The position numbers and the translations under genes are program-made. The notes under the pieces are model-generated. The model was not told where the DNA came from. It made no database searches and saw nothing but the letters and a program-made list of their open reading frames with translations. A stretch of DNA of 64,000 bases, from assembly GCF_007004665.1 (NCBI RefSeq), contig NZ_ML660052.1:744001-808000 (forward strand). The letters run 5' to 3'. Each line of letters starts with the position of its first letter. The stretch's first letter is position 1. Positions 1 through 64,000 of the stretch are shown here, in pieces. Source of the stretch: Denitrobaculum tricleocarpae (lineage in GTDB: Bacteria; Pseudomonadota; Alphaproteobacteria; Kiloniellales; Kiloniellaceae).

Positions 1-61
1 GGAGAAGGTCATGACGTGGGCCCGCGGTGAATCCGGCGCCGCCGGCTGGTCGGAGCCGTGA
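1..61 (+). CDS. 3' end of an upstream gene (partial)
   Basis: The frame starting at base 2 is open from the window edge to a TGA at 59-61 and would encode about 19 C-terminal residues ending in AAGWSEP. The other two plus frames stop within the first 30 bases. It may be the tail of another glycan-locus gene lying just upstream of asnB, but so short a piece gives no family assignment. Confidence 0.3.
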   Translation, partial: EKVMTWARGESGAAGWSEP

Positions 62-226
62 GCCTCGCCGGGACAGGATTCCTCCCGCGACGGCTTTGCG
101 GGTTTGAGAGGGCACACGGATATGTCGTCACACGCTCCCGGGTTTCTCTTCCGCCCGAATGGAGCTATACAGCGGCCGGAACCCCGGACTGTTTCGGGGC
201 GTTGGCTTTTGAGGGATGAAGAGCAG

Positions 227-2176
227 GTGTGCGGGATAGCTGGCTTCTGGGAAGATCCCGGGCGGAGCGATGCGGAACTGACGGCAAGCGCGCAGGTGAT
301 GGCCGAATCCATGACGCGCCGCGGCCCCGATGCGCAGATCGGCTGGGCGGACGCCAGGGCCGGCATAGGTTTGGCGCACGCCAGGCTTTCGGTGATCGAT
401 CTGTCGGATGCGGGACTGCAGCCGATGACATCCGCGTCGGGCCGCTTCGTCATGGTTTACAACGGCGAGGTCTACAACGCGCCGGAGATCCGGAGCGAAC
501 TCTGTACCGAGCTTGGAGCTGAGAGCCCCGATTTCCGGGGGCATTCGGACACGGAAGTTATTCTTGAGGCCTGCGCGCACTGGGGACTCGAAGCCACCCT
601 CGCCAGGCTGATCGGGATGTTTGCGATCGCCCTGTGGGACCGGGAGGCCCGGGTTCTGTCGCTGGCGCGCGATCGTCTCGGGATCAAGCCGCTCTACTGG
701 GGTCAGATCGGCCAACTGTTCCTCTTCGGGTCGGAATTGACCGCGTTGCGCGCCCACAAAGGCTGGCATGGGGAGATCAATCCGGACGCCCTCAGTTCCT
801 ATCTGCGTTTCAGTTACGTTCCCGCGCCTGACAGCATCTACAAGGGCGTGCAGAAGCTCGAAGCGGGACAGATCCTCACGCTCAAGGAGGGGGAGGCGCC
901 GCAGATTCACAGCTATTGGAGTCTGCGCGCCGTTGCGAAGGCGGGTTTGGCGGACCCCTTGAGGGGTGATGACCGGGAGCTGACCGACAGGGTGCATGAC
1001 CTGCTCATGGATGCGGTGGGCCGCCGGATGGTCGCGGACGTGCCCCTCGGCGCTTTTCTCTCCGGCGGGATCGATTCTTCCTGCGTTGTTGCCCTGATGC
1101 AGGCACAGAGTGACCGCCCGGTTCAAACCTTCTCGATCGGGATGGCCGAGGCGGGCTACAACGAAGCCGAGCAGGCCAAGGAAATCGCCCGGCACCTGGG
1201 CACGGACCACAGCGAACTTTATATCTCGGCGAAAGACGCACAGGACGTTATTCCCGATCTCGCGGACTATTACGTTGAACCCTTTGCAAACTCGTCGCAG
1301 ATACCGACCTTTCTGGTCTCCAAGCTCGCGCGCGGGAGCGTTACGGTGAGTCTGTCCGGTGACGGGGGTGACGAGCTCTTCAACGGTTACAACCGGTATC
1401 TTTGGGGTGACAGGATCAATCGCCGCTGCAAGTCCCTGCCGCTTCCGCTGCGCAGCGCCGCCGCCCGGCTGATCCGCGGACTGTCGCCGGAGCGCTGGGA
1501 TGCCTTTTCAAGGCGTTTGCCGGCCGCGTTGCGTGTGCCCCAGCTCGGCCAGAAAGCGCATAAAGTCTCCAGTGTCCTGGATCTGCCGGACGAGGAAGCT
1601 CTGTTCCGTGGCCTGGTCAGCGCGTGGCATGCGCCTGACAGGCTTGTAAACGGCGCCGCCGAGCCGCAGCGTCTTCTTTGGGATCAAACGCTGGCTCAGG
1701 ACGTGCCGCCCTTTATGGAACGCATGCAGGTCATGGATAGCCTCACCTATCTGACCGACGACAATCTGACCAAACTCGACCGGGCGAGCATGGCGGTCAG
1801 CCTGGAGGCGCGCGTGCCGCTTCTGGACCACCGGGTGGCGGAACTGGCCTTTCACCTGCCGCGGTCGCTGCGCGTGCGCGATGGGCAGGGCAAGTGGGTT
1901 TTGCGTCAGATCCTGGCGCGCTACCTCCCCCGTGAAATGTTCGAACGGCCGAAGATGGGCTTCGGCATCCCGATCGGCCAGTGGTTGAAGGGTCCGCTGC
2001 GCGACTGGGCCGAAGAACTGCTCTCGACATCAGCCTTGGAAGCAGACGGTCTGCTGAGGGCGGCACCGATCCGGCAGGCTTGGGCGGATCATCTCGCGGG
2101 CCGGTCCAACGATGGCGTGCCGCTGTGGACGGTGCTGATGTATCAGGCCTGGCGGCAGCGTTGGACGAGAAGCTGA
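227..2176 (+). CDS. asnB: Asparagine synthetase (glutamine-hydrolysing), glycan-locus type
   Basis: AsnB makes asparagine (or amidates a related carboxylate) from aspartate, ATP and glutamine. The frame is open from 104, but GTG 227 is the better start because it gives MCGIAGFW, placing the N-terminal nucleophile Cys at residue 2 after Met removal; no longer start can do this. A GAGG lies about 12 bases upstream. The class II glutamine amidotransferase domain covers about residues 2-220 and the synthetase domain follows, with the pyrophosphate-binding SGGIDSS motif near residue 280 and a second SGDGGDE motif. The 649 aa length fits the AsnB copies found in polysaccharide clusters rather than the roughly 550 aa E. 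coli enzyme. Its place beside exporter, pse and glycosyltransferase genes suggests a role in amidating a glycan or glycan precursor, which is inference. It converges on the TadG-like gene. Confidence 0.93.
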   Translation: MCGIAGFWEDPGRSDAELTASAQVMAESMTRRGPDAQIGWADARAGIGLAHARLSVIDLSDAGLQPMTSASGRFVMVYNGEVYNAPEIRSELCTELGAESPDFRGHSDTEVILEACAHWGLEATLARLIGMFAIALWDREARVLSLARDRLGIKPLYWGQIGQLFLFGSELTALRAHKGWHGEINPDALSSYLRFSYVPAPDSIYKGVQKLEAGQILTLKEGEAPQIHSYWSLRAVAKAGLADPLRGDDRELTDRVHDLLMDAVGRRMVADVPLGAFLSGGIDSSCVVALMQAQSDRPVQTFSIGMAEAGYNEAEQAKEIARHLGTDHSELYISAKDAQDVIPDLADYYVEPFANSSQIPTFLVSKLARGSVTVSLSGDGGDELFNGYNRYLWGDRINRRCKSLPLPLRSAAARLIRGLSPERWDAFSRRLPAALRVPQLGQKAHKVSSVLDLPDEEALFRGLVSAWHAPDRLVNGAAEPQRLLWDQTLAQDVPPFMERMQVMDSLTYLTDDNLTKLDRASMAVSLEARVPLLDHRVAELAFHLPRSLRVRDGQGKWVLRQILARYLPREMFERPKMGFGIPIGQWLKGPLRDWAEELLSTSALEADGLLRAAPIRQAWADHLAGRSNDGVPLWTVLMYQAWRQRWTRS

Positions 2177-2228
2177 AGCCTTCATGGTGGCAAGCTAAGG
2201 ATTACCTTCGGCCTCCTTCCAAAGAAAC

Positions 2229-2253
2229 AGCGGCCGGTCAAAGACCGGCCGCT
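2229..2253. terminator. Bidirectional intrinsic terminator between asnB and the TadG-like gene
   Basis: An 11-bp perfect stem (AGCGGCCGGTC and its complement) encloses a 3-base loop. On the minus strand it is followed by a T-rich run (GTTTCTTT), and on the plus strand by GCTCTTA. It sits between two convergent genes, so it probably ends both transcripts. Confidence 0.75.
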
Positions 2254-2288
2254 GCTCTTAACATCCGTGACGCTGTCGCGAAGGCTTA

Positions 2289-4328
2289 CTACTCCGCGAT
2301 GCGCAGGTTTGTCAGTTCATTGCCAATGGCCACGAAGGTTGCCCGCAACTCCTCGTTGGATGGAGAGTTATAGTATTTCTCCGGATCCGTCGCGCAGTTC
2401 CTCATGAGATTCTGCGTCGCCACGTCGTTGAGCTGAAAGGTGATGGCATAGATTACGATGCCCTCATCTTTCATGTTCTGGCACAGTCTCGACATCCGGT
2501 TGTTGATTTCAACGACCGCTGCTGCCTGGTTCGTTGTCCCCAGACGACCTTCGCTCAATCGGCCATAGGCCGAGTAGTCCGTATCCGGGTAAGTCCCTGA
2601 GAGAGGGCGCCCTGGCAGACCGTCCGGCCAATCGTAATAGACGTTCGTGCCGTCCGTCAGGATAATGGCAACCTTGTCCATGAGAGGGGCGTCATAATCC
2701 ATCGGGAGGTTATCCGGAGTGTCGCCACCCCAGAGCCCGCGCCAGCGCGGGGAGATGACACGCCAGCCCCAGGCCAGACCAAGGTTTGCGTGGGTGCCAC
2801 CCCGGCTCCAGGACTGCATCTCATCAATCGCTGCGAGGACTTTGGTCTTTTCGGCCGTCAGCGAGGTGATGGGTGGGCCGCAACCCAGGTTCGGGCCGGT
2901 GCCCTCGTTCCGGGCTTCATTTCTTTCGTCGATGTCGGGCCAGTCGTTGTCGCCTCTCTGATCGTCTCCGAAGTCGTTGATCGTTGACGGCCAAAAGTGT
3001 CGGGTAAAGAGTTCCACGGAAGGCGGATCGTCGGATTCGTCGAGCGGAGATGGCCGTGCTTCCACGCAACCCTTCCAGACAGTTTCGACATCTTCGTCCG
3101 CTTCCTCAAAAAACTCGACCTCGGAAAACAAGTAGATAGCCTTCTTCCGGATGTTCCCGCCTATGACGAGTCTGTGGTGGCGGTAGGCTGTTGACATGTC
3201 TATCCCGCCGGTAAAGGTCAGCGTGCGTTGGGTTGTTACGCCTCCTCGTTTAGTGAAGCTGCCCCTGCCCACGTGAAGTGTGTTCCAGGAAACGCCATCG
3301 TCCGAGCCTTGCAGCACAAAAACCATCTTGATTGCCTTCTGGCTACCGAAGGTCACGAATCCGTAGTTTGACGGGCTGGTCAGACGATAGCCCGCGACCG
3401 TTTTCGCTTCTTCGTCGTCCCATTCTTTTCCCAAAACGACGTAACGCTTATCGAATGGAGCGTTGCGAAAGATTTGCCTGTAGCCGCCGTCTTCGAAAAC
3501 CTGGTTTCTGTTGCCGTCGAAAACAGCAGGCACTCCGGCCCCTCGGTCCGTGTTTCCGAAAGGTGTGCCACCTTTGATGAGCACTTTGTTCCCTTCAATC
3601 GTGGTCGTGGGTGCAAGTTCGTGCAGCCAGTCGACATGCTGGTTGCCGACATTGACAGTCGCGACAAAGGGAACCAGACCGACCCAGAAATTGTTGATGG
3701 TTTCTTTTTCACCATAGAGGATGTTGACCAAGTCGGTTGCCGCAGCCTTCATGGTGCCGATCTTGTTGCCGGACAGCATAGAACCGGTGTTGTCCATAAT
3801 CAGCGCGAGCTCCAGGCCACGGACCGAGCGCTTGACCACCGAGCGGGCCGAAACTTCCATGTCATCGACGTTAACGATCCGCATGAATGTTGTCGGGATC
3901 CGGGCTGTTGCCGAAATTGTAAGCTGCTCGTTCCCTTCTCCAGCTTCGATGTCGAAATCGACCAACACAGAATCCATGTAGTCGTTCGGGAAGTTGGCCT
4001 GGAAGTATTTGCGAATTTCATCATCGCGGTAGGGCTGATTGATTGCCTTACCGCCCGCCAGCGCCGCGGCATCGACAGCCTGTCCGAGGCGAGCCTTTGC
4101 GATATACCCGCGCCCGGCATCTGTTGCCAGCCCCAGGAATCCCACAACGGCAACAACCGAGAAGCCAAAAAGGACCGAGACGGCCCCGCGACGATCTCTC
4201 CGAAATTGGGGGATCGCTGCTCGCAATCGTTCACACCATGAAGCTTCTGAACCAAGCATTGTACGCGCCTGTCGTTTTTTAAAGGACTTGCAGATTTTCA
4301 GCGAAAGATGAACAAGTCGTAAATCCAT
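2289..4328 (-). CDS. TadG-like pilus-assembly protein with vWA domain and discoidin-like insert
   Basis: This 679-aa protein has the TadE/TadG N-terminal layout: a basic stretch FRRDRRGAVS, then one membrane segment (about residues 49-72), then the DAAALAGG motif typical of TadG. A von Willebrand A domain follows, with the metal-binding DNTGSM motif at 179-184, a Thr in the GGTH loop near 512 and ILTDGTN near 556. Between the first and second metal-binding motifs lies about 110 extra residues (roughly 295-410) with a QGSDDGVSW core, a YRHHRLVI strand and a SEVEFFE strand, which resembles an F5/8 type C (discoidin) beta-sandwich. TadG proteins normally sit in the inner membrane with the vWA domain in the periplasm and act in Flp/Tad pilus assembly. 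No other tad gene is in this window. ATG 4328 is used; ATG 4259 is an alternative, and neither has a clear ribosome site. Confidence 0.85.
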   Translation of the reverse strand: MDLRLVHLSLKICKSFKKRQARTMLGSEASWCERLRAAIPQFRRDRRGAVSVLFGFSVVAVVGFLGLATDAGRGYIAKARLGQAVDAAALAGGKAINQPYRDDEIRKYFQANFPNDYMDSVLVDFDIEAGEGNEQLTISATARIPTTFMRIVNVDDMEVSARSVVKRSVRGLELALIMDNTGSMLSGNKIGTMKAAATDLVNILYGEKETINNFWVGLVPFVATVNVGNQHVDWLHELAPTTTIEGNKVLIKGGTPFGNTDRGAGVPAVFDGNRNQVFEDGGYRQIFRNAPFDKRYVVLGKEWDDEEAKTVAGYRLTSPSNYGFVTFGSQKAIKMVFVLQGSDDGVSWNTLHVGRGSFTKRGGVTTQRTLTFTGGIDMSTAYRHHRLVIGGNIRKKAIYLFSEVEFFEEADEDVETVWKGCVEARPSPLDESDDPPSVELFTRHFWPSTINDFGDDQRGDNDWPDIDERNEARNEGTGPNLGCGPPITSLTAEKTKVLAAIDEMQSWSRGGTHANLGLAWGWRVISPRWRGLWGGDTPDNLPMDYDAPLMDKVAIILTDGTNVYYDWPDGLPGRPLSGTYPDTDYSAYGRLSEGRLGTTNQAAAVVEINNRMSRLCQNMKDEGIVIYAITFQLNDVATQNLMRNCATDPEKYYNSPSNEELRATFVAIGNELTNLRIAE

Positions 4329-4985
4329 GTATCTGTTGAATATTTCTCTAATTTATGTATAAAAATTGGCATGATATTTTGCCTTTTTTCTAGATCTGTA
4401 TTTTTGTCTTTCTTTTTAGGTTTTCACAGTCTGCGAGTCCGAGTGTAAGGACACCAAGCGACCATTCTGGGGAACTCGTTCTGAGTCTGGTGGAGGATTT
4501 GATCGCTTTTGATCAGGGCCGACACGATTTTTGTCGATTTGTTGCCTCGGTTTGAGAAGGATCTTGCAAACACGGTCGGCGTCGGCACTTCATACATTGT
4601 GAACATTCTGTCGATGCCGTTTTTCAAGTGATTCCTTGACGCTTTGCCGTACGAACGTCTATTCAAGCGTCGATCTTCAACGACCTTGAGCCTGGTCCGA
4701 GACTCGATGCTTGAGTGAAGACGACTGCGGCCCTGCAGGCGGGTCATCGGGTTTCCGATAAGTCCTTGAGACTGAGGGTATATTGGTGAAGGGAATGGGT
4801 TCCGTTTTTCAGATCGGTGAGATCAAAACCTTACGCTGCTTTTGGTGTGAACTGACTGGAACTGCACCTGCACACGAAACGGCCGTTGTAGGACTGCAAT
4901 TGGCCTCGGCAGGTCGTATTTACGTTGTTGGAAACGGCCTTCTTTCACCTACGAAGTGTATTTGGGCAAGGATTCAGAAAACGTG
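4329..4985. other. Gene-poor, partly AT-rich spacer
   Basis: About 650 bases separate the divergent TadG-like and exporter genes. Bases 4329-4430 are conspicuously AT-rich, as expected for promoters of the minus-strand gene. A 107-codon minus-strand frame (4424-4747) is open, but it has no recognisable motif and no clear ribosome site, so I do not call it as a gene. Confidence 0.5.
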
Positions 4986-6788
4986 ATGCGAACGCTTCGG
5001 ATGGTCAGGACTCTGCTCAGCGATCACGAGCAGCGGCGCGCTGTTCAAGTGTTTGCCCTGATGCTCGTCATGGCTGTGGTCGAAACCCTGGGCGTTGTAT
5101 CAATCATGCCCTTTGTTCTCGTTCTGGCAAATCCGGAGGTGGTTGAAAGCAACAAGCAGCTTTCGTTTGTATACAGTTATCTTGGGTTTACCGATCCCGA
5201 CCGGTTTCTGGTGCTGCTGGGGTGCATCACGATCGGTATTTTCTTGTTGTCGATGGCGATCCGGGCCGTGACCACCTATGCATTGGTTCGTTTCACGACC
5301 ATGCGGCTTCACAGTATCTCCTCCCGTTTGCTCACCGCTTACCTGCGGCAGCCCTATTCATTCTTTCTGGGCCGGAATACCGCAGATCTCGGAAAATCTG
5401 TCTTGTCCGAGGTCGGCAGGGTCACGAACGGTATATTGATGCCCATGCTGCGGCTTTTGTCCGGCGCCGTCGTTGCGCTGGCCATTCTCATCCTGCTGCT
5501 TTTCATGGAACCGCTGCTCTCGCTTGCGGTTGCGCTGGTGCTCGGTGGAGCTTTCACCGCGGTCTACCTTGTGTCGCGCCGCCTTCTGCACAGAATTGGG
5601 CGGGAGAGGGTTACGGCCAACCAACTTCGGTTCGTTTTGGCAAGCGAGGCCTTGAATGGGATCAAGGAACTCCGGCTGATGGGGCGTGTGGAGACTTATC
5701 TGCAGCGCTTCCGGAAGCCGTCGGAGGATTTCGCACGCTACCAGGCAACGAGCACGCTGATCGGCGATCTGCCACAATTCGGAATCCAGGCGATCGCCTT
5801 TGGCGGAGGCTTGTTTACGGTGGTCTACCTCAAAGCGACCCGGGGCGGTCTGGACGAAGCCCTGCCGTTGATTTCACTTTATGCGCTGGCGGGTTACCGC
5901 CTGATGCCGGCATTTCAGCTGATTTTCAACAATTTAACGAAGATCCGCTTTGCCTTCCCTGCGCTGGAAGTGCTCTACGAAGATTTAACGCGCAAAGAAG
6001 CGCTTGCAGTGAAAGATGACGATCTCGAGAGTGCTCCACCTGCGCCTCTGAATGGAGCAGTTGATTTTCAGGATGTGAGCTATTCCTATCCGGAGATGGA
6101 ACGTCCTGCCGTTCATGGTCTCAACCTCGCCATCCAGCGGAGTGAGAGCGTCGCTTTTGTGGGGAGTACCGGTGCGGGGAAAAGCACAGTTATCGATCTG
6201 ATGCTTGGGCTGTTAAAGCCGACCGAGGGACAAATCCTGATCGATGGCCAGGTTTTGGAGGGGGCAAATCTGCGCGGTTGGCAGAGGAATATCGGCTATG
6301 TGCCGCAAGCGACCTATCTTGCCGATGATACGATCGCAGCAAACATTGCATTCGGAGTTTCACGAGATAAGGTTGACGTTGCGGCGGTGGAGCGGGCGGC
6401 GCGTGCTGCTCAAATTCATGACTTTATTGTGCGAGAATTGCCGGAAAGCTACGAAACGGTTGTTGGCGAGCGCGGGATTCGGCTGTCTGGCGGCCAACGA
6501 CAACGTCTGGCGATTGCCCGGGCGCTTTATCACGATCCGGCGGTGGTGGTTTTTGACGAAGCGACCAGCGCGCTGGACAACGTGACCGAAGCGATTGTGA
6601 TGGAGGCGGTCGAGACGTTGCGCGGGACCAAGACCGTCATCATTATCGCCCATCGCTTTTCGACGATTCGGCACTGCGATAAGATTTATGTGATGGAAGC
6701 TGGGCAGTTGGTCGCTGATGGGACCTACAGTCAGTTATCCGAATCGAGTGGTTACTTTAAAAAGCTTGTTCAGGCTGCGAACGCCTAA
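4986..6788 (+). CDS. ABC transporter, fused permease-ATPase (PglK/MsbA-type glycan exporter)
   Basis: This is a type IV ABC exporter half-transporter, one polypeptide with an N-terminal membrane domain of six predicted helices (about residues 25-310) and a C-terminal ATPase. The ATPase shows Walker A GSTGAGKST near residue 392, signature LSGGQRQR near 499 and Walker B VVVFDEATSALD near 520. The early motif VVSIMPFVLVLANP resembles the flippase PglK. It probably moves a lipid-linked oligosaccharide or similar glycan across the inner membrane; the substrate is inferred from the surrounding pse and glycosyltransferase genes. ATG 4986 is chosen; the frame is open from GTG 4956, with AAGGA at 4968-4972 fitting GTG 4983 or ATG 4986. 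pseB follows after 28 bases. Confidence 0.88.
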   Translation: MRTLRMVRTLLSDHEQRRAVQVFALMLVMAVVETLGVVSIMPFVLVLANPEVVESNKQLSFVYSYLGFTDPDRFLVLLGCITIGIFLLSMAIRAVTTYALVRFTTMRLHSISSRLLTAYLRQPYSFFLGRNTADLGKSVLSEVGRVTNGILMPMLRLLSGAVVALAILILLLFMEPLLSLAVALVLGGAFTAVYLVSRRLLHRIGRERVTANQLRFVLASEALNGIKELRLMGRVETYLQRFRKPSEDFARYQATSTLIGDLPQFGIQAIAFGGGLFTVVYLKATRGGLDEALPLISLYALAGYRLMPAFQLIFNNLTKIRFAFPALEVLYEDLTRKEALAVKDDDLESAPPAPLNGAVDFQDVSYSYPEMERPAVHGLNLAIQRSESVAFVGSTGAGKSTVIDLMLGLLKPTEGQILIDGQVLEGANLRGWQRNIGYVPQATYLADDTIAANIAFGVSRDKVDVAAVERAARAAQIHDFIVRELPESYETVVGERGIRLSGGQRQRLAIARALYHDPAVVVFDEATSALDNVTEAIVMEAVETLRGTKTVIIIAHRFSTIRHCDKIYVMEAGQLVADGTYSQLSESSGYFKKLVQAANA

Positions 6789-6807
6789 CACCTGACTGTC
6801 TGGATGA

Positions 6808-7818
<1,011 letters not shown>

Positions 7819-8109
7819 GCGACTTGTGATTTCTCGCGGCAGCTGAAGCGACGAGCCGGCGGTGCCAGGATCAAGTCGCTTTTTGAATGTTGATACCGGA
7901 CGTTCAAACGACTCAAAAGTTTGCTGAGTGCTGCGCTTTATATTGGGTCAGCCGAGCAGCGAAACCAATGCGGACAGAGGTCTAAAAGAACGATCTGCGG
8001 TGCTGGAGAAGCGGCTCAATCTGCATGATCTTGAGCCGGTTTAAAGGGTACAACGTGACTGAAAACTGGTTCGAACTATAGATGTGTTGCCCTAAAAACT
8101 TGAATAGGC
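7819..8109. other. Spacer after pseB, no gene seen
   Basis: No convincing frame or ribosome site is visible. It probably contains the degraded 5' end of the methylase remnant that follows, as normal members of that family begin 30-50 residues earlier than the surviving open frame. Confidence 0.35.
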
Positions 8110-8481
8110 GTGCCTGCGTGTGCTGAAGATTGGCGCAATCGACCGGATGGTATGAAAACGCTCGACAGTATCAGAAAGGGATATGGTGACCTCGAGTCCA
8201 TCCTGGAGGTCGGAGCCAATGTCGGCATAAATCTTCGAGCATTGAGTAACCTGTGCAATGCCGAACTGACCGCTGTTGAGCCCAATGATCAAGTACGCGA
8301 GAAGTTGGTGCGTGCCGGGGTTGTTTCTGCAGAAAGAGCTGTCGCCGCCACTGGCGAATCGCTGCCCGCAGCATCAGAAACCTGGCCAGGATCAGCCTGG
8401 AAGACCTTGCCGCGACTGGAAAGAGGCGGTCGGTTCCAATCGGTTACGAAGCTGTCCAGGCTCGTGATGACGCGTTGTTGA
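8110..8481 (+). pseudogene. Truncated SAM-dependent methyltransferase remnant (pse-locus methylase type)
   Basis: The open frame gives 123 aa, of which about residues 15-70 look like a class I methyltransferase N-terminal region: motif I SILEVGANVGINLRAL, then ELTAVEPND, where the acidic residue would bind the SAM ribose. These patterns are typical of methylases found in pseudaminic/legionaminic clusters. After residue ~75 the sequence stops resembling a methyltransferase, and a whole enzyme would need about 200-250 aa. Other frames to 8640 contain further protein-like pieces separated by stops. I read it as a gene broken by truncation and frameshifts. Confidence 0.5.
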
Positions 8482-8676
8482 TCCGGGGCTTCAGGTGGTT
8501 GACGGCGACTTTCGACAGAGCGGAATCTGACTTTTCCCGATATGGACTATGGGATTTGTTTTGCTGGGTAGCCTTCTGCATGCGGACAAAAGAACCTGGA
8601 CCTTTGCAAGGCTGCATGCCTTTCTGCGAAGAGCCTGAGGATTGAAACGACCGGAGCAGTGGGTGAGAATACGCGC

Positions 8677-9750
8677 ATGTTGATTGTTCACATCGGCCTG
8701 GGAAAGACTGCGACAACAACGCTGCAGCGCTCGGTGTTTCCAAAGTTAAAGGATATTGTAGCGGATCTCTCCTACAACAAACCCGAGGTCATGTACCTTT
8801 GCCGGAAACACCATCTGTATGGCCTGAGCGCGGACGAGAATTCCCGGCTGAGGGCTCTTCTGAGTGAAGCGGAAACAACGCTGATCAGCGACGAAAGTCT
8901 GGTCAACTGGAACCCACGGCTTTGGGAGAAAGCGGCGAATCGCAATCTCGAACTCTTTGGGCCTGACGCGCGGATCGTGATCACGATCCGCAAGCCATTG
9001 GAATATCTGACATCTGTTTATCAGCAGATGGTGCATCAGGGAAATGTCAAAGACGCCGCCGAGTTTTTTGTCGCTTCGCAAACCTACGACAGGCTGGAGC
9101 CGGTCACGCAAGGTATGAGACTTGAGTATTTTGATGTGGATGCATTTTCCCTGGAGCGACTGCATGAAGTCTATAAATCAAGGTTTCGTCATGTTACCGT
9201 TGTTCCCTTGTCAAAAATATCGGAGTTCAGTTTTTTAGCAGAGCCACTCCATTTGTCGGGCGGTTCCGTTAGTGAGCTGCGGCGCCAGTTCGAAACGGCC
9301 CCGCGCGTGAATGTGGCGTACTCCAGCTTGGCGATGAAACTAACGTTTGCGCGGGAGCGCATCTTCGGGGTCTTTGGGGCTAAAACGGCAGGATCAAACG
9401 ATCGGGCAGGATATTTCTGGTGCCGACACTATTTTGGCGACGAAAAGCCAGGCCAAAAAAAAACTGCGGTTTTGTACCGGGACCTGCCTTTCAGTCAAAA
9501 GCTGGCCCAGTTTCCCGCGCGCGTCTTTGGCAGGATGGGCTGGCGCCGGTTTGACCTGACTTGGCGGAGCTTCATGCAGAAAGTCGTCAACAACTACCTG
9601 CCGTACCGAAAGTACGCCTTGCCAGCCGATGTCCCGATCCCTGAAGCTGTCCTGCGCGCGAATGAAAACTACTTTAAAACCTGCGAGAGCGGTTCGGAGC
9701 GGGCAGAAACGGCCTCGCGCACTGCGCAGCCAGTGGCTGCGGCAGACTGA
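8677..9750 (+). CDS. Sulfotransferase-like protein
   Basis: The N-terminus MLIVHIGLGKTATTTLQ is a typical 5'-phosphosulfate loop of PAPS-dependent sulfotransferases, and ARIVITIRKPLEYLTSVYQQ near residue 100 matches the 3'-phosphate-binding strand and helix. It would transfer sulfate from PAPS to a sugar or other acceptor in the cytoplasm; in this locus a glycan is the likely acceptor (inference). ATG 8677 is preferred over GTG 8659 because it begins right at the first beta-strand and has GGTGAG about 10 bases upstream. The predicted 357 aa fit the family. It has less codon bias than the housekeeping genes further right, as expected for glycan-locus genes. Confidence 0.72.
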   Translation: MLIVHIGLGKTATTTLQRSVFPKLKDIVADLSYNKPEVMYLCRKHHLYGLSADENSRLRALLSEAETTLISDESLVNWNPRLWEKAANRNLELFGPDARIVITIRKPLEYLTSVYQQMVHQGNVKDAAEFFVASQTYDRLEPVTQGMRLEYFDVDAFSLERLHEVYKSRFRHVTVVPLSKISEFSFLAEPLHLSGGSVSELRRQFETAPRVNVAYSSLAMKLTFARERIFGVFGAKTAGSNDRAGYFWCRHYFGDEKPGQKKTAVLYRDLPFSQKLAQFPARVFGRMGWRRFDLTWRSFMQKVVNNYLPYRKYALPADVPIPEAVLRANENYFKTCESGSERAETASRTAQPVAAAD

Positions 9751-9856
9751 AGGTCACGGCGAGATTTTTTCCTGGCTTGATCGGGCGTTTCCCGGAGCGA
9801 TGAACCGAGCGAAATCCTGACCCTATCGGAGCGCTTCACCGTTGACTCCCGATCGC

Positions 9857-10126
9857 CTAGTGTGGTGGGCCTGAAGTTCGTATCATTTATGATCGCTTTT
9901 GCGGTTTTCTGAGCAGGAAGCGTCTCGCTGGCGATGCCGAAGCATCGGCGAGCGGCGGTGACGCCCTTCAGAGAACCGCAAAAGCGACCTTTCCGGCGCC
10001 TTTGCAAGTCCCGCGGATGTCGTTGCGAGGACCTTGTGATGCTCCACATCACTGCAGTCCCCGCGCCTAACCGCGTAACAGGCAAAGACGTCATAAAGGA
10101 CACGAACTTCAGGCCCACCACACTAG
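9857..10126. mobile_element. MITE-like element with perfect 25-bp terminal inverted repeats
   Basis: Bases 9857-9881 and 10102-10126 are perfect 25-bp inverted repeats, each ending in CTAG, so the ends carry TA dinucleotides as in Tc1/mariner or IS630-type insertions. A second nested inverted repeat (9894-9912 and 9968-9986, one mismatch) lies inside. The 270-bp element has no transposase gene. Frames that read through it merely translate the repeat on both strands. It sits in the promoter-proximal spacer between the sulfotransferase-like gene and pseC. Confidence 0.75.
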
Positions 10127-10266
10127 CGGTCCGGCAAGGTTCAATCGACTTGCGTTCTTTCCTGACCGGGCGCATTGAATTAGCATCTTGAGCGTGTTCA
10201 GCCGGCTCACCGGAGTCATCGCAGCGCAGCGGCGGGTCCCCGCCGCAGTTGAGGAGTAGTAGCACC

Positions 10267-11469
10267 ATGATTCCCTATGGCCGCCAGACGATTGACGAAG
10301 ACGACATCGCGGCTGTCGCCGAGGTTTTGCGGGGGGATTTTCTGACCGGGGGGCCCGCAGTCGGGCGCTTTGAAGCAGCGCTGGCCGAGACCGTACAGGC
10401 GCCCCATGCGGTGGCTTGTGCAAATGGAACGGCGGCGCTTCATCTCGCCGTTCTGGCGCTTGACCTGGGGCCTGGCGATATCGTGGTGGTTCCCTCTGTC
10501 ACCTTCTTGGCGAGTGCCAACGTCGTCAGGTTCGTCGGGGCGAATGTCCTCTTCGCGGACGTCGATCCCGACAGTGGCTTGCTCACCGCCGGCACGCTGC
10601 GCGAGGCCCTGACCCGGGCGGAGGATCCACGCCGGGTTCGCGCAGCCATACCTGTGCATCTCAACGGTCAATCCTGCGACATGGAGGAGATTTCATCCCT
10701 CGCCGCAGAGTACGGTTTTGCTGTGATTGAAGATGCCTGCCATGCATTGGGTGGTGCCCACACAGCCGGCGGAGAACGAGCGCTGGTGGGGTCTGCGTCC
10801 CTGTCGAAGATGGCGTGTTTTTCCTTCCACCCAGTCAAGGCCGTCGCCATGGGCGAGGGAGGGGCGGTCACGACCCGCGATTCCGAGTTGGCCGGCCGCT
10901 TAGCGCGACTTCGCAGTCATGGTATGACGCGCGACCCGGGTGCATTCCTGCAGCAGGATGAGGCCCGGGACCCCGGGGGACAGACCAATCCCTGGTATTA
11001 CGAGATGGCCGAGCCCGGCTTCAACTATCGGGCCTGCGACATGCAGTGCGCGCTCGGAGAGAGCCAGTTGCGCAAGCTGGGGGCATTCCTCGCCCGGCGC
11101 CGGGCTCTGGCGGCGCGTTATGACTCGTTGCTGGCTTCGTTGGCAAATGTGGTTAAACCCGTCCCGCGTCTGAGCTCAATGGACGATGGATGGCATCTCT
11201 ATCCTGTGCTGATTGATTTCCAGGCCTTGGGTCTGTCTCGGGCAGACGTCATGATGCGTCTTAGGGACGCAGGTGTCGGCACGCAGGTCCACTATATTCC
11301 GGTTCATAGACAACCTTACTACCGAGCGCTTTACCCGGGGCTCAGCCTGCCGGGGGCCGATGCCTATTACGAACGTTGTCTTTCCCTGCCACTGTTTCCG
11401 GCGATGAATGACAATGATGTCGATACCGTCGTCAACGCGCTCGCCGGCATCCTGACCGACGCAGCCTGA
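10267..11469 (+). CDS. pseC: UDP-4-amino-4,6-dideoxy-N-acetyl-beta-L-altrosamine transaminase (PseC-type)
   Basis: PseC is a PLP-dependent DegT/DnrJ/EryC1 aminotransferase that uses glutamate to aminate C4 of the PseB product. The start ATG 10267 has GAGGAG at 10251-10256 and gives MIPYGRQTIDEDD, the usual N-terminus. Visible features are CANGTAALHLAVLAL for the phosphate-binding region, EDACHALGG, and the PLP Schiff-base lysine in SFHPVKAVAMGEGG (Lys191). The length of 400 aa is normal. Its stop overlaps the ATG of the spsF remnant (TGATG). The last ~126 codons are duplicated 1858 bases downstream, but this copy is the complete one. Confidence 0.92.
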   Translation: MIPYGRQTIDEDDIAAVAEVLRGDFLTGGPAVGRFEAALAETVQAPHAVACANGTAALHLAVLALDLGPGDIVVVPSVTFLASANVVRFVGANVLFADVDPDSGLLTAGTLREALTRAEDPRRVRAAIPVHLNGQSCDMEEISSLAAEYGFAVIEDACHALGGAHTAGGERALVGSASLSKMACFSFHPVKAVAMGEGGAVTTRDSELAGRLARLRSHGMTRDPGAFLQQDEARDPGGQTNPWYYEMAEPGFNYRACDMQCALGESQLRKLGAFLARRRALAARYDSLLASLANVVKPVPRLSSMDDGWHLYPVLIDFQALGLSRADVMMRLRDAGVGTQVHYIPVHRQPYYRALYPGLSLPGADAYYERCLSLPLFPAMNDNDVDTVVNALAGILTDAA

Positions 11470-11667
11470 TGCAAGCCGTCATTGTACAGGCGCGATGCCG
11501 CGCTGGGCAAGGCGCGCTGGACTTTGGGTTATCCGGAGGACCTGACTTTCTTCCGCGCCCTTTTTAACCTTCTCCCCGCCGGCAACCGGGATTGGCGGGC
11601 TGCTCTCGCGGTTGTTCGCGCTCATCCGGAGGTCCGCGGGTTGAATGGATCGCGCCATCAAAGATAG
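11469..11667 (+). pseudogene. SpsF-like cytidylyltransferase/glycosyltransferase, internal-deletion remnant (copy 1)
   Basis: ATG 11469 overlaps the pseC stop and encodes MQAVIVQAR, the usual first residues of SpsF-family proteins. Instead of the following GSTRLPGK-type nucleotide-binding loop, the sequence goes almost directly, and in another frame, to ARWTLGYPEDLTFFRALF and PEVRGLN, which resemble the extreme C-terminus of the same family. About 27 bases of 5' end and 170 bases of 3' end remain, so the central ~170 codons were lost. The translation is out of frame across the junction and cannot yield an active enzyme. Confidence 0.65.
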
Positions 11668-11740
11668 AACGCGGGGTCTTCACTCTGTTTTTTTTTCGGA
11701 ACGCCGCGTTTGTCGTTTCAGGACCTGGTGCTCTGTTGCT

Positions 11741-12565
11741 CTACGGTTTGCGCAGAATGCCCTGGTACTTTCCTTGATCAGCCACAACGATGGGAGTAAT
11801 GCCAATCTGCTCGCAGAATTGTCGAAAGCCGTCATTATCGCCGATGTCGTCCGATATCAAGAGACCACCTGAACGGAGGGCTTTCCATAGATGATCATAG
11901 CCCCACAGCCGGCCCGGAACCGATTTATCGGAATCGTAGTGAGCGAAGTCAATAGAGCCAGAGGCACGCGTGGCCTGAGGCAAGCCTTCGCGGTCCGCGC
12001 AGCGATAAATGTGCCAATTGCTGCGAAGATCAGACGGAACAACACAACCGACCCAGTTGTCGCTTCGGAGTTTGAAGTACGGCAGATCGACGCTGAAGAG
12101 CTGGCCCTGACGCTTCTGCAATGAGAGGAGAACGGCAAGACTGGACCAGCCATAAGCGACGCCGGTTTCAATCCCGCGCGCCGCTTCCAGGCCTTCGGTC
12201 AATGAGTACAGAAGGGTTAAGTTGCCGGCGCCCCCCATTTTTATCGGGCAGTTCTCTTCGGCCCGCTTTGCACCATTGAAGACGTCCGGGTAGACATCTG
12301 CCGGATTGACGACATCGATGTTTAACTCGGCAAGGGCCTCGTCTGTTGAGACGGCTAATTGATTACACCAGCCCGATCCGTCGGAAGGCCTGTCCGGCGG
12401 GATATACTTTCCAAAACGCTTCATTATGCGCGGTCGGAGCTCGCGGCGCCATATTTCCGGCCAAACAGCGGTTTTTGTCAGGTAGGGATGATATGTCTGG
12501 AGAAAATAATTTGCGAAACTGAGGTATTTCATCACGTCCAACGTTAGCCGAATCTCGCGGAACAA
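11741..12565 (-). CDS. Class I SAM-dependent methyltransferase (Methyltransf_24-like), copy 1
   Basis: The 274-aa protein has a central Rossmann-like region with IETGVAYGWSSLAVLL in place of motif I, an acidic end of strand beta-2 in LFSVDLPY, and IDFAHYDSDKS and LISDDIGDNDGF patterns typical of the Methyltransf_24 group. It probably methylates a glycan or nucleotide sugar of this locus (inference). It is transcribed against its neighbours. An identical-looking second copy lies at 13599-14423 because of the 1858-bp tandem duplication, so gene dosage is doubled. The start ATG lies in an AT-richer stretch; no strong ribosome site is obvious. Confidence 0.75.
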   Translation of the reverse strand: MFREIRLTLDVMKYLSFANYFLQTYHPYLTKTAVWPEIWRRELRPRIMKRFGKYIPPDRPSDGSGWCNQLAVSTDEALAELNIDVVNPADVYPDVFNGAKRAEENCPIKMGGAGNLTLLYSLTEGLEAARGIETGVAYGWSSLAVLLSLQKRQGQLFSVDLPYFKLRSDNWVGCVVPSDLRSNWHIYRCADREGLPQATRASGSIDFAHYDSDKSVPGRLWGYDHLWKALRSGGLLISDDIGDNDGFRQFCEQIGITPIVVADQGKYQGILRKP

Positions 12566-12947
12566 CGGCAGTGTTTAGGTGCTTTCGGCGCGTATGACGG
12601 CGACGTTTAGCAGACGCAAGGAACCCGTACAAGAGAGCAAGTGCGCGAAGCTGCCGCTCTCTGAATTTGGAATGGGTATAATCGCCGCTCAATTCAAACA
12701 AATTTCCTTGACGTTTGTGGTTCCAACGGTCAGTTAAGCCTCGTCTTCTGATCGGCAAAAACGTGTTTCTTTTCTTAACATGGAAGTGTGTATTGCCTGC
12801 TGTCCTGGTTGCTTGAGAGGGCGTTGGGTGTCGTGACGTAATGAGCTTGGAGTCGTTTGATTGGTGTTTAGGCGCGGTGAACTAAAGCGGTTTTTCAGCT
12901 ACTTAAGTCTGGTTGTTTCGTCAAGCCTTGCCTGTCGCGGTATCGGA
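12566..12947. other. Spacer of duplication unit 1 and truncated 5' end of DUF115-like gene
   Basis: Bases 12566-12860 lie between the methyltransferase start and the fragment of the downstream gene; they hold no gene I can support and are repeated at 14424-14718. Bases 12861-12950 repeat the first ~30 codons of the DUF115-like frame, cut off by the duplication junction. Frame continues out of register into pseC sequence, so no fusion protein with a sensible domain arises. Confidence 0.5.
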
Positions 12948-13327
12948 TCGCCCGGCGCCGGGCTCTGGCGGCGCGGTATGACTCGTTGCTGGCTTCGTTG
13001 GCAAATGTGGTTAAGCCTGTCCCGCGTCTGAGCTCAGCGGACGATGGGTGGCATCTCTATCCTGTACTGATTGATTTCCAGGCCTTGGGTCTGTCTCGGG
13101 CAGACGTCATGATGCGTCTTAGGGACGCAGGTGTCGGCACGCAGGTCCACTATATTCCGGTTCATAGACAACCTTACTACCGAGCGCTTTACCCGGGGCT
13201 CAGCCTGCCGGGGGCCGATGCCTATTACGAACGTTGTCTTTCCCTGCCACTGTTTCCGGCGATGAATGACAATGATGTCGATACCGTCGTCAACGCGCTC
13301 GCCGGCATCCTGACCGACGCAGCCTGA
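12948..13327 (+). pseudogene. pseC 3' fragment (duplication unit 2)
   Basis: This holds the last ~126 codons of pseC without the N-terminal PLP-binding part; an open frame from 12986 would give 113 aa beginning LASLANVVKPVPRL. It differs from the complete copy at seven bases between 12976 and 13066, changing one residue (Met to Ala) and otherwise synonymous. It lacks the Schiff-base lysine and cannot be active alone. Confidence 0.85.
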
Positions 13328-13525
13328 TGCAAGCCGTCATTGTACAGGCGCGATGCCGCGCTGGGCAAGGCGCGCTGGACTTTGGGTTATCCGGAGGACC
13401 TGACTTTCTTCCGCGCCCTTTTTAACCTTCTCCCCGCCGGCAACCGGGATTGGCGGGCTGCTCTCGCGGTTGTTCGCGCTCATCCGGAGGTCCGCGGGTT
13501 GAATGGATCGCGCCATCAAAGATAG
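13327..13525 (+). pseudogene. SpsF-like internal-deletion remnant (copy 2)
   Basis: This is an exact-looking repeat of the remnant at 11469-11667, shifted by 1858 bases. Because the deletion is in both copies, it preceded the duplication. Confidence 0.65.
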
Positions 13526-13598
13526 AACGCGGGGTCTTCACTCTGTTTTTTTTTCGGAACGCCGCGTTTGTCGTTTCAGGACCTGGTGCTCTGTTGCT

Positions 13599-14423
13599 CT
13601 ACGGTTTGCGCAGAATGCCCTGGTACTTTCCTTGATCAGCCACAACGATGGGAGTAATGCCAATCTGCTCGCAGAATTGTCGAAAGCCGTCATTATCGCC
13701 GATGTCGTCCGATATCAAGAGACCACCTGAACGGAGGGCTTTCCATAGATGATCATAGCCCCACAGCCGGCCCGGAACCGATTTATCGGAATCGTAGTGA
13801 GCGAAGTCAATAGAGCCAGAGGCACGCGTGGCCTGAGGCAAGCCTTCGCGGTCCGCGCAGCGATAAATGTGCCAATTGCTGCGAAGATCAGACGGAACAA
13901 CACAACCGACCCAGTTGTCGCTTCGGAGTTTGAAGTACGGCAGATCGACGCTGAAGAGCTGGCCCTGACGCTTCTGCAATGAGAGGAGAACGGCAAGACT
14001 GGACCAGCCATAAGCGACGCCGGTTTCAATCCCGCGCGCCGCTTCCAGGCCTTCGGTCAATGAGTACAGAAGGGTTAAGTTGCCGGCGCCCCCCATTTTT
14101 ATCGGGCAGTTCTCTTCGGCCCGCTTTGCACCATTGAAGACGTCCGGGTAGACATCTGCCGGATTGACGACATCGATGTTTAACTCGGCAAGGGCCTCGT
14201 CTGTTGAGACGGCTAATTGATTACACCAGCCCGATCCGTCGGAAGGCCTGTCCGGCGGGATATACTTTCCAAAACGCTTCATTATGCGCGGTCGGAGCTC
14301 GCGGCGCCATATTTCCGGCCAAACAGCGGTTTTTGTCAGGTAGGGATGATATGTCTGGAGAAAATAATTTGCGAAACTGAGGTATTTCATCACGTCCAAC
14401 GTTAGCCGAATCTCGCGGAACAA
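13599..14423 (-). CDS. Class I SAM-dependent methyltransferase (Methyltransf_24-like), copy 2
   Basis: The predicted 274-aa protein is identical in sequence to that of 11741-12565, and the flanks are repeated as well. Both copies keep complete frames, so the duplication is either recent or maintained. Features are as for copy 1: GVAYGWSSLAVLL, FSVDLPY, HYDSDKS and SDDIGDNDGF. Confidence 0.75.
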   Translation of the reverse strand: MFREIRLTLDVMKYLSFANYFLQTYHPYLTKTAVWPEIWRRELRPRIMKRFGKYIPPDRPSDGSGWCNQLAVSTDEALAELNIDVVNPADVYPDVFNGAKRAEENCPIKMGGAGNLTLLYSLTEGLEAARGIETGVAYGWSSLAVLLSLQKRQGQLFSVDLPYFKLRSDNWVGCVVPSDLRSNWHIYRCADREGLPQATRASGSIDFAHYDSDKSVPGRLWGYDHLWKALRSGGLLISDDIGDNDGFRQFCEQIGITPIVVADQGKYQGILRKP

Positions 14424-14718
14424 CGGCAGTGTTTAGGTGCTTTCGGCGCGTATGACGGCGACGTTTAGCAGACGCAAGGAACCCGTACAAGAGAGCAAGT
14501 GCGCGAAGCTGCCGCTCTCTGAATTTGGAATGGGTATAATCGCCGCTCAATTCAAACAAATTTCCTTGACGTTTGTGGTTCCAACGGTCAGTTAAGCCTC
14601 GTCTTCTGATCGGCAAAAACGTGTTTCTTTTCTTAACATGGAAGTGTGTATTGCCTGCTGTCCTGGTTGCTTGAGAGGGCGTTGGGTGTCGTGACGTAAT
14701 GAGCTTGGAGTCGTTTGA

Positions 14719-15750
14719 TTGGTGTTTAGGCGCGGTGAACTAAAGCGGTTTTTCAGCTACTTAAGTCTGGTTGTTTCGTCAAGCCTTGCCTGTCGCGGTA
14801 TCGGATCGCCCGGCGCCGGGCGCCTGCTCACGCTCTTTCATTACCTCGATCGCGAAGATCAGCCGGTGTTTCTGTCCAATACGATCAGTGCGCTGAAGCA
14901 GCTTCGCCTGGAAAAGAGGTACAGGAAGAAAGGCATAATAAAGTCGATTGAGAACTGTATCAATCGAAATAGTGATCGCGTTTTTATTTTGGGTAGCGGA
15001 CCAAGTATAAACGATCTTTCTGAGGGTGACTTCGAACATATTTCAAAGAGTGACTCCTGGGGGTTTAATTCCTGGTTCGTTCATGAATTTGTGCCGAGTG
15101 TGTATTTTACTCAAATCGAGCAGGATAAGAGACGCGGTGCCGACATCTTGGAAATAATGGACAATATTTTTTACAAAGTATCCGGGCGATATAAAAATGC
15201 CAAAATTGTAATCAAGGGAGGGGATTTATATCACGGTCGTGATTTTGCGCATACCGAGTCGTTCAGGAAGTTCGAGAAAGTCGACGGCGCGATGATCTCG
15301 GTCTTGCCCACTCTTCTTGTCCCCGACGGGGTCCATGATGATCCTGATGGTCTTTTTAGTGGGTTGCGCAGAGCCGGATTGCTCAGCCATGGCTCCGGAG
15401 TATGCTTGCCCGTGCCGCAGGTCAGGAGCACGGTGGGCCTCCTAATCGCGCTTGCTGTCCAAATGGGATACAAGGAGGTTGTCCTTTGCGGTATCGATGG
15501 TAAAAGCGATGAACACTTTTTCGATGACGAAAAATACTTGAGTGTTTTTCCTGAGTTGAGTGCGTTTCGTAAGTACTATGTAAATGAAACTCATCCACAT
15601 AACGTTCCCGGGAAGAAGGGGGTTTCTCCTCTTGACTACACCGTGTTGATGGCTGACTTCTGCAAAAAGTCTTTCGGTGTCGAGGTGACGAATGCCAGCG
15701 CTCACAGTCTACTCGCGGGGAAACTGCCCCAGTACGTATTCCAAGAGTAA
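14719..15750 (+). CDS. DUF115/MptE-like or GT42-like putative transferase
   Basis: I cannot name this 343-aa protein with certainty. Its core begins with DRVFILGSGPSINDLSEGDF, a Rossmann-like strand-loop with the GSGPS motif shared by DUF115/MptE-like proteins and GT42 sialyltransferases, followed by GFNSWFVHEFVPSVYFTQ. A later strand LIALAVQMGYKEVVLCGIDG also fits DUF115-type enzymes, which act on motility-related glycans. The frame opens at TTG 14719 (GTG 14722 is next); the first ~35 codons are GC-rich and cross the duplication boundary at 14806-14821, while the rest is more AT-rich, so the native N-terminus may differ. A role in nonulosonate or related glycan transfer is inference from context. 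Confidence 0.6.
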   Translation: MVFRRGELKRFFSYLSLVVSSSLACRGIGSPGAGRLLTLFHYLDREDQPVFLSNTISALKQLRLEKRYRKKGIIKSIENCINRNSDRVFILGSGPSINDLSEGDFEHISKSDSWGFNSWFVHEFVPSVYFTQIEQDKRRGADILEIMDNIFYKVSGRYKNAKIVIKGGDLYHGRDFAHTESFRKFEKVDGAMISVLPTLLVPDGVHDDPDGLFSGLRRAGLLSHGSGVCLPVPQVRSTVGLLIALAVQMGYKEVVLCGIDGKSDEHFFDDEKYLSVFPELSAFRKYYVNETHPHNVPGKKGVSPLDYTVLMADFCKKSFGVEVTNASAHSLLAGKLPQYVFQE

Positions 15751-15975
15751 CTTGGTGTTCTGTGGAGCGGATCAGTCTTTGCTCTGTTTGGAGTGCCGTA
15801 GTCGCGGGCCGCTGTTGAAGGCGGTCAGCAGGTCCTCTCATCGGCTGGATCTGGTAGTGAGAACGAATACTCGTCTGCGTTCCTGAGCAAGCTGGATTCT
15901 GTGTGTCGGATGGTTCAGGGGTGGTGCCAAGTCTGACGGTCAGGCAAAAATTTTAATCAATCCGGAGAAGGACAA

Positions 15976-17163
15976 ATGTCCCGTCACATACTTCTGCTTG
16001 TTGACACCTATGTCACTGAAGGCAATTCGCCGCGCGGTGCGAAGTTTCGCGTACACCTGAGAGCCTTTCGTGAGCGCGGTCTGCATGTCGGTCTCGTAGC
16101 TTTTATGCAACGGGACTACAGTTTGCTCGACTGTTTGCGGCACGGTGGCTTCATTTGGGAAGAGAATGAATTTGGCGCTCCGATTGTCCGGGACTGCACC
16201 TTTTATGCTCTACCGGAACGCCGGCCGATTTGGCGAACAAAGTATGACGCGAGCGGTCCTATGGGATTGCGCAGCTTAAAATACTATATCCGCCGGCACG
16301 GCCGGCCTGATCTTATCCATGCTCACGGCTCGCAATGGAGTGGTGTCGCTGCAAACGCAGTTCTGAACTCACTGGGGATTCCCTACGTTGTGACGGAACA
16401 CATGACCAATTATGCAAGGGGAGTCGTGGAAGAGGCTCACTTGCCGACAATGCGTAAGGTCTTTTCCGAAGCCCGGATGCGTCTGCCAATCGGTGAAAGC
16501 ACCGGGCAACTGCTGGAAGACATGTTTGGTGACGATTTCCGCCCCTGGCGGGTTATACCGAATATGATTGACGACCAGCTTTTCCCTGCGCGGACAGGCC
16601 GCACTTCCCCAACCGGAACGCCGTTCGTATTCATTTCCGTGGGGCGTTTTGATCGAATCAAGGGTTTTGACGTTCTTCTCGAGGCCTTTGCGGCAGGGTT
16701 CAAGGGACGACCGGTCAATCTGCGTATCGGTGGAGGAGGTCAATTAGAGTCAGAGCTTCATGCTCTTTGCGAAGGTCTGGGGATCGGCAAGCAAGTTGAG
16801 TTCCTGGGACAACTTAGCCGGGAACGCGTTTCCGAAGAGTTGAGGCGCGCCGACGCTTACGTTTTGGCGAGCCGGCATGAAACCTTCGGTATTCCCGTTG
16901 TAGAGGCGCATGCGTCGGGTTTGCCTGTGGTGGCGACGACATGCGGGGTACATGAAAAACTGATAGATGACAGTAACGGCATCTGGGTTGAACCAAGCAA
17001 CGTGAGCGCTTTGACAGAGGGGATGGAGCTTATGCTTCAAAAGCATGCTGATTTCGACCTTGACGGCATTCGTGCGCGCTGTCTGGCGAACTATGCGCCG
17101 CACGCCGTGCTCGACCAACTTGAAGAGATTTACGACAAGGCACTGAGCTCTGCCGGATCGTGA
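15976..17163 (+). CDS. Glycosyltransferase family 4
   Basis: This is a GT-B fold retaining glycosyltransferase of 395 aa. The N-terminal domain has the GT4 subfamily-style start HILLLVDTYVTEGNSPRGAKF and the DLIHAHGSQWSGVAA strand; the C-terminal domain (about 200-380) has FISVGRFDRIKGFDVLLEAF and the nucleotide-sugar binding pattern SRHETFGIPVVEAHASGLP with the E-x7-E pair. It would act at the cytoplasmic face of the inner membrane, adding a sugar to a lipid-linked glycan. ATG 15976 has GGAGAAGG about 6 bases upstream. A short direct repeat (gccggatcgtgatg) spans its stop codon. Confidence 0.88.
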   Translation: MSRHILLLVDTYVTEGNSPRGAKFRVHLRAFRERGLHVGLVAFMQRDYSLLDCLRHGGFIWEENEFGAPIVRDCTFYALPERRPIWRTKYDASGPMGLRSLKYYIRRHGRPDLIHAHGSQWSGVAANAVLNSLGIPYVVTEHMTNYARGVVEEAHLPTMRKVFSEARMRLPIGESTGQLLEDMFGDDFRPWRVIPNMIDDQLFPARTGRTSPTGTPFVFISVGRFDRIKGFDVLLEAFAAGFKGRPVNLRIGGGGQLESELHALCEGLGIGKQVEFLGQLSRERVSEELRRADAYVLASRHETFGIPVVEAHASGLPVVATTCGVHEKLIDDSNGIWVEPSNVSALTEGMELMLQKHADFDLDGIRARCLANYAPHAVLDQLEEIYDKALSSAGS

Positions 17164-17400
17164 TGCAGGCCGGATCGTGATGTAGGCCGGTGCGAGGTTT
17201 AGTCGCAAGCGAGCCAGACCTGCCAAATCCACTTTTTTCTGTGGTGGAGAATCTTGCCGGCACCGCTGGAGGAAGAACAGCTTTCCCCTGAAGTAGATCC
17301 GGTTTTATGTCGTTACGGGTTCCCTCCAGTGGGACGGTTCGAGTCTCTCGAGTGAGGATACCTGCCTAACGAGAAGTATCCAGTTGTAAGCGAGGGTGAA

Positions 17401-17721
17401 ATGCTCTATCTGCCCCGGAAGACTATCCATGGAGATGTTTTGTACCTTCTGTATCCGGAAACGCTTGAGGATCAATCTGGCTCAGATATCCGCAACTTGG
17501 TTCATTTAGACCTCGTTGCCGGGTTCGATGAGCATCCGGATCCCGCCTATGCCAAGACTACGAGCTTCCGAGACCGAGCGTTCACAGGGGAGCAAATGGG
17601 GCCGGCGCAGGTCATTCTGTTTTCCGAGTGTTCAAGATACCTTGCGAGGTGCCGGGCGTTTCAAAGAAGACCTGGAAGGCTGCAGAGCAAGGTTGCAGAT
17701 TGGCCGGGTGTGTTTCAGTGA
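17401..17721 (+). CDS. Hypothetical 106-aa protein, possibly a gene remnant
   Basis: I do not recognise this protein. It has a GAGGG about 5 bases before ATG 17401, and its stop TGA overlaps the GTG start of the next glycosyltransferase (GTGA at 17718-17721), an arrangement typical of coupled genes. The first half (LYLPRKTIHGDVLYLLYPET) looks protein-like, while the Arg/Cys-rich C-terminal half does not. It could be the surviving 3' part of a larger lost gene. Confidence 0.35.
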   Translation: MLYLPRKTIHGDVLYLLYPETLEDQSGSDIRNLVHLDLVAGFDEHPDPAYAKTTSFRDRAFTGEQMGPAQVILFSECSRYLARCRAFQRRPGRLQSKVADWPGVFQ

Positions 17722-19967
17722 CTGACAGCGCTCCTTCACGTATAGGTTTTCCTTTTGTTGGCGACACGATCGGCGGCAGCCAAGTCTCGGTATTGTTGCT
17801 GATTGGTGCACTGGATCGCACCCGGTTCGAGCCGGTTATCGTACTTCACGAGGAAGGCCATTTTGCTGAGTACCTGACTGCACGCAATATAGACTATGTT
17901 TTGGCTCCTCGGATCCCATTGGTGGTCGGAGGTGGTCTGTTAATCCGGCTTCGGGCCATGCTGAAGTGCTCAGGTCGTCTCGCTGCTTTTTTACGCGAAC
18001 AAAAAATTGACATCGTGCACACCAACGACGCGCGCATGCACTTGACCTGGGTGCTTGCGGCCCGGCGGGCAGGCGCGAAATTCGTTTGGCATCAGCGGAC
18101 GCGGCTTAGGTTGGCGAATTCGGTGTATTTCACATTGCTGGCGCACCGTGTATTTGCCGTATCGGAGTTCATTCGAGGTGGTTACTCAAACTTGCTTCGG
18201 CCGAAAGTGCGCACGCTTTTAGATCCTGTTGTCCTGGAAACCAGCGTGCCTGCGCGTGACATTGCGAAAAAGCGGCTTTGTGAAGAACTATCGGTTCCAG
18301 AGCATACCAGGCTCATCGCTTTTGTTGGAAATCTGCGGGATCAGAAGCGTCCAATGGTCTGTGTCGAGGCCGCAAGCGCGCTTAAACAAAGGTATGGCGA
18401 GGACGTGCTGTGTCTGTTCTTTGGAGAAGAAAGGATGCCGACCGCGCAAAGGGTGCAGGAGCGTATTGCTGAACTGGACCTCTCGAAGACCTGCCGGCTG
18501 ATGGGGAGCAGGTTTCCGATTGAGCCGCTGCTTGCAGGTTGCGATCTTCTCATGGCACCGGCGGTTTATGAAGGCTTTGGCCGTGTGTTGATCGAGGCTA
18601 TGTTGGTGGGGACACCGGTCATTGCAAGCTCGGACGGCGGTCATCTGGAAATCGTTGATCACGGGTTAAACGGACTGCTGGTTCCAGTCGATGATTCCTC
18701 AGCATTTGCGGCGTCGGCCATTGATCTGCTTGAGGATCCGGTTCGCGCAAACGCCCTGGCAAAGGCCGCGAGAGATCCTGCGTTCAAAAGACACTCACTG
18801 AAGCGCCACGCCGAAATTGTTCAAAACTGCTATGCAAGTATGCTCCCTTTCGTGGGGTCGGATCGTCTGGAACCTGACATCACGATGTTTTTGTACGATT
18901 TAGGGGGCGGGGGTGCTCAAAGGGTCGCAGTGAATTTGATCACAGCCTGGATCGAAAAAGGCCGGCGTGTCCAACTCATTACCTGGTTACCCGAGGAGAG
19001 TGATTTTTATGTCCTGCCGTCAGAGGTTCAACGAGTCGTTATTGGCCCAAAACCATTAGACTCAGGCCGGTTGGCGGCCCATCTCTTCAATGTCAAGGCG
19101 GTCTTCAGGATTCGTCAGCATCTGCGCAGACATAAGCCAAGAGCTGTCGTTTCCTTCATAACCGTGACGAACATCTTTGTGATTCTGGCGTCGCTCGGCC
19201 TTAAATGCCGAATCATTGTGTCCGAGCGAAATGACCCTACGCGCCAGAAAGCCGGCATCTTTATCAGAAATCTGCGCCGGTTACTCTATCGTTTCGCCAG
19301 CGTTGTCACCGCCAACAGCGTGAATGCAGTTGAAGCTATGACGGGCTACGTGCCCCGCTCAAAGCTGGCGGCGGTACGCAATCCGGTCGTTATCACCGAC
19401 CCGGTTCCAGACTCTGAGCGTTTGCCCGTGGTTCTGAGTGTCGGACGGCTGGTTCCACAGAAGAATCATCGCTTGATCATTGCCGCGCTGGCATGGCTTG
19501 GCGCGAAGTCCCAGGGCTGGAAGCTGGAAATCCTCGGCGCGGGGCCCGAACATGATGCGCTCACGAAACAGGCCCAATCCGGCGGTATGGCGGACCAGGT
19601 GAACCTGCCCGGACTGGTTGAGGACCCGAACCCGCATTACCGGGCTGCCGGGATTTTCGTCCTGAGTTCATTTTATGAGGGCACGCCAAACGTGTTACTC
19701 GAAGCCATGGCGTACGGTTTGCCCTGTATCGTTTCAGACTCGCTGCTGGGCGCGCTCGAGTACGTAGAAGATCACGAGTCCGGATTGGTCTTTCGCTCGG
19801 ACGACGCGGAGCATCTGGGGGAGTGCTTGCAGCTGCTTATTGAGCAACCTGCGTTACGGGAGCGGTTGGGTAAGGAGGCGCGACGGCGAATGCAGGACTA
19901 TTCGGTGGAAATCGTCTCCGCGCAATGGGACAGCTTGCTGTTTCCGTCGCCTGATGCGCAGCCATAA
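17718..19967 (+). CDS. Tandem double glycosyltransferase (two GT4 modules)
   Basis: Two complete GT-B units lie in one 749-aa chain. Module 1 (about residues 10-380) begins RIGFPFVGDTIGGSQVS, where GGSQ is the usual N-terminal nucleotide loop, and has YEGFGRVLIEAMLVGTPVIA as the donor-site E-x7-E motif. Module 2 (about 390-740) begins DITMFLYDLGGGGAQRVA and has SFYEGTPNVLLEAMAYGLP. Each could add one sugar, so the protein may build a disaccharide step. GTG 17718 is selected because it overlaps the preceding stop and directly precedes the first strand; the frame is open from GTG 17628. It is probably cotranscribed with the upstream glycosyltransferase region. Confidence 0.87.
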   Translation: MTDSAPSRIGFPFVGDTIGGSQVSVLLLIGALDRTRFEPVIVLHEEGHFAEYLTARNIDYVLAPRIPLVVGGGLLIRLRAMLKCSGRLAAFLREQKIDIVHTNDARMHLTWVLAARRAGAKFVWHQRTRLRLANSVYFTLLAHRVFAVSEFIRGGYSNLLRPKVRTLLDPVVLETSVPARDIAKKRLCEELSVPEHTRLIAFVGNLRDQKRPMVCVEAASALKQRYGEDVLCLFFGEERMPTAQRVQERIAELDLSKTCRLMGSRFPIEPLLAGCDLLMAPAVYEGFGRVLIEAMLVGTPVIASSDGGHLEIVDHGLNGLLVPVDDSSAFAASAIDLLEDPVRANALAKAARDPAFKRHSLKRHAEIVQNCYASMLPFVGSDRLEPDITMFLYDLGGGGAQRVAVNLITAWIEKGRRVQLITWLPEESDFYVLPSEVQRVVIGPKPLDSGRLAAHLFNVKAVFRIRQHLRRHKPRAVVSFITVTNIFVILASLGLKCRIIVSERNDPTRQKAGIFIRNLRRLLYRFASVVTANSVNAVEAMTGYVPRSKLAAVRNPVVITDPVPDSERLPVVLSVGRLVPQKNHRLIIAALAWLGAKSQGWKLEILGAGPEHDALTKQAQSGGMADQVNLPGLVEDPNPHYRAAGIFVLSSFYEGTPNVLLEAMAYGLPCIVSDSLLGALEYVEDHESGLVFRSDDAEHLGECLQLLIEQPALRERLGKEARRRMQDYSVEIVSAQWDSLLFPSPDAQP

Positions 19968-19996
19968 GCCGCGGGAGTCTGAGAGCCGTTTCCTGT

Positions 19997-20287
19997 TTGA
20001 CGTTTGCCGAAAACGTTAAGAACTATATTTCTGCGATAAAAAGCCTGAAGTGCGTCGTTTTGGCCTCTCCTCTCACGCCTTACCTCACAGGAGATGCTCG
20101 GTTCTACTTCGAAGGGGAAGGGCGTGAATCCAATGTCGAAATCCTTATTGAACACTTTAAAAGCACTCTTGATCGCCTGATTGAGAATAACGTGCTTCCG
20201 GCTGCTTCTCATTCACTGTTATCGAATGGAAAGCATGCCGTGGATTGCAGTGCGCGAAGTTGCAGGTCGAAGGATTGGTTTTTTTAA
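19997..20287 (+). CDS. Hypothetical 96-aa frame, possible gene remnant
   Basis: The frame opens at TTG 19997 with no strong ribosome site. The first ~60 residues (for example KCVVLASPLTPYLTGDARF and ESNVEILIEHFKSTLDRL) look like folded protein, whereas the C-terminal 35 residues are rich in Cys, Ser and Arg and look non-coding. I read it as a possible 5' fragment of a gene lost at the edge of the glycan locus. No family is recognised. Bases 20288-20405 are AT-rich and probably hold the promoter of the next gene. Confidence 0.3.
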   Translation: MTFAENVKNYISAIKSLKCVVLASPLTPYLTGDARFYFEGEGRESNVEILIEHFKSTLDRLIENNVLPAASHSLLSNGKHAVDCSARSCRSKDWFF

Positions 20288-20405
20288 GAAATTTTTTTAC
20301 TATGAAGTATATTGTAGTGATCTGATTTACTTGAAAAATACATACTTGAATCATCGGAAAAGCTGCGCCCAAGGTTCTCAAGATTAAACGACGACAGGAC
20401 AGCAT

Positions 20406-22181
20406 GTGACCACAGACCAAATCGTTCTATTCGCCCTGCTTTTCGCGGTCTTCGGGCTGCTGCTGTGGGGCCGCTATCGTTATGACCTGGTGGCCTTCGC
20501 GGCGCTGGTCGTCGCGGTGGTGACGGGCAGCGTCCCCACCGAGGACGCTTTCTCCGGCTTCGGCCATCCTGCCGTTGTGATTATCGCCCTGGTCCTGATC
20601 GTCAGCCGTGGGCTCGTGCTCTCCGGCGCCATCGATCTGATCACGCGTTATCTCATCGATGGCAGCCGCAAGCTCTCAAGCCATATCGCGGTCATGAGCG
20701 GCCTGGGCGCTTTTTTCTCCGCCTTTATGAACAACGTGGGCGCGCTGGCTCTCCTGATGCCGGTCGAGCTGCAGGCCAGTGCCAAAGCCAAGCGCTCGCC
20801 GGCCTTGACCCTCATGCCGCTGTCCTTCGCGACGATTCTGGGCGGGCTGGTTACCCTGATCGGGACACCCCCCAACATCATCATCGCAGCCTTCAGGGAG
20901 AAATCCCTGGGCGAGAGCTACTCCATGTTCGATTTCGCGCCGGTCGGCCTGGCCTGCGCGGTGGCCGGTGTTGCCTTCGTCGCCCTCGTCGGCTGGCGCC
21001 TGCTTCCGGGCGAGCGCGGCAAACACGACACTGCCCAGGAACTGATGGACCTGCAGGGCTATATCGCGGAAATCAAGGTGCCGGAAGCGTCACCGGCCGT
21101 TGGCCGCAAGGTTTCCGACCTGGATGAAGAGGCCGCGGACTGCGACGCCCACATCGTGGGTCTGGTGCGCCGGGGTAAGCGGCTGCCGGGCACGGGACGG
21201 CGGGAGGAGATTTCAGCCGGTGACATCCTGGTGGTGGAGGCCGGTCCGGAGGCGATCGACAAACTGGTGGGGAGCCTGAAGCTGGAATATGCCGGCAGCG
21301 AGCGGCGCGCCAGGGTGGACGAAGGCGATCAGAAGCTGATGGAAGTCGTGGTGCCGCGCCACGCCCGGATCGATGGCCGGTCTGCGCTGGACGTGAACCT
21401 GCTCTACCGGCATGGCATTACGCTTCTGGGGGTTTCGCGCAGCGGCAAGCGGTTCCGGGAACGCCTGCGGAAACTGGTGATCTCCGCGGGCGATGTTCTG
21501 CTGCTGCTGGGACCCGCCGAGCGTCTGCCGGAAGTGGCGAGCTGGCTCGGGACCCTGCCTTTGGCGGAACGCGGTCTGGAGGTGATCCAACGGGATAAGG
21601 CGGCTATGGCCGCCGGGCTTTTCGCCGTGGCGATCATTCTGGCAAGCCTGGGCGTCATCTATCTGCCGGTCGCCCTGGCCGGAGTGGTGATCGGTTACGT
21701 TTTGCTCAAGATCATGCCCCTGCGGCAAATCTACGATTTCGTGGAATGGCCGGTCATTGTTTTGCTGGCCTGTCTCATTCCCATCGGTCAGGCGCTGGAG
21801 GCCAGCGGCGGCACGGCCCTAATCGCGAACGGTATCGTCGCGATTTCGGCGGGCTGGTCCCCGGCGGTGGTTCTGACCCTGCTCATGATCGTGACCATGA
21901 CCCTGTCCGATGTTCTGAACAACACCGCGACGACGGTGATCGCGGCACCGATTGCCATCGATATCGCCGAGCGGCTGGGGGTCAGTGCCGACCCTTTCCT
22001 GATGGCGGTTGCCGTGGCCGCGAGCTGCGCCTTCCTGACACCCATCGGGCATAAGAACAACACACTCGTTATGGGCCCCGGGGGTTACGCCTTCGGCGAC
22101 TACTGGCGCATGGGCCTGCCCCTGGAGATCCTGATCGTCGCGGTCGCGGTGCCGGTGATCCTGGTCGTCTGGCCTTTCTGA
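20406..22181 (+). CDS. SLC13-family anion permease with two TrkA-C (RCK_C) domains
   Basis: This 591-aa inner-membrane carrier has the DASS/ArsB-like two-fold layout: an N-terminal membrane half with NNVGALALLMPV and LIGTPPNIII, a cytoplasmic insert of about 220 residues, and a C-terminal half with NNTATTVIAAPIAI and a TPIGHKNN loop. The two SNT-type motifs mark the ion and anion sites. The insert carries two RCK_C repeats (about residues 220-295 and 305-385), each ending in the AGDxL pattern, which may sense a cytoplasmic ligand. Members transport sulfate, dicarboxylates or similar anions, often with Na+; the substrate is not evident here. GTG 20406 starts the protein and a weak AGGAC lies upstream. 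It converges on the desaturase gene with only 22 bases between. Confidence 0.88.
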   Translation: MTTDQIVLFALLFAVFGLLLWGRYRYDLVAFAALVVAVVTGSVPTEDAFSGFGHPAVVIIALVLIVSRGLVLSGAIDLITRYLIDGSRKLSSHIAVMSGLGAFFSAFMNNVGALALLMPVELQASAKAKRSPALTLMPLSFATILGGLVTLIGTPPNIIIAAFREKSLGESYSMFDFAPVGLACAVAGVAFVALVGWRLLPGERGKHDTAQELMDLQGYIAEIKVPEASPAVGRKVSDLDEEAADCDAHIVGLVRRGKRLPGTGRREEISAGDILVVEAGPEAIDKLVGSLKLEYAGSERRARVDEGDQKLMEVVVPRHARIDGRSALDVNLLYRHGITLLGVSRSGKRFRERLRKLVISAGDVLLLLGPAERLPEVASWLGTLPLAERGLEVIQRDKAAMAAGLFAVAIILASLGVIYLPVALAGVVIGYVLLKIMPLRQIYDFVEWPVIVLLACLIPIGQALEASGGTALIANGIVAISAGWSPAVVLTLLMIVTMTLSDVLNNTATTVIAAPIAIDIAERLGVSADPFLMAVAVAASCAFLTPIGHKNNTLVMGPGGYAFGDYWRMGLPLEILIVAVAVPVILVVWPF

Positions 22182-22203
22182 GCGCTGATCAGATCGGGCA
22201 GCT

Positions 22204-23310
22204 TCAGGCAGCGCTCACCGGCTTCAGAGCGGTGGCTTCCAAAGTCGCGGACTCCAGAGTAACGGGCTCCAAAGTGGTGTTGGGCCGCAGTGTCCGGGCA
22301 GCCGCCGGAGCAGGCGCCGCCACCTTCGGCGCGCGGGCGGTAAGCGCGCGGCCAAAGGGATGCCGGACATGTTCTTTCGGCCAGAGCATGTACCGCAGCA
22401 TGATTTCACCGTAGCCGCTGAAGCGATAGCCGCCGTTGGCGGTCAGGAGCTCGCTTCGGCGGGCTTTGAATCTCGCGGGCAGTTGATACCAGGGCAGCGC
22501 GGGCTCTGCGTGGTGCAGTGCGTGCAGGTTGTTGTTCAGGAACAGCAGCGCCATGGGCCCGCGCGATTCGACGATCACGCTGCGCTGCTCCACATCCGGA
22601 TGCGCCCGGTGTTCGGCAAAGGAGCGGACCAGGGAGAGCGAGACTGCTGGATAGACAAAGAGCACGAGATAGGTTGTGAGCGGGATCTGGCAAACCGCCA
22701 CCACCCAACAGAGAACGGCAACGCAGGAGAGCGCATGAAGCCCCCAGGTGCCTAAATTCCGTCCGTCACCCCGGATCAGCTGCAGCGCTTCGTTCTTGTA
22801 GAGCCGCCATATACAGATGGCCGGCCCGAACAGCAAACGGCCCAGGAAGCTATTGTTGACCAGATAGAGGATCCGCGCGGCGCGGCCGGCTTCGGCCCAC
22901 TGCCGGGGCGTGAGATAATAGGACTCGGGGTCTTCCAGAGGATCGGTCAAGCGGGCATCGCAATGATGCTTCAAATGGGCGCTGCGGTAGAGGCCGTAAG
23001 GAATCCAGAGCCAGAGGCTGGGGAAGACAAAGGCTTCGTTCACTCTGCGCCAGGCGGTCGGATGTCCGTGGGTGACCTCGTGCTGCAGAGATCCGTGCCA
23101 GGCGATCAGATAGATGCCGATGGCGGCCCCGAGCCACCAGGGCAGGCTGTGGTAGTGCCAAGTGAGCAGGCCGAAACCGCCGTAAATGATGAAGCCGAGG
23201 CCGAGAGTGGGCCATTCGATCGCCGTTTTCCGGCGGGCTTGCATTGTCGTCTGAGCTTTAGCGCGCTCCTGCCGGGGAGCCGTTTTAGCTGTGTCTGTTA
23301 CGCCGGGCAT
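22204..23310 (-). CDS. Fatty acid desaturase (membrane di-iron type)
   Basis: This is a membrane-bound di-iron desaturase/hydroxylase family protein with the histidine boxes HEVTHGH, HLKHH and HALHH plus an HRAH pair, which bind the two irons. At least four hydrophobic segments surround them (about residues 30-70 and 195-235). It would introduce a double bond or hydroxyl in a fatty acyl or related lipid. ATG 23310 is preferred over the longer frame (to 23421) because AAGGAA lies about 6 bases upstream; this gives 368 aa. The C-terminal ~50 residues are a low-complexity tail with a five-residue repeat (LEPVT, LESAT, LEATA, LKPVS) not found in the family. Confidence 0.85.
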   Translation of the reverse strand: MPGVTDTAKTAPRQERAKAQTTMQARRKTAIEWPTLGLGFIIYGGFGLLTWHYHSLPWWLGAAIGIYLIAWHGSLQHEVTHGHPTAWRRVNEAFVFPSLWLWIPYGLYRSAHLKHHCDARLTDPLEDPESYYLTPRQWAEAGRAARILYLVNNSFLGRLLFGPAICIWRLYKNEALQLIRGDGRNLGTWGLHALSCVAVLCWVVAVCQIPLTTYLVLFVYPAVSLSLVRSFAEHRAHPDVEQRSVIVESRGPMALLFLNNNLHALHHAEPALPWYQLPARFKARRSELLTANGGYRFSGYGEIMLRYMLWPKEHVRHPFGRALTARAPKVAAPAPAAARTLRPNTTLEPVTLESATLEATALKPVSAA

Positions 23311-23719
23311 GGAGTTCCTTTTGTTGTCTTTGCGTCTTTTTCCCGTTGCTTTTTTGTCGTTACGGCCCAGCCGTGGACCGATGTTGCAAGGTGGCTTCTT
23401 CCCCTGGGCCAATTCCCCCACGCTTATCCCCGGGGCCAGTTCCCCGCAGGGTTGCTTCGGGCAGGCCTTTTCAGTCCCCGAATTCAGAGGTGAACACGCT
23501 GCTCAAAGTCAATTCGACCCTGCTGTGACCCGAAATCGCCGTTGGTTGGCGGGGAGACCGGACGCATACTCCAAGGCATATCCGGTCCGGCCTCTGCAGC
23601 TGCTTCCCCAAAAGCAACTTTGTCCTCATAAGCAATTCTACCGCCCGGAGTGTTATGACAACAATGCGATTCAGCGCACAATGCGTTGATTGTGGTATGC
23701 AAAAGCTGCAAATGATGAT

Positions 23720-23733
23720 AATTGTAAACAATT
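23720..23733. promoter_or_regulatory. Palindromic operator candidate before XRE regulator
   Basis: AATTGTAAACAATT is a perfect palindrome 24-37 bases before the GTG start of the XRE regulator, flanked by two GATAATT repeats. Its position and symmetry suggest an autoregulatory site. Confidence 0.45.
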
Positions 23734-23756
23734 GGTGATAATTCGGAGGAACAAAA

Positions 23757-24605
23757 GTGGATCGCCGTGAAACCGTTGAGGTCTTCCGGGAACGGCTGAC
23801 CGACGTGATCGAGCGTTCCGGTTTGAGCCGCTCCGCTTTTGCGACGACGGCGGGTCTCGACCGTTCGACGCTGTCGCAGCTTCTCTCCGCCAATAACGAC
23901 CGCCTGCCACGGGCCGAGACCATCGCGGCTATAGCCAGCGCGCAGCAGGTCAGCGTGGACTGGCTGCTGGGGCTGAGCCAGATCGATCAGGAAGGCATCA
24001 ACATCATGGGCCAGCCGCTGGAGATCGAATCCGGCGCCGGGTCTCCGGTCGATGAGCGTCTGATCCGCTGGCACGCCGAGGCTGAGGGTTATAAGGTCCG
24101 CTACGTTCCCTCGACCCTGCCGGATTTGCTCAAGACAGAAGCGGTCACGCGCTACGAATACCGGGACTATGCGCCGATCACACCCGAGCGTGGCCTGGAG
24201 CAGGCATCACATCGTCTGGAGTACAGCCGCCGGCCGGAGACAGACCTGGAGGCCTGCTCTTCCTTTCAGTCGGTGCAGGACTTTGCCAGGGGGCACGGGA
24301 TCTGGGCCGATCTGCCCGCGGAGTCCCGTCACGAACAACTGCTCTCCATGATGTCTTTGATCGACGAGCTCTATCCGGCCTTTCGCTGGTTTCTGTTCGA
24401 TGGCTTGCAGCGCTACTCCGTGCCGGTCACGCTCTTCGGCCGGCAGCGTGCCGCGGCTTATTTCGGCAACATGTACTTTGTGTTCAATGCGACCGAGCAT
24501 ATTCGGGTGCTGAACCGGCATTTCGACGAGTTGATTCGCTCCGCCGTGATTCAGCCGACCGATATCATTGGATTTCTCGAGCGGCAGTTGGCCGATGTGA
24601 CGTAA
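23757..24605 (+). CDS. XRE-family helix-turn-helix transcriptional regulator
   Basis: Residues 10-70 form a Cro/C1-type helix-turn-helix: FRERLTDVIERSGLSRSAFA followed by TAGLDRSTLSQLLSA, the recognition helix, and a QQVSVDWLLGLS ending typical of XRE domains. The remaining ~200 residues have no domain I can name; they are well folded in appearance and may bind a ligand. GTG 23757 is preceded by CGGAGGA at good spacing. A perfect 14-bp palindrome lies just upstream, consistent with autoregulation. The GFA-family gene starts 48 bases after it in the same direction, so the regulator may control that pair. Confidence 0.85.
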   Translation: MDRRETVEVFRERLTDVIERSGLSRSAFATTAGLDRSTLSQLLSANNDRLPRAETIAAIASAQQVSVDWLLGLSQIDQEGINIMGQPLEIESGAGSPVDERLIRWHAEAEGYKVRYVPSTLPDLLKTEAVTRYEYRDYAPITPERGLEQASHRLEYSRRPETDLEACSSFQSVQDFARGHGIWADLPAESRHEQLLSMMSLIDELYPAFRWFLFDGLQRYSVPVTLFGRQRAAAYFGNMYFVFNATEHIRVLNRHFDELIRSAVIQPTDIIGFLERQLADVT

Positions 24606-24652
24606 AGCACTTTGGTTCTGATTTACCGATCCCCAGGGGATGGAGAAACGCG

Positions 24653-25180
24653 ATGCGGGAAGATGTGGAAGCGATCGAAGAGAGAGACGACGAGACTCCC
24701 AGCGCGACTGGCGGCTGTTTGTGCGGCGCCGTGCGCTATCGTCTCTTCGGACCTCTGCGCGATGTGATCAACTGCCATTGCGGTCAGTGCCAGCGCACGC
24801 ATGGCAACTTTGCGGCCTATACACGGGTCAAGCGCTCCGCCTTTTCCTGCGACGAACGCCAGGGCTTGCGCTGGTACAGTTCGTCGGACCGCGCGCGGCG
24901 TGGTTTCTGCAGGACCTGTGGCGCGTCCCTGTTCTGGGAACGTCTGGACGGCGACGCCATCTCCATCTCCGCCGGCAGTATCGACCCGCCCAGCGGTCTG
25001 AAGACCACGCAGGACATCTTTGTGGCGGACAAGGGGGACTATACCGAACTGGCGCCGGGCACCGTCGTAACGCTCCAAGGGCGCCGCGGCGGGAAGGCGC
25101 AGCCCGAAGTCAACGCCTACACCTCGGTCGGGCAGGGTGTGGCAGGTCTCGCCAAAGGTGAAACCGGAGAGACGGAGTGA
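24653..25180 (+). CDS. GFA-family (glutathione-dependent formaldehyde-activating-like) zinc protein
   Basis: The 175-aa protein has the GFA/CENP-V fold signature: GGCLCGAVRY near residue 22, CHCGQCQRTHG near 44 and FCRTCGASLFW near 85, giving the cysteines for two zinc sites. The family is named for a formaldehyde-glutathione reaction, but most members are of unknown role, so only the family is safe. Its stop overlaps the start of the PhnD-like gene (GTGA, 4 bases), showing a two-gene operon. ATG 24653 has GGATGGAG 8-10 bases upstream. Confidence 0.85.
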   Translation: MREDVEAIEERDDETPSATGGCLCGAVRYRLFGPLRDVINCHCGQCQRTHGNFAAYTRVKRSAFSCDERQGLRWYSSSDRARRGFCRTCGASLFWERLDGDAISISAGSIDPPSGLKTTQDIFVADKGDYTELAPGTVVTLQGRRGGKAQPEVNAYTSVGQGVAGLAKGETGETE

Positions 25181-26013
25181 CGCAGGCCACCGGGCTTGCG
25201 AGCCTCTTCATGTATGACATGCCCGAATTCAGACCCGCGAGCGAATCCTGGTGGCAGGGTCTTGCACGGGCCATGACGGCGGAGGGCATCGAGGGGGTTC
25301 CCGATCATTTGAGCGAGGTTGCGGATCCCATGCAACACTGGGGGAAACCCGATCTCCTCTTCAGCCAGACCTGCGGTTATCCGCTGACCCATGCACTCCT
25401 GGGGAAAGTAGCTGTGGTCGCGACCCCGGCCTACGACTGCGACGGCTGCGCCGGCACGAATTACCGCAGTCTGATCCTGGTGCGCGATGAGGACCCGGCG
25501 CAGGACGTTGCGGATTTGACGGGCCGGACCGCGGTGGTGAACTCCCTGGATTCGCAGTCGGGCTTTTCATCTCTCAGGTCGGTCGTTGCCCCCTTCGCGC
25601 GGGACGGGCGGTTTTTTGCGCGCCTGGAAATTAGCGGCGGTCACCTCGCCAGCATGGACGCGGTCAGGGCCGGGCAGGCGGATGTCTGCGCCATCGACGC
25701 GGTGACTTACGGACTGGCGGCACGCTACCGCCCCCCGGCGGTGGAGGGCCTGCGCATTCTGGATCGCGGACCCGAGGCACCCGGGCTCCCCTACATCACG
25801 GCCGGCGCGGGCTCGGCAGACCTCTTGCAGCGGCTCAGGTCCGCGCTATTTGCCGCGCTCGAGGCACCGGATCTGGAAGCGACGCGCGCGGCGCTGATGA
25901 TCAAGGGGGCTGAAGTATTACCGGACGGTGCTTACGACCGGATTTTGGATCTGGAACGCAAGGCGCAGATGAGGTTGCCTGAGATGGCCGGTCCCGAGAG
26001 CGACCGGCTTTAG
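25177..26013 (+). CDS. PhnD/SsuA-like substrate-binding-domain protein without signal peptide
   Basis: The 278-aa protein resembles phosphate/phosphonate-type periplasmic binding proteins (PhnD, PF12974): SEVADPMQHWGKPDLLFSQTCGYPL, then a LTGRTAVVNSLDSQSGFSSL hinge region and an ISGGHLASMDAVRAGQADVCAIDAVT motif. Unlike transport partners it begins MTQATGLASLFMYDM with no signal peptide, and no permease or ATPase gene adjoins it, so it probably works in the cytoplasm. Its GTG start overlaps the GFA stop. Its 3' end overlaps the convergent PEP-CTERM-like gene by 4 bases. Confidence 0.78.
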   Translation: MTQATGLASLFMYDMPEFRPASESWWQGLARAMTAEGIEGVPDHLSEVADPMQHWGKPDLLFSQTCGYPLTHALLGKVAVVATPAYDCDGCAGTNYRSLILVRDEDPAQDVADLTGRTAVVNSLDSQSGFSSLRSVVAPFARDGRFFARLEISGGHLASMDAVRAGQADVCAIDAVTYGLAARYRPPAVEGLRILDRGPEAPGLPYITAGAGSADLLQRLRSALFAALEAPDLEATRAALMIKGAEVLPDGAYDRILDLERKAQMRLPEMAGPESDRL

Positions 26014-26699
26014 CAAGCCTTGCGGGTTTTGCGCAGAAGCCAGCCCAGGCCCAGGACACCCATCAGCATCAAAACCAGACTATTGGGCTCGTCGACCGTG
26101 GCGGCTGCTGCCGAAGGGATGATGGCGTTCGCCAGCAGGATGTTGTCGATCCCAAAACCGTTTGCCACGGGCGCCGAAAAGGTCAGGCTGGAGATAAATT
26201 CTGCCGGTTCCAGGATAAAGCCGAAGAAACGATTGGTGATCCCGGGCACGATCGTTTTGGAGCCCGTTGCCGTTGTGTAGCTGATCACGGTGTCGCGCTG
26301 AAGAGCACGAAAGGTTGCGCCGAAGCCGATAATCGGGACATCGAAGCTCATGGTCGCGGTCGTTGTGCCTGCCGCGGAGGTTTCGAGGTAGAGCGCCGCA
26401 AAGGGCGTGTGGGAGGGGGCAATGATTTCAAATCGAAAGGGCGAGACTTCGATCTTATTCAAGCTGTTGTGGGAAGCTCCGGTTGAGGAGAGCGTAATCG
26501 GCCCGGCGTCGAGCTCTCCGTTCTGAAACAGCGCATCGCCGGCGAAGCTATTGAAATCCACGGTGTGATCGATCGTGCCAAGTGTATTTTTAAAGCCGAT
26601 GGACCTGGTGAAGGTGAGCGGTCCGGCCAGAGATTCGCTTGCGCCGGCGGGCAGGGTGATGATCGCGATGACAAGCGGGATAAGAATTCTCTTGAGCAT
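26010..26699 (-). CDS. Secreted protein with PEP-CTERM-like sorting tail
   Basis: The 229-aa protein starts with a signal peptide (MLKRILIPLVIAIITLPAGA) and ends with a short acidic-Pro motif VDEPNSLVLMLMGVLGLGWLLRKTRKA: motif, membrane helix and basic end, as in PEP-CTERM/exosortase substrates, though the canonical PEP is replaced by DEPN. The middle is beta-rich and Thr/Ser-rich with no domain I can name. An exosortase would cleave the tail; none is in the window. Confidence 0.68.
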   Translation of the reverse strand: MLKRILIPLVIAIITLPAGASESLAGPLTFTRSIGFKNTLGTIDHTVDFNSFAGDALFQNGELDAGPITLSSTGASHNSLNKIEVSPFRFEIIAPSHTPFAALYLETSAAGTTTATMSFDVPIIGFGATFRALQRDTVISYTTATGSKTIVPGITNRFFGFILEPAEFISSLTFSAPVANGFGIDNILLANAIIPSAAAATVDEPNSLVLMLMGVLGLGWLLRKTRKAC

Positions 26700-26969
26700 G
26701 AAAAGCTACCTTCTTTGGTTGGGAGCTTCAGCGACGCGGACGACAGATGAGCCCGTGTGCGGACTTTGCCTCGCCCGCAACTCAAACCTCAGTCCGCAGA
26801 GAACCGCCGATCCCCGGAGCTCAACAGTCAGCCTTCCTGCCGCTGTTGCCGTAATTCCATAAAAAGCATCTCGCTTTTTATCTATTAAGCTTTGTTTAGA
26901 TCCTAAAAATTTAGATTCGGTTATGAGGATCGCTGGACCGCCAGAAAACAACGAAGCAGCCTTAAAACC

Positions 26970-27105
26970 AGAGCAGATCCGGTTTAGACGGAATCGCCTT
27001 CGGCGATCCGTCGTACCGGTGAATCTGCTCTAACTGTTTGATGTAGAGCGGGTTCACATGTTTTAGCGAAAACACAGCGTGTTTCCGTTAAAACATGACG
27101 CGCTC
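26970..27105. repeat. Pair of palindromic intergenic repeats
   Basis: Two strong inverted repeats lie side by side. The first (26970-27031) pairs AGAGCAGAT with ATCTGCTCT and has an inner stem GACGGA-TCGCC / GGCGA-TCCGTC. The second (27046-27105) pairs GAGCG with CGCTC, CATGTTTTA with TAAAACATG and AAACAC with GTGTTT. Similar modules occur at 58251-58384. They look like REP-type intergenic palindromes. The remaining bases of 26700-27309 contain no gene I can support. Confidence 0.55.
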
Positions 27106-27309
27106 CAGGGAAGAGTTCGAAAAACAGGGGAGAGCCGGGAGAGGCCAAGCGAATCCAGGGTAAGGCGAATCCCAAGTAAGGCGGCGCAAGAGTGGGCTGG
27201 AAACCGGCGAAAACGCGCAGACAAGCGCCGTCGGCACTCTGCGATGGCGCTGCGAACCCCGTGGCGGGCGGTAAGAGGTGAGTGCTCGGTCTCCGGGCGC
27301 GCCTGAAAA

Positions 27310-27690
27310 TCAGGTTTCGTCGCCCCGAATCCTAAGTGCCCAAATCAGATTGACAACCACGCCTTTGACCAGCGGCAAAAAGATCAGGGTAAGCAAGAGC
27401 GTCAGGGCCGGCCAGACCGCCATGTGAACCCAGAACTCCGGCGGCGCGGTCTGCTCGAGATACAGGATCGAAGGCACGACGATGTGGCCGACGATCAAAA
27501 TCGTGAAGTAGGGCGGAATATCGTCGGCCCGAATGTGTCCCAAGGCTTCGCCGCAACTGGAGCAGCTATCGGCAACCTTGACGTAACCCTTGAAGGATTT
27601 GCCGATTCCACAGGAGGGGCAACGACGCAGAAGGCCGCGAAACAGAGACCGCAGCATGGGGCGTTTGGATTCAGATGCTGTGTATGTCAT
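27310..27690 (-). CDS. DUF983 family membrane protein
   Basis: The 126-aa protein has the DUF983 layout: a basic N-terminus LRSLFRGLLRRCPSCGIG, a second Cys pair CSSCGE for a likely zinc site, DDIPPYFTILIVGHIVV, and two hydrophobic membrane segments (about residues 60-78 and 86-112). Function is unknown; some relatives lie near cytochrome oxidase or Nudix genes. Nothing in the neighbourhood explains its role. Confidence 0.87.
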   Translation of the reverse strand: MTYTASESKRPMLRSLFRGLLRRCPSCGIGKSFKGYVKVADSCSSCGEALGHIRADDIPPYFTILIVGHIVVPSILYLEQTAPPEFWVHMAVWPALTLLLTLIFLPLVKGVVVNLIWALRIRGDET

Positions 27691-27828
27691 TGATGCTCTT
27701 AACTGTCCTGAGGTGTGGTGCTTTAGGATCTAAGCGATCCAAAACGTGAAGCGCTCTCATAGATATCACGATGAGAGGCTGATTCACGCTTTTCACCCAG
27801 ACAGTTAAAAACGCTCAGGCTCTCGGCG

Positions 27829-28437
27829 TCACGACGATCTGCATGACAACGCCGTATGTAACGCCTTTGGAGAGATTTTGCATCCGATAAGATTGGCCCG
27901 CCAGAGGTCGGTGCCCTTCAACTTTGCGCCGGTCAGCACCGCGTCGCGCAGGTCCGCGTCGCTCAGATCGGCGCCGCTCAGATCTGCGCCCTGGAGATTG
28001 GCGCCCTGGAGGTTGGCGCGCACCAGGTTTGCATTCTGCAGATTTGCCTTGCCCAGATCGGCGAAGGAGAGGTCGGCCTCGGCGATATCGGCATGGGGCA
28101 GCGCGGCATGGGGGATCTTGAGACCGGCCAGGTTCAGGCGGTTCAGGTTGGCTCTGATTCCACCCTTGCCGTTCTTCAGCCAGACGTGATGATCCGCCAT
28201 AATATGCAGGAGTTGCCGGGCTTTGGCGGACTTCACCGAACGGGCCTCGTTCGATTTACCGGCTTTGCCTTCGGCCGGCTTTTCGATCAGCAGGGTGTCG
28301 TCCGGCAGGCGCGTGCAGACATATTTCACTCGCAACTGGCGCTTGGCATCCGCCTCGTCCATGGCAATCACTTCGCCGGTTTCAGAGCCTTGTGCCTGGT
28401 CGAAGGTCAAGCGGTATACGAATGTCTTTTTGGCCAT
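27829..28437 (-). CDS. Pentapeptide-repeat protein
   Basis: The C-terminal half (about residues 105-190) consists of A(D/N)LxG-type pentapeptides (for example ANLQGANLQGADLSGADLSD) that form a right-handed quadrilateral beta-helix. The N-terminal ~100 residues contain a small KKTFVYRLTFDQAQGSE beta domain and a Lys-rich linker, and may be a separate module. ATG 28437 is chosen because GAGGGGA lies about 5 bases upstream; the frame reads 15 bases further. Function of the protein is unknown. Confidence 0.82.
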   Translation of the reverse strand: MAKKTFVYRLTFDQAQGSETGEVIAMDEADAKRQLRVKYVCTRLPDDTLLIEKPAEGKAGKSNEARSVKSAKARQLLHIMADHHVWLKNGKGGIRANLNRLNLAGLKIPHAALPHADIAEADLSFADLGKANLQNANLVRANLQGANLQGADLSGADLSDADLRDAVLTGAKLKGTDLWRANLIGCKISPKALHTALSCRSS

Positions 28438-28665
28438 CGGGGGTCCCCTCACTCGAGATCGTCTCGTCGGTTTGAATCTGTGCCGCCCCTCGTGGCATCA
28501 GCAATTTCCGCGCTGTTATGACGCAGGCCAGGTCCACAGGATGCAAGGAGCGGATTTCGTTAACCATACTGCCGAGAGACTTAAAAATATTTAACGCGGC
28601 ATTGAAAAAGGGCGGGAAATCATAGTGTTTACCGCTGATTGTATGAGGAGTAACGGAGAAGTGCC

Positions 28666-28694
28666 TTGACATAATTGAACGATCGTTCCAGATA
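28666..28694 (+). promoter_or_regulatory. Sigma-70-like promoter with palindromic operator in the spacer
   Basis: TTGACA (28666-28671), 17 bases of spacer, then CAGATA (28689-28694) make a good -35/-10 pair upstream of the peroxiredoxin-like gene. The perfect palindrome GAACGATCGTTC (28677-28688) fills most of the spacer, the usual position for a repressor site; its symmetry resembles TetR-family operators. The rest of 28438-28801 holds no gene. Confidence 0.5.
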
Positions 28695-28801
28695 TGGCGC
28701 GGAGCAGGGCCGTTCCTGATCTGCCGGTCACTTTTGATCTGCCGGTCAGGGGCACGCGTCGCTCTCCCCCCATTTGATTCAGAGTTCGAAGGAAATCCAT
28801 C

Positions 28802-29368
28802 ATGAGCGCGATCACCCCACTGGTTCCCCGCCAAGCCGTTCCGTCACTTGAGTTGCCCACTGTCGGGGGCGGCACCTGGTCGCTTGCGGATCAGAAGCCT
28901 GAGAACTTCACGATTGTCGTCGTTTATCGCGGCCTGCATTGTCCGATCTGCTCCATGTACCTGGGCGACCTCAACCAGAAGCTTGAGAAGTTCACCGAGA
29001 AAGGTGTTTCGGTTTTTGTCGCGACGAGCGACGGCGAGGCAAGGGCGAGCGAAGCAAAAGAGAAGTGGGGCCTTGATAAGCTGACTCTCGGGTACGGCCT
29101 GAGCCTGGAAAAGGCGCGCGAGTGGGGTCTCTATGTTTCCGCCGGAATTGGAACGACCTCGATCGGCATTGAAGAGCCTGATCTCTTCGTCGAGCCGGGC
29201 ATTTTCCTGATCCGCCCTGACGGAACGCTCTATTTCGGCAGTGTTCAGACCATGCCCTTCGCCCGCCCTGCGTTCGGTGATATTCTCAAGGCGTTGGATT
29301 TCGTGATCGCAAAGGGATATCCGGCGCGCGGTGAAGTGGTTGACCTGCCGGCTCAGGCTGCCGAGTAA
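28802..29368 (+). CDS. Peroxiredoxin-like (AhpC/TSA, redoxin-fold) protein
   Basis: The 188-aa protein has a thioredoxin fold: a VVVYRGLHCPICSMYLGDLN strand-helix segment with a CPIC motif near residue 49-52, in place of the usual peroxiredoxin TxxC. A second, resolving Cys is not evident elsewhere, so the CPIC pair may be the redox centre. It is a cytoplasmic reductant-type enzyme, with substrate unknown. ATG 28802 has AGGA about 10 bases upstream, and the promoter at 28666 with a palindromic operator suggests regulated expression, perhaps by oxidative or electrophilic stress. Confidence 0.82.
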   Translation: MSAITPLVPRQAVPSLELPTVGGGTWSLADQKPENFTIVVVYRGLHCPICSMYLGDLNQKLEKFTEKGVSVFVATSDGEARASEAKEKWGLDKLTLGYGLSLEKAREWGLYVSAGIGTTSIGIEEPDLFVEPGIFLIRPDGTLYFGSVQTMPFARPAFGDILKALDFVIAKGYPARGEVVDLPAQAAE

Positions 29369-29456
29369 CCGACGGTCCCGCATAGCCTGCTCGAACTCTC
29401 TATTGAGACAGCTCGTGTGGTGGATCTGAAGTCTGTATTTGCATTTTTCATGCGGC

Positions 29457-29495
29457 AAAAAGGGCGCTCCGTTCTCGGTGGCGCCCTTTTTGCTG
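29457..29495. terminator. Intrinsic terminator after peroxiredoxin-like gene
   Basis: The stem AAAAGGGCGC / GCGCCCTTTT encloses a loop, with a T-run downstream on the plus strand. The reverse complement also ends in T-rich sequence, so it may work in both directions. Confidence 0.8.
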
Positions 29496-29563
29496 TTTCT
29501 TTGCGTTCTGTAGATCATGTCCAAGATGCCGCATTGTGATCGGCGCAACTCAAAAAAACAAAA

Positions 29564-29760
29564 ACCCCGGCAGAGCTGCCGGGGTAAGGTCTTGAGCCGG
29601 TAAACAGGGGTCTGTATTGGCGGCTCAAATTAGGGGTATAGACTAAACAAGTGCGATCCTGTGCGGTTTTTTCAAGGGGCCTGGAGATCTGTCCTACCCG
29701 AAGTGGAGCTGCCGAAGCGACCGTTTGCCCTGAGGACTCGCGTTCCGCAATCCGGATGAC
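29564..29760 (-). ncRNA. Possible minus-strand small RNA ending at a strong terminator
   Basis: At 29565-29584 a CCCCGGCAG / CTGCCGGGG hairpin is followed, on the minus strand, by TTTTTGTTTTTTT, an excellent intrinsic terminator. There is no minus-strand protein gene upstream of it until beyond 32 kb. The ~180 bases upstream on that strand contain another hairpin (GAGCCG...CGGCTC, 29594-29626). This fits a small RNA of unknown type. I do not recognise 6S RNA, SRP RNA or tmRNA in it. Confidence 0.3.
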
Positions 29761-30442
29761 GGGAGACGAATCGGCAAAAAATTTCTGATGGGGCTCTTAA
29801 AATCTCTTCGCAATGACTCGGCTGCGCGGGTGTTTGAAATTTTTATCGATCTTTTTTCGGCTTTCGGTCCGGGGGCTTTTCGGCCCGTGCAATCGCATAC
29901 GAAAGGCCTGACGGTGACCGGTTGAATGTCTCAGGGTTGCATGTCTTGGTGACCAGGCCAGCGACGCGGACCGGCCGTGGAAAAGAGACCGCACCTCCCG
30001 AGCGGTTAAAACTTCGTTGCTCTATTCTTGCAATCGGCCCCGAGCAGGTTCCGATTACTACAGAGTTTAAAAATATAATATAAATCAATTGGTTATGGGT
30101 TTGTTTTCGCGATGTTCACGCGTGGCGAAGAGATCTTTCAAGACAGGGTTTCCTGCGAATTCAACAGGCTGTGTATCGAGTCTTTGCGTGTTTGTTGAGT
30201 TCTTTAAAGAGTACCAAATCGCGGCAGGCCGGGGCGATCGTAGTAATGAAAACCGGCAAGGGGAGAAGCCGGCAGCGTTTGTCAAATGATCCTGCGGCCC
30301 GGCAATAGTCACAATGAAAAGAAGCGTGTGCGCCTCAATGAAGCAAGATTTGAGGTAAGAAAATATTTACCAAGTGGGTTTAAACGATACGCCACCGAGG
30401 CGTGAATCGCCGAACCTTACTTCATAATTTTGAGGATTTAGA
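29761..30442. other. Spacer upstream of H1-like gene
   Basis: No gene is supported here. AT-rich stretches near 30060-30090 and 30320-30440 probably hold the promoter of the histone H1-like gene, but no unambiguous -35/-10 pair stands out. Confidence 0.4.
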
Positions 30443-31780
30443 ATGGTTGCGAAAAAACGGACGGCGGCGTCTTCGGCTACTGCCAAGGCCAAACCGGCAA
30501 AGAAAAAGGTTGCCGCTAAGCCGGCTGCCAAACGGACTGCAGCAGCTAAGAAGCCAGTCGCTAAAAAGACTGTCGCTAAGAAGCCTGTAGCCAAGAAGAC
30601 CGCGGCGAAGAAGCCAGTCGCGAAGAAGGCAGTGGCGAAGAAGCCCGTCGCTAAAAAGACTGCGGCTAAGAAGCCCGTCGCTCGCAAGACTGCAGCCAAA
30701 AAGACTGTAGCCAAGAAGACTGCGGCCAAGAAGCCCGTCGCTCGGAAGACTGCAGCCAAAAAGACTGTAGCCAAGAAGACTGCGGCCAAGAGGCCCGTCG
30801 CTCGCAAGACTGCAGCCAAAAAGACTGTAGCCAAGAAGACTGCGGCTAAGAAGCCCGTCGCTCGCAAGACTGCAGCTAAGAAGCCTGTGGCTCGTAAGAC
30901 CGCGGCTAAGAAGCCGGTCGCTCGCAAGACCGCGGCTAAGAAGCCTGTGGCTCGTAAGACCGCGGCTAAGAAGCCGGTCGCTCGCAAGACCGCGGCTAAG
31001 AAGCCTGTGGCTCGTAAGACCGCGGCTAAGAAGCCGGTGGCTCGTAAGACGGCAGCCAAGAAGCCTGTCGCTCGTAAGACCGCGGCTAAGAAGCCTGTCG
31101 CTCGTAAGACGGCGGCTAAGAAGCCTGTCGCTCGTAAGACGGCGGCTAAGAAGCCTGTCGCTCGTAAGACGGCAGCTAAGAAGCCGGTCGCTCGTAAGAC
31201 GGCAGCCAAGAAGCCTGTCGCTCGTAAGACCGCGGCTAAGAAGCCGGTCGCTCGTAAGACGGCAGCTAAGAAGCCTGTCGCTCGTAAGACCGCGGCTAAG
31301 AAGCCGGTGGCTCGTAAGACGGCAGCCAAGAAGCCGGTCGCTCGCAAGACCGCAGCCAAGAAGCCGGTCGCTCGCAAGACCGCGGCTAAGAAGCCGGTCG
31401 CTCGTAAGACCGCGGCTAAGAAGCCGGTCGCTCGCAAGACCGCGGCTAAGAAGCCGGTCGCTCGTAAGACCGCGGCTAAGAAGCCGGTCGCTCGTAAGAC
31501 CGCGGCCAAGAAGCCTGTCGCTCGTAAGACCGCAGCCAAGAAGCCTGTCGCTCGTAAGACCGCAGCCAAGAAGCCGGTCGCTCGTAAGACCGCAGCTAAG
31601 AAGCCGGTCGTCCGCAAGGTTGCAGCTAAGAAACCAACGGCTAAGGCCGCTGTTGCCAAGAAGCCAGTCGTGCGGAAAGCCGTCACCAAGCGTCCTGTGA
31701 CGTCGAAGGTTATGGCCAAGCGTCCGGTTTCTGTGAAGCCTTTCCGCTATGTGTGGTCGAATGGTGCTGTAAGCCGGTAA
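30443..31780 (+). CDS. Histone H1-like Lys/Ala-rich repeat protein
   Basis: The 445-aa protein is built almost wholly from a ten-residue unit (TAAKKPVARK), resembling AlgP/AlgR3 and H1-like proteins that coat DNA. The first ~70 residues are irregular AAKK/PVAKK blocks, then about 32 units run from 30661 to 31620. The first four lines alternate TAAKKPVARK with TAAKKTVAKK (a 60-base period); from about 30841 it becomes homogeneous. The end is PFRYVWSNGAVSR. The chain is strongly basic and probably binds nucleic acid nonspecifically. ATG 30443 has GAGG about 11 bases upstream. An antisense frame of 450 codons mirrors the repeat but is not a gene. Confidence 0.88.
   Translation: MVAKKRTAASSATAKAKPAKKKVAAKPAAKRTAAAKKPVAKKTVAKKPVAKKTAAKKPVAKKAVAKKPVAKKTAAKKPVARKTAAKKTVAKKTAAKKPVARKTAAKKTVAKKTAAKRPVARKTAAKKTVAKKTAAKKPVARKTAAKKPVARKTAAKKPVARKTAAKKPVARKTAAKKPVARKTAAKKPVARKTAAKKPVARKTAAKKPVARKTAAKKPVARKTAAKKPVARKTAAKKPVARKTAAKKPVARKTAAKKPVARKTAAKKPVARKTAAKKPVARKTAAKKPVARKTAAKKPVARKTAAKKPVARKTAAKKPVARKTAAKKPVARKTAAKKPVARKTAAKKPVARKTAAKKPVARKTAAKKPVARKTAAKKPVARKTAAKKPVVRKVAAKKPTAKAAVAKKPVVRKAVTKRPVTSKVMAKRPVSVKPFRYVWSNGAVSR
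30643..31620. repeat. 30-bp tandem repeat array within the H1-like gene
   Basis: About 32 copies of a 30-bp unit (coding for TAAKKPVARK) lie in phase with the reading frame. Third-base differences between copies (such as ctcgtaagac, ctcgcaagac) form mosaic patterns, indicating repeat turnover by slippage or unequal exchange. The left part has a 60-bp higher-order unit. Confidence 0.92.
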
Positions 31781-31810
31781 TCCATCGGTGACATAGCATT
31801 CGCTAACAGG

Positions 31811-31845
31811 AAAAGCGGGGCCTTTCGGGGTCCCGCTTTTTTTTT
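31811..31845 (+). terminator. Strong intrinsic terminator after H1-like gene
   Basis: An AAAAGCGGG / CCCGCTTTT stem with a short loop is followed by a run of nine T residues, 30 bases after the H1-like stop. Confidence 0.9.
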
Positions 31846-31964
31846 GTCGGTGACACAGGATTCCAGCTTTGGCAGCGGGCCGGACTGTCTCTGCTTACGG
31901 GTGTCTGAGCTGAGACCTGTCTGCGCCGAAACCTATACGGTCCTATGAACGACCCGGAACGCAA

Positions 31965-32000
31965 ATCGCCCTCCCCCCCACAGGGGAGAGAGGGCGACCC
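31965..32000. terminator. Hairpin downstream of the minus-strand hypothetical gene
   Basis: A TCGCCCTC / GAGGGCGA inverted repeat with a C- and G-rich loop lies about 90 bases past the stop of the gene at 32092-32649. It may end that transcript, though no T-run follows. Confidence 0.35.
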
Positions 32001-32091
32001 CGGAGTCATCGTCTCGGTGAATAGACGGCGGATTCAGACCGCTTGCGCTTTACGGAAGCTAGTCTTCCCGGCGTGGATCAGGTCCTGGCAA

Positions 32092-32649
32092 TCAGTTACG
32101 CACACCCTCGACCATAACGGTGCCATTGACAATGTGGCCGCGAAGGTCGTTCAGGCCCTGAAGCAGTTCGTCGTAGGTTTCGCGGAGCTGCCTCAGATCC
32201 TCGATGCGGCTGCTCGAGACGCTCTTTCCTTTGGAGGATTCAAGCAGAGTGGCAAGATACCTGCCCTTGGCACGGGCCACCTGCTTGACCAGGGCCGCAA
32301 CCTCCGAGCGCTCGACCTTGATGACATGCTGGGTGATCTCCGCCTGGCTTTCATTGCGGATCATATCCTCGATCATGCGGTCGTATTGCCCCGCTGCCAC
32401 AGTCTCGCTCTTGCCGGGACCTGGGCGGGCCTTTTTGGGCTTTATGTCCTTTTGACCGGATTGCGGCAGGCCGTCCGACGGCGCCGGCTGGGGCTTATTG
32501 GCTTGATTGAGGGTCGGCAAAGCTGACGGGGGATCGATCTCCAGTTTCAGGGGGGGCCGAGCTTCGAGATCCGCGGGGCCGGTTTGCTTCAACCAGGACC
32601 GTGCGGAGCGTAATTGCTGATTGAGATCGCCCGGTTCGATAAGAGACAT
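32092..32649 (-). CDS. Hypothetical protein with C-terminal coiled coil
   Basis: I do not recognise a family. The start is well supported: GGAGGAACT lies 5-6 bases before ATG 32649. The N-terminal half is Pro/Ala-rich and probably disordered (PKKARPGPG). From about residue 90 there is a long helical stretch (DRMIEDMIRNESQAEIT, then ALVKQVARAKGRYLATLLES and DELLQGLNDLRGHIVNG) that could form a coiled coil. It is soluble and has no signal peptide. Confidence 0.65.
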   Translation of the reverse strand: MSLIEPGDLNQQLRSARSWLKQTGPADLEARPPLKLEIDPPSALPTLNQANKPQPAPSDGLPQSGQKDIKPKKARPGPGKSETVAAGQYDRMIEDMIRNESQAEITQHVIKVERSEVAALVKQVARAKGRYLATLLESSKGKSVSSSRIEDLRQLRETYDELLQGLNDLRGHIVNGTVMVEGVRN

Positions 32650-32995
32650 GATAGTTCCTCCAAGGTCTGCGCGCTTTCACGCGCAGAGTGAAACGCCTGG
32701 CTCAGCCCTTTTCCCTTTTGGTCCGACGACGGCTTTCGTTCCCCACAGGTCCCGTTCTCCGGGTTTCCCTTCCCCTGAGTGTGGCGTAAGGAGCGATCGC
32801 GCGTGCCTTGCAGAGCTGTCCTGCTGGAGGAAAGATATGCAATTCGCGGACCAGCTTTTCCCGGCTTCGTACTCTCCGGAAAACCAAGGTTTTCCGGCGG
32901 TAAAATCCTTTGATGACGGGCTCCGCGCAGGGGGGCGGAAATAATTTCCCGGCAAGAAAAGAGACCCCGATGCATGTCCGGCCGCCGCGCACCGC
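32650..32995. other. Spacer with a 22-bp perfect palindrome
   Basis: No gene is supported. The perfect palindrome CCGGAAAACC-AA-GGTTTTCCGG (32876-32897) is the main feature and may be an operator or an RNA hairpin. Confidence 0.45.
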
Positions 32996-33895
32996 TCAGC
33001 TGGGGCCGTTGTCTGATTTTTTAAGGTTCTCGCGGTGAAAGATGTAAAGACCGCTCGCCGCGATAATGATTGCGCCAACGATGGTCCAGACGTCGGGCAG
33101 TTCCCCAAAAATAAGGAATCCGTAGAGCGTCGCCCAGATCAGGCTGGAGTAGCTGAAGGGAGTGACGGCAGTGGCGGGAGCCGACTGAAAGGCCTTGATT
33201 AGAGTAAACTGACTGACACCGCCGAGAAAGCCGATCAGGATCATGATAAGCCAGCCATGGGTGTCCGGTGTCTGCCACTCGAAAGGGACCACAAAGCACA
33301 TCACAACTGCGCCGACCAGCGCCGTGTAGGCCAGGGTGGTCAAGGGTTGGTCGCTGTGGCTGAGAGATCGTGTGATCACCTGATACAGGGCATAGCAGCA
33401 GGCGGCACCGAAGGGCAGCAGTGCCGCGAGCTGAACGCTGTCGCCGCCCGGACGGATAACGATCAGGGCGCCGATAAATCCGACAGCGATACTTGCCCAG
33501 CGCCGCGGACCAACCTTTTCTCCCAGCATGGGGATCGATAACGCGGTGACGAGAATAGGGGCAACGAACATGATCGCGCTGGCATCCGCGAGCGGTATCA
33601 GGCTGAGCCCGGTGAAGAACAGGACCGTCGTAATCAGCAGCAGCAGTGATCGAAAGAGCTGAATGCCAAGACGCTGCGTCCGCATCAATCCCGGAAGCCG
33701 GTGGTTCAGATAAAGTGCCAGAAGCAGCGCATGGAAAACGTAACGGGCCCAGACGACCTGCAGGACAGGATAGCTCTGAGCGAGATACTTTGCTGCCGTG
33801 TCCATACTGACGAACAGCAGCATGGTCAGAAGCATCCAGAATATGCCTCTGCTTGAACCCGATGAGAGGGTCGCGCGGACCCGAAGACCTGTCAT
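32996..33895 (-). CDS. DMT-superfamily (EamA) transporter
   Basis: The 299-aa protein has ten predicted membrane helices in two EamA repeats (about residues 15-145 and 155-285). A typical second repeat starts with LLPFGAACCYALYQVITRSL and has FLIFGELPDVWTIVGAIIIAASG at the end. EamA proteins export small metabolites or amino acids, with the substrate rarely predictable. No linked gene suggests one here. ATG 33895 is the natural start of the first cytoplasmic tail. Confidence 0.88.
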   Translation of the reverse strand: MTGLRVRATLSSGSSRGIFWMLLTMLLFVSMDTAAKYLAQSYPVLQVVWARYVFHALLLALYLNHRLPGLMRTQRLGIQLFRSLLLLITTVLFFTGLSLIPLADASAIMFVAPILVTALSIPMLGEKVGPRRWASIAVGFIGALIVIRPGGDSVQLAALLPFGAACCYALYQVITRSLSHSDQPLTTLAYTALVGAVVMCFVVPFEWQTPDTHGWLIMILIGFLGGVSQFTLIKAFQSAPATAVTPFSYSSLIWATLYGFLIFGELPDVWTIVGAIIIAASGLYIFHRENLKKSDNGPS

Positions 33896-34430
33896 GGAGG
33901 TGTATCCGCCATAAAGATGTATTGCTTATGTCCGTGAGTCTGCCGACGAACTGTGCCTGCGGCGCAGCGGCCTGACTTAACCATGGTGTATTTCGGCTTG
34001 AGGGATACAGGAAAACGCGGCTTTGCGGAATTCCCGGATTTGCGTGTCTGCCATGCGCGGCGCTCCCGGTGAGCGCTGCGGAGCGACCGGTATTGACGTC
34101 CTTTCGAGGATTCCGCAGTCTTGGACCGTCCGGTATTTACCGTGATCGGGTTCTCAATTTACCCGTCCAGAGAAAGCGCTTCGGTTTAAAGTGGAGTGAG
34201 CTGAAGTCGGCGCGCGAAGCCTTTCATAGAGTATTTCAGATACTGTTCTATTGAGATGACCTTAACACTTAATCTTGTTATGATGGTCCCGCATGTATCG
34301 TTTAATTGAAATGGGTTGCCGGGTTCATCTCTCCGAAACTTTGGGTCGCGAGCAACTCGTTTGTGTCAGTATGGCGCTCGACCTGTGAAATCGGGACCGA
34401 CGTCGTTGCCGTACGCCTGGGTAGTTCGTC
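33896..34430. other. Spacer with no gene supported
   Basis: This 535-base interval between the divergent DMT transporter and the PAS gene has one 61-codon plus frame (34069-34254) with no recognisable features, which I do not call. Confidence 0.45.
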
Positions 34431-34982
34431 ATGTTTAGCAACCTGTCCGACCAAAGACTGAACCGGCTTCTGGAGCATTACATGGAAGCGCGCGGAACGC
34501 GGGCCATGCCAAGCCGGCACGATATCGATGCCCTGCGTTTGGGGCCGGTCTTGCCGTTCATCTGGTTGAGCGACTTCGAACCGGCGCACAATACCTTTCG
34601 CTACCGCCTGGCGGGCGAGGAGGTAAATGCCGTTTTCGGAGCGCGGATCACCGGACTCTTGCTGTCGGATATGGTCAAAGGCGAACGTTTCACCGCCGTG
34701 AACAACCTCTTCTTGAGGGTGATCAACGAGGGATTGGCACTGCACGCCGAGGGCCCGGTCTATCGTTGTACCGACCGCATGACCCTTGGAGAGCGCCTCG
34801 TGCTGCCGCTTTCCAGCGATGGTGAAGTCGCCGACGGCCTCGTGGGTGTGACCGTTCGTGGGGAGTCGGTTGATTTGACGACTGCAGCAGCCAGCGCCGA
34901 TCAAGTTTACAATTTCGCCGCGGTTGAACAGCTCTCGGAAAACTCGCCTGAAACAGTGCTGCAACGCGCGACAGGCGGTTGA
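34431..34982 (+). CDS. PAS_5-type PAS domain protein
   Basis: The 183-aa protein has one PAS_5-like domain: LPFIWLSDFEPAHNTFRYRLAGEEVNAVFG, the typical FRYRLAGxxV core followed by GARITGLLLSDMV, and a C-terminal GERLVLPLSSDGEVADGLVGVTV sheet. There is no output domain, so it may bind a ligand and act through a partner. These stand-alone PAS proteins are common in alphaproteobacteria with unknown roles. It precedes the HPr-rel-A-like locus by about 530 bases, so a functional link is not shown. Confidence 0.82.
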   Translation: MFSNLSDQRLNRLLEHYMEARGTRAMPSRHDIDALRLGPVLPFIWLSDFEPAHNTFRYRLAGEEVNAVFGARITGLLLSDMVKGERFTAVNNLFLRVINEGLALHAEGPVYRCTDRMTLGERLVLPLSSDGEVADGLVGVTVRGESVDLTTAAASADQVYNFAAVEQLSENSPETVLQRATGG

Positions 34983-35509
34983 TGAACCAGAGTCTCCGCG
35001 ACGACTCCTAAACTCTTAATTTCAGACGAGTTTATTCACGGGTGATTTGCGGTGTTTTTCAACTTTTTATTGTAGGACCTCTGCATGAGATGGCTGTGTG
35101 GCAGCCGCCTCTCTTTTGCATGCTCCCGACGTGCGCGTTCGATTGCAGAGCATCGCTGTTGCGCGACCTCTCTTCAGCGCTGCCCCAGGGAGGTTGAGAA
35201 CCACGCTTTGTCGGATTTTTTTACGATGTGTTAAACTTGTGTTTTATATGAATATCAACGTCTTAAGGAGATGATGCCGGACTCCTATCGGAATCAGGTC
35301 GAAAAAACTGTTGGAATTTCTTACAGAGGCCTTATATCCGAATCGATAAAGGATTGAAAACAAACGAACAAGACCTGTGGCATAGAAGTTGCTTAGTGTC
35401 ATGGAGCATTTATTAGCGGCCATTTGTCGAGACATATATTGTAGGGCAAGTCTGTGGCCAGGTATGGGCATGGCGGCGCGTGAAGCCGATTTTGAGGAGT
35501 GTGTCATTT
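34983..35509. other. AT-richer spacer upstream of the HPr-rel-A-like locus
   Basis: No gene is certain. A short frame at 35271-35357 (28 aa, beginning MMPDSYRNQV) follows TAAGGAG almost directly; the spacing is too short to be a convincing start. The region probably holds the promoter for the following genes. Confidence 0.4.
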
Positions 35510-35995
35510 ATGGATCCGACGTTAAATGGCAATGAGAATGCCGGGTCTGAGGATAAGGCGCAGATGGATGAAGCGAGGAAAGCTCGGCGCCGTTTGCTGA
35601 AGCTTGGCGCTGCCTCTGCGCCGCTGGTTCTGACCTTCAAGCCGAGTTCGGCCTGGGCAGTCTCCGCAGGTTGTATTTTGCATGAGGGCAAGCGGGAGAC
35701 ACCCGGCAAACTCTACAAGGTCGACGGTTACATGCGGCGGATGGTGCGTCACGACAACGGCATCTACTACAAGTTCCGCTATGGTCGTTGGATGTACTGG
35801 CATGGCGGCCACCGGCGCTTTTACGATTTGAATAAGGGCCCTTATCGCAGAGTTCGCCACTACCAGGAAATCTACATGAATAAAGGGCCCGGCAGTGTCG
35901 TTCAGGCCGGGAACGTCAATCACACCAAGCTGCGGGCGTTGGTTTACAATGACAACGTGGGCTGGTCCTGTGTGAGTTCGATTATTCAGTCTTAA
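35510..35995 (+). CDS. Secreted protein with RRR-type signal, HPr-rel-A-linked
   Basis: The 161-aa protein has an N-terminal ARKARRRLLKLGAASAPLVL region, a Tat-like (twin-arginine) signal followed by a hydrophobic stretch and likely cleavage after SSAWA. The mature part, ~110 residues, starts VSAGC and is rich in Tyr, Arg, His and Gly (for example YKFRYGRWMYWHGGHRRFYD), with a second Cys in GWSCVSS. No family is recognised. ATG 35510 has GAGGAG about 10 bases upstream. It is the first gene of a block also holding a PqqD-like protein, an HprK-related kinase and a nucleotidyltransferase, so it may be the modified substrate; this is inference. Confidence 0.7.
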   Translation: MDPTLNGNENAGSEDKAQMDEARKARRRLLKLGAASAPLVLTFKPSSAWAVSAGCILHEGKRETPGKLYKVDGYMRRMVRHDNGIYYKFRYGRWMYWHGGHRRFYDLNKGPYRRVRHYQEIYMNKGPGSVVQAGNVNHTKLRALVYNDNVGWSCVSSIIQS

Positions 35996-36090
35996 CGCTA
36001 CGTCGGTCCTGTCGTGAATTGCGGGATCGAGTGTCGAAAAGCTTGGGGAGCGGGCGCGGGCCGAATTTCGGTCGCGCCCGTTATTTCGTC

Positions 36091-36387
36091 ATGAATGAAG
36101 CATCGCACCTCTGGTACGTTCCCGAGTCCGGCAGCCTTGTCTGGCGGTCGTTCGACTCCTATTCACTGCTCTACAACGAACGCTCGGGAAACACCCATGT
36201 TCTGGATCCGCTCTCGCGCGAGATCCTGGATCTGCTTCAAGAGTCCCCGCGCGACGAGAGGGCTCTGCTCCAGGAACTGACCAGCCTGGTGGGTGATGAC
36301 GATCCGGAGGCTCTCCGCGAGGCGATCGGCGAAGCTCTCGTTGCCTTTGATTCCGCCGGCCTCATTTTTCCGGCATACCATTCTTAA
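36091..36387 (+). CDS. PqqD-like protein (HPr-rel-A system type)
   Basis: The 98-aa protein has the PqqD fold pattern: WYVPESGSLVWRSFDSYSLL followed by LYNERSGNTHVLDPLSREIL and a C-terminal helical segment ending GLIFPAYHS. PqqD-like domains bind peptide substrates for a modifying enzyme. Members linked to HprK-related kinases form the HPr-rel-A subgroup, whose job is unknown. ATG 36091 is preferred because it gives the usual length; the frame continues upstream to TTG 36019 and GTG 36031. The kinase gene starts 24 bases later. Confidence 0.75.
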   Translation: MNEASHLWYVPESGSLVWRSFDSYSLLYNERSGNTHVLDPLSREILDLLQESPRDERALLQELTSLVGDDDPEALREAIGEALVAFDSAGLIFPAYHS

Positions 36388-36411
36388 ACTTCGCGGTGTT
36401 ATAAGAGCGCC

Positions 36412-37368
36412 GTGAATACACCAGATCGAATCATTTCGCCGGAGACGGGCGCGCAGGTGACGCGCGACCTCAATCGCGGCAGGCTCAAGTTCAAGGTCGG
36501 TCCCCTCGTGGCCCGCATTGGGACAAGCTATCCCCTGTTGCAGCGGGACTTTCTGGATATCTATCGCGGATATCCGTTGGCCGGGCCTGAGGAATTCGTG
36601 CATTTCAATCTGAAGGTCGACCCGGTGTCGCTGTTGCGACGCTGGATCAGACCCAAGATCATCGCGGACGGCGGCTTCATTGCGTCGCCCTTCGTGCCCT
36701 TGCGCGGCGATTTGGCCATTCTCGCTTTGGAGATGGGTTTGAACTGGCAGGTGGGCACCAGGTCCGACCAGTTTCTGATCTTTCACTCTGGCGTCGTGGC
36801 GAAAGATCCCGCGCCGGGCGAGGACGGGCCGAGCCGGGCCGTGCTCATGGCCGGAGAATCCGGCGCGGGTAAAAGCACACTGACGGCCGGGCTTGCCTAT
36901 AGCGGCTGGCGGCTGTTCTCCGATGAATTCGGGCTTCTGGATACCTCCGATCTGCATCTTTATCCCTACCCACGGCCAATCTCACTGAAAAACGAATCCA
37001 TCGAGGTGATGACGAAGCGTCTGGGCGAAGATGTTTTCAGCAGGCCTTTTCTCAATACGCTCAAAGGCACGATCCGTTATCTCAGGGCGCCTTCGGAAAG
37101 CCTGATCAATGGTCATAAACCGGCCCGCCTGGATCTGATCATCTTCCCTCAGTACGTCGAGGGCTCGACCGGGGGGATCAGCGAGTTCACCGGCGCGGAG
37201 GCTTTTGCCATGCTGCGGGGCGCCAGTGTGAATTGCGACCGGGTCGGGCGGTCTGCGTTTGATGCCCTGTCGGCGTTGACCGGGCGCTGCAAAGTCTACG
37301 GCTTGCAATACGGCTCGATGGATATGGCCATAGGGATGGTCGAGGCCCTGATGGAAGATGCAGCATGA
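36412..37368 (+). CDS. HprK-related kinase A
   Basis: The 318-aa protein is related to the HPr kinase/phosphorylase C-terminal domain. It has a Walker A loop GESGAGKSTL near residue 148 and LFSDEFGLLD with acidic residues downstream, matching HprK active-site motifs. An N-terminal 120-residue part lacks the HprK N-domain. HprK phosphorylates Ser46 of HPr; no HPr gene is near, so the target here is unknown. It starts GTG 36412, 24 bases after the PqqD-like gene, and its end overlaps the nucleotidyltransferase ATG by 4 bases, showing tight coupling. Confidence 0.82.
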   Translation: MNTPDRIISPETGAQVTRDLNRGRLKFKVGPLVARIGTSYPLLQRDFLDIYRGYPLAGPEEFVHFNLKVDPVSLLRRWIRPKIIADGGFIASPFVPLRGDLAILALEMGLNWQVGTRSDQFLIFHSGVVAKDPAPGEDGPSRAVLMAGESGAGKSTLTAGLAYSGWRLFSDEFGLLDTSDLHLYPYPRPISLKNESIEVMTKRLGEDVFSRPFLNTLKGTIRYLRAPSESLINGHKPARLDLIIFPQYVEGSTGGISEFTGAEAFAMLRGASVNCDRVGRSAFDALSALTGRCKVYGLQYGSMDMAIGMVEALMEDAA

Positions 37369-38543
37369 AGGGCCTGCCCGAAGACCTGAAGACGCTGCTG
37401 ATTGCGCCGCAGTTGGCGAGAAACTGGTCCGCCGAGCGATGGTCGCGCGCCGCTTATCTTGCGCAATCAGGCGCCGTCTTGAGCCGTGTCGCCGTCGATT
37501 TGGCCGCTCTCGATCAGGATCCTGCGGACCAGGATGCCGCGAACCAGGACGCGGGGGATCAGGATGCGGGGGATCAGGCTCCTCCCGGGGTTCCCGGACT
37601 TGACGCTTGTCTGCTCTCGGCCATGCGTAACGGTGCGCGCAGCCAGATGCGGCTGTCCTGGGAAATGGATCGTATCAAGCGCGTTTTCTGGGATCGCGAC
37701 CTCAAGATCGTACTGCTGAAGGGGGCTGCCTATCTGGCGGCCGGGATTCCCTGCACCCGTGGTCGCCTGAGTTCCGACATCGATATCATGGTCGCAAAGG
37801 ATGAACTTGCCGGCGTGGAAGCTGCGCTGTTGGATGCGGGTTGGGTTTCCGCCAAGGAAATGCAGGGCGAGGAAAGCGGCGGCTACGACGACGACTATTA
37901 CCGCAGATGGATGCATGAATTGCCGCCGCTGGTGAACAGCGAGCGCAAAACCGTCGTTGACGTCCATCACACGATCCTGCCGCCCACGGGCCGGGTCACT
38001 GCCGACGCTGCTGAACTACTGGATCAGGCCGTCCCGGTGGAGTCCGAGGCTCATGGTCTGAAGGGTTACTTTGTCCTCTGCGATACGGACATGTTCCTGC
38101 ACTCGGTGGTGCATTTGTTTCAAGACGGCGAAATCCGCGGCGGACTGCGTGACCTCGTCGATCAGACCGATATGATCCGGTATTTTGGCGCGCGCCCTGG
38201 TTTTTGGGAGCGTTTGATCACGCGCGCTGGAGACCTTGGTCTGGGACGTCCGCTCTATTACAGCCTGCGCTATAGCTCCGCGCTTCTGGATGGCCCGGTT
38301 CCTGCTTCGGCTCTACAGGACGCTCAGCGTTTTGCGCCGCCCCTGGCTGTGCGTATGCTGATGGACCTGCTGGTTCCGCGTGCCTTGTCGCCAAGCTATC
38401 TCTTCGAGTCCGATCGCGGTGCCGGCCTCGCGGGCGAACTCCTCTACATCCGCTCCCATTGGCTCCGTATGCCGCCGCTGATGCTGACGCGCCATCTCGC
38501 CATCAAAGCCTGGCGCCGGATCGGTGGCGAAAAGACCGCTTGA
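37365..38543 (+). CDS. NTP_transf_5 nucleotidyltransferase family protein
   Basis: The 392-aa protein has the NTP_transf_5 (PF14907-like) pattern: IVLLKGAAYLAAG and RGRLSSDIDIMV with the DxD metal-binding acidic pair near residue 142. It could transfer a nucleotide to a protein or small molecule; many relatives lie in HPr-rel-A-type or peptide-modification loci. ATG overlaps the upstream stop. Between residues 48 and 75 there is an insert of 5-6 imperfect repeats (DQDPADQDAANQDAGDQ), coded by 15- to 18-base repeats and likely an unstructured linker, not present in the core family. Confidence 0.78.
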   Translation: MKGLPEDLKTLLIAPQLARNWSAERWSRAAYLAQSGAVLSRVAVDLAALDQDPADQDAANQDAGDQDAGDQAPPGVPGLDACLLSAMRNGARSQMRLSWEMDRIKRVFWDRDLKIVLLKGAAYLAAGIPCTRGRLSSDIDIMVAKDELAGVEAALLDAGWVSAKEMQGEESGGYDDDYYRRWMHELPPLVNSERKTVVDVHHTILPPTGRVTADAAELLDQAVPVESEAHGLKGYFVLCDTDMFLHSVVHLFQDGEIRGGLRDLVDQTDMIRYFGARPGFWERLITRAGDLGLGRPLYYSLRYSSALLDGPVPASALQDAQRFAPPLAVRMLMDLLVPRALSPSYLFESDRGAGLAGELLYIRSHWLRMPPLMLTRHLAIKAWRRIGGEKTA

Positions 38544-38614
38544 TCCGGCGGTCCGCCGCTTGAAGCTCCGCGCATGAACCTGATCTGCTACACTCCTGCA
38601 GATCTGAGAGTCTG

Positions 38615-38986
38615 ATGGAGTCAGGGGCGGTGATGATATCCGGTGTGGTCTCTTCCCTCACAATGGCGGTGCTGTTCGTCAATATGCCTCTGAGCGGCGA
38701 GGCCTGGCCGCCTTATCTCACCGGCGCGGATCTCGCTGCCGCCTGCGCGAGCGAGGAGCCCGCGCAACAGGGGCTTTGCCTTGGCTACATCCGCGGCGTG
38801 GCGGATGTGCTTGGCGGCCCGGGCGCGATAGTGGACGGTATCCTTGCCTGTCTTCCCGGCGGCGAGACAGGCGAGCAGGTGGTGACGCTCGTGAAGGATT
38901 ATCTGGCCAAAAATCCGCAGCTCGGCAATCTCAAGGCGGACGGCCTGGTGGCCTACGCCTTGTCGCTGTCTTTCCCCTGCGAATAA
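38615..38986 (+). CDS. Rap1a/Tai-family-like secreted protein
   Basis: The 123-aa protein has a signal peptide-like start, then LTGADLAAACASEEPAQQGLCLGYIRGVAD, CLPGGETGEQVVTLVKDYLA and LSFPCE, with four cysteines spaced as in Rap1a/Tai immunity-like proteins. In other bacteria Rap1a neutralises a type VI amidase effector; here no effector or secretion gene is visible, so immunity is not implied. ATG 38615 and ATG 38633 are both possible starts; the second has GGGGCGG upstream and trims residues ahead of the signal peptide. Confidence 0.68.
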   Translation: MESGAVMISGVVSSLTMAVLFVNMPLSGEAWPPYLTGADLAAACASEEPAQQGLCLGYIRGVADVLGGPGAIVDGILACLPGGETGEQVVTLVKDYLAKNPQLGNLKADGLVAYALSLSFPCE

Positions 38987-38998
38987 GACAAGACCGCA

Positions 38999-39955
38999 CT
39001 AATCCCTGCGCCCGCCCGCGAGCGTGATGACCCCGACGATAATGATCCCTGTCAGCAGCAGACGAATGCCGGCACTGAGACCAAAGGTGTTCAGCATGGT
39101 GACCAGCAGGAACATGAACAGGGCCGCGCCCCAAAGACCGGGCAGATTGGCGAAGCCGCCCGCAACGGAGGTGCCGCCGATCACCACCACAGCGATCGAT
39201 GCCAGCAGATATTCGGCCCCCATGTTCAAGGACGCGCCGCCCGAAAAGCCCGCGAGCAGGTATCCGCAGAGCGCGGCCAGCACCGCTGACTGCACGTAGG
39301 TCGCCAGGCGAATGAAATCGACTTTGACGCCTGCCAGGGCCGCCGCGCGCGGGTTCTGTCCGATGGCGAGCACGGAGCGTCCGAACACGGTGCGGTGGAG
39401 AACGACGCTCATGATTGCGGCCAGGAGAATGACGCAGATTGCGAGCAGCGGGAAACCGGCGATCCTTGCCGTGGTGAACTCGGCCAGCAGCTCCGGCGGC
39501 TTGATCTTGAGTCCGCGCCCGTAGGCAATCGCCGAGGATTGCACCAGGAAGCTGGAGGAGAGAGTGGCGATGATTGGCGGGATGCGCAGGGCGTGAATGA
39601 GGCCGTAGTTGAAAAGGCCGACCGCCAGCCCGCAGAGCAGAGCAACGACGAGCCCCGGCAGGATCATAGCATCCTGGGTCTCCATGATCTTCATGGAGAC
39701 CGCGCCGGCGAAGGTCATGGTGGCGGGGATGGAGAGGTCGACGTTGCCGGGCCCGAGGGTAATGACATACATCTGGCCGATGCCCACAATGACCGAGAAG
39801 GTCGCGAAGGAGAGGGCCGCCGAGAGGATCTGACCCGCGCCGGTCCCGCCCGTGTAGAGAATGGTCGCGATCCAGACTAAAAAGGCGCCGGCAAAGGCCC
39901 AGATCCAGGGTTTGCCGCTGATGGCCTTGATGTGTTTGCTCAGCGCCGCGGTCAT
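38999..39955 (-). CDS. CUT2 sugar ABC transporter permease 1 (RbsC-like)
   Basis: The 318-aa protein has about eight to ten membrane helices and the RbsC-like motifs LGPGNVDLSIPATMTFAGAV and VGTGTSVAGGFANLPGL-like, here VVIGGTSVAGGFANLPGLWGA. It forms the membrane channel with the second permease. Its start overlaps the stop of the second permease by 4 bases (39952-39955). It is the last gene of a four-gene minus-strand operon with permease 2, ATPase and solute-binding protein. Confidence 0.88.
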   Translation of the reverse strand: MTAALSKHIKAISGKPWIWAFAGAFLVWIATILYTGGTGAGQILSAALSFATFSVIVGIGQMYVITLGPGNVDLSIPATMTFAGAVSMKIMETQDAMILPGLVVALLCGLAVGLFNYGLIHALRIPPIIATLSSSFLVQSSAIAYGRGLKIKPPELLAEFTTARIAGFPLLAICVILLAAIMSVVLHRTVFGRSVLAIGQNPRAAALAGVKVDFIRLATYVQSAVLAALCGYLLAGFSGGASLNMGAEYLLASIAVVVIGGTSVAGGFANLPGLWGAALFMFLLVTMLNTFGLSAGIRLLLTGIIIVGVITLAGGRRD

Positions 39956-40887
39956 TTCTTCCCCGCCCTGTTGATCAGAACCCGAAGGGCCAGAACGATG
40001 ATGAGAATGGCGCCCTGTGCGCCGATCTGCCAGTCCGGCGAGATCCGCAGGAAGGAAAGGAAGGACGCCGCGAGGGTCAGGGTCATGGCCCCCAGAACCG
40101 CGCCGACCGGTGAGATCCGGCCGCCCACGAACTCGCCGCCGCCCAGAATGACCCCGGCAATTGACAGCAGGGTGTAACGCAGGGCGATGTTGGCGTCCGC
40201 CGAGGTGGTCAGGCCGATCAGCGAGATGCCGCTGAGCACACCGAAAAAGCCCGCCAGGGCGTACATGGACATCTTGGCCTTGAGGATCGACCAGCCCGCG
40301 CGTTCCACGGAGCGGGGGTTCCCGCCGACGCCGCGCACCACGGCACCGTAGGCCGAGCGCATCAGCGCAAAATGCACCAGGATTGCGACCAGCGCCGAGG
40401 CATAAATTGTGGTTGGCATGCCGGGGGCTTTAAAGGTCATGACCGCGCGCACCCACTCGGGGGCCTTGCCGCCCGGTGTCGGCAGGACCAGCAGCGCCAG
40501 GCCGAGCCAGAAAAACGACATCCCCAGCGTGACCACGATCGAGGGCAGGTTGCGCAGGTGGATCAGGGCGCCCAGGGCCGCGTAGGCGAGGATACACAAC
40601 AGCAGGACGGCGATCCCCAGAACCGGGGACTCGTTCAGCCAGGTGGCGCCGACGCAGGCGACGAAACCGACGAAGGCCCCGATGCCGAGATCCAGGTCGT
40701 TGACGGCGATCACGCACATCTGCGCCAGGGTCGCGAAGGCAATCGGCAGGGCCAGGTTCAACAGCAGATTGAGGCCGAAATAGCTCATGGCCCGGGGCTG
40801 CAGATAGAAGATCGCAATCAGAATAACCGTGAGCGAGAAAGCCGGGAGCAAGCTTCGCAGCAGGCGGGCCGAAGGGACAAAGGTCAT
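39952..40887 (-). CDS. CUT2 sugar ABC transporter permease 2 (RbsC-like)
   Basis: The 311-aa membrane protein has nine or more predicted helices, with the family-type DLDLGIGAFVGFVACVGATW and GGGEFVGGRISPVGAVLGA motifs. The two permeases probably form a heterodimer, as many CUT2 systems use a homodimer instead. It overlaps the ATPase gene by 4 bases at 40884-40887. Confidence 0.88.
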   Translation of the reverse strand: MTFVPSARLLRSLLPAFSLTVILIAIFYLQPRAMSYFGLNLLLNLALPIAFATLAQMCVIAVNDLDLGIGAFVGFVACVGATWLNESPVLGIAVLLLCILAYAALGALIHLRNLPSIVVTLGMSFFWLGLALLVLPTPGGKAPEWVRAVMTFKAPGMPTTIYASALVAILVHFALMRSAYGAVVRGVGGNPRSVERAGWSILKAKMSMYALAGFFGVLSGISLIGLTTSADANIALRYTLLSIAGVILGGGEFVGGRISPVGAVLGAMTLTLAASFLSFLRISPDWQIGAQGAILIIVLALRVLINRAGKK

Positions 40888-42428
40888 GGCGCCGCATCCT
40901 CTTTTGCTTCCGGCTCCTTTGCTTCTGGCCCCTTTGCCTCTGGCTTGCCACCCTCGGCGCCGTCCTCGAAGGAAGCGTGCAGCACGCGCTGTTCGGTCAC
41001 CTCATCGCCTGCGAGATCGGCCACGATCGCGCCGTTCCGGAAGACGTAGACATGATCGCAGTGCTCGAGTTCATCCATCTCCGTGGTGTACCAAAGGAAG
41101 GTTCGCCCCAATCCGGCTTCCTCCCGGATCATTTCGTAGACCTCCTGCTTGGTGCCGATATCGACGCCGCGCATGGGATCGTCCATCAGAATGATTTCGG
41201 CGTCCGATGCCAGGGCGCGTGCAAAGAGCGCTTTTTGCTGATTGCCGCCGGAGAGCGAGAGAATGTTGTTGTTCATATCGGGAGTGCGGATGGCGATTTT
41301 CTGCCGCCAGTCTTCGCACAGGCGTGCCTCGGCCTGCGGATCGATCAGACTGCCCCGGGTCAGCTGGCGCATGGATCCGATTACGATATTCATGCCGATC
41401 GACCAGAGGGGAAAGACGCCGTCGACCTGCCGGTCACCGGGCACCAGCGCCATGGGGACCGTCTTCGCCGGGCTTTTGCTGTCGCGTCGTTTCTTCTGGT
41501 AGACATCGATCAAAGCATCCGTCTGGCCGTGTCCGCTCAAGCCTGCGAGACCGACGATCTCGCCGCTAAAGGCTTGCAGCCGCCTGCCGTCGGATTGCTG
41601 CGCCGGCCGGATCGAGACCAGCGCTTCAGTCTCCTGCTGTCTGGCTTTTGCCGCCTTGCGCGCCCCATCCTGTTCCTTCGCGACGCTGCCCATGGCTTCG
41701 ACCAGCTTGCCCCGGTCGAAGTCCCGTGCCGCGCGGTCGTCGACGACGCCGCCGTCGCGCATCACCACGATCCGGTCGCTGCTTTGCAGGATCTCCTCCA
41801 AAAGGTGCGAGATCAGGATGCAGGCGCCGCCCTGATCCACAAATCCGCGCAGGTGTGTCAGCAGTTGCTGCGCGATGATGGCATCCAGTGACGAGGTCGG
41901 CTCATCCAGAATGATCAGGTGGATCGGACTGTCGACTTTGGTAAAAGCCCGTGCGATCTCCACCATCTGGCGTTTGGCAATCGAGAGGTCGCCGACTTCG
42001 TCATCGGGGTTGATTCCATGCCCCGGAAAGACTTCGTCGAGCTTATCGGAGATCAGTTTGCGGGCGCGGGCCTTCCATCCGACGCCCCTGATCGCGGGAT
42101 GCAGAATGCGGGCATTCTCCGCGACGGTGAGATTGGGACAGAGCGAGAGCTCCTGGAAGACGCAGCGAATGCCGTGGGCCTGCGCCTGATCGACCTTGTA
42201 ACCGGGCAGCGAAATGCCGCTTTGGGCGAAGGTAAGTTCACCGCCGGACGGCATCTGTGTCCCGGCCAGGATCGAAATGAGCGTGGATTTGCCTGCACCG
42301 TTGTGTCCGACAATTCCAAGCGCCTGACCGGCGAGAATTTTGAGGTCGACGCTTTGCAAGGCTTGGACGGCGCCGTAGTTTTTGCCGACGCCGTCCACCG
42401 TGATGAAAGGTTCCAACGCTTTGAGCAC
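40884..42428 (-). CDS. CUT2 sugar ABC transporter ATPase (two domains, RbsA-like)
   Basis: The 514-aa protein has two ATPase domains. Domain 1 has GHNGAGKSTL (Walker A, near residue 40), signature LSIAKRQMVEI and Walker B LIILDEPTSSLD. Domain 2 (about 270-490) has a degenerate Walker A (GLSGHGQTD), signature LSGGNQQKALFA and ILMDDPMRG, the normal RbsA arrangement. The C-terminal tail has a five-residue repeat (PEAKG, PEAKE, PEAKE) encoded by 15-base repeats. Start ATG lies 37 bases past the solute-binding gene's stop. Confidence 0.9.
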   Translation of the reverse strand: MLKALEPFITVDGVGKNYGAVQALQSVDLKILAGQALGIVGHNGAGKSTLISILAGTQMPSGGELTFAQSGISLPGYKVDQAQAHGIRCVFQELSLCPNLTVAENARILHPAIRGVGWKARARKLISDKLDEVFPGHGINPDDEVGDLSIAKRQMVEIARAFTKVDSPIHLIILDEPTSSLDAIIAQQLLTHLRGFVDQGGACILISHLLEEILQSSDRIVVMRDGGVVDDRAARDFDRGKLVEAMGSVAKEQDGARKAAKARQQETEALVSIRPAQQSDGRRLQAFSGEIVGLAGLSGHGQTDALIDVYQKKRRDSKSPAKTVPMALVPGDRQVDGVFPLWSIGMNIVIGSMRQLTRGSLIDPQAEARLCEDWRQKIAIRTPDMNNNILSLSGGNQQKALFARALASDAEIILMDDPMRGVDIGTKQEVYEMIREEAGLGRTFLWYTTEMDELEHCDHVYVFRNGAIVADLAGDEVTEQRVLHASFEDGAEGGKPEAKGPEAKEPEAKEDAAP

Positions 42429-42465
42429 CTTGCTTCCTTAAAGTCTCAGCCGGAACCCTTCGTAC

Positions 42466-43488
42466 CTACTTACCCGCGATGACCTTCTTGGCGTCTTCCA
42501 GCGCGTACTCAACATTTGCCACGCTGCCCTCTTCGGTGCCCGCCAGCTTTTCTTCCAGGTCGTCCTGATCAACCCGCAGGAAGGGAACCGTCAAATCCTT
42601 AGGCACATCGGCGCCGTCCAGGATCTGCTGAGCGACCCAGAAAGCGAGCGTCGAGACGCCGGGCGCGATGGAGACGGACATGGTCTTATAGCCATTCGCG
42701 TCCTTTTGCTCTTTCCACCACTTCAACTCGTCCTGGCGGTTGCCCATGATGATGAGGGGGATCGGGCGGCCTGCTGCTTTGAAAGCCTGGGCGGCGCCAT
42801 AGCCATCACCGCCCTGGGTGACGACACCGGCGATGTCAGGCAGCGAGGGCAGAATACCGGCGACGGCTTTTTGCGCGACGTCCTGGGCCCAGTCGCCGTG
42901 CACCGAACCGACGATCTTGAACTGGGAATTCTCGGCCACGCCTTCATGAATGCCTGCACTGATTTCGTCGTCCACGAAGACCCCGGCCAGGCCGCGGATT
43001 TCCAGCAGGTTTCCGCCATCGGGCATGTGCTTGGCGAGATAGATCAGCTGTTCCTTGCCCATCTGCTTGAAGTCGATGGCGATGCGCCAGGCGCAGGGGG
43101 CGGTCACGATGCCGTCGAAGGAGATGACCTTGATCCCGGCGGCGCAGGCTTCCTCGACCGCGCCGTTCAAGGCATCGGGGGACGCGGCATTGATGACGAT
43201 CGCATCGTAACCCTGAAGGATGAGGTTTTGGATCTGCGCAGCCTGCTCGGTGACCTGGTTCTCCGCCGTGGTGAAGGCGTCAGCGGATGCAACGACACCG
43301 TCTTTCACGGCTGCGGAGGTGATCTTTTCCCAGCTTGTCAGCATGGCCTGACGCCAGGAATTTCCCGCGTAGTTGTTGGAGAGCGCAATGCGTTTGTCCG
43401 AGGTGTCGGCGAAGGCTGAAGTCTGCGACATAGCGACCACCGCGGCTGCAGCGCCGAGGGACAGAAGCGATTTTCTGAAGTGCACCAT
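42466..43488 (-). CDS. CUT2 sugar-binding protein (RbsB-like)
   Basis: The 340-aa protein has a signal peptide (MVHFRKSLLSLGAAAAVVAMS, cleavage near SAFA), then an RbsB-like fold with KRIALSNNYAGNSWRQAM, GYDAIVINAASPDAL and GVVTQGGDGYGAAQAF. It would deliver a pentose, hexose or polyol to the permeases in the periplasm; the ligand is unclear. Being first, with a 377-base upstream spacer before the response regulator, it probably follows the operon promoter. GAGGA lies about 6 bases before the start. Confidence 0.9.
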   Translation of the reverse strand: MVHFRKSLLSLGAAAAVVAMSQTSAFADTSDKRIALSNNYAGNSWRQAMLTSWEKITSAAVKDGVVASADAFTTAENQVTEQAAQIQNLILQGYDAIVINAASPDALNGAVEEACAAGIKVISFDGIVTAPCAWRIAIDFKQMGKEQLIYLAKHMPDGGNLLEIRGLAGVFVDDEISAGIHEGVAENSQFKIVGSVHGDWAQDVAQKAVAGILPSLPDIAGVVTQGGDGYGAAQAFKAAGRPIPLIIMGNRQDELKWWKEQKDANGYKTMSVSIAPGVSTLAFWVAQQILDGADVPKDLTVPFLRVDQDDLEEKLAGTEEGSVANVEYALEDAKKVIAGK

Positions 43489-43865
43489 AGTTTTCCTCCT
43501 TAACCCGGCGGAGTATGGCCGGGGGATTGATCGTTTATTGTTGAAGCAACGCTATTCTCGTATCAGACGTTAAATCACGTTGTGAGGATGCCCGGCCTTC
43601 TTCGGTCGGACCGCTGCAAACTGTTTTTAGGGATTGGCTATGGTCACGCCGTTCTGTTCTCTGCAAGTCCTGCGCGGAACGCTGCGGTGACAGATCCTCC
43701 CTCTTGTGTTCTTTTCAAACGCTCTGCGGCATTTTTTTCATATTAACCCCGGCGCCCGGCTCCGTATGCGGCGCTTGCGGGAATCTTGATTCGCGAATTC
43801 ACTAACGCTGGTGCGGGTTCCCGCATTCGGCCAGTTTGTCGTGCTTTCTATTTCAATGAAGAAGT
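43489..43865. other. Spacer between the CUT2 operon and the response regulator
   Basis: No gene is supported. It should contain the promoter of the CUT2 operon and the 3' end of the response regulator transcript; I found no clear operator or terminator. Confidence 0.4.
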
Positions 43866-44612
43866 TCAAGCGCGCCCGCGCGCGCTCGAGGCGCGAACCG
43901 AACGCCAGCGGTCCAGGTCGTCTTGCAGCGCGGCAAGGCCGTTGACGTTGAGCAGGCCGCGCTCCATTGCGACCGCCACCGCGCGGGTGCGCGAGTTGAA
44001 GACCGGTCCGAACTCCGAATCTGCCTCTCGCTCATCCACGCCGAGCTTTTCGTAAAGGTGTTTCAGGCGGCTCTGCACGCCCCGTGTCGACATATTCCGG
44101 CGCGCCGCGATGGCCTTATCCATCATGCCGAGGGAGATATCCATCAGCACCTCGAATTCGGAATCGGTCAGGCCCTCGAGCATATTCTCAGCCCGCTGCT
44201 GGACGCCCCGGATCTCGCGATCGATGATACACTGGTCCTCGCGCAGGACACCGCGGAGGGCAAGCTCCAGCCGGTCCTCACTCGCCGACTTCAGAAGATA
44301 TCCGTAGGCCGCGGCCTGCGGCACGATGCGCGAGACGCCGCGCACGTAAGCTTCGTCGGCGTAGTTGGACCAGAAAAGAATGCGCATCGAGGGATGACGC
44401 CGCCAGATCTGCTTCGCCGCCGTCACGCCGTTGGTGTTGGGCATCTGCAGATCCATGATGACCGCATGGATATCCCGGTCTTCCACGATCGCGATGGCGG
44501 CCTTGCCATCGTCCGCTTCAAAGACCTCGTCGCATTCAGGAAGCGCGCGCGTGACGGCCTCTTTCAGATAGGCCCTGTGAAAGGGATCGTCTTCGGTGAC
44601 CAATATCTTCAT
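43866..44612 (-). CDS. NarL/LuxR-type response regulator
   Basis: The 248-aa protein has a receiver domain (residues 3-125) with DD at 8-9, phosphorylation site Asp54 in VIMDLQMPN, Lys108-like in LLKSAS, and a C-terminal HTH_LuxR domain (about 150-200: LTDSEFEVLMDISLGMM and MSTRGVQSRLKHLYEKLGV). It lies just after the histidine kinase gene on the same strand, 31 bases away, so they form a pair. The target may be the adjacent CUT2 operon or SMP-30 gene; inference. Confidence 0.9.
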   Translation of the reverse strand: MKILVTEDDPFHRAYLKEAVTRALPECDEVFEADDGKAAIAIVEDRDIHAVIMDLQMPNTNGVTAAKQIWRRHPSMRILFWSNYADEAYVRGVSRIVPQAAAYGYLLKSASEDRLELALRGVLREDQCIIDREIRGVQQRAENMLEGLTDSEFEVLMDISLGMMDKAIAARRNMSTRGVQSRLKHLYEKLGVDEREADSEFGPVFNSRTRAVAVAMERGLLNVNGLAALQDDLDRWRSVRASSARGRA

Positions 44613-44643
44613 GCTTGTCCTCTGCTGTGCGGCTATCGGGCTG

Positions 44644-45939
44644 TTATTGGGCCGCTTCTTCGCCTTGACCGTCCATTGCCGTAGAGTCTGAGGTCTTGTC
44701 GTTATCGGTTTCTTCCTGCGTGAGCTGCGCCAGGGGCAGGCTCACGATGACCCGGGTTACGCCCTCCGAAGCGGCGCGCACGAAATCGATTTTTGCCGAG
44801 ATCAGACGGGCCCGGACCCGCATATTGTCGACGCCTCCGGGAGAGCGGTCCCAGGCCCCGGCGGGGCCGTCGCCGTTGTCCTCAACCGTGACGGCCAGAT
44901 GGGTCGCGGAGGTGTCGATAGAGACCCTGATCTTGCGGGCGCGGCCATGCTTGACCGCATTGTTGATGGCTTCCTGCACGATGCGGAACAGGGTTTGACG
45001 CAGAGGCTCCGGGCCGATGTCCAGCAGGGAGGCGGTGTTGTCGATGACCGTCGTTCTGATCGGTGGCTGCGCGCTGGCGACGGAGCGTTCCAGCTGCGCC
45101 TCCACCGCCTGGCTGAAGCCGAAGAGCTCCAGGATACCGGGCTTGGTGTCTTCGATAATACGCCGTAGCTCTGTAATGCAGGTCGAGATTTCAACGTCCA
45201 GTTCAGCCAGATCCGAGGCCCGCAGGCTGGGCTGGCGTTGCAGGTGCGAGAGCTGACGGGACACGCGGGCGAGATCGGCCAGCGTCTGATCGTGCAGATC
45301 CATCCCGAGCCGCTTGCGCTCATTTTCCATGCCCTCGGTCAAACGCAGGGCGCCGACCCGCAGGGCCTCTTCCCGTCCGCGCGCAGCCCCTTCCGAAAGA
45401 GCAAGCTTCTTGGCTTCTTCACTGCGGATCAGGGCGTAGATGTAGGGAGCCAGCAGGTCCGCAATCTCGCGGGCCATGGCAACGTCCTGCTCGCTGTAGC
45501 GGTTCTTTTCATGGCTTGAGATATTAAGAGCGCCGTGGATCGTGCCATGAACCCGGAACGGGACGTGGAGCCTGCTGTGCAGCCGCGCTTCATAGATCGG
45601 GGCATCGAAGGCGCCGTCGAAATGGAACCGCGCGTCCTGCCAGGCGTCGCCGGTCAAAAGGTGGTCGACTTCGCCCCACAAGAGCTGGCGGATCGGGCTT
45701 TTTTCGATCGGCTTTGGCGTATTAGCCTCGCCCCAACCGGTGGTCACGCCGACCTCGTAGGCCGCGCAGCAATCCCGTGTGTCGGCGAAGATGACCGAGA
45801 TGTCCATGTGATCGTAAGGAATGACCGCCCGGATCTCTCCGGCGACGCGCTGCAGAACCTGCTGAAAGTCCAACTGGCCGGCGACAGCGCGTGATATCGC
45901 CATGTAGCGGTCCAGCAGGGGATTTGTTTGATCGGTCAT
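44644..45939 (-). CDS. Soluble GAF-domain histidine kinase (HisKA_3, NarX/DegS-like)
   Basis: This 431-aa kinase has an N-terminal GAF domain (about 20-165), a linker helix and an HisKA_3 domain with His216 in DLHDQTLADL, then an HATPase domain with NNAVKHG near residue 318 and GGVDNMRVRARLI near 370. There is no membrane segment, so it should sense a cytoplasmic signal via GAF. It presumably phosphorylates the response regulator 31 bases downstream. ATG 45939 is preferred over the longer frame to 45972. Confidence 0.88.
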   Translation of the reverse strand: MTDQTNPLLDRYMAISRAVAGQLDFQQVLQRVAGEIRAVIPYDHMDISVIFADTRDCCAAYEVGVTTGWGEANTPKPIEKSPIRQLLWGEVDHLLTGDAWQDARFHFDGAFDAPIYEARLHSRLHVPFRVHGTIHGALNISSHEKNRYSEQDVAMAREIADLLAPYIYALIRSEEAKKLALSEGAARGREEALRVGALRLTEGMENERKRLGMDLHDQTLADLARVSRQLSHLQRQPSLRASDLAELDVEISTCITELRRIIEDTKPGILELFGFSQAVEAQLERSVASAQPPIRTTVIDNTASLLDIGPEPLRQTLFRIVQEAINNAVKHGRARKIRVSIDTSATHLAVTVEDNGDGPAGAWDRSPGGVDNMRVRARLISAKIDFVRAASEGVTRVIVSLPLAQLTQEETDNDKTSDSTAMDGQGEEAAQ

Positions 45940-46017
45940 AGTGCGAAACTTTCCAGGGAATGAGACTAGCATGGCGTCGCGGCGCCAGCCAGATCTCTCG
46001 GTGCGGCTGCTGCGTTG

Positions 46018-46137
46018 TTATCCACCCGTGCCTCTGCGGATATCCGCAAAGAGACGGGATGAAAACTGCCAAGGCATTCCGTGAAGCCGGGCAGACAGCT
46101 GCCAGAAGATCGCAGTAACCTCGCGGCTCTGAAACAT
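46018..46137 (-). CDS. Possible small protein (39 aa)
   Basis: A short frame from ATG 46137 encodes FQSREVTAIFWQLSARLHGM and ends with a RLFADIRRG sequence. It has protein-like composition and GC-rich codon thirds, but no clear ribosome site. It precedes the histidine kinase on the same strand. It may be chance. Confidence 0.22.
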   Translation of the reverse strand: MFQSREVTAIFWQLSARLHGMPWQFSSRLFADIRRGTGG

Positions 46138-46174
46138 CGGCTCGGTCAAAGCAGGAGCCTGAGGGGAGAGTGTG

Positions 46175-47077
46175 ATGACCGGTGAAATCATCGTGCACGA
46201 CGAAGCTTTTCGATTCCTGGTCAATCCGGCTGCCGGGTTGAAAAGGCTTTGCTCGGGCATGCTCTGGGCCGAGGGCCCGGTCTACTTTCCGCAAGGCGAT
46301 TACCTGCTCTGGAGCGACATTCCAAACAACCGGATGCTGCAGTGGATCGAAGGCCTCGGGATGCGGGTTTACCGGAGTGACTCGCGCAATTCCAACGGCA
46401 ACACCCGGGACCGTGAGGGGCGCCTGGTCACCTGCGAGCACTTGAGCCGAAGCGTGACCCGGACCGAGCCTGACGGGTCAACGACAGTGTTGGCGGAGAG
46501 CTATGACGGTAAACGCTTGAACTCACCCAACGACGTGGTGGTTAAGTCCGATGGCTCCATCTGGTTTACCGATCCCAGCTACGGGATTCTCAGTGACTAT
46601 GAAGGTAAGCAGGCACCGCAGGAGCAGGAGGGCTGTTTCGTCTTCCGGCTGGATAGCACGACGGATGAACTCACCCTTGTGGCCGATGACTTTGTGAAGC
46701 CCAACGGGCTTGCCTTTTCTCCCGACGAGTCACTGCTTTACGTCTCGGATACGGGGCTGTCGCACCAGGCGGACGGTCCCCATCACATCCGGGTTTTCGA
46801 TGTCGTGGATGGTGTGACTCTCAGGAACGGACGGGTTTTTGCGCAGATCGAGAAGGGCGTTCCCGATGGTTTCCGGCTGGACCGCCAGGGCAATCTCTGG
46901 AGCAGTACGGGTGGAGGCGTTCAGTGTTTTTCGCCCGCAGGCCGACTGCTTGGAGAAATTCTGATCGACGAAGCGGTGGCCAACGTGACCTTCGGCGGCC
47001 CAAAGAACAATCGTCTTTTCATAACCGCCACAACCTCGCTTTATGCGATTTACGTCGCTGTCAGCGGCGCCGTCTAA
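46175..47077 (+). CDS. SMP-30/gluconolactonase-like (LRE) family protein
   Basis: The 300-aa protein is a six-bladed beta-propeller of the SMP-30/gluconolactonase/LRE group: LWAEGPVYFPQGDYLLWSDI near residue 30, RLNSPNDVVVKSDGSIWFTD near 115 and VKPNGLAFSPDESLLYVSDT near 170. These carry the acidic and Asn residues that bind the divalent metal. It would hydrolyse a sugar lactone in the cytoplasm and could process the sugar imported by the adjacent CUT2 system (inference). ATG 46175 is preferred to GTG 46172; GGGGAGAG lies 6-8 bases upstream. Confidence 0.87.
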   Translation: MTGEIIVHDEAFRFLVNPAAGLKRLCSGMLWAEGPVYFPQGDYLLWSDIPNNRMLQWIEGLGMRVYRSDSRNSNGNTRDREGRLVTCEHLSRSVTRTEPDGSTTVLAESYDGKRLNSPNDVVVKSDGSIWFTDPSYGILSDYEGKQAPQEQEGCFVFRLDSTTDELTLVADDFVKPNGLAFSPDESLLYVSDTGLSHQADGPHHIRVFDVVDGVTLRNGRVFAQIEKGVPDGFRLDRQGNLWSSTGGGVQCFSPAGRLLGEILIDEAVANVTFGGPKNNRLFITATTSLYAIYVAVSGAV

Positions 47078-47086
47078 GACCTCTTC

Positions 47087-47372
47087 TAACAGGTGGTTTT
47101 TAAGCAGTCGCAGGCGGCTTGATCGGCAGCCAGTTCATCGGGCCTTGCCGGCCGCACTTCTTCAGGGCGCTCCGCTTCCACGCTTTCGTAGACCTGCCCG
47201 ACCAGGATCACGTCGATCGTCTCACCGTCGCGGGTCACGGGCAGGTGCAAACGCTTGGTCCAGCAATGTTCCTTGCCTTCCCATTTGAAGCGTCCCCGAG
47301 AAAACCGGCACGACCTGATCGAGCACGGTTCCGTAAAGACGGCGATTGCGGGTGCCAGCTTGCCGTCATGCC
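47087..47372 (-). pseudogene. PAS_5 domain protein remnant, frameshifted
   Basis: On the minus strand, one frame encodes AGTRNRRLYGTVLDQVVPVF and the adjacent one GRFKWEGKEHCWTKRLHLPV followed by DGETIDVILVGQVYES and a TAG stop. Together they resemble the latter half of a PAS_5 protein, as in 34431-34982. The switch is in a short GGGG run near 47296-47300, so it may be a natural frameshift or a sequencing error. The N-terminal half is absent because the ATPase gene's 3' end lies there. Confidence 0.5.
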
Positions 47373-48392
47373 TTATGAAGTCCGGGACGCTTGCCCGATG
47401 GAAACCCCATTTGCGTCAAAGCGGTGAATGGCTTCGACGTTTGGTGTCAGAAAAAAGCTTTCGCCTGGCTGGCAGAGAGTCTCGCCCGTTGTCCGTACAG
47501 TCAGCAGGCCGTGATCTTCAATCTCGAGGTAGACGAAGGTGTCCGAACCCAGATGCTCGGCGTGACTGACCACAGCTTTCCAGCTTCCGCTGTCGCGCGA
47601 AAGCGAGATGTGTTCGGGGCGGATACCGATCTCGACTGCGCCGAATGCGGCAGCCGCATCGCCGCTGAGAAAATTCATTTTTGGGGAGCCGATGAAGCCC
47701 GCAACGAAAAGGTTGGCCGGGCGTTGGTAGAGTTCCAGGGGATGGCCGACCTGTTCGATCCGCCCTTCGTTCAGCACCACGATCTTGTCGGCGAGAGTCA
47801 TGGCCTCGGTCTGATCATGCGTCACGTAGACCATGGTCGAATTCAGGGTGCGATGCAGCTTGGCGATCTCGATCCGGGTATTGACGCGCAGGGCGGCGTC
47901 CAGGTTCGAGAGCGGTTCGTCGAAGAGGAAGAGCGTCGGCTCGCGCACGATGGCGCGTCCGATGGCGACGCGCTGGCGCTGGCCGCCGGAGAGTTCCGAG
48001 GGCTTGCGGTCCAGCAGGCTTTCGAGGGACAGCATGTCGGCTGCCAGCTGAACCTGCTGCGCGATGCGGTTCCTGTCGGCGCCCGACTGCTTCAGGCCCA
48101 GGCTCATGTTTCCGCGCGCGGTCAGATGCGGGTAGAGGGCGTAGGACTGAAAGACCATGGCGATGCCGCGCTTGGAGGGCGGCAGGTGATCGACCGGTTT
48201 TTCCTCGATCAGCACCTGACCGGCGGTCTGGTCTTCCAGGCCGGCGATGATGCGCAGAAGTGTCGACTTGCCACAGCCGGAGGGGCCGACGAAAACGACG
48301 AACTCACCGCTTTCAACCTCAAGATTGATATCCTTCAGGACCTCGACCGGACCGAAGGATTTACTTATGTTTTGGAGTGTCAGCGATCCCAC
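47373..48392 (-). CDS. CUT1 ABC transporter ATPase (UgpC/MalK-like)
   Basis: The 339-aa ATPase has [19 protein letters not shown], Walker [11 protein letters not shown] near residue 40, signature [14 protein letters not shown], Walker [13 protein letters not shown], and a C-terminal regulatory beta-barrel (TOBE/MalK-like) with GIRPEHISL. It energises the two CUT1 permeases of this operon. The frame runs upstream to 48953 overlapping the oxidoreductase in another frame, but GTG 48392 is the natural start. It is the last gene of the operon, 23 bases after the oxidoreductase. Confidence 0.9.
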
Positions 48393-48415
48393 GAATCGGC
48401 CCTTTGTCTTTTCTT

Positions 48416-49477
48416 CTAAAGCTCTACCGCGCGGCCTTCGCGCACGCTCTGATCGGCGGCCAGAACGATGCGCAGGGATTGCACTGCGTCGCGCAGATGG
48501 CGCCCCAGATCCAGGTCTTCGCGGATGGCCTTGAGAACGAAAGCCTGTTCCCGGTCGCAGAGCGCCTGGTGGCCCGGCTCGTCGGCCATGGAGAGCATCT
48601 CGTCCGGCTGTGAGAAAGCGCCCGATGCGTCGAGTGCTGCGGAATGCACCTTGATCTTCGCCGTTTTGGTATGGGTATCGATATCGTCCGACTTCGCGGT
48701 TTCGTCCATGATGATGGAAACGCAGCCGCCCGGGGACATGACGTCCTTCACGAAGTAAGCGGTCTCGGAGATCATCGGACCCCAGGCCGCCTCGTACCAG
48801 CCGTTGGAGCCGTCGTCGAACAGCACCTGCAGGTGACCGTAGTTGTACATGTCGGAGGCAACCTCGTCGCTCAAGCGAACGCCCATGGCATGCACCCGGG
48901 TCGGGCGGGCGTCGGTGATCTGGCACATGACATCCACGTAGTGAACGCCGCAATCGACGATCGGCGAAGTGCTCTCCATCAGGCGTTTGTGGGTCGACCA
49001 GGTGTCGCCGCTGGACTGCTGGTTCAGGTTCATACGCATGACGTAAGGAGGACCCAGCCTGCGGGCCTGGGCGATGAATTCGACCCAGGAGGGGTGGTGG
49101 CGCAGAATGTAGCCGATGACCATTTTCCGCTTCAGCCTGAGTGCGGTCTCCACTACCCGCTCGGCATCCGCGACAGTAGCGGCGAGGGGCTTCTCGACGA
49201 AGACATGGGCGCCCGCATCCATGGCCTTGATGGCGTAGTCCACATGGCTGTCGGTGTAGGTGTTGACCGAGACGAGGTCCGGTCGGGTTTCCTTGAGGGC
49301 TGCTTCATAACTCTCGAAGAAAGGGTAGCCGCTTAAGCCTTCGGACAGTGCAACCGGGGACCGGTTGACCAATCCGACGATCTCGAAGCCTGCGTTGCGG
49401 TGATAAGCATCGGCATGACTGAGGCCCATATTGCCCAGGCCGACGACGAGAACGCGGACAGCATCCGGTGCACTCAC
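48416..49477 (-). CDS. Gfo/Idh/MocA-family oxidoreductase
   Basis: The 353-aa protein has an N-terminal NAD(P)-binding Rossmann fold ([18 protein letters not shown], near residue 8-25) and the catalytic [12 protein letters not shown] motif with the conserved Lys, near residue 95. The C-terminal sheet domain carries a [10 protein letters not shown] motif. It would oxidise or reduce a sugar or sugar derivative, perhaps an imported amino sugar. It overlaps the upstream permease gene by 4 bases (49474-49477), so it belongs to the ABC operon. Confidence 0.87.
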
Positions 49478-50313
49478 TTGACAGCTCCCGAGGTGATGCC
49501 GGCAATGAGCTGCCGGGAGAAAATGACGTAGAGGATGAGGACCGGGACGATGGCCAAGGTGAGGGCCGCCAGCACCGCGTTCCAGTTGGTGACGAACTGT
49601 CCGATAAAGACCTGGGCACCCAGCGTGATGGTCTTGGTTTCTTCGCCCGGCGCCAGGATCAGGGGAAACCAGAGGTCATTCCAGATCGGGATCATGGTGA
49701 AGACCGCGACCGTGGCCATGGCCGGGCGCACCAGCGGCAGGACCAGGCGGTAGAAGATCACGTACTCACTCAGACCGTCGATCCGTCCCGCGTTCTTCAG
49801 ATCGTCCGAGATCTGACGCATGAATTCGGACAGGATGAAGATCGCGAGGGGCAGTCCTTGCGCCGTGTAGACCAGGATCAGCGACCAGAGCGTATTCACC
49901 AGCTGCAGATCGGCCATCATCTGGAGGATCGCAACCGTACCCAGGCGGATCGGGATCATGATGCCCAGCGCCAGATAGAGACCGGTCAGCGTGTTGCCGC
50001 GGAAGCGGTATTCGGAGAGGGCGAAGGCCGCCATGGCGCCGAACAGCAGGACGAAAAACAGGGACACAACAGTAACCGTCAGGCTGTTCAAAAAGTAACC
50101 GAAAAAGTCACCCTGCTTGAGCACGGTCTCATAGCCGATCAGGCTGAAGCTGTCGGTGTCGGGAAAGGACAGGGGCGAGCGGAAGATCGCCTTGCGGCTC
50201 TTGAAGGAATTGATCGCGATCAGGATCACCGGAAAGAGCGCGATGATGGTGTAGCCGCCCAGGATCAGGTGGACCAGCGCGGAATGGGTGAGAGAGCGAT
50301 GGGAAAGTCTCAC
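49474..50313 (-). CDS. CUT1 ABC transporter permease (MalG-like)
   Basis: The 279-aa protein has six membrane helices and the EAA-loop motif NAGRIDGLSEYVIFYRLVLP near residue 180. It pairs with the MalF-like protein. GTG 50313 lies 13 bases past the upstream stop and follows a GGCGGGGA sequence; the frame reads further to 50382 but that part overlaps the upstream gene. Confidence 0.88.
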   Translation of the reverse strand: MRLSHRSLTHSALVHLILGGYTIIALFPVILIAINSFKSRKAIFRSPLSFPDTDSFSLIGYETVLKQGDFFGYFLNSLTVTVVSLFFVLLFGAMAAFALSEYRFRGNTLTGLYLALGIMIPIRLGTVAILQMMADLQLVNTLWSLILVYTAQGLPLAIFILSEFMRQISDDLKNAGRIDGLSEYVIFYRLVLPLVRPAMATVAVFTMIPIWNDLWFPLILAPGEETKTITLGAQVFIGQFVTNWNAVLAALTLAIVPVLILYVIFSRQLIAGITSGAVK

Positions 50314-50326
50314 GAGCCGTCCCCGC

Positions 50327-51274
50327 CTACATCTGATAGCGCGTGATGCGCCGCTGGATGACGAAGAGATAGAGCGCGACACCGCTCAGAATGATCAGGA
50401 ACATCACGGTCGCGACCGTAGCGCCCATATGCGGATCGCCCAGCTGCAGCTGGTGTCCGAAGAAGGTCCGGTAGAGCAGGGTGCCCAGAAGGTCGGTCGA
50501 GAAATTCGGTCCGGCCAGCGCGCCCTGCATAGTGTAGATCAGATCGAAGGCGTTGAAGTTTCCGACGAAGGTCAGGATCGAGATGATGCCGATGGTCGGC
50601 AGGATCAGCGGCAGCTTGATTTTCCAGAACTGCGCGGCGCCGGTGACGCCGTCGCATTCCGCCGCTTCCATCAGTTCTTCCGGGATGGACAGCAAGGCCG
50701 CGTAGATCAGGATCATGGGCAGCCCGATGAACTGCCAGACCGAGACCAGGGCCACCGTGGTCAGGGCGTAGGCCTCCTTACCCAGCCAGGGGGCGAAGAG
50801 AAACTTAAGGCCGACAAAATCCAGCAGGGTCGGGGCGACACCCCAGAGCGGGCTCAGGATCAGTTTCCAGCCAAAGCCGACGATGACGAAGGATAGCAAG
50901 GTCGGCAGGAAAATCGCCGTGCGGTAAAAGCTGCGTCCGCGCAGGCGTGGAATACTGAGCAGGGCGGCCAGTGCAATGCCGATGGGGTTCTGCACCAGCA
51001 TGTTGACGATAAAAAAGTAGATGTTGTTCCAGAGCGCGTTCCAGAACTGATCGGACCAGCGTGAGTCGAAAAAGAGATCGGCGAAGTTGGCAAGCCCGAC
51101 GAAGACGGCGCTGTTGTCGACCTCGCGGAAAAGCGACAGCCGCAGGGTTTCCGCCAGCGGATAGATCATCACCAACGTATAGACCGTGGCGGCGGGCAGC
51201 AGGAACACCAGGATATGCCAGCGAAACGGTTTGCGCCCGGATTCTTGCCTATCCACGACGGAACTCCCGATCAC
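50327..51274 (-). CDS. CUT1 ABC transporter permease (MalF-like)
   Basis: The 315-aa membrane protein has six helices and an EAA-loop (EAAECDGVTGAAQFWKIKLP near residue 205). It forms the channel with the MalG-like protein. It lies 69 bases after the solute-binding gene's stop and 13 bases before the next permease. Confidence 0.88.
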   Translation of the reverse strand: MIGSSVVDRQESGRKPFRWHILVFLLPAATVYTLVMIYPLAETLRLSLFREVDNSAVFVGLANFADLFFDSRWSDQFWNALWNNIYFFIVNMLVQNPIGIALAALLSIPRLRGRSFYRTAIFLPTLLSFVIVGFGWKLILSPLWGVAPTLLDFVGLKFLFAPWLGKEAYALTTVALVSVWQFIGLPMILIYAALLSIPEELMEAAECDGVTGAAQFWKIKLPLILPTIGIISILTFVGNFNAFDLIYTMQGALAGPNFSTDLLGTLLYRTFFGHQLQLGDPHMGATVATVMFLIILSGVALYLFVIQRRITRYQM

Positions 51275-51343
51275 GAAGTTTGTGAGTTGAAAGTCCTATC
51301 GGGCCGCAAGACGAAGCACCGCGGCCCGATAGGGTTCCTGCGT

Positions 51344-52633
51344 TTACTGTTGCGGCTTGTACCAGCTGGCGAGGCCGTCCTGCAGACTCTTCGCCGCGTC
51401 TTCGGGAGATTCGCTGCCCTTGATCACGTTTGCAGAAGCGACCCAGGTGGTGTTCTCCAGATTGGGCGTTCCGCGCGAGAGGATCTGATAGGTCGAGCGG
51501 ATCGTCGACTCGCACTTGGCGCGCCAGGTGACGAATTCCTGTGCCAGAGGATCCTCCAGCTTCACGTCATGGCTGGCGAGCGGGAAGAAGCCCGGGAGCG
51601 AATTGGCGTAGATCTCGGCAAACTCGGCCGATGCCACCCATGACAGAAAGGTCTTGGCCGCTTCCGCGTTTCCGGTCTTGGCGTTCATGCCCAGGGCAAT
51701 GTCCACGTGGTCGGAGATATAGCAGGTGTCGCCGGCGGTCTTGACCGGCGGCAGGAAGGCGCCCAGCTCGAAATCGGCCTGAACGTTGAAACCGCTGATC
51801 TCCCAGGATCCCGCCGGGTAGACGGCAGCGCGTCCGAGTGTAAAGAGATTCTGACTGTCCGGGTAGGACTGGGCCTCGAAGCCGTCGCCCAGATAGTCCT
51901 TCCACTTCGCGAGCACACGGTAGGGCTCGACCCAAGGGTCATCGGTGAGCTTCTGCTTGCCCTCGATCAGAGCCAGACGGCCTTCTTCGCCTTTCCAGTA
52001 GTTCGGTCCGATGTTCTGGTAGCCCATGGTCGCGGCTTCCCACTGGTCGGCGGTGCCCATGGCCATGGGAACGTAATTGCCGTCTTCCTTGATCTTGTCG
52101 AGCGCCGCGAAGAACTCCGCTTCGGTGGTTGGCGCTTCGACGCCGACTTCCTTGAAGGCCTCCTTGTTATAGATAAAGCCGTGGATGACCGATGCCATCG
52201 GCACGCAGAAGGTCGTTGCCGCGTCGTCTGTGCTCCAGCCGGACTTGGCGACCGGGCTGAAGTTTTCCATGCCCGGCACGTCGTTGACACTGGCCAGATG
52301 GCCTTTCTCGAAAAGCTGGAGCGAGGCGTCGAAGGGGCGGCAGGTGATCAGATCGCCCGCTGTGCCCGCCTGCAGCTTGGTGTTCAGGGCGGCGTTGTAT
52401 TCGGCCGGCGCAGTCGGAGCGAAGACGATCTTGATCCCAGAATTCTGAGCCTCAAAGGCCGGAATGATCTTGGAGTTCCAGATTTCCAGATCGTCGTTGC
52501 GCCAGCTCTCGATTGTCAGCGTGACATCCTCGGCGCTTGCCGAAGCGGCACCTAAAGCGAAGACCGCGCCGAAAGCGGTTGCGGCAATACCCGCGGTGAA
52601 ACGCGTGCCAACTTTGCAGGTGTTGTTATCCAT
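51344..52633 (-). CDS. CUT1 solute-binding protein
   Basis: The 429-aa extracellular solute-binding family 1 protein has a signal peptide (MDNNTCKVGTRFTAGIAAT, cleavage near ASA-E), then VTLTIESWRNDDLEIWNSKI and a C-terminal two-lobed fold. ATG 52633 overlaps the murQ stop by 8 bases, and AAAGGAA lies about 8 bases upstream. Linkage to murQ and nagA suggests it binds GlcNAc, MurNAc or chito-oligosaccharides in the periplasm; inference. Confidence 0.88.
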   Translation of the reverse strand: MDNNTCKVGTRFTAGIAATAFGAVFALGAASASAEDVTLTIESWRNDDLEIWNSKIIPAFEAQNSGIKIVFAPTAPAEYNAALNTKLQAGTAGDLITCRPFDASLQLFEKGHLASVNDVPGMENFSPVAKSGWSTDDAATTFCVPMASVIHGFIYNKEAFKEVGVEAPTTEAEFFAALDKIKEDGNYVPMAMGTADQWEAATMGYQNIGPNYWKGEEGRLALIEGKQKLTDDPWVEPYRVLAKWKDYLGDGFEAQSYPDSQNLFTLGRAAVYPAGSWEISGFNVQADFELGAFLPPVKTAGDTCYISDHVDIALGMNAKTGNAEAAKTFLSWVASAEFAEIYANSLPGFFPLASHDVKLEDPLAQEFVTWRAKCESTIRSTYQILSRGTPNLENTTWVASANVIKGSESPEDAAKSLQDGLASWYKPQQ

Positions 52634-53609
52634 GGCTGATTTCCTTTTTTCCCTGATCCTTGTTTGCTTCTTTCGTCTCTTCACCGCTCCGGCAGGCCAC
52701 GGAGCCTTCTGTTTCTTCGGCGTTGACTTCAAGCGCCCGCCGCAGGTTGCCCTTCACGCTCGAAAGCAGTGCGTCGGCATCCCGGGCCGAGCGCACACCT
52801 GCGCCCATAAGAATGGCCGGCTTCACGGCGCCGCCCGTTTCCTCGAGATACTGTCCGGCGGTCAAGGCATCGACCCCGCTGGCCCGCGTGACGATATCCG
52901 TCGCCCGTTCCTTCAGCTTACTGTTTTCGGCCCGCAGGTTGACCATCATCCCATCGTAGACATGACCGAGCCTGATCGCGACCAGCGTAGAGAGCAGATT
53001 GAGCGCACACTTTTGGGCGGTGCCGGCATTCATGCGGGTCGAACCGGCCACCACCTCCGGTTCGCTGTCCAGCAGGACCTCGTGCATGCAGAGCTTTAGC
53101 AGGGGGGCATCCGCGTTACAGGCCATGCCAAGTGTGAGTGCCGACGCCGCGCGGGCGGCTTCCATCACGGCAAGGACATAGGGAGTCGAACCGCTGGCGG
53201 AGATGCCGATGACGGAGTCTTGCTTCGTGAGTTCAAGTGGCTCAATTGCGCTGCGGGCTTCTTCCCGGTCGTCCTCAGCACCGTTGTTCAGGCAGCGCAG
53301 AGACTCCTCGCCACCGGCAATCAGGGTCACAATCCGTTCGCTTGGAATGCCGTAGGTGCCTGGAAGTTCGAGTGCGTCGAGACGTGCAATGACTCCTGAG
53401 CTTCCAGCGCCCGCGTAGATAAGACGGCCACCGGATTCGTAACGTCCGACGATATCGGACGCCGCGGCGGAGAGAGCGGGCAGGGCGCGCTGAACCGTGG
53501 CGACGGCACTTGCCTGTCCCTGGAGCATCGCCGTCAGGATGGCATCGTCCTGCCAGGTGTCGAGCCCGCGGTAGCGGTCGCTGACCTGTTCCGTCCGCCG
53601 CAGCGGCAT
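52626..53609 (-). CDS. murQ: N-acetylmuramic acid 6-phosphate etherase
   Basis: MurQ removes D-lactate from MurNAc-6-P, giving GlcNAc-6-P. The 327-aa SIS-domain protein shows IYAGAGSSGVIARLDALE near residue 63 and the family signature EVVAGSTRMNAGTAQKCALN, plus GISASGSTPYVLA. The usual length is about 300; an unrelated Lys/Glu-rich tail (after ~305) is added. It is the first gene of the minus-strand operon, opposite the kinase. In E. coli the substrate comes via a PTS; here a kinase and ABC importer are supplied in the same cluster. Confidence 0.93.
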   Translation of the reverse strand: MPLRRTEQVSDRYRGLDTWQDDAILTAMLQGQASAVATVQRALPALSAAASDIVGRYESGGRLIYAGAGSSGVIARLDALELPGTYGIPSERIVTLIAGGEESLRCLNNGAEDDREEARSAIEPLELTKQDSVIGISASGSTPYVLAVMEAARAASALTLGMACNADAPLLKLCMHEVLLDSEPEVVAGSTRMNAGTAQKCALNLLSTLVAIRLGHVYDGMMVNLRAENSKLKERATDIVTRASGVDALTAGQYLEETGGAVKPAILMGAGVRSARDADALLSSVKGNLRRALEVNAEETEGSVACRSGEETKEANKDQGKKEISHG

Positions 53610-53657
53610 GCGCTTTCCCCCGAAAACCGTTTCAGCTCAAAATGCTTAACAAAGTCT

Positions 53658-53690
53658 TACCAAAAACAATACCAAAATAATACCATTTGT
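53658..53690. promoter_or_regulatory. Three tandem TACCA half-sites in the divergent murQ-kinase promoter
   Basis: TACCA occurs at 53658, 53670 and 53681, spaced 12 and 11 bases, on the face of one helix turn. On the other strand the unit reads TTTTGGTATTRTT. A fourth copy (TTTTGGTATTATA, 53846-53858) lies just before the kinase gene. The sites flank both divergent starts and probably bind the GntR regulator encoded in the same cluster (inference). Confidence 0.5.
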
Positions 53691-53890
53691 CCAGCCGCAA
53701 AAACAGAAGAATTGAATGTGCGGGCCTTTGGCTCATTCCGTCGGATTACTTGCTTGTTTTTGTTTTTAAAAAGTCCGTGATCGACTCAGAGTGAGCGCAG
53801 GCCTGTCAGGTTGCCGAAAAAGATAGACGATTGCAAGTGGACTGCTTTTGGTATTATAAAGGGGCTCGATCAGCATCGGATACAAGTGGC

Positions 53891-54841
53891 ATGTACTTTC
53901 TGGGAGTGGACGGCGGCGGCACCAAGTGCCGGGCGCGCTTGGTCGCAGAGGACGGGCGGGTTCTCGGCGAGGGCCTGTCCCAAACAGCGAACGTTACGGC
54001 CGGGGTTGAGAAGTCTTTCAACGCGATTATGGCGTCAGTCGAGGCGGCGGTCGCAAAGGCCGGACTGGACTCACGCATCTATCCCGACTGCGTGGCCGGT
54101 TGCGGTATCGCGGGCGCAAATATACAGGATCTGAAGGCCGCGCTGACGGCAATGCCTTTTCCCTTTCGCAAGGTGAGTCTGGAGTCGGACGCCTACGCCG
54201 CCTGGCTCGGCGCACACCATCCGGATGACGGCGCGATCCTGATCGCCGGAACAGGCTCGGCAGGATTTGCCAGGATCGGCGAGCGGATCAAGACGCTGGG
54301 CGGTTGGGGCTTTGCGGTCTCCGACAGCGGCAGCGGCGCGCACATGGGGCAGAGGCTCATTCGCACGGCCCTGCTGTGTCATGAGAGGATCCGCCCCGCG
54401 TCCGAGCTGACCGAAAAGGTCATGGCGCGTTTCGGATCCGATCCCCAGGCGCTGGTGGCCTGGTCCGAGACGGCGCTGCCGCGAGACTACGCCGCTTTCG
54501 CGCCGATGGTGGTCGCTGCTGCCCAGAGAGACGACCCCGTCGGCCAGGAGATTCTCGCGGAGTCGCTGAAGGAGATCGAGGAGCTGTTGCTGGCCTTGTC
54601 GAACCTCGGCGCGCAGCGGATCTGTCTGCTTGGCGGCCTGTCGGAAATCTACGTTCCCTTGTTGTCTGCGGACATAAGAAGCCTGCTGGTCGAGCCCCGG
54701 ACCGATGCCATGGGGGGCGCGATTATTATGGCGCGCGGGGCGCTGGAGGACGCGGGCAGATCAGATGCTGGCAAATTAGACGCGGGCAAATTAGACGCGG
54801 GCAAATCAGACGCGGGCGACTCTGGCGCGGGTGGCGCTTAG
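53891..54841 (+). CDS. BadF/BadG-type N-acetylhexosamine kinase
   Basis: The 316-aa actin-fold kinase has the phosphate-1 loop [15 protein letters not shown] at the N-terminus, AGTGSAGFA (phosphate 2), DSGSGAHMG and [11 protein letters not shown] (adenosine region). Relatives include human GlcNAc kinase and bacterial MurK; so it probably phosphorylates imported GlcNAc and/or MurNAc. ATG 53891 starts it, since it begins at the first beta-strand; the frame runs 20 codons further upstream. The C-terminal ~30 residues repeat LDAGK-type units (15-bp repeats), beyond the family's end. Its stop is one base from the GntR start. Confidence 0.85.
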
Positions 54842-54842
54842 C

Positions 54843-55613
54843 ATGACGGCGTTGAACGAGATATTCGACCAGGGGCGCTTGAGCGGCGACGACCCGACCC
54901 CGCTGTATCTGCGCCTGCAGGCGATGATACAGGATGCGGTGACGGGCGGCGCGCTGAAACCGCGGCAGGCCCTGCCGGCAGAACGGGAAATCGCCACCGC
55001 GCTTGGTGTCTCCCGGGTCACGGTCCGCAAGGCGATCAGCGGGCTTGTCGACGATGGAATACTGACCCAGCGCCGGGGGTCGGGCACCTTTGTTTCGAAA
55101 CCCCCTCACCATGTGGAACAGCGGCTTTCGCGCCTGACCTCTTTCAGCGAGGACATGGCGGCACGGGGCTTGACCCCGGGATTTGTCTGGCTCGAGCGAA
55201 GCCAGGGCCATCCCTCGACCGAGGAGGCGATGGTGTTCGGTCTCTCGACCGGCGAAAAAGTCACCCGCCTGCATCGATTGCGCCTTGCCGACGGCGTCCC
55301 CATGGCGATCGAGCTGGCGGTGGTGCCGGCCCGCTATCTGCCGGACCCGGCTTCGGTCGATCAGTCTCTTTACAAAGTTCTCGATACCTCCGGTTTGCGT
55401 CCGACCCGTGCCCTGCAGCGTTTCAGTGCGGTCAATCTGGAGGCCGTGGACGCGGACCGCCTGAGCGTGGAAACAGGCACCGCAGCTCTTCGGACGGAGC
55501 GTATCTCCTATCTGGCAGATGGCAGTGTGGTTGAGTTCACTCGTTCCTTCTATCGCAGCGATGCCTACGATTTTGTTGCGGAACTGGCGATGACGGCTGG
55601 CGGTGAACCCTGA
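54843..55613 (+). CDS. GntR-family (HutC/NagR-type) regulator
   Basis: The 256-aa protein has a winged helix (about 20-85, with [21 protein letters not shown]) and a UTRA ligand-binding domain (about 100-250). Its place between the kinase and the SIS protein suggests it senses GlcN-6-P or GlcNAc-6-P and represses the cluster via the TTGGTATT sites. ATG 54843 lies one base after the kinase stop. Its stop overlaps the next ATG (TGATG). Confidence 0.9.
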
Positions 55614-56641
55614 TGGCCTTTGAGAGCGCGATGGCGCGCGAAATCGCCGAAGCGCCCGATGCGGTGGCACGGCTTCTCGACAGGGAGCGGGGGCATTTTC
55701 TGCAGCTCGGCGAGCGCCTGAGTGCCCTCGATCCGCCCGTTGTGGTGACCTGCGCGCGTGGATCATCGGATCATGCTGCCGGCTTCTTCAAGTACGGGCT
55801 CGAGATTCAACTGGGCGTGCCGGTTGCCTCCGTGGGGCCCTCCGTTGCCTCGATCTACGACGCGCCGCTGCGTTTGAAAGGCGGGGTTTTGCTGTCCATC
55901 TCCCAATCCGGACAGAGCCCGGATATCGTCGCGCTGCAGGCGTCGGCGAAACGTGCGGGGGCTCTCACGATCGCTGTGGTGAACCAGGATGACTCTCCGC
56001 TTGCCAATGAGGCGGATATCGTCGTGCCGCTCCATGCCGGGCCGGAGAAGAGTGTTGCGGCGACCAAAAGCTTTATCACATCGACGGTTGCGGTTGCCGC
56101 CATGATCGCGTCCTGGTCCGAGGATCAGTCTCTTCAGGCGGCGCTCAAAACTCTACCCCAAAGTCTCTCGGAAGCTTGCGCGCTGGATTGGAGTCCGGCC
56201 CTCACGCCTCTGGTGTCCGCCGACTCACTCTTCGTGCTGGGGCGGGGACCGAGTTATCCGATCGCGCTGGAGACCGCGCTGAAGTTCAAGGAAACCATGT
56301 CCCTGCACGCGGAGGCCTTCAGCGCCGCCGAGGTCATGCATGGCCCGCTTTCTCTGGTGCGCGCGGGCTTTCGCATCTTTGCCTTCAATCCGCCCGATGC
56401 GTCGCACGGCGAAGTCTCCGCCGTGCTGGAGCGTCTGCGCGCCGCCGGCGGCAAGGTCTTTATGGTCGGACAGGCCGGGGGAGGTGAAGGCTGTTTACCC
56501 CTGGTCACCACCGGACATATGCTGACCGATCCGCTGTCCGCCTGCCTGTCCTCCTACAGGCTGATCGAAGAGCTCGCCCGCCGGCGCGGCTTCGATCCGG
56601 ACAATCCCTCCAACCTGAAGAAAGTGACGGAGACCCTTTGA
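55613..56641 (+). CDS. SIS-domain protein, NagB-II-like glucosamine-6-phosphate deaminase
   Basis: The 342-aa protein has two SIS domains like GlmS without the glutaminase part: CARGSSDHAAGFFKYGLE and SISQSGQSPDIVALQ, AGPEKSVAATKSFITS, then LGRGPSYPIALETALKFKET and AEVMHGPLSLV. Such proteins (NagB-II/AgaS) deaminate GlcN-6-P to fructose-6-P. Together with nagA it would complete GlcNAc catabolism, as no NagB-I gene is seen. It overlaps genes at both ends (TGATG at each side). Confidence 0.85.
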   Translation: MAFESAMAREIAEAPDAVARLLDRERGHFLQLGERLSALDPPVVVTCARGSSDHAAGFFKYGLEIQLGVPVASVGPSVASIYDAPLRLKGGVLLSISQSGQSPDIVALQASAKRAGALTIAVVNQDDSPLANEADIVVPLHAGPEKSVAATKSFITSTVAVAAMIASWSEDQSLQAALKTLPQSLSEACALDWSPALTPLVSADSLFVLGRGPSYPIALETALKFKETMSLHAEAFSAAEVMHGPLSLVRAGFRIFAFNPPDASHGEVSAVLERLRAAGGKVFMVGQAGGGEGCLPLVTTGHMLTDPLSACLSSYRLIEELARRRGFDPDNPSNLKKVTETL

Positions 56642-57810
56642 TGGCTGAGGCCGCTGCGGTGAAGACGAGGATTCTGCGGGGTGCCCGGCTCTTCGACGGT
56701 GAAGGCTTTCTGGACAATCATGCGTTGGTGTTGGAGAACGAGCAGATCTCGGCTGTCGTTCCGGCTCATTCGATTGACCCCACTCGGGCTACCGAGGATC
56801 TTGGCGGCGGCGTTCTGGCGCCCGGTTTCATCGACGCGCAGGTCAATGGCGGCGGCGGGGTGCTGCTCAACGAACAGCCGGATCTCGAGGGGGCCGCAAC
56901 AATCGCCCGGACTCACCGGTCCTATGGCACGACGGGCCTCCTGCCCACTCTCATCACCGATGCTCCCGACATCACGGCGCGTGCGATTGCCGCCGTGCGC
57001 GAGGCCATCGCGGCCAAGGCGGCGCCCGGGGTGATCGGCCTGCACCTGGAAGGGCCTTTTCTGGCGCCCGGCCGGAAAGGCGCGCACAGCGAGGGCTTGA
57101 TCCGGAAGATGGCCGACGATGATGTCGAGCAGCTTCTCTCGACCGGCCTGGAGACCCTGCTGATCACCGTCGCTCCGGATCAGGTCGAACCGAAGTTGAT
57201 CCGCCGCCTTGTCGATGGCGGCGTGACGGTCAGTCTGGGGCATTCCGACGCGGACTACGAAACGCTCTGCGCCGCGGTCGATGCGGGCGCGCGCGGCGTG
57301 ACCCATCTCTTCAACGCCATGAGCCCCCTCAGTCACCGGGCGCCCGGGATGGTGGGCGGTGCGCTGGATCGCGGCGAACTCTGGTGCGGCATTATCGCGG
57401 ACGGACATCATGTCCATCCCGCGGTGCTCCGGGCGGCGTTACGCGCCAAAGCGGGGCCGGGCCGGCTGTTCCTGGTCACGGATGCCATGCCGACGGTCGG
57501 CTGCGCCCAGGACCAGTTCGTGCTGAACGGACGTCGCGTTTTGCGCAAAGACGGCCAGGTGACCTTGGAGGACGGAACGCTGGCCGGCTCGGACCTGGAT
57601 ATGGCGCAGGCCGTGCGTTTCGCCATGGATGAACTTGCGCTGCCGCCCTCCGAAGCTCTCCGGATGGCTTCGCTTTATCCTGCGCAGTTCCTGGGATTGG
57701 GGGACCGCTTTGGCGCGCTTCGGTCCGGCTATCGCGCGGATCTGGTGCTGCTCGATGACGACTGGCGGGTCAGGCGCACCTGGATCGCCGGCGACGACAC
57801 AGCCGCTTAA
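56641..57810 (+). CDS. nagA: N-acetylglucosamine-6-phosphate deacetylase
   Basis: NagA removes acetate from GlcNAc-6-P. The 389-aa amidohydrolase has a metal-binding HLEGPFLAPGRKGAHSEG near residue 137, SLGHSDADYE, THLFNAMSPLSHRAPG and DGHHVHP, with the catalytic Asp in VTDAMPTVG. ATG 56641 overlaps the upstream stop, so it is translationally coupled with the SIS gene. Confidence 0.93.
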   Translation: MAEAAAVKTRILRGARLFDGEGFLDNHALVLENEQISAVVPAHSIDPTRATEDLGGGVLAPGFIDAQVNGGGGVLLNEQPDLEGAATIARTHRSYGTTGLLPTLITDAPDITARAIAAVREAIAAKAAPGVIGLHLEGPFLAPGRKGAHSEGLIRKMADDDVEQLLSTGLETLLITVAPDQVEPKLIRRLVDGGVTVSLGHSDADYETLCAAVDAGARGVTHLFNAMSPLSHRAPGMVGGALDRGELWCGIIADGHHVHPAVLRAALRAKAGPGRLFLVTDAMPTVGCAQDQFVLNGRRVLRKDGQVTLEDGTLAGSDLDMAQAVRFAMDELALPPSEALRMASLYPAQFLGLGDRFGALRSGYRADLVLLDDDWRVRRTWIAGDDTAA

Positions 57811-57942
57811 ACTGCTCTCTTAGTAAGTGTCGCTTGGTTCTTGAAATTCTCCTCTTGAAAGGTTAGTTAAATGAGACTGACTCGCATTATCACGCGATGT
57901 CAGGCGTCCGGCGAACTCCACTTACGGCGAAGGAAGTACCTC

Positions 57943-58251
57943 ATGTTCATTGCGATGAACCGTTTCAAAGTTGCACCGGGTCACGAAGATGCCTTTGAGG
58001 AAGTCTGGCGCAGCCGGGACAGCCGTCTCGCGGACGTTCCGGGTTTCGTTGAATTCCGTCTGCTCAAGGGCGCTCCGCAGGAAGACCACACGCTCTTCGC
58101 GTCTCACACGATCTGGGCGTCTGAGCAGGATTTCGAAAACTGGACCAAGTCCGATCATTTTCGTCAGGCCCATCGCGACGCCGGCGACAACAAGCCGCTT
58201 TATCTCGGACACCCGCAGTTTGAGGGCTTCAGCGTGGTGCTCGACGCTTAG
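57943..58251 (+). CDS. Antibiotic biosynthesis monooxygenase (ABM) family protein
   Basis: The 102-aa protein is an ABM ferredoxin-like fold: MNRFKVAPGHEDAFEEVWR, VPGFVEFRLLKG and ASEQDFENWTKSDHFRQAH. HmoB/IsdG-type heme-degrading relatives have this W-x-S-x-x-F-x-x-A-H pattern, so a heme or quinone role is possible. ATG 57943 has AAGGAAG about 8 bases upstream; the frame is open from 57871. Confidence 0.83.
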   Translation: MFIAMNRFKVAPGHEDAFEEVWRSRDSRLADVPGFVEFRLLKGAPQEDHTLFASHTIWASEQDFENWTKSDHFRQAHRDAGDNKPLYLGHPQFEGFSVVLDA

Positions 58252-58384
58252 AGCGGGTCATATTTTGACGAAAGCGCTGTGCGGTTGCGACAAAAGATGT
58301 GAAATCGCCCTACTTTTAATGTCTATATCAGATCCGCAGGGTGAATGGATCGCCATAAGCGATTCCATGTAACCCGGTTCTGAT
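58251..58384. repeat. Palindromic intergenic repeat, related to 26970-27105
   Basis: GAGCGGGTCATATTTTGACG (58251-58270) matches the start of the second module at 27046, and an ATCAGA...TCTGAT inverted repeat with inner GGATCGC/GCGATTCC (58327-58384) matches the first. The order of the modules is reversed. The remaining bases to 58541 hold no gene. Confidence 0.45.
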
Positions 58385-58541
58385 CTAGCGTTCCGGACTC
58401 ACTCCCGATCTGAGGCAGGCTCTTTCGTTCGGGCGGTCTCAGTCGGGACGGTATGCATCTGGGCGGATCATGCTGTAGACTTGCGCCAAAGGATTGGAAG
58501 TCCTCAACCTAGTGCGGCACTGGAGGTCGCGGCGCATTTCT

Positions 58542-61500
58542 ATGCTTGGTAAAATTTTCCGCAGCCGCGTTTGGCTGGCGCTCCTGTTGACTCTCGCGCT
58601 GGGCCTGAGCGTTACAATCTTTCTGCGCAAGGATATTGCGGCCTGGGCTCTGACCAGCGGGCTGGAGGTGCGGGGCCTCGAGGTCAGTTCGCTGGCAGTC
58701 ACCCGGTTGGGGTGGCAGCGCAGTTCTGTCAGGGCGCTGGCGGCTCAGGGGCCCGGGGTGTCGGTCGCGGTCGAGGCCATCGATCTTGACTACCGCCTTT
58801 TCGACCTCTTATCCGGCGCTTTGCCGGCGGTGTCGCTCTCCGGCGCGGACCTCTCTCTCGATCTCGACTCACCCTTGCTGAAAGGCCGCGGTGCGGATGC
58901 GGGGAGCGCGCCCGCAGAGTCTGAGTCTCCTTCAGAGTCTAAAGTCCCGGCGCAAGAGGCTGCCCCTCTGCAGGCTTTGCCGGAACTGCCTGACGTCACG
59001 ATCGCCGATTCGCGCATCCGTCTGATCACGCCGATCGGACCGCTTGAAGTCGCGTTAGAGGGAGCGCTCTCGCAGATGGCGGACGGGGGTGTGCAAGGCA
59101 GCCTCAGTCTTGACGCCCAGGGCGGGCAGGGCCAGAGCAAGGCCACGGCTGAATTCGCCGTCACACCGGATCTCAGCTTACAGGCGGACCTGAAGGTCGA
59201 GGAGGGAAGCTTCGATATCGGGGAGTTGATGCTGCGGGGGATGACCGGCCGTTTCGACGTTGCCCTCGATGGTCCCAGCAGAAAGCTCGGGAAGCTCGAC
59301 GCCCGACTGACTCTTGCGCAGGTGAGCGGCGGACTGTCTCCCTCAGTCGCGCTCGCACCGCTTCGGCTTTCCCTGGAGGGCGGACTCGAGCGGGAAGATG
59401 TGGTTTTTACCTTCGCAGCCACCTCTGCGGGATCTTCTGACACTGCGCTCCAGACGGCGATCCAAGGCCGCATCACACCGGGTCCCGAGGCCGTAACCCT
59501 AACTGTTTCCAGCAGTCTCAAAAGTCCCGCAAGCCTGCCGCTCTTTTCAAAGTTTCATCTGCCGTTGCCAAAAGCCGGCCAGATCGCGGGAAAGGCCGGG
59601 GTGAAGGCCGTTCTGCCACCCCTCGCTGAACTGCAGGCGTTGAAGCTGTGGTCGCAGCCGCTCCAGCGCTGGCTGCAGGCGCTTATTTCCATGGAGACCG
59701 ATTTCGCCCTGCGGAGCGATGACCTTTGGCACCCGGATTATCTGGAGGGATTGACACTGGATATTGCCGGGCGGGCGGCCTTGGACGATCGAGGTTTTGC
59801 CCTCAACCTGACGACGCCCGTTTCAGCCGAGCTCTCTGCGCTCTCCGAAGAGCTTCTGAAGCAAGTCTCTTTGCCCGAGGATCTCCAGAACTGGGCGACT
59901 GGACCGCTCAAGTTGACCCTGGGCGCTGTCGAGGGTGAGCCCGTGCTGCGTGCCGCCCGTGCCGATGTTTTGACCGGACCCTATTCCACCGCCGCCGTGG
60001 TTGATCTCTCCGCGCCTGGTTTCTCCGTCTCGGCGACCTCAAACGGAGAACTGCTGCCCGGGAAGGCTGATTGGGCTTTGAGCGGGCCGATCGCCCTGGA
60101 GGCGCGAAAAATCCCACTGCGCGGTATAAGCGGCGCAAAGGGCCGCTTCGATCTGGATCTTGTGGGCGCCTTCGAGTCGACCAACGCGGGCTCGAGCGTA
60201 AGCGGGGATCTCAAGGCGGGGGCAGATGCGCTGGTCAAGGACGATACCAGAATCGCCGGCCTGCGCGTTTCAGCTCCAATACGTGGCGGACTCTCGGCAG
60301 AAGCAGTCAGGCTCGTGACGACCGGTCCGGCGGTGGCCAGCGCAAAAGGGCTCTCCACGGCGGTGGTGTCAAGCACCATGCCCTTGAAGCTGGACATTTC
60401 CGCGGCGGATATGACAGTCGATCTGATGACGGGATTGCCACGCCCCATAGTGGCTGCGCAGCTCGCGCCCGGTGCTTTCGTGTTGGGAGCTGCGGAAGAA
60501 GCCGTTCCCCTAGAGACAGAGGTGCTGGACCTGGAGGTCTCGCCGGCGACCGGTGCCAGCGGCAGGCTTCTGCTCAAGCTCGATACTGCCGGCATGTCTC
60601 TACCCGATTATGACCTGCGCGCTGCTGACATCGCGCTTCGGGCGGAGGTCTCGCCCGAAACCGGCGAAGCCGAGGGGCGCTTTACCGGTCTGCGGCTTGA
60701 GGATACGGCGGCGGCGCGGCGCTTCGATGACGTGTTTCTGGACGGCGACTTTCGGCAAGATCAGGCGGGGCGTCTTGATTTCAACATGAGCGGCAGGAGT
60801 TTTCAGGACGCGATCACCTTTGAGGCGAAGGGCAAATCGGTTCCCGGGCAGGGTCTGGCGGAGGTCACCTTGCCACCCCACGATTTTGCCCGGACCCCGC
60901 TCAGCCTGGAGGGCCTCTCCTGGATCTCAGACGCGCTGGTCGAGGAAGGGACCATGTCGGGAAGCCTAAGTGTCGAGATGTCACCGCAAGGCCCGGTGGG
61001 TTTCGCCAAACTCTCGAGCGAGGGCCTGAGCGGGACCGCACTCGGTTTTCCCTTCGCGGATCTCTCTCTGATCATGGATCTTGATGGGCTATGGCCGCCA
61101 CGGACGGCGCGCCCGATCGAAATCGCGCTGGAGCGGTTCAATCCTGGCCTGCCGATCAGCGATTTGCAGGTCAAAGCCGCTTTGCCCGCCGCAGAGGCTT
61201 TCCGCCTGGATCTTAACACCGCGGCCTTCAGTCTGCTCGGGGCCCGTATCTCGGTTGACGGTGCCCGTCTGGCGCTCCTGGAAGGAACCGCGGATCTGCC
61301 GATCCGTATCACCGGCCTGGATCTGGCGGAAGTCCTTAAGGCGGCGGATCTGGCCGATGTGGATATCTCCGGGCGGCTTGCGGGTGACCTGCCGGTCAGC
61401 TTAGATGACGGCGTCGTCACCCTCCGGCAGAGCAAGCTGACCGCGACTGAGCCCGGCGTACTGCGGGTACGCTCCGAGGAGGTTGCCTCTCTGCTGACAG

Positions 61501-61763
61501 GCTACGGAGATGAAGTGAATTCCATGCTGCGCGCACTGGAGGACTTTTACTATGACGACCTGTCCCTGACCCTGGAAAAGACCGCCGATGACGATCTCAT
61601 GCTCCTGCTCTCGATTCTCGGTAAGAACCCGGCGGTGCTGGATGGGCAGTCCTTTCGGGTCAATCTCAATCTGGAGAGCAATATCGGCCAGATTCTCGAC
61701 ACTCTGGGCGAAGGCCTGGAGATCTCCAAAGACCTGCTGTCGGGGCGCTATTCCCTACAGTAA
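58542..61763 (+). CDS. ydbH: YdbH-like intermembrane phospholipid-transport protein
   Basis: The 1073-aa AsmA-like protein has an N-terminal membrane anchor (LALLLTLALGLSVTIFL, about residues 10-27) and a long beta-rich periplasmic bridge, ending with DLPVSLDDGVVTLRQSKL and LNLESNIGQILDTL, typical of the YdbH C-terminus. In E. coli YdbH works with YnbE and YdbL in phospholipid transport between membranes. ATG 58542 is chosen as it starts right before the anchor and has GGAGG about 16 bases upstream; the frame is open from 58494. Confidence 0.88.
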   Translation: MLGKIFRSRVWLALLLTLALGLSVTIFLRKDIAAWALTSGLEVRGLEVSSLAVTRLGWQRSSVRALAAQGPGVSVAVEAIDLDYRLFDLLSGALPAVSLSGADLSLDLDSPLLKGRGADAGSAPAESESPSESKVPAQEAAPLQALPELPDVTIADSRIRLITPIGPLEVALEGALSQMADGGVQGSLSLDAQGGQGQSKATAEFAVTPDLSLQADLKVEEGSFDIGELMLRGMTGRFDVALDGPSRKLGKLDARLTLAQVSGGLSPSVALAPLRLSLEGGLEREDVVFTFAATSAGSSDTALQTAIQGRITPGPEAVTLTVSSSLKSPASLPLFSKFHLPLPKAGQIAGKAGVKAVLPPLAELQALKLWSQPLQRWLQALISMETDFALRSDDLWHPDYLEGLTLDIAGRAALDDRGFALNLTTPVSAELSALSEELLKQVSLPEDLQNWATGPLKLTLGAVEGEPVLRAARADVLTGPYSTAAVVDLSAPGFSVSATSNGELLPGKADWALSGPIALEARKIPLRGISGAKGRFDLDLVGAFESTNAGSSVSGDLKAGADALVKDDTRIAGLRVSAPIRGGLSAEAVRLVTTGPAVASAKGLSTAVVSSTMPLKLDISAADMTVDLMTGLPRPIVAAQLAPGAFVLGAAEEAVPLETEVLDLEVSPATGASGRLLLKLDTAGMSLPDYDLRAADIALRAEVSPETGEAEGRFTGLRLEDTAAARRFDDVFLDGDFRQDQAGRLDFNMSGRSFQDAITFEAKGKSVPGQGLAEVTLPPHDFARTPLSLEGLSWISDALVEEGTMSGSLSVEMSPQGPVGFAKLSSEGLSGTALGFPFADLSLIMDLDGLWPPRTARPIEIALERFNPGLPISDLQVKAALPAAEAFRLDLNTAAFSLLGARISVDGARLALLEGTADLPIRITGLDLAEVLKAADLADVDISGRLAGDLPVSLDDGVVTLRQSKLTATEPGVLRVRSEEVASLLTGYGDEVNSMLRALEDFYYDDLSLTLEKTADDDLMLLLSILGKNPAVLDGQSFRVNLNLESNIGQILDTLGEGLEISKDLLSGRYSLQ

Positions 61764-61899
61764 ACTCGCGGTGTTTTGTTGATAGGGCGTTCAGGTCCTG
61801 TTCATATAGGCCGGGTTATATGCGTTATAGGCTTGGAGCTTGTGGCCGCCTGAGCGTACACTCTCCGCAAAATCGTAACCGGTAAAAGGTGATACTTCC

Positions 61900-62169
61900 T
61901 TGTCCCACGCTTTGACTTCCGCTTTCGGCCCCGAAAGCGCGCCCGTGACCGGAAATCTTAGCAAACGGCGGGGTTTGCCCATTGCTTTCCGGTTCCTGGC
62001 CTTTACAGCGGCTTGTGGTTTGATCGCGGCCTGTCAGCCGACTGTCCGGGTCGAGGCACCGAAGGAGCCCATCACCATCAACCTGAATGTCAAACTCGAC
62101 GCAGAAGTGCGCCTGAAGCTGGAAGAGCAGGCCCGCGAGGAAGTCGAAGCCAATCCGGAGATTTTCTGA
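61900..62169 (+). CDS. ynbE: YnbE-like outer-membrane lipoprotein
   Basis: The 89-aa protein has a lipobox LIAAC near residue 40 after a hydrophobic stretch, then QPTVRVEAPKEPITINLNVK, the YnbE family core. Start is TTG 61900 with AAAGGTGA about 10 bases upstream; TTG 61975 just before the signal peptide is an alternative. Its stop overlaps ATG 62169 of the next gene. Confidence 0.85.
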   Translation: MSHALTSAFGPESAPVTGNLSKRRGLPIAFRFLAFTAACGLIAACQPTVRVEAPKEPITINLNVKLDAEVRLKLEEQAREEVEANPEIF

Positions 62170-62627
62170 TGCGCAGCAGCGATAAGACCACGGTCTCCAG
62201 ACCCGGCGGGAGAGGCGCGCCCTGCGACAGCCTGCCGGACAGCCCCTCATCGAGAACAACTGGTCAACAGCATATGACAGATAAGACTCTGACCGGCCGC
62301 CGTGCCTTCCTTTCCCTTCTTACGGCTCTTGCCCTGCTCACCGCGGGCGGCATGGGGCACTCCGCCTATGCGGCTTCGCTTGATGATCTTCGCAAGCAGG
62401 GCGCGGTTGGCGAGCGCTTTGACGGCCTGGCGGTCGCCCGTCAGGGAAGCGCCAAGGATGTGGTCAAGGACGTCAACGCGAAGCGGAGCAAAATCTATCA
62501 GCGCGAGGCGAAAAAGACCGGCGCGGACGTGACCGCAGTCGGAACGATCTTTGCCAAACAGATCATGAAGAAGGCGCCCAAGGGTACCTGGTTCCTGAAT
62601 GCGGATGGCGATTGGGTGCAAAAATAG
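62169..62627 (+). CDS. ydbL: YdbL-like (DUF1318) periplasmic protein
   Basis: The protein has a signal peptide (FLSLLTALALLTAGGMGHSA) and a DUF1318 domain: DDLRKQGAVGERFDGL, VKDVNAKRSKIYQREAKKTG and KAPKGTWFLNADGDWVQK. ATG 62169 overlaps the YnbE stop; ATG 62274 is the alternative that removes a 35-residue N-terminal extension before the signal peptide. YdbL controls the YdbH-YnbE bridge in E. coli. Confidence 0.82.
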   Translation: MRSSDKTTVSRPGGRGAPCDSLPDSPSSRTTGQQHMTDKTLTGRRAFLSLLTALALLTAGGMGHSAYAASLDDLRKQGAVGERFDGLAVARQGSAKDVVKDVNAKRSKIYQREAKKTGADVTAVGTIFAKQIMKKAPKGTWFLNADGDWVQK

Positions 62628-62817
62628 CAGCAGTTGTTATCTATTTCCGATGCCGTAACCTGAAGCATGAGTCCGGTCGTAAAGCACGATAGCGTGTTGG
62701 ATGCGTCAGGTCTGCTGTGCGTTCAATCTATCTATGGATACATGCAAGACTCTTGCAATTTGGCTGCTGGAATGCCTATCTAATAGTAGATAAGCGACTG
62801 TACAAAATGGTGACGAC

Positions 62818-63357
62818 GTGAGTGATACCATTGAAAAACTGATGGATGCGGCCGAGAGCGGCATCCGGCTGCGCGGCTATCACGCGGTCAGCTTCCGCGA
62901 CCTCGCGGAAGAACTGGGCATTAAGAGTTCCAGCGTCCACTATTATTTCCGCCAAAAGGAAGACCTGGGCATTGCACTGGTCGAGCGCTATGCCGAGCGC
63001 TTTTTTGCGACGCTCGACGCCAAAACCAAAAAGGCAAAAACTCCTGAGGACCGGATACGCGTGTTTGCGCGAGTTTATCGCGATGCCCTCACAGGGTCCG
63101 ACAGGATCTGCCTCTGCGGGATGCTGGGGGCGGAAAGCTGCGGCCTGCCGCCTGAGCTGTCGGAGGCTGCCGCCGGTTTTCTTCAGGCGAACATCGATTG
63201 GGTGGCCGAGTCTCTGTCCGGTACCATGAAGCCCAAGGCCCGCAAGAAGCGCGCGGCCCATGTCGTAGCGACCCTGCAGGGAGCCATGATTCTGGCCAGC
63301 AGCCTCAAGGACTACGGGCTCTACGACCATGCGGTGCAGGATCTGCTGGCGGCGTGA
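62818..63357 (+). CDS. TetR-family transcriptional regulator
   Basis: The 179-aa protein has a TetR helix-turn-helix (residues 5-52: RGYHAVSFRDLAEELGIKSS with VHYYFRQKEDLGIALVERYA) and a C-terminal ligand-binding domain with one Cys-rich piece (RICLCGMLGAESCGL). The GTG start has no strong ribosome site. It converges on the AlkD-like gene. A regulated target is not apparent in this window. Confidence 0.88.
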   Translation: MSDTIEKLMDAAESGIRLRGYHAVSFRDLAEELGIKSSSVHYYFRQKEDLGIALVERYAERFFATLDAKTKKAKTPEDRIRVFARVYRDALTGSDRICLCGMLGAESCGLPPELSEAAAGFLQANIDWVAESLSGTMKPKARKKRAAHVVATLQGAMILASSLKDYGLYDHAVQDLLAA

Positions 63358-63365
63358 ATCTTAAG

Positions 63366-64000
63366 CTAGAGAGAAAGCGTGAAGTAGGAGCGTGCGACCG
63401 CTTGACCGTTGACGATGACTTCAACGTGGTGCAGGCCGGGGTAATAGCGCCGTGTTGTTATCGGCCGGATAGCGTGTTTCTTGGCGAGTCTCGTCTGGCC
63501 GCCTGATTCGAGCGACAGGCTCTTCCATTTGAAAACCTTGGGTGAGCGCGTGCCGTCTGCCTTCACGTGGTGAACCGCATAGTCGATCATCAAATCCTGA
63601 CTCGCGGTGGCGTCCGATTCCAGGGTCAGCTCAAAAAGCAGGTTCTCGCCGAGTGTAAGCGTCGGTGTATGGAGTGCGAGCTCCGCCGAGAGTTTCTTCG
63701 GCGCAGTGAAACCGAAAACCTCGAGCGCGCCCTGATGCCCCTGTTTCAGGAGTGTCCGGCAGGCATGGCGGATGAGGCGCTTCCGGCTCTCGGAGGCGTC
63801 CTTCATCCATTGCGCGGCGATGCGCGCGACCAGATCGGGATGGTCTTTGGCGATATCGTTGAGATTGTTGGCGACCGAACGGCGCACGTAGTTTTCAGGA
63901 TCGTCGCGCAGTCTGGCGAGGATAGGCAGGATCGGAGCCGGGTCCTTCATCAGGGCCGGCAGGCGCATTGCCCAGGGCAGCCGCGGGCGGCATCCCTCCG
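63366..64000 (-). CDS. DNA alkylation repair protein (AlkD-like HEAT-repeat), partial at window edge
   Basis: The frame continues past ATG 63968 to the window edge (WAMRLPALM), so the gene's 5' end lies to the right. Visible features are HEAT-like helices (DDPENYVRRSVANNLNDIAK) and QWMKDASESRKRLIRHACRT. The C-terminal ~90 residues form a beta-rich extra domain (LGENLLFELTLESDATA, HVKADGTRSPKVFKWKSL) after the HEAT part. It may find alkylated bases without nucleotide flipping. Confidence 0.78.
   Translation of the reverse strand, partial: EGCRPRLPWAMRLPALMKDPAPILPILARLRDDPENYVRRSVANNLNDIAKDHPDLVARIAAQWMKDASESRKRLIRHACRTLLKQGHQGALEVFGFTAPKKLSAELALHTPTLTLGENLLFELTLESDATASQDLMIDYAVHHVKADGTRSPKVFKWKSLSLESGGQTRLAKKHAIRPITTRRYYPGLHHVEVIVNGQAVARSYFTLSL

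Follow-up and report, generated by a model that had tools for sequence, protein, structure and literature searches.

The phosphorylated lasso peptides paeninodin, pseudomycoidin and Bsf are encoded with a PqqD-like B1 protein, an HprK-like kinase and a nucleotidyltransferase (PMC9266682, PMC10368454). The kinases BsfK, PadeK and PsmK, as well as LppK of the linear polyphosphorylated peptides (LPPs; Popov et al. 2026, PMC13381572), phosphorylate a Ser of the precursor (PMC10368454, PMC13381572, PMC9266682), which in the LPPs is a core Ser (PMC13381572). BsfK is a proven RRE-assisted peptide kinase whose reaction is accelerated by the RRE (PMC10368454), and PsmN of pseudomycoidin works on the phosphorylated Ser (PMC9266682). 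The LPP systems combine a precursor made of a conserved N-terminus and a variable rest with a discrete RRE, an HprK-like kinase and an NTP transferase, and this same gene set was found in the cassette described here; as with some of our loci, they often lie near polysaccharide genes. In contrast, LPPs belong to Bacillota and have their own SpI leader peptidase, an MsbA-like exporter and a YxxPx leader motif, while the cassette occurs in Pseudomonadota and carries a Tat signal; the main text of that report does not contain the words twin-arginine, Pseudomonadota or Gram-negative (PMC13381572). The LPP leader motif YxxPx[L/V/I/F/A], searched for as [YW]xxPx[LVIAFY], appeared in 0/79 type I and 2/44 type II leaders (the two types are defined below) and is lacking from the leader analyzed here.

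The locus lies in a window of 64,000 nucleotides from Denitrobaculum tricleocarpae, the whole stretch of DNA that was analyzed and to which all positions refer. The ORFs confirmed the four genes in the order given by the first-pass annotation, all on the forward strand: a Tat-type secreted protein of 161 aa, the proposed substrate (35510..35995, ATG start); a PqqD-like protein of the discrete RRE type (36019..36387, TTG start, with an alternative in-frame ATG at 36091); an HprK-related kinase A (36412..37368, GTG start); and an NTP_transf_5 enzyme (37365..38543). The overlaps also described there hold for the kinase and NTP_transf_5 genes (4 nt, ATGA), but elsewhere the genes are separated, by 23 nt between the secreted protein and the PqqD-like gene (95 nt if the latter starts at the ATG at 36091) and by 24 nt between the PqqD-like gene and the kinase. 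The PqqD-like protein (TIGR04353, 62.7 bits, cut-off 35; PF05402, 31 bits, cut-off 23.4) and the kinase (TIGR04352, 243.7 bits, cut-off 200) are members, above the cut-offs, of the HPr-rel-A system of NCBIfam, and the last enzyme matched PF14907 (153.1 bits, cut-off 31.2). Neither in NCBIfam, which names two proteins of that system, nor in Pfam did a dedicated model match the secreted family: the window protein gave zero matches at E values up to 1, and its relatives hit none specific to them. Predicted promoters and terminators were about as numerous as in shuffled sequences, and Rfam gave zero matches.

The secreted protein begins with a charged extension of 25 residues (35510..35584) that precedes the twin arginine; in 77 of the 88 listed members of the family its net charge is negative. 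This extension is followed by the Tat-like signal RRRLLKLGAASAPLVLTFKPSSAWA (35585..35659), recognizable both in the alignment and in the letters; export via Tat is predicted from this signal, and TatC is encoded elsewhere in the genome. Members share the extension, the RR pair and the hydrophobic stretch, with a variable mature part; in the A2 profile, built from 71 type I and seven type II sequences (78 of the 88 substrates listed), the first Arg is kept in 77/78 rows and the second in 78/78. Among the 20 type II rows (of 44) that make up A6, the profile of the window's subtype, Cys55 (35672..35674) is invariant, as are Cys154 and Ser157 of the C-terminal motif SCVSSI (aa 153–158; 35966..35983). 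Besides the Tat-type leader, the alignment retains a single Cys that follows it and, close to the C-terminus, a C..S motif; the protein had been called Tyr/Arg/His-rich, and by eye it is indeed rich in Tyr, but this richness is not conserved in relatives. Ser157 appears as a candidate acceptor, against which counts the equally strong conservation of Cys154.

Two types of substrate could be distinguished. Type I members carry a Ser ladder after the signal, C-x3-S-x3-S-x3-S, and type II members, to which the window protein belongs, have [ST]C[WFLIVYM]xS[FLIY] near the C-terminus in 43/44 cases, compared with 19/8800 shuffled sequences and 25/4972 six-frame ORFs with a minimum length of 80 aa (15 of them within the last 35 residues), the loci's own type II members being counted in this background. 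The Ser stretch was rejected as a universal acceptor, being found in 0/44 type II members, and its strict pattern fits 54/79 of type I; moreover, the types lack any common Ser position, which counts against an acceptor assignment, so that the acceptor residue is a guess. A C-terminal Ser as acceptor, the rule in lasso peptides, was likewise discarded, as Ser is the last residue in just 14 of the 88 listed members; the window protein itself ends in Ser, while its relatives L029 and L030 end otherwise. Listed precursors span 93–276 aa (the shortest type II member has 76 aa as trimmed), and lasso precursors are shorter. On a kinase tree of 120 rows, substrate type changed twice, compared with 33.9 times in shuffles, although this clustering is partly due to near relatives and any locus off the type II list was by default counted as type I. 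The tree was built without L033, L041, L062, L081, L082 and L227 and without the kinases of L195, L213, L216, L231 and L234; a further profile, A5, comprised 40 kinases. L056 and L061, which lie on the same contigs as L027 and L028, contributed neither to A2 nor to the trees or motif counts; they do figure in the 89-member list and in the 96-locus count given below. Comparison of a type I substrate with the PDB, by sequence and by fold, led nowhere, and no relatives were found on viral contigs.

The kinase contains a catalytic stretch (36784..36927) with His125, a Walker A motif with Lys154, and Asp171-Glu172. The arrangement H-21-K-17-D-E occurs in 118/130 kinases, while in the window kinase the His–Lys spacing is 29 rather than 21 owing to an insert. 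The catalytic residues of BsfK are H148/K169/D186/D187 (PMC10368454); HPr-rel-A kinases keep the H-21-K-17-D spacing, with Glu at the place of the second Asp. The predicted structure (pLDDT 93.8) had PEPCK and HprK as best fold matches, and the P-loop kinase fold and the aligned His, Lys and Asp are those of HPr kinase/phosphorylase, whereas alignment with the latter at the sequence level is confined to the P-loop half. The neighbouring genes point to an exported substrate, not HPr, as the kinase target. The biochemistry of this class had been regarded as unsolved, which holds at most for the HPr-rel-A class, since related kinases are already characterized. The NTP_transf_5 enzyme shows a nucleotidyltransferase-type active site, Asp-Ile-Asp (37776..37784), within a KG..R..DxD pattern shared by 113/116 recovered NTP_transf_5 ORFs; its comparison with the PDB by sequence led nowhere.

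The kinase was present in 61/398 Pseudomonadota genomes, and the secreted family in 60 of these 61, in 57 by profile (A2 or A6) and in three by reading the locus (G678, G712, G746); the sole exception is a genome 57% complete. A6 matched 48/374 genomes, 48/48 among the kinase genomes, and A2 matched 28/398, with 26 among them, figures that are partly circular, given that profile rows were drawn from such cassettes and 14 of the 48 A6 genomes supplied A6 rows. In the class sample, the kinase was found in 10/385 genomes, A2 in 9/385 and both in eight (hypergeometric 4e-14). At the locus level, 90/96 loci had one member upstream of the PqqD gene and no second match among 7367 six-frame ORFs, and in five genomes with split cassettes (G421, G461, G511, G521, G646) the secreted gene still adjoins a PqqD gene. 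The first-pass annotation had conceded that a secreted gene not co-occurring with the other three would be only a neighbour; the outcome was strongly positive, and together with the split cassettes it led us to reject that possibility. Apparent substrates without a system were also dismissed: those of G661 and G714 are Sec-signal proteins sharing only the type I mature domain; weak matches in G022 and G115, and a second one in the window's own genome, resemble by eye ordinary Tat enzymes and solute-binding proteins; and in G146 a PqqD gene lies downstream, followed by the contig end. Counting against our best explanation, a PqqD neighbour of the secreted gene could not be found in G593 and G472, none was seen at L228 and L062, and G375 holds two lone extra copies of the secreted gene. 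The near absence of the LPP leader motif and the Glu in place of the second Asp of BsfK weigh against it as well.

The computed gene set, co-occurrence, catalytic residues, kinase fold and conserved motifs are best explained, in our opinion, by a Tat-exported counterpart of the phosphorylated lasso peptides and the 2026 LPPs, in which an exported protein is probably tagged chemically before leaving the cell, as in some small bacterial peptides. Probably the precursor is held by the RRE for the kinase, which places phosphate on a conserved Ser; NTP_transf_5 would then elaborate this phosphate, and Tat would carry the product out of the cytoplasm. Binding, acceptor, chemistry, order of steps and role are what we infer. 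The PqqD-like protein would bind the precursor's conserved N-terminus, made up of the extension and the Tat signal, the latter proposed to double as leader, and deliver the precursor to the kinase, which would phosphorylate, perhaps polyphosphorylate, a Ser, most likely Ser157 of SCVSSI in the window protein and, in relatives of type I, one of the C-x3-S-x3-S-x3-S stretch. That phosphate might then receive a nucleotidyl or sugar group from NTP_transf_5, and after Tat export and cleavage of the leader by signal peptidase the tagged protein would act outside the cytoplasm. Modification before export, as initially suggested, agrees with the Tat signal, with the recurrence of the gene set and with the published systems of RRE, HprK-like kinase and NTP transferase; of the two reactions then envisaged, phosphorylation, with subsequent tailoring, now seems likelier than direct nucleotidylation. 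A TPR-sulfotransferase gene after the kinase in six loci also speaks for our reading. Neither a macrolactam cyclase nor a B2 protease is among the four genes, and an SpI-like leader peptidase and an MsbA-like exporter are absent both from these and from the 25 commonest neighbour families shown per listing.

It is unlikely, in our judgement, that the other three genes target a small molecule or polysaccharide, with the secreted protein as an unmodified co-expressed partner, for instance a periplasmic carrier of the product. PEPCK-fold and nucleotidyltransferase enzymes use small-molecule substrates too, and XrtA/PEP-CTERM exopolysaccharide genes flank some of the loci (pepcterm_export in 4/55 upstream and PEP_resp_reg in 3/73 downstream proteins). 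However, flanking families vary, none shown exceeding 4/55 upstream or 4/73 downstream proteins in a sample of 55/80 upstream and 73/147 downstream ORFs from 41 loci; an RRE of the PqqD type points to a peptide as client, the kinase clade tracks substrate type, and the adjacency of secreted and PqqD genes in the five split genomes argues in the same direction.

Both substrate types have the leader in common, and 73/78 A2 rows show Thr or Ser at its position T47, which would suit a function in licensing export, the leader being modified or guarded so that only the finished precursor enters Tat and the mature protein stays unmodified; this we regard as improbable in view of the type-specific Ser motifs of the mature part and of the two Sec-signal proteins with a type I domain, which come from kinase-free genomes and lack the type I Ser stretch. 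Still more improbable would be a direct, AMPylation-like modification of the secreted protein by NTP_transf_5, perhaps on Tyr, with the kinase acting elsewhere: the DxD motif is intact and the window protein looks Tyr-rich, but that richness is lost in the alignment, L212, L221 and L223 have kinase and PqqD genes together and showed no NTP_transf_5 in the next ∼2 kb, and PsmN acts on a Ser already phosphorylated (PMC9266682).

Beyond this locus, our preferred reading, RRE-guided phosphorylation followed by tailoring and Tat export, might tentatively be extended to a common Pseudomonadota pathway, undescribed in the literature searched, in which the Tat signal serves as a RiPP-type leader and, ahead of translocation, a conserved Ser of the exported proteins is (poly)phosphorylated and then receives a cap from a nucleotidyl- or glycosyl-transferase. 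This might form a phosphodiester link between a surface protein and polysaccharide, and two kinase clades would serve two substrate classes that differ in acceptor site. ATP-dependent tailoring in the cytoplasm before export would explain the use of Tat by these proteins. The HPr-rel-A proteins of NCBIfam would gain a concrete client and likely acceptor motifs and, if the proposal is true, the scope of RRE-guided phosphorylation, so far small peptides, would widen to include Pseudomonadota proteins of roughly 90–280 aa that leave by Tat.

The cassette consists of four genes on one strand at window positions 35510-38543. The first encodes a 161-aa secreted protein carrying a Tat-type signal; the second, a PqqD-like protein, scores 62.7 bits with TIGR04353 (cut-off 35), the third, an HprK-related kinase A, 243.7 bits with TIGR04352 (cut-off 200), and the fourth, an NTP_transf_5 enzyme, 153.1 bits with PF14907. 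ORFs and family matches bore out this gene set and order as proposed in the first-pass annotation; of the overlaps it also described, the one between the kinase and NTP_transf_5 genes stood (4 nt), the remaining junctions being short gaps. A 15-nt tandem repeat of 2.3 copies (37545-37578) lies in the QDAGD-rich linker of the NTP_transf_5 gene, and a Rap1a-domain protein (PF18602, 38615-38986) is encoded directly after the cassette. Elsewhere in the window, a 445-aa, Lys/Ala-rich, histone-H1-like ORF at 30443-31780 spans a region where a 30-nt unit is repeated 35.5 times (30545-31610). The window's secreted protein matched no family in Pfam or NCBIfam, and its relatives in the two secreted-family profiles (78 rows in A2, 20 in the type II profile A6) gave only scattered weak matches to these collections, several of them to Tat-signal models. 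TatC is present in the window's genome, which has a single clear secreted-family member; a second match (E 0.014) resembles a solute-binding protein and was discarded.

The association of the secreted gene with the PqqD gene was surveyed in 96 loci, namely the window, 15 wider regions around kinase matches from the class and 80 named loci taken from at least 551 confirmed stretches of a kinase-based scan of genome contigs. In 90 of them a single secreted member precedes the PqqD gene; this detection is partly circular, since 28 of the very same proteins served as seeds for the profile, which was then iterated. At E values up to 1, none of the 96 loci gave a second match to this profile in a total of 7367 six-frame ORFs, and the nearest possible PqqD start lay at most 60 nt from the stop of the secreted gene in 83 of 89 loci. 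As for the other six loci, the sequence begins within or just before the PqqD gene in L081 and L082, no PqqD was seen in L062, in L041 the kinase falls short of the cut-off, in L040 a Tat-like gene in that position was missed by this profile and found by A6, and L033 shows a weak secreted match positioned after the kinase.

The first-pass annotation had advised looking for relatives of the secreted gene beside HprK-related kinases, and genome samples confirmed the co-occurrence. Among 385 genomes of the class, the kinase exceeded its cut-off in 10 and A2 matched in 9, with both in 8 (hypergeometric, 4e-14); in the ninth A2 genome, which has no kinase above the cut-off, a PqqD gene follows the secreted gene and the contig then ends, and the two kinase-only genomes are those of the Tat-like gene of L040 and the weak match of L033. 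In the family sample (23 genomes), the kinase exceeded its cut-off in six and the secreted gene was found in the same six, with one extra weak match to a longer protein. Within the phylum sample (398 genomes), the kinase was present in 61 and A2 matched 28, 26 of them within the 61; A6, representing the window's type, matched 48 of 374 genomes, all 48 among the 61, although 14 of these had themselves supplied A6 rows. Four kinase genomes were left without either match. On reading the loci, three of them (G678, G712 and G746, at L201, L228 and L204) have a Tat-like gene before the kinase, with no PqqD gene found at L228, and the fourth, G569, is a genome of 57% completeness in which the kinase sits at the end of a contig. 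The secreted family therefore accompanies the kinase in 60 of the 61 phylum genomes. Of the 35 kinase genomes without an A2 match, 31 have a Tat-like gene adjacent to the kinase on inspection of the region, counting L197, where it appears only after a gap of ~450 bases; in G461, G472 and G593 no Tat-like gene adjoins the kinase and a family member lies elsewhere in the genome, and in one the kinase region is cut.

Split cassettes indicate which partners stay together. In four genomes (G421, G461, G511 and G646) the kinase sits on a different contig from the secreted gene, and no PqqD was found before it in the sequence read; in G521 the two genes are on opposite strands. In all five, the secreted gene still adjoins a PqqD gene. 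G593 is a counter-case, its PqqD gene lying with the kinase and its secreted gene elsewhere, and in G472 no PqqD gene was found near either. Two extra type I members in G375 (L142, 5578-6255; L143, 5622-6320), beside neither of which a cassette gene was found, are possibly substrates in trans. Downstream, NTP_transf_5 lies after the kinase in 116 of the 125 loci whose sequence reaches far enough. A TPR-sulfotransferase takes that place in six of the other nine (L255-L260, beside the kinases of L212, L219, L220, L221, L223 and L208), with NTP_transf_5 next in three, so that the cassette can acquire a further tailoring enzyme. XrtA/PEP-CTERM exopolysaccharide genes lie next to some of the loci (4 of 55 upstream proteins scanned), so any connection to polysaccharide is no more than a possibility.

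The secreted proteins fall into two types, both bearing RR and a similar hydrophobic stretch, and the N-terminal extension carries a net negative charge in 77 of 88 members. Type I, the default label for the named loci and found also in some Alphaproteobacteria, usually contains a folded domain bearing GYWK-like and LLNA-like motifs. After the signal, the 71 type I rows of A2 carry C59 (69/69, with two gaps), S63 (70/71), S67 (71/71) and S71 (65/71). In the structure model of one such protein (L045; mean pLDDT 80, above 90 across most of the C-terminal part) this Cys/Ser stretch falls in a low-confidence part. Two Sec-signal proteins from kinase-less genomes (L229, 1987-2886; L230, 812-3094) have the GYWK/LLNA domain and lack the Cys/Ser stretch. 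Type II, that of the window, is characterized by the motif [ST]C[WFLIVYM]xS[FLIY], present in 43 of 44 members versus 19 of 8800 shuffled mature parts and followed by at most seven residues in 35 of the 43 and by 12-24 in the others; R26, R27, C55, C154 and S157 do not vary among the 20 A6 rows. L225 (1878-2210), a type II protein of very small size, consists of little besides a Tat-like signal and ~20 residues that keep SCLDSF. Substrate type switches only twice on the kinase tree (120 rows; 80 type I, 40 type II) versus 33.9 times in shuffles, and six times on the poorly resolved PqqD tree (118 rows). The window's own family holds both types, type II in its genus and type I in G016 and G021.

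The kinase profile aligns to HprK across the P-loop, and the structure model (pLDDT 93.8) best matches PEPCK folds, then HprK. A His-Lys-Asp spacing of 21 + 17 residues, found in 118 of 130 kinases, is also that of H148, K169 and D186 in the lasso-peptide kinase BsfK, whereas the residue after the catalytic Asp is Glu in cassette kinases and Asp in BsfK (PMC10368454); the window kinase has an insert (29 + 17). BsfK phosphorylates Ser3 of its own precursor in a reaction sped up by its peptide-recognition element (RRE) (PMC10368454), PadeK and PsmK target a C-terminal Ser, to whose phosphate form PsmN adds hexose (PMC9266682), and LppK polyphosphorylates core Ser3 of linear peptides from clusters encoding an RRE, an HprK-like kinase and an NTP transferase; deletion of lppN caused no change in that system (PMC13381572). 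The RRE motif of lasso and linear polyphosphorylated peptide leaders is nearly absent from those of the secreted family, and leader recognition here must therefore differ. A search of open-access journal papers found no mention of HPr-rel-A or HprK-rel-A, TIGR04352, TIGR04353, PF14907 or 'PqqD family peptide chaperone'.

By analogy, the two Ser motifs of the cassette substrates would resemble the known sites, near the core start or at the C-terminus. We propose that the PqqD-like protein, acting as an RRE, would bind the precursor leader, that the kinase would phosphorylate the type-specific Ser, that NTP_transf_5 may tailor the phosphate, and that Tat would export the tailored protein.
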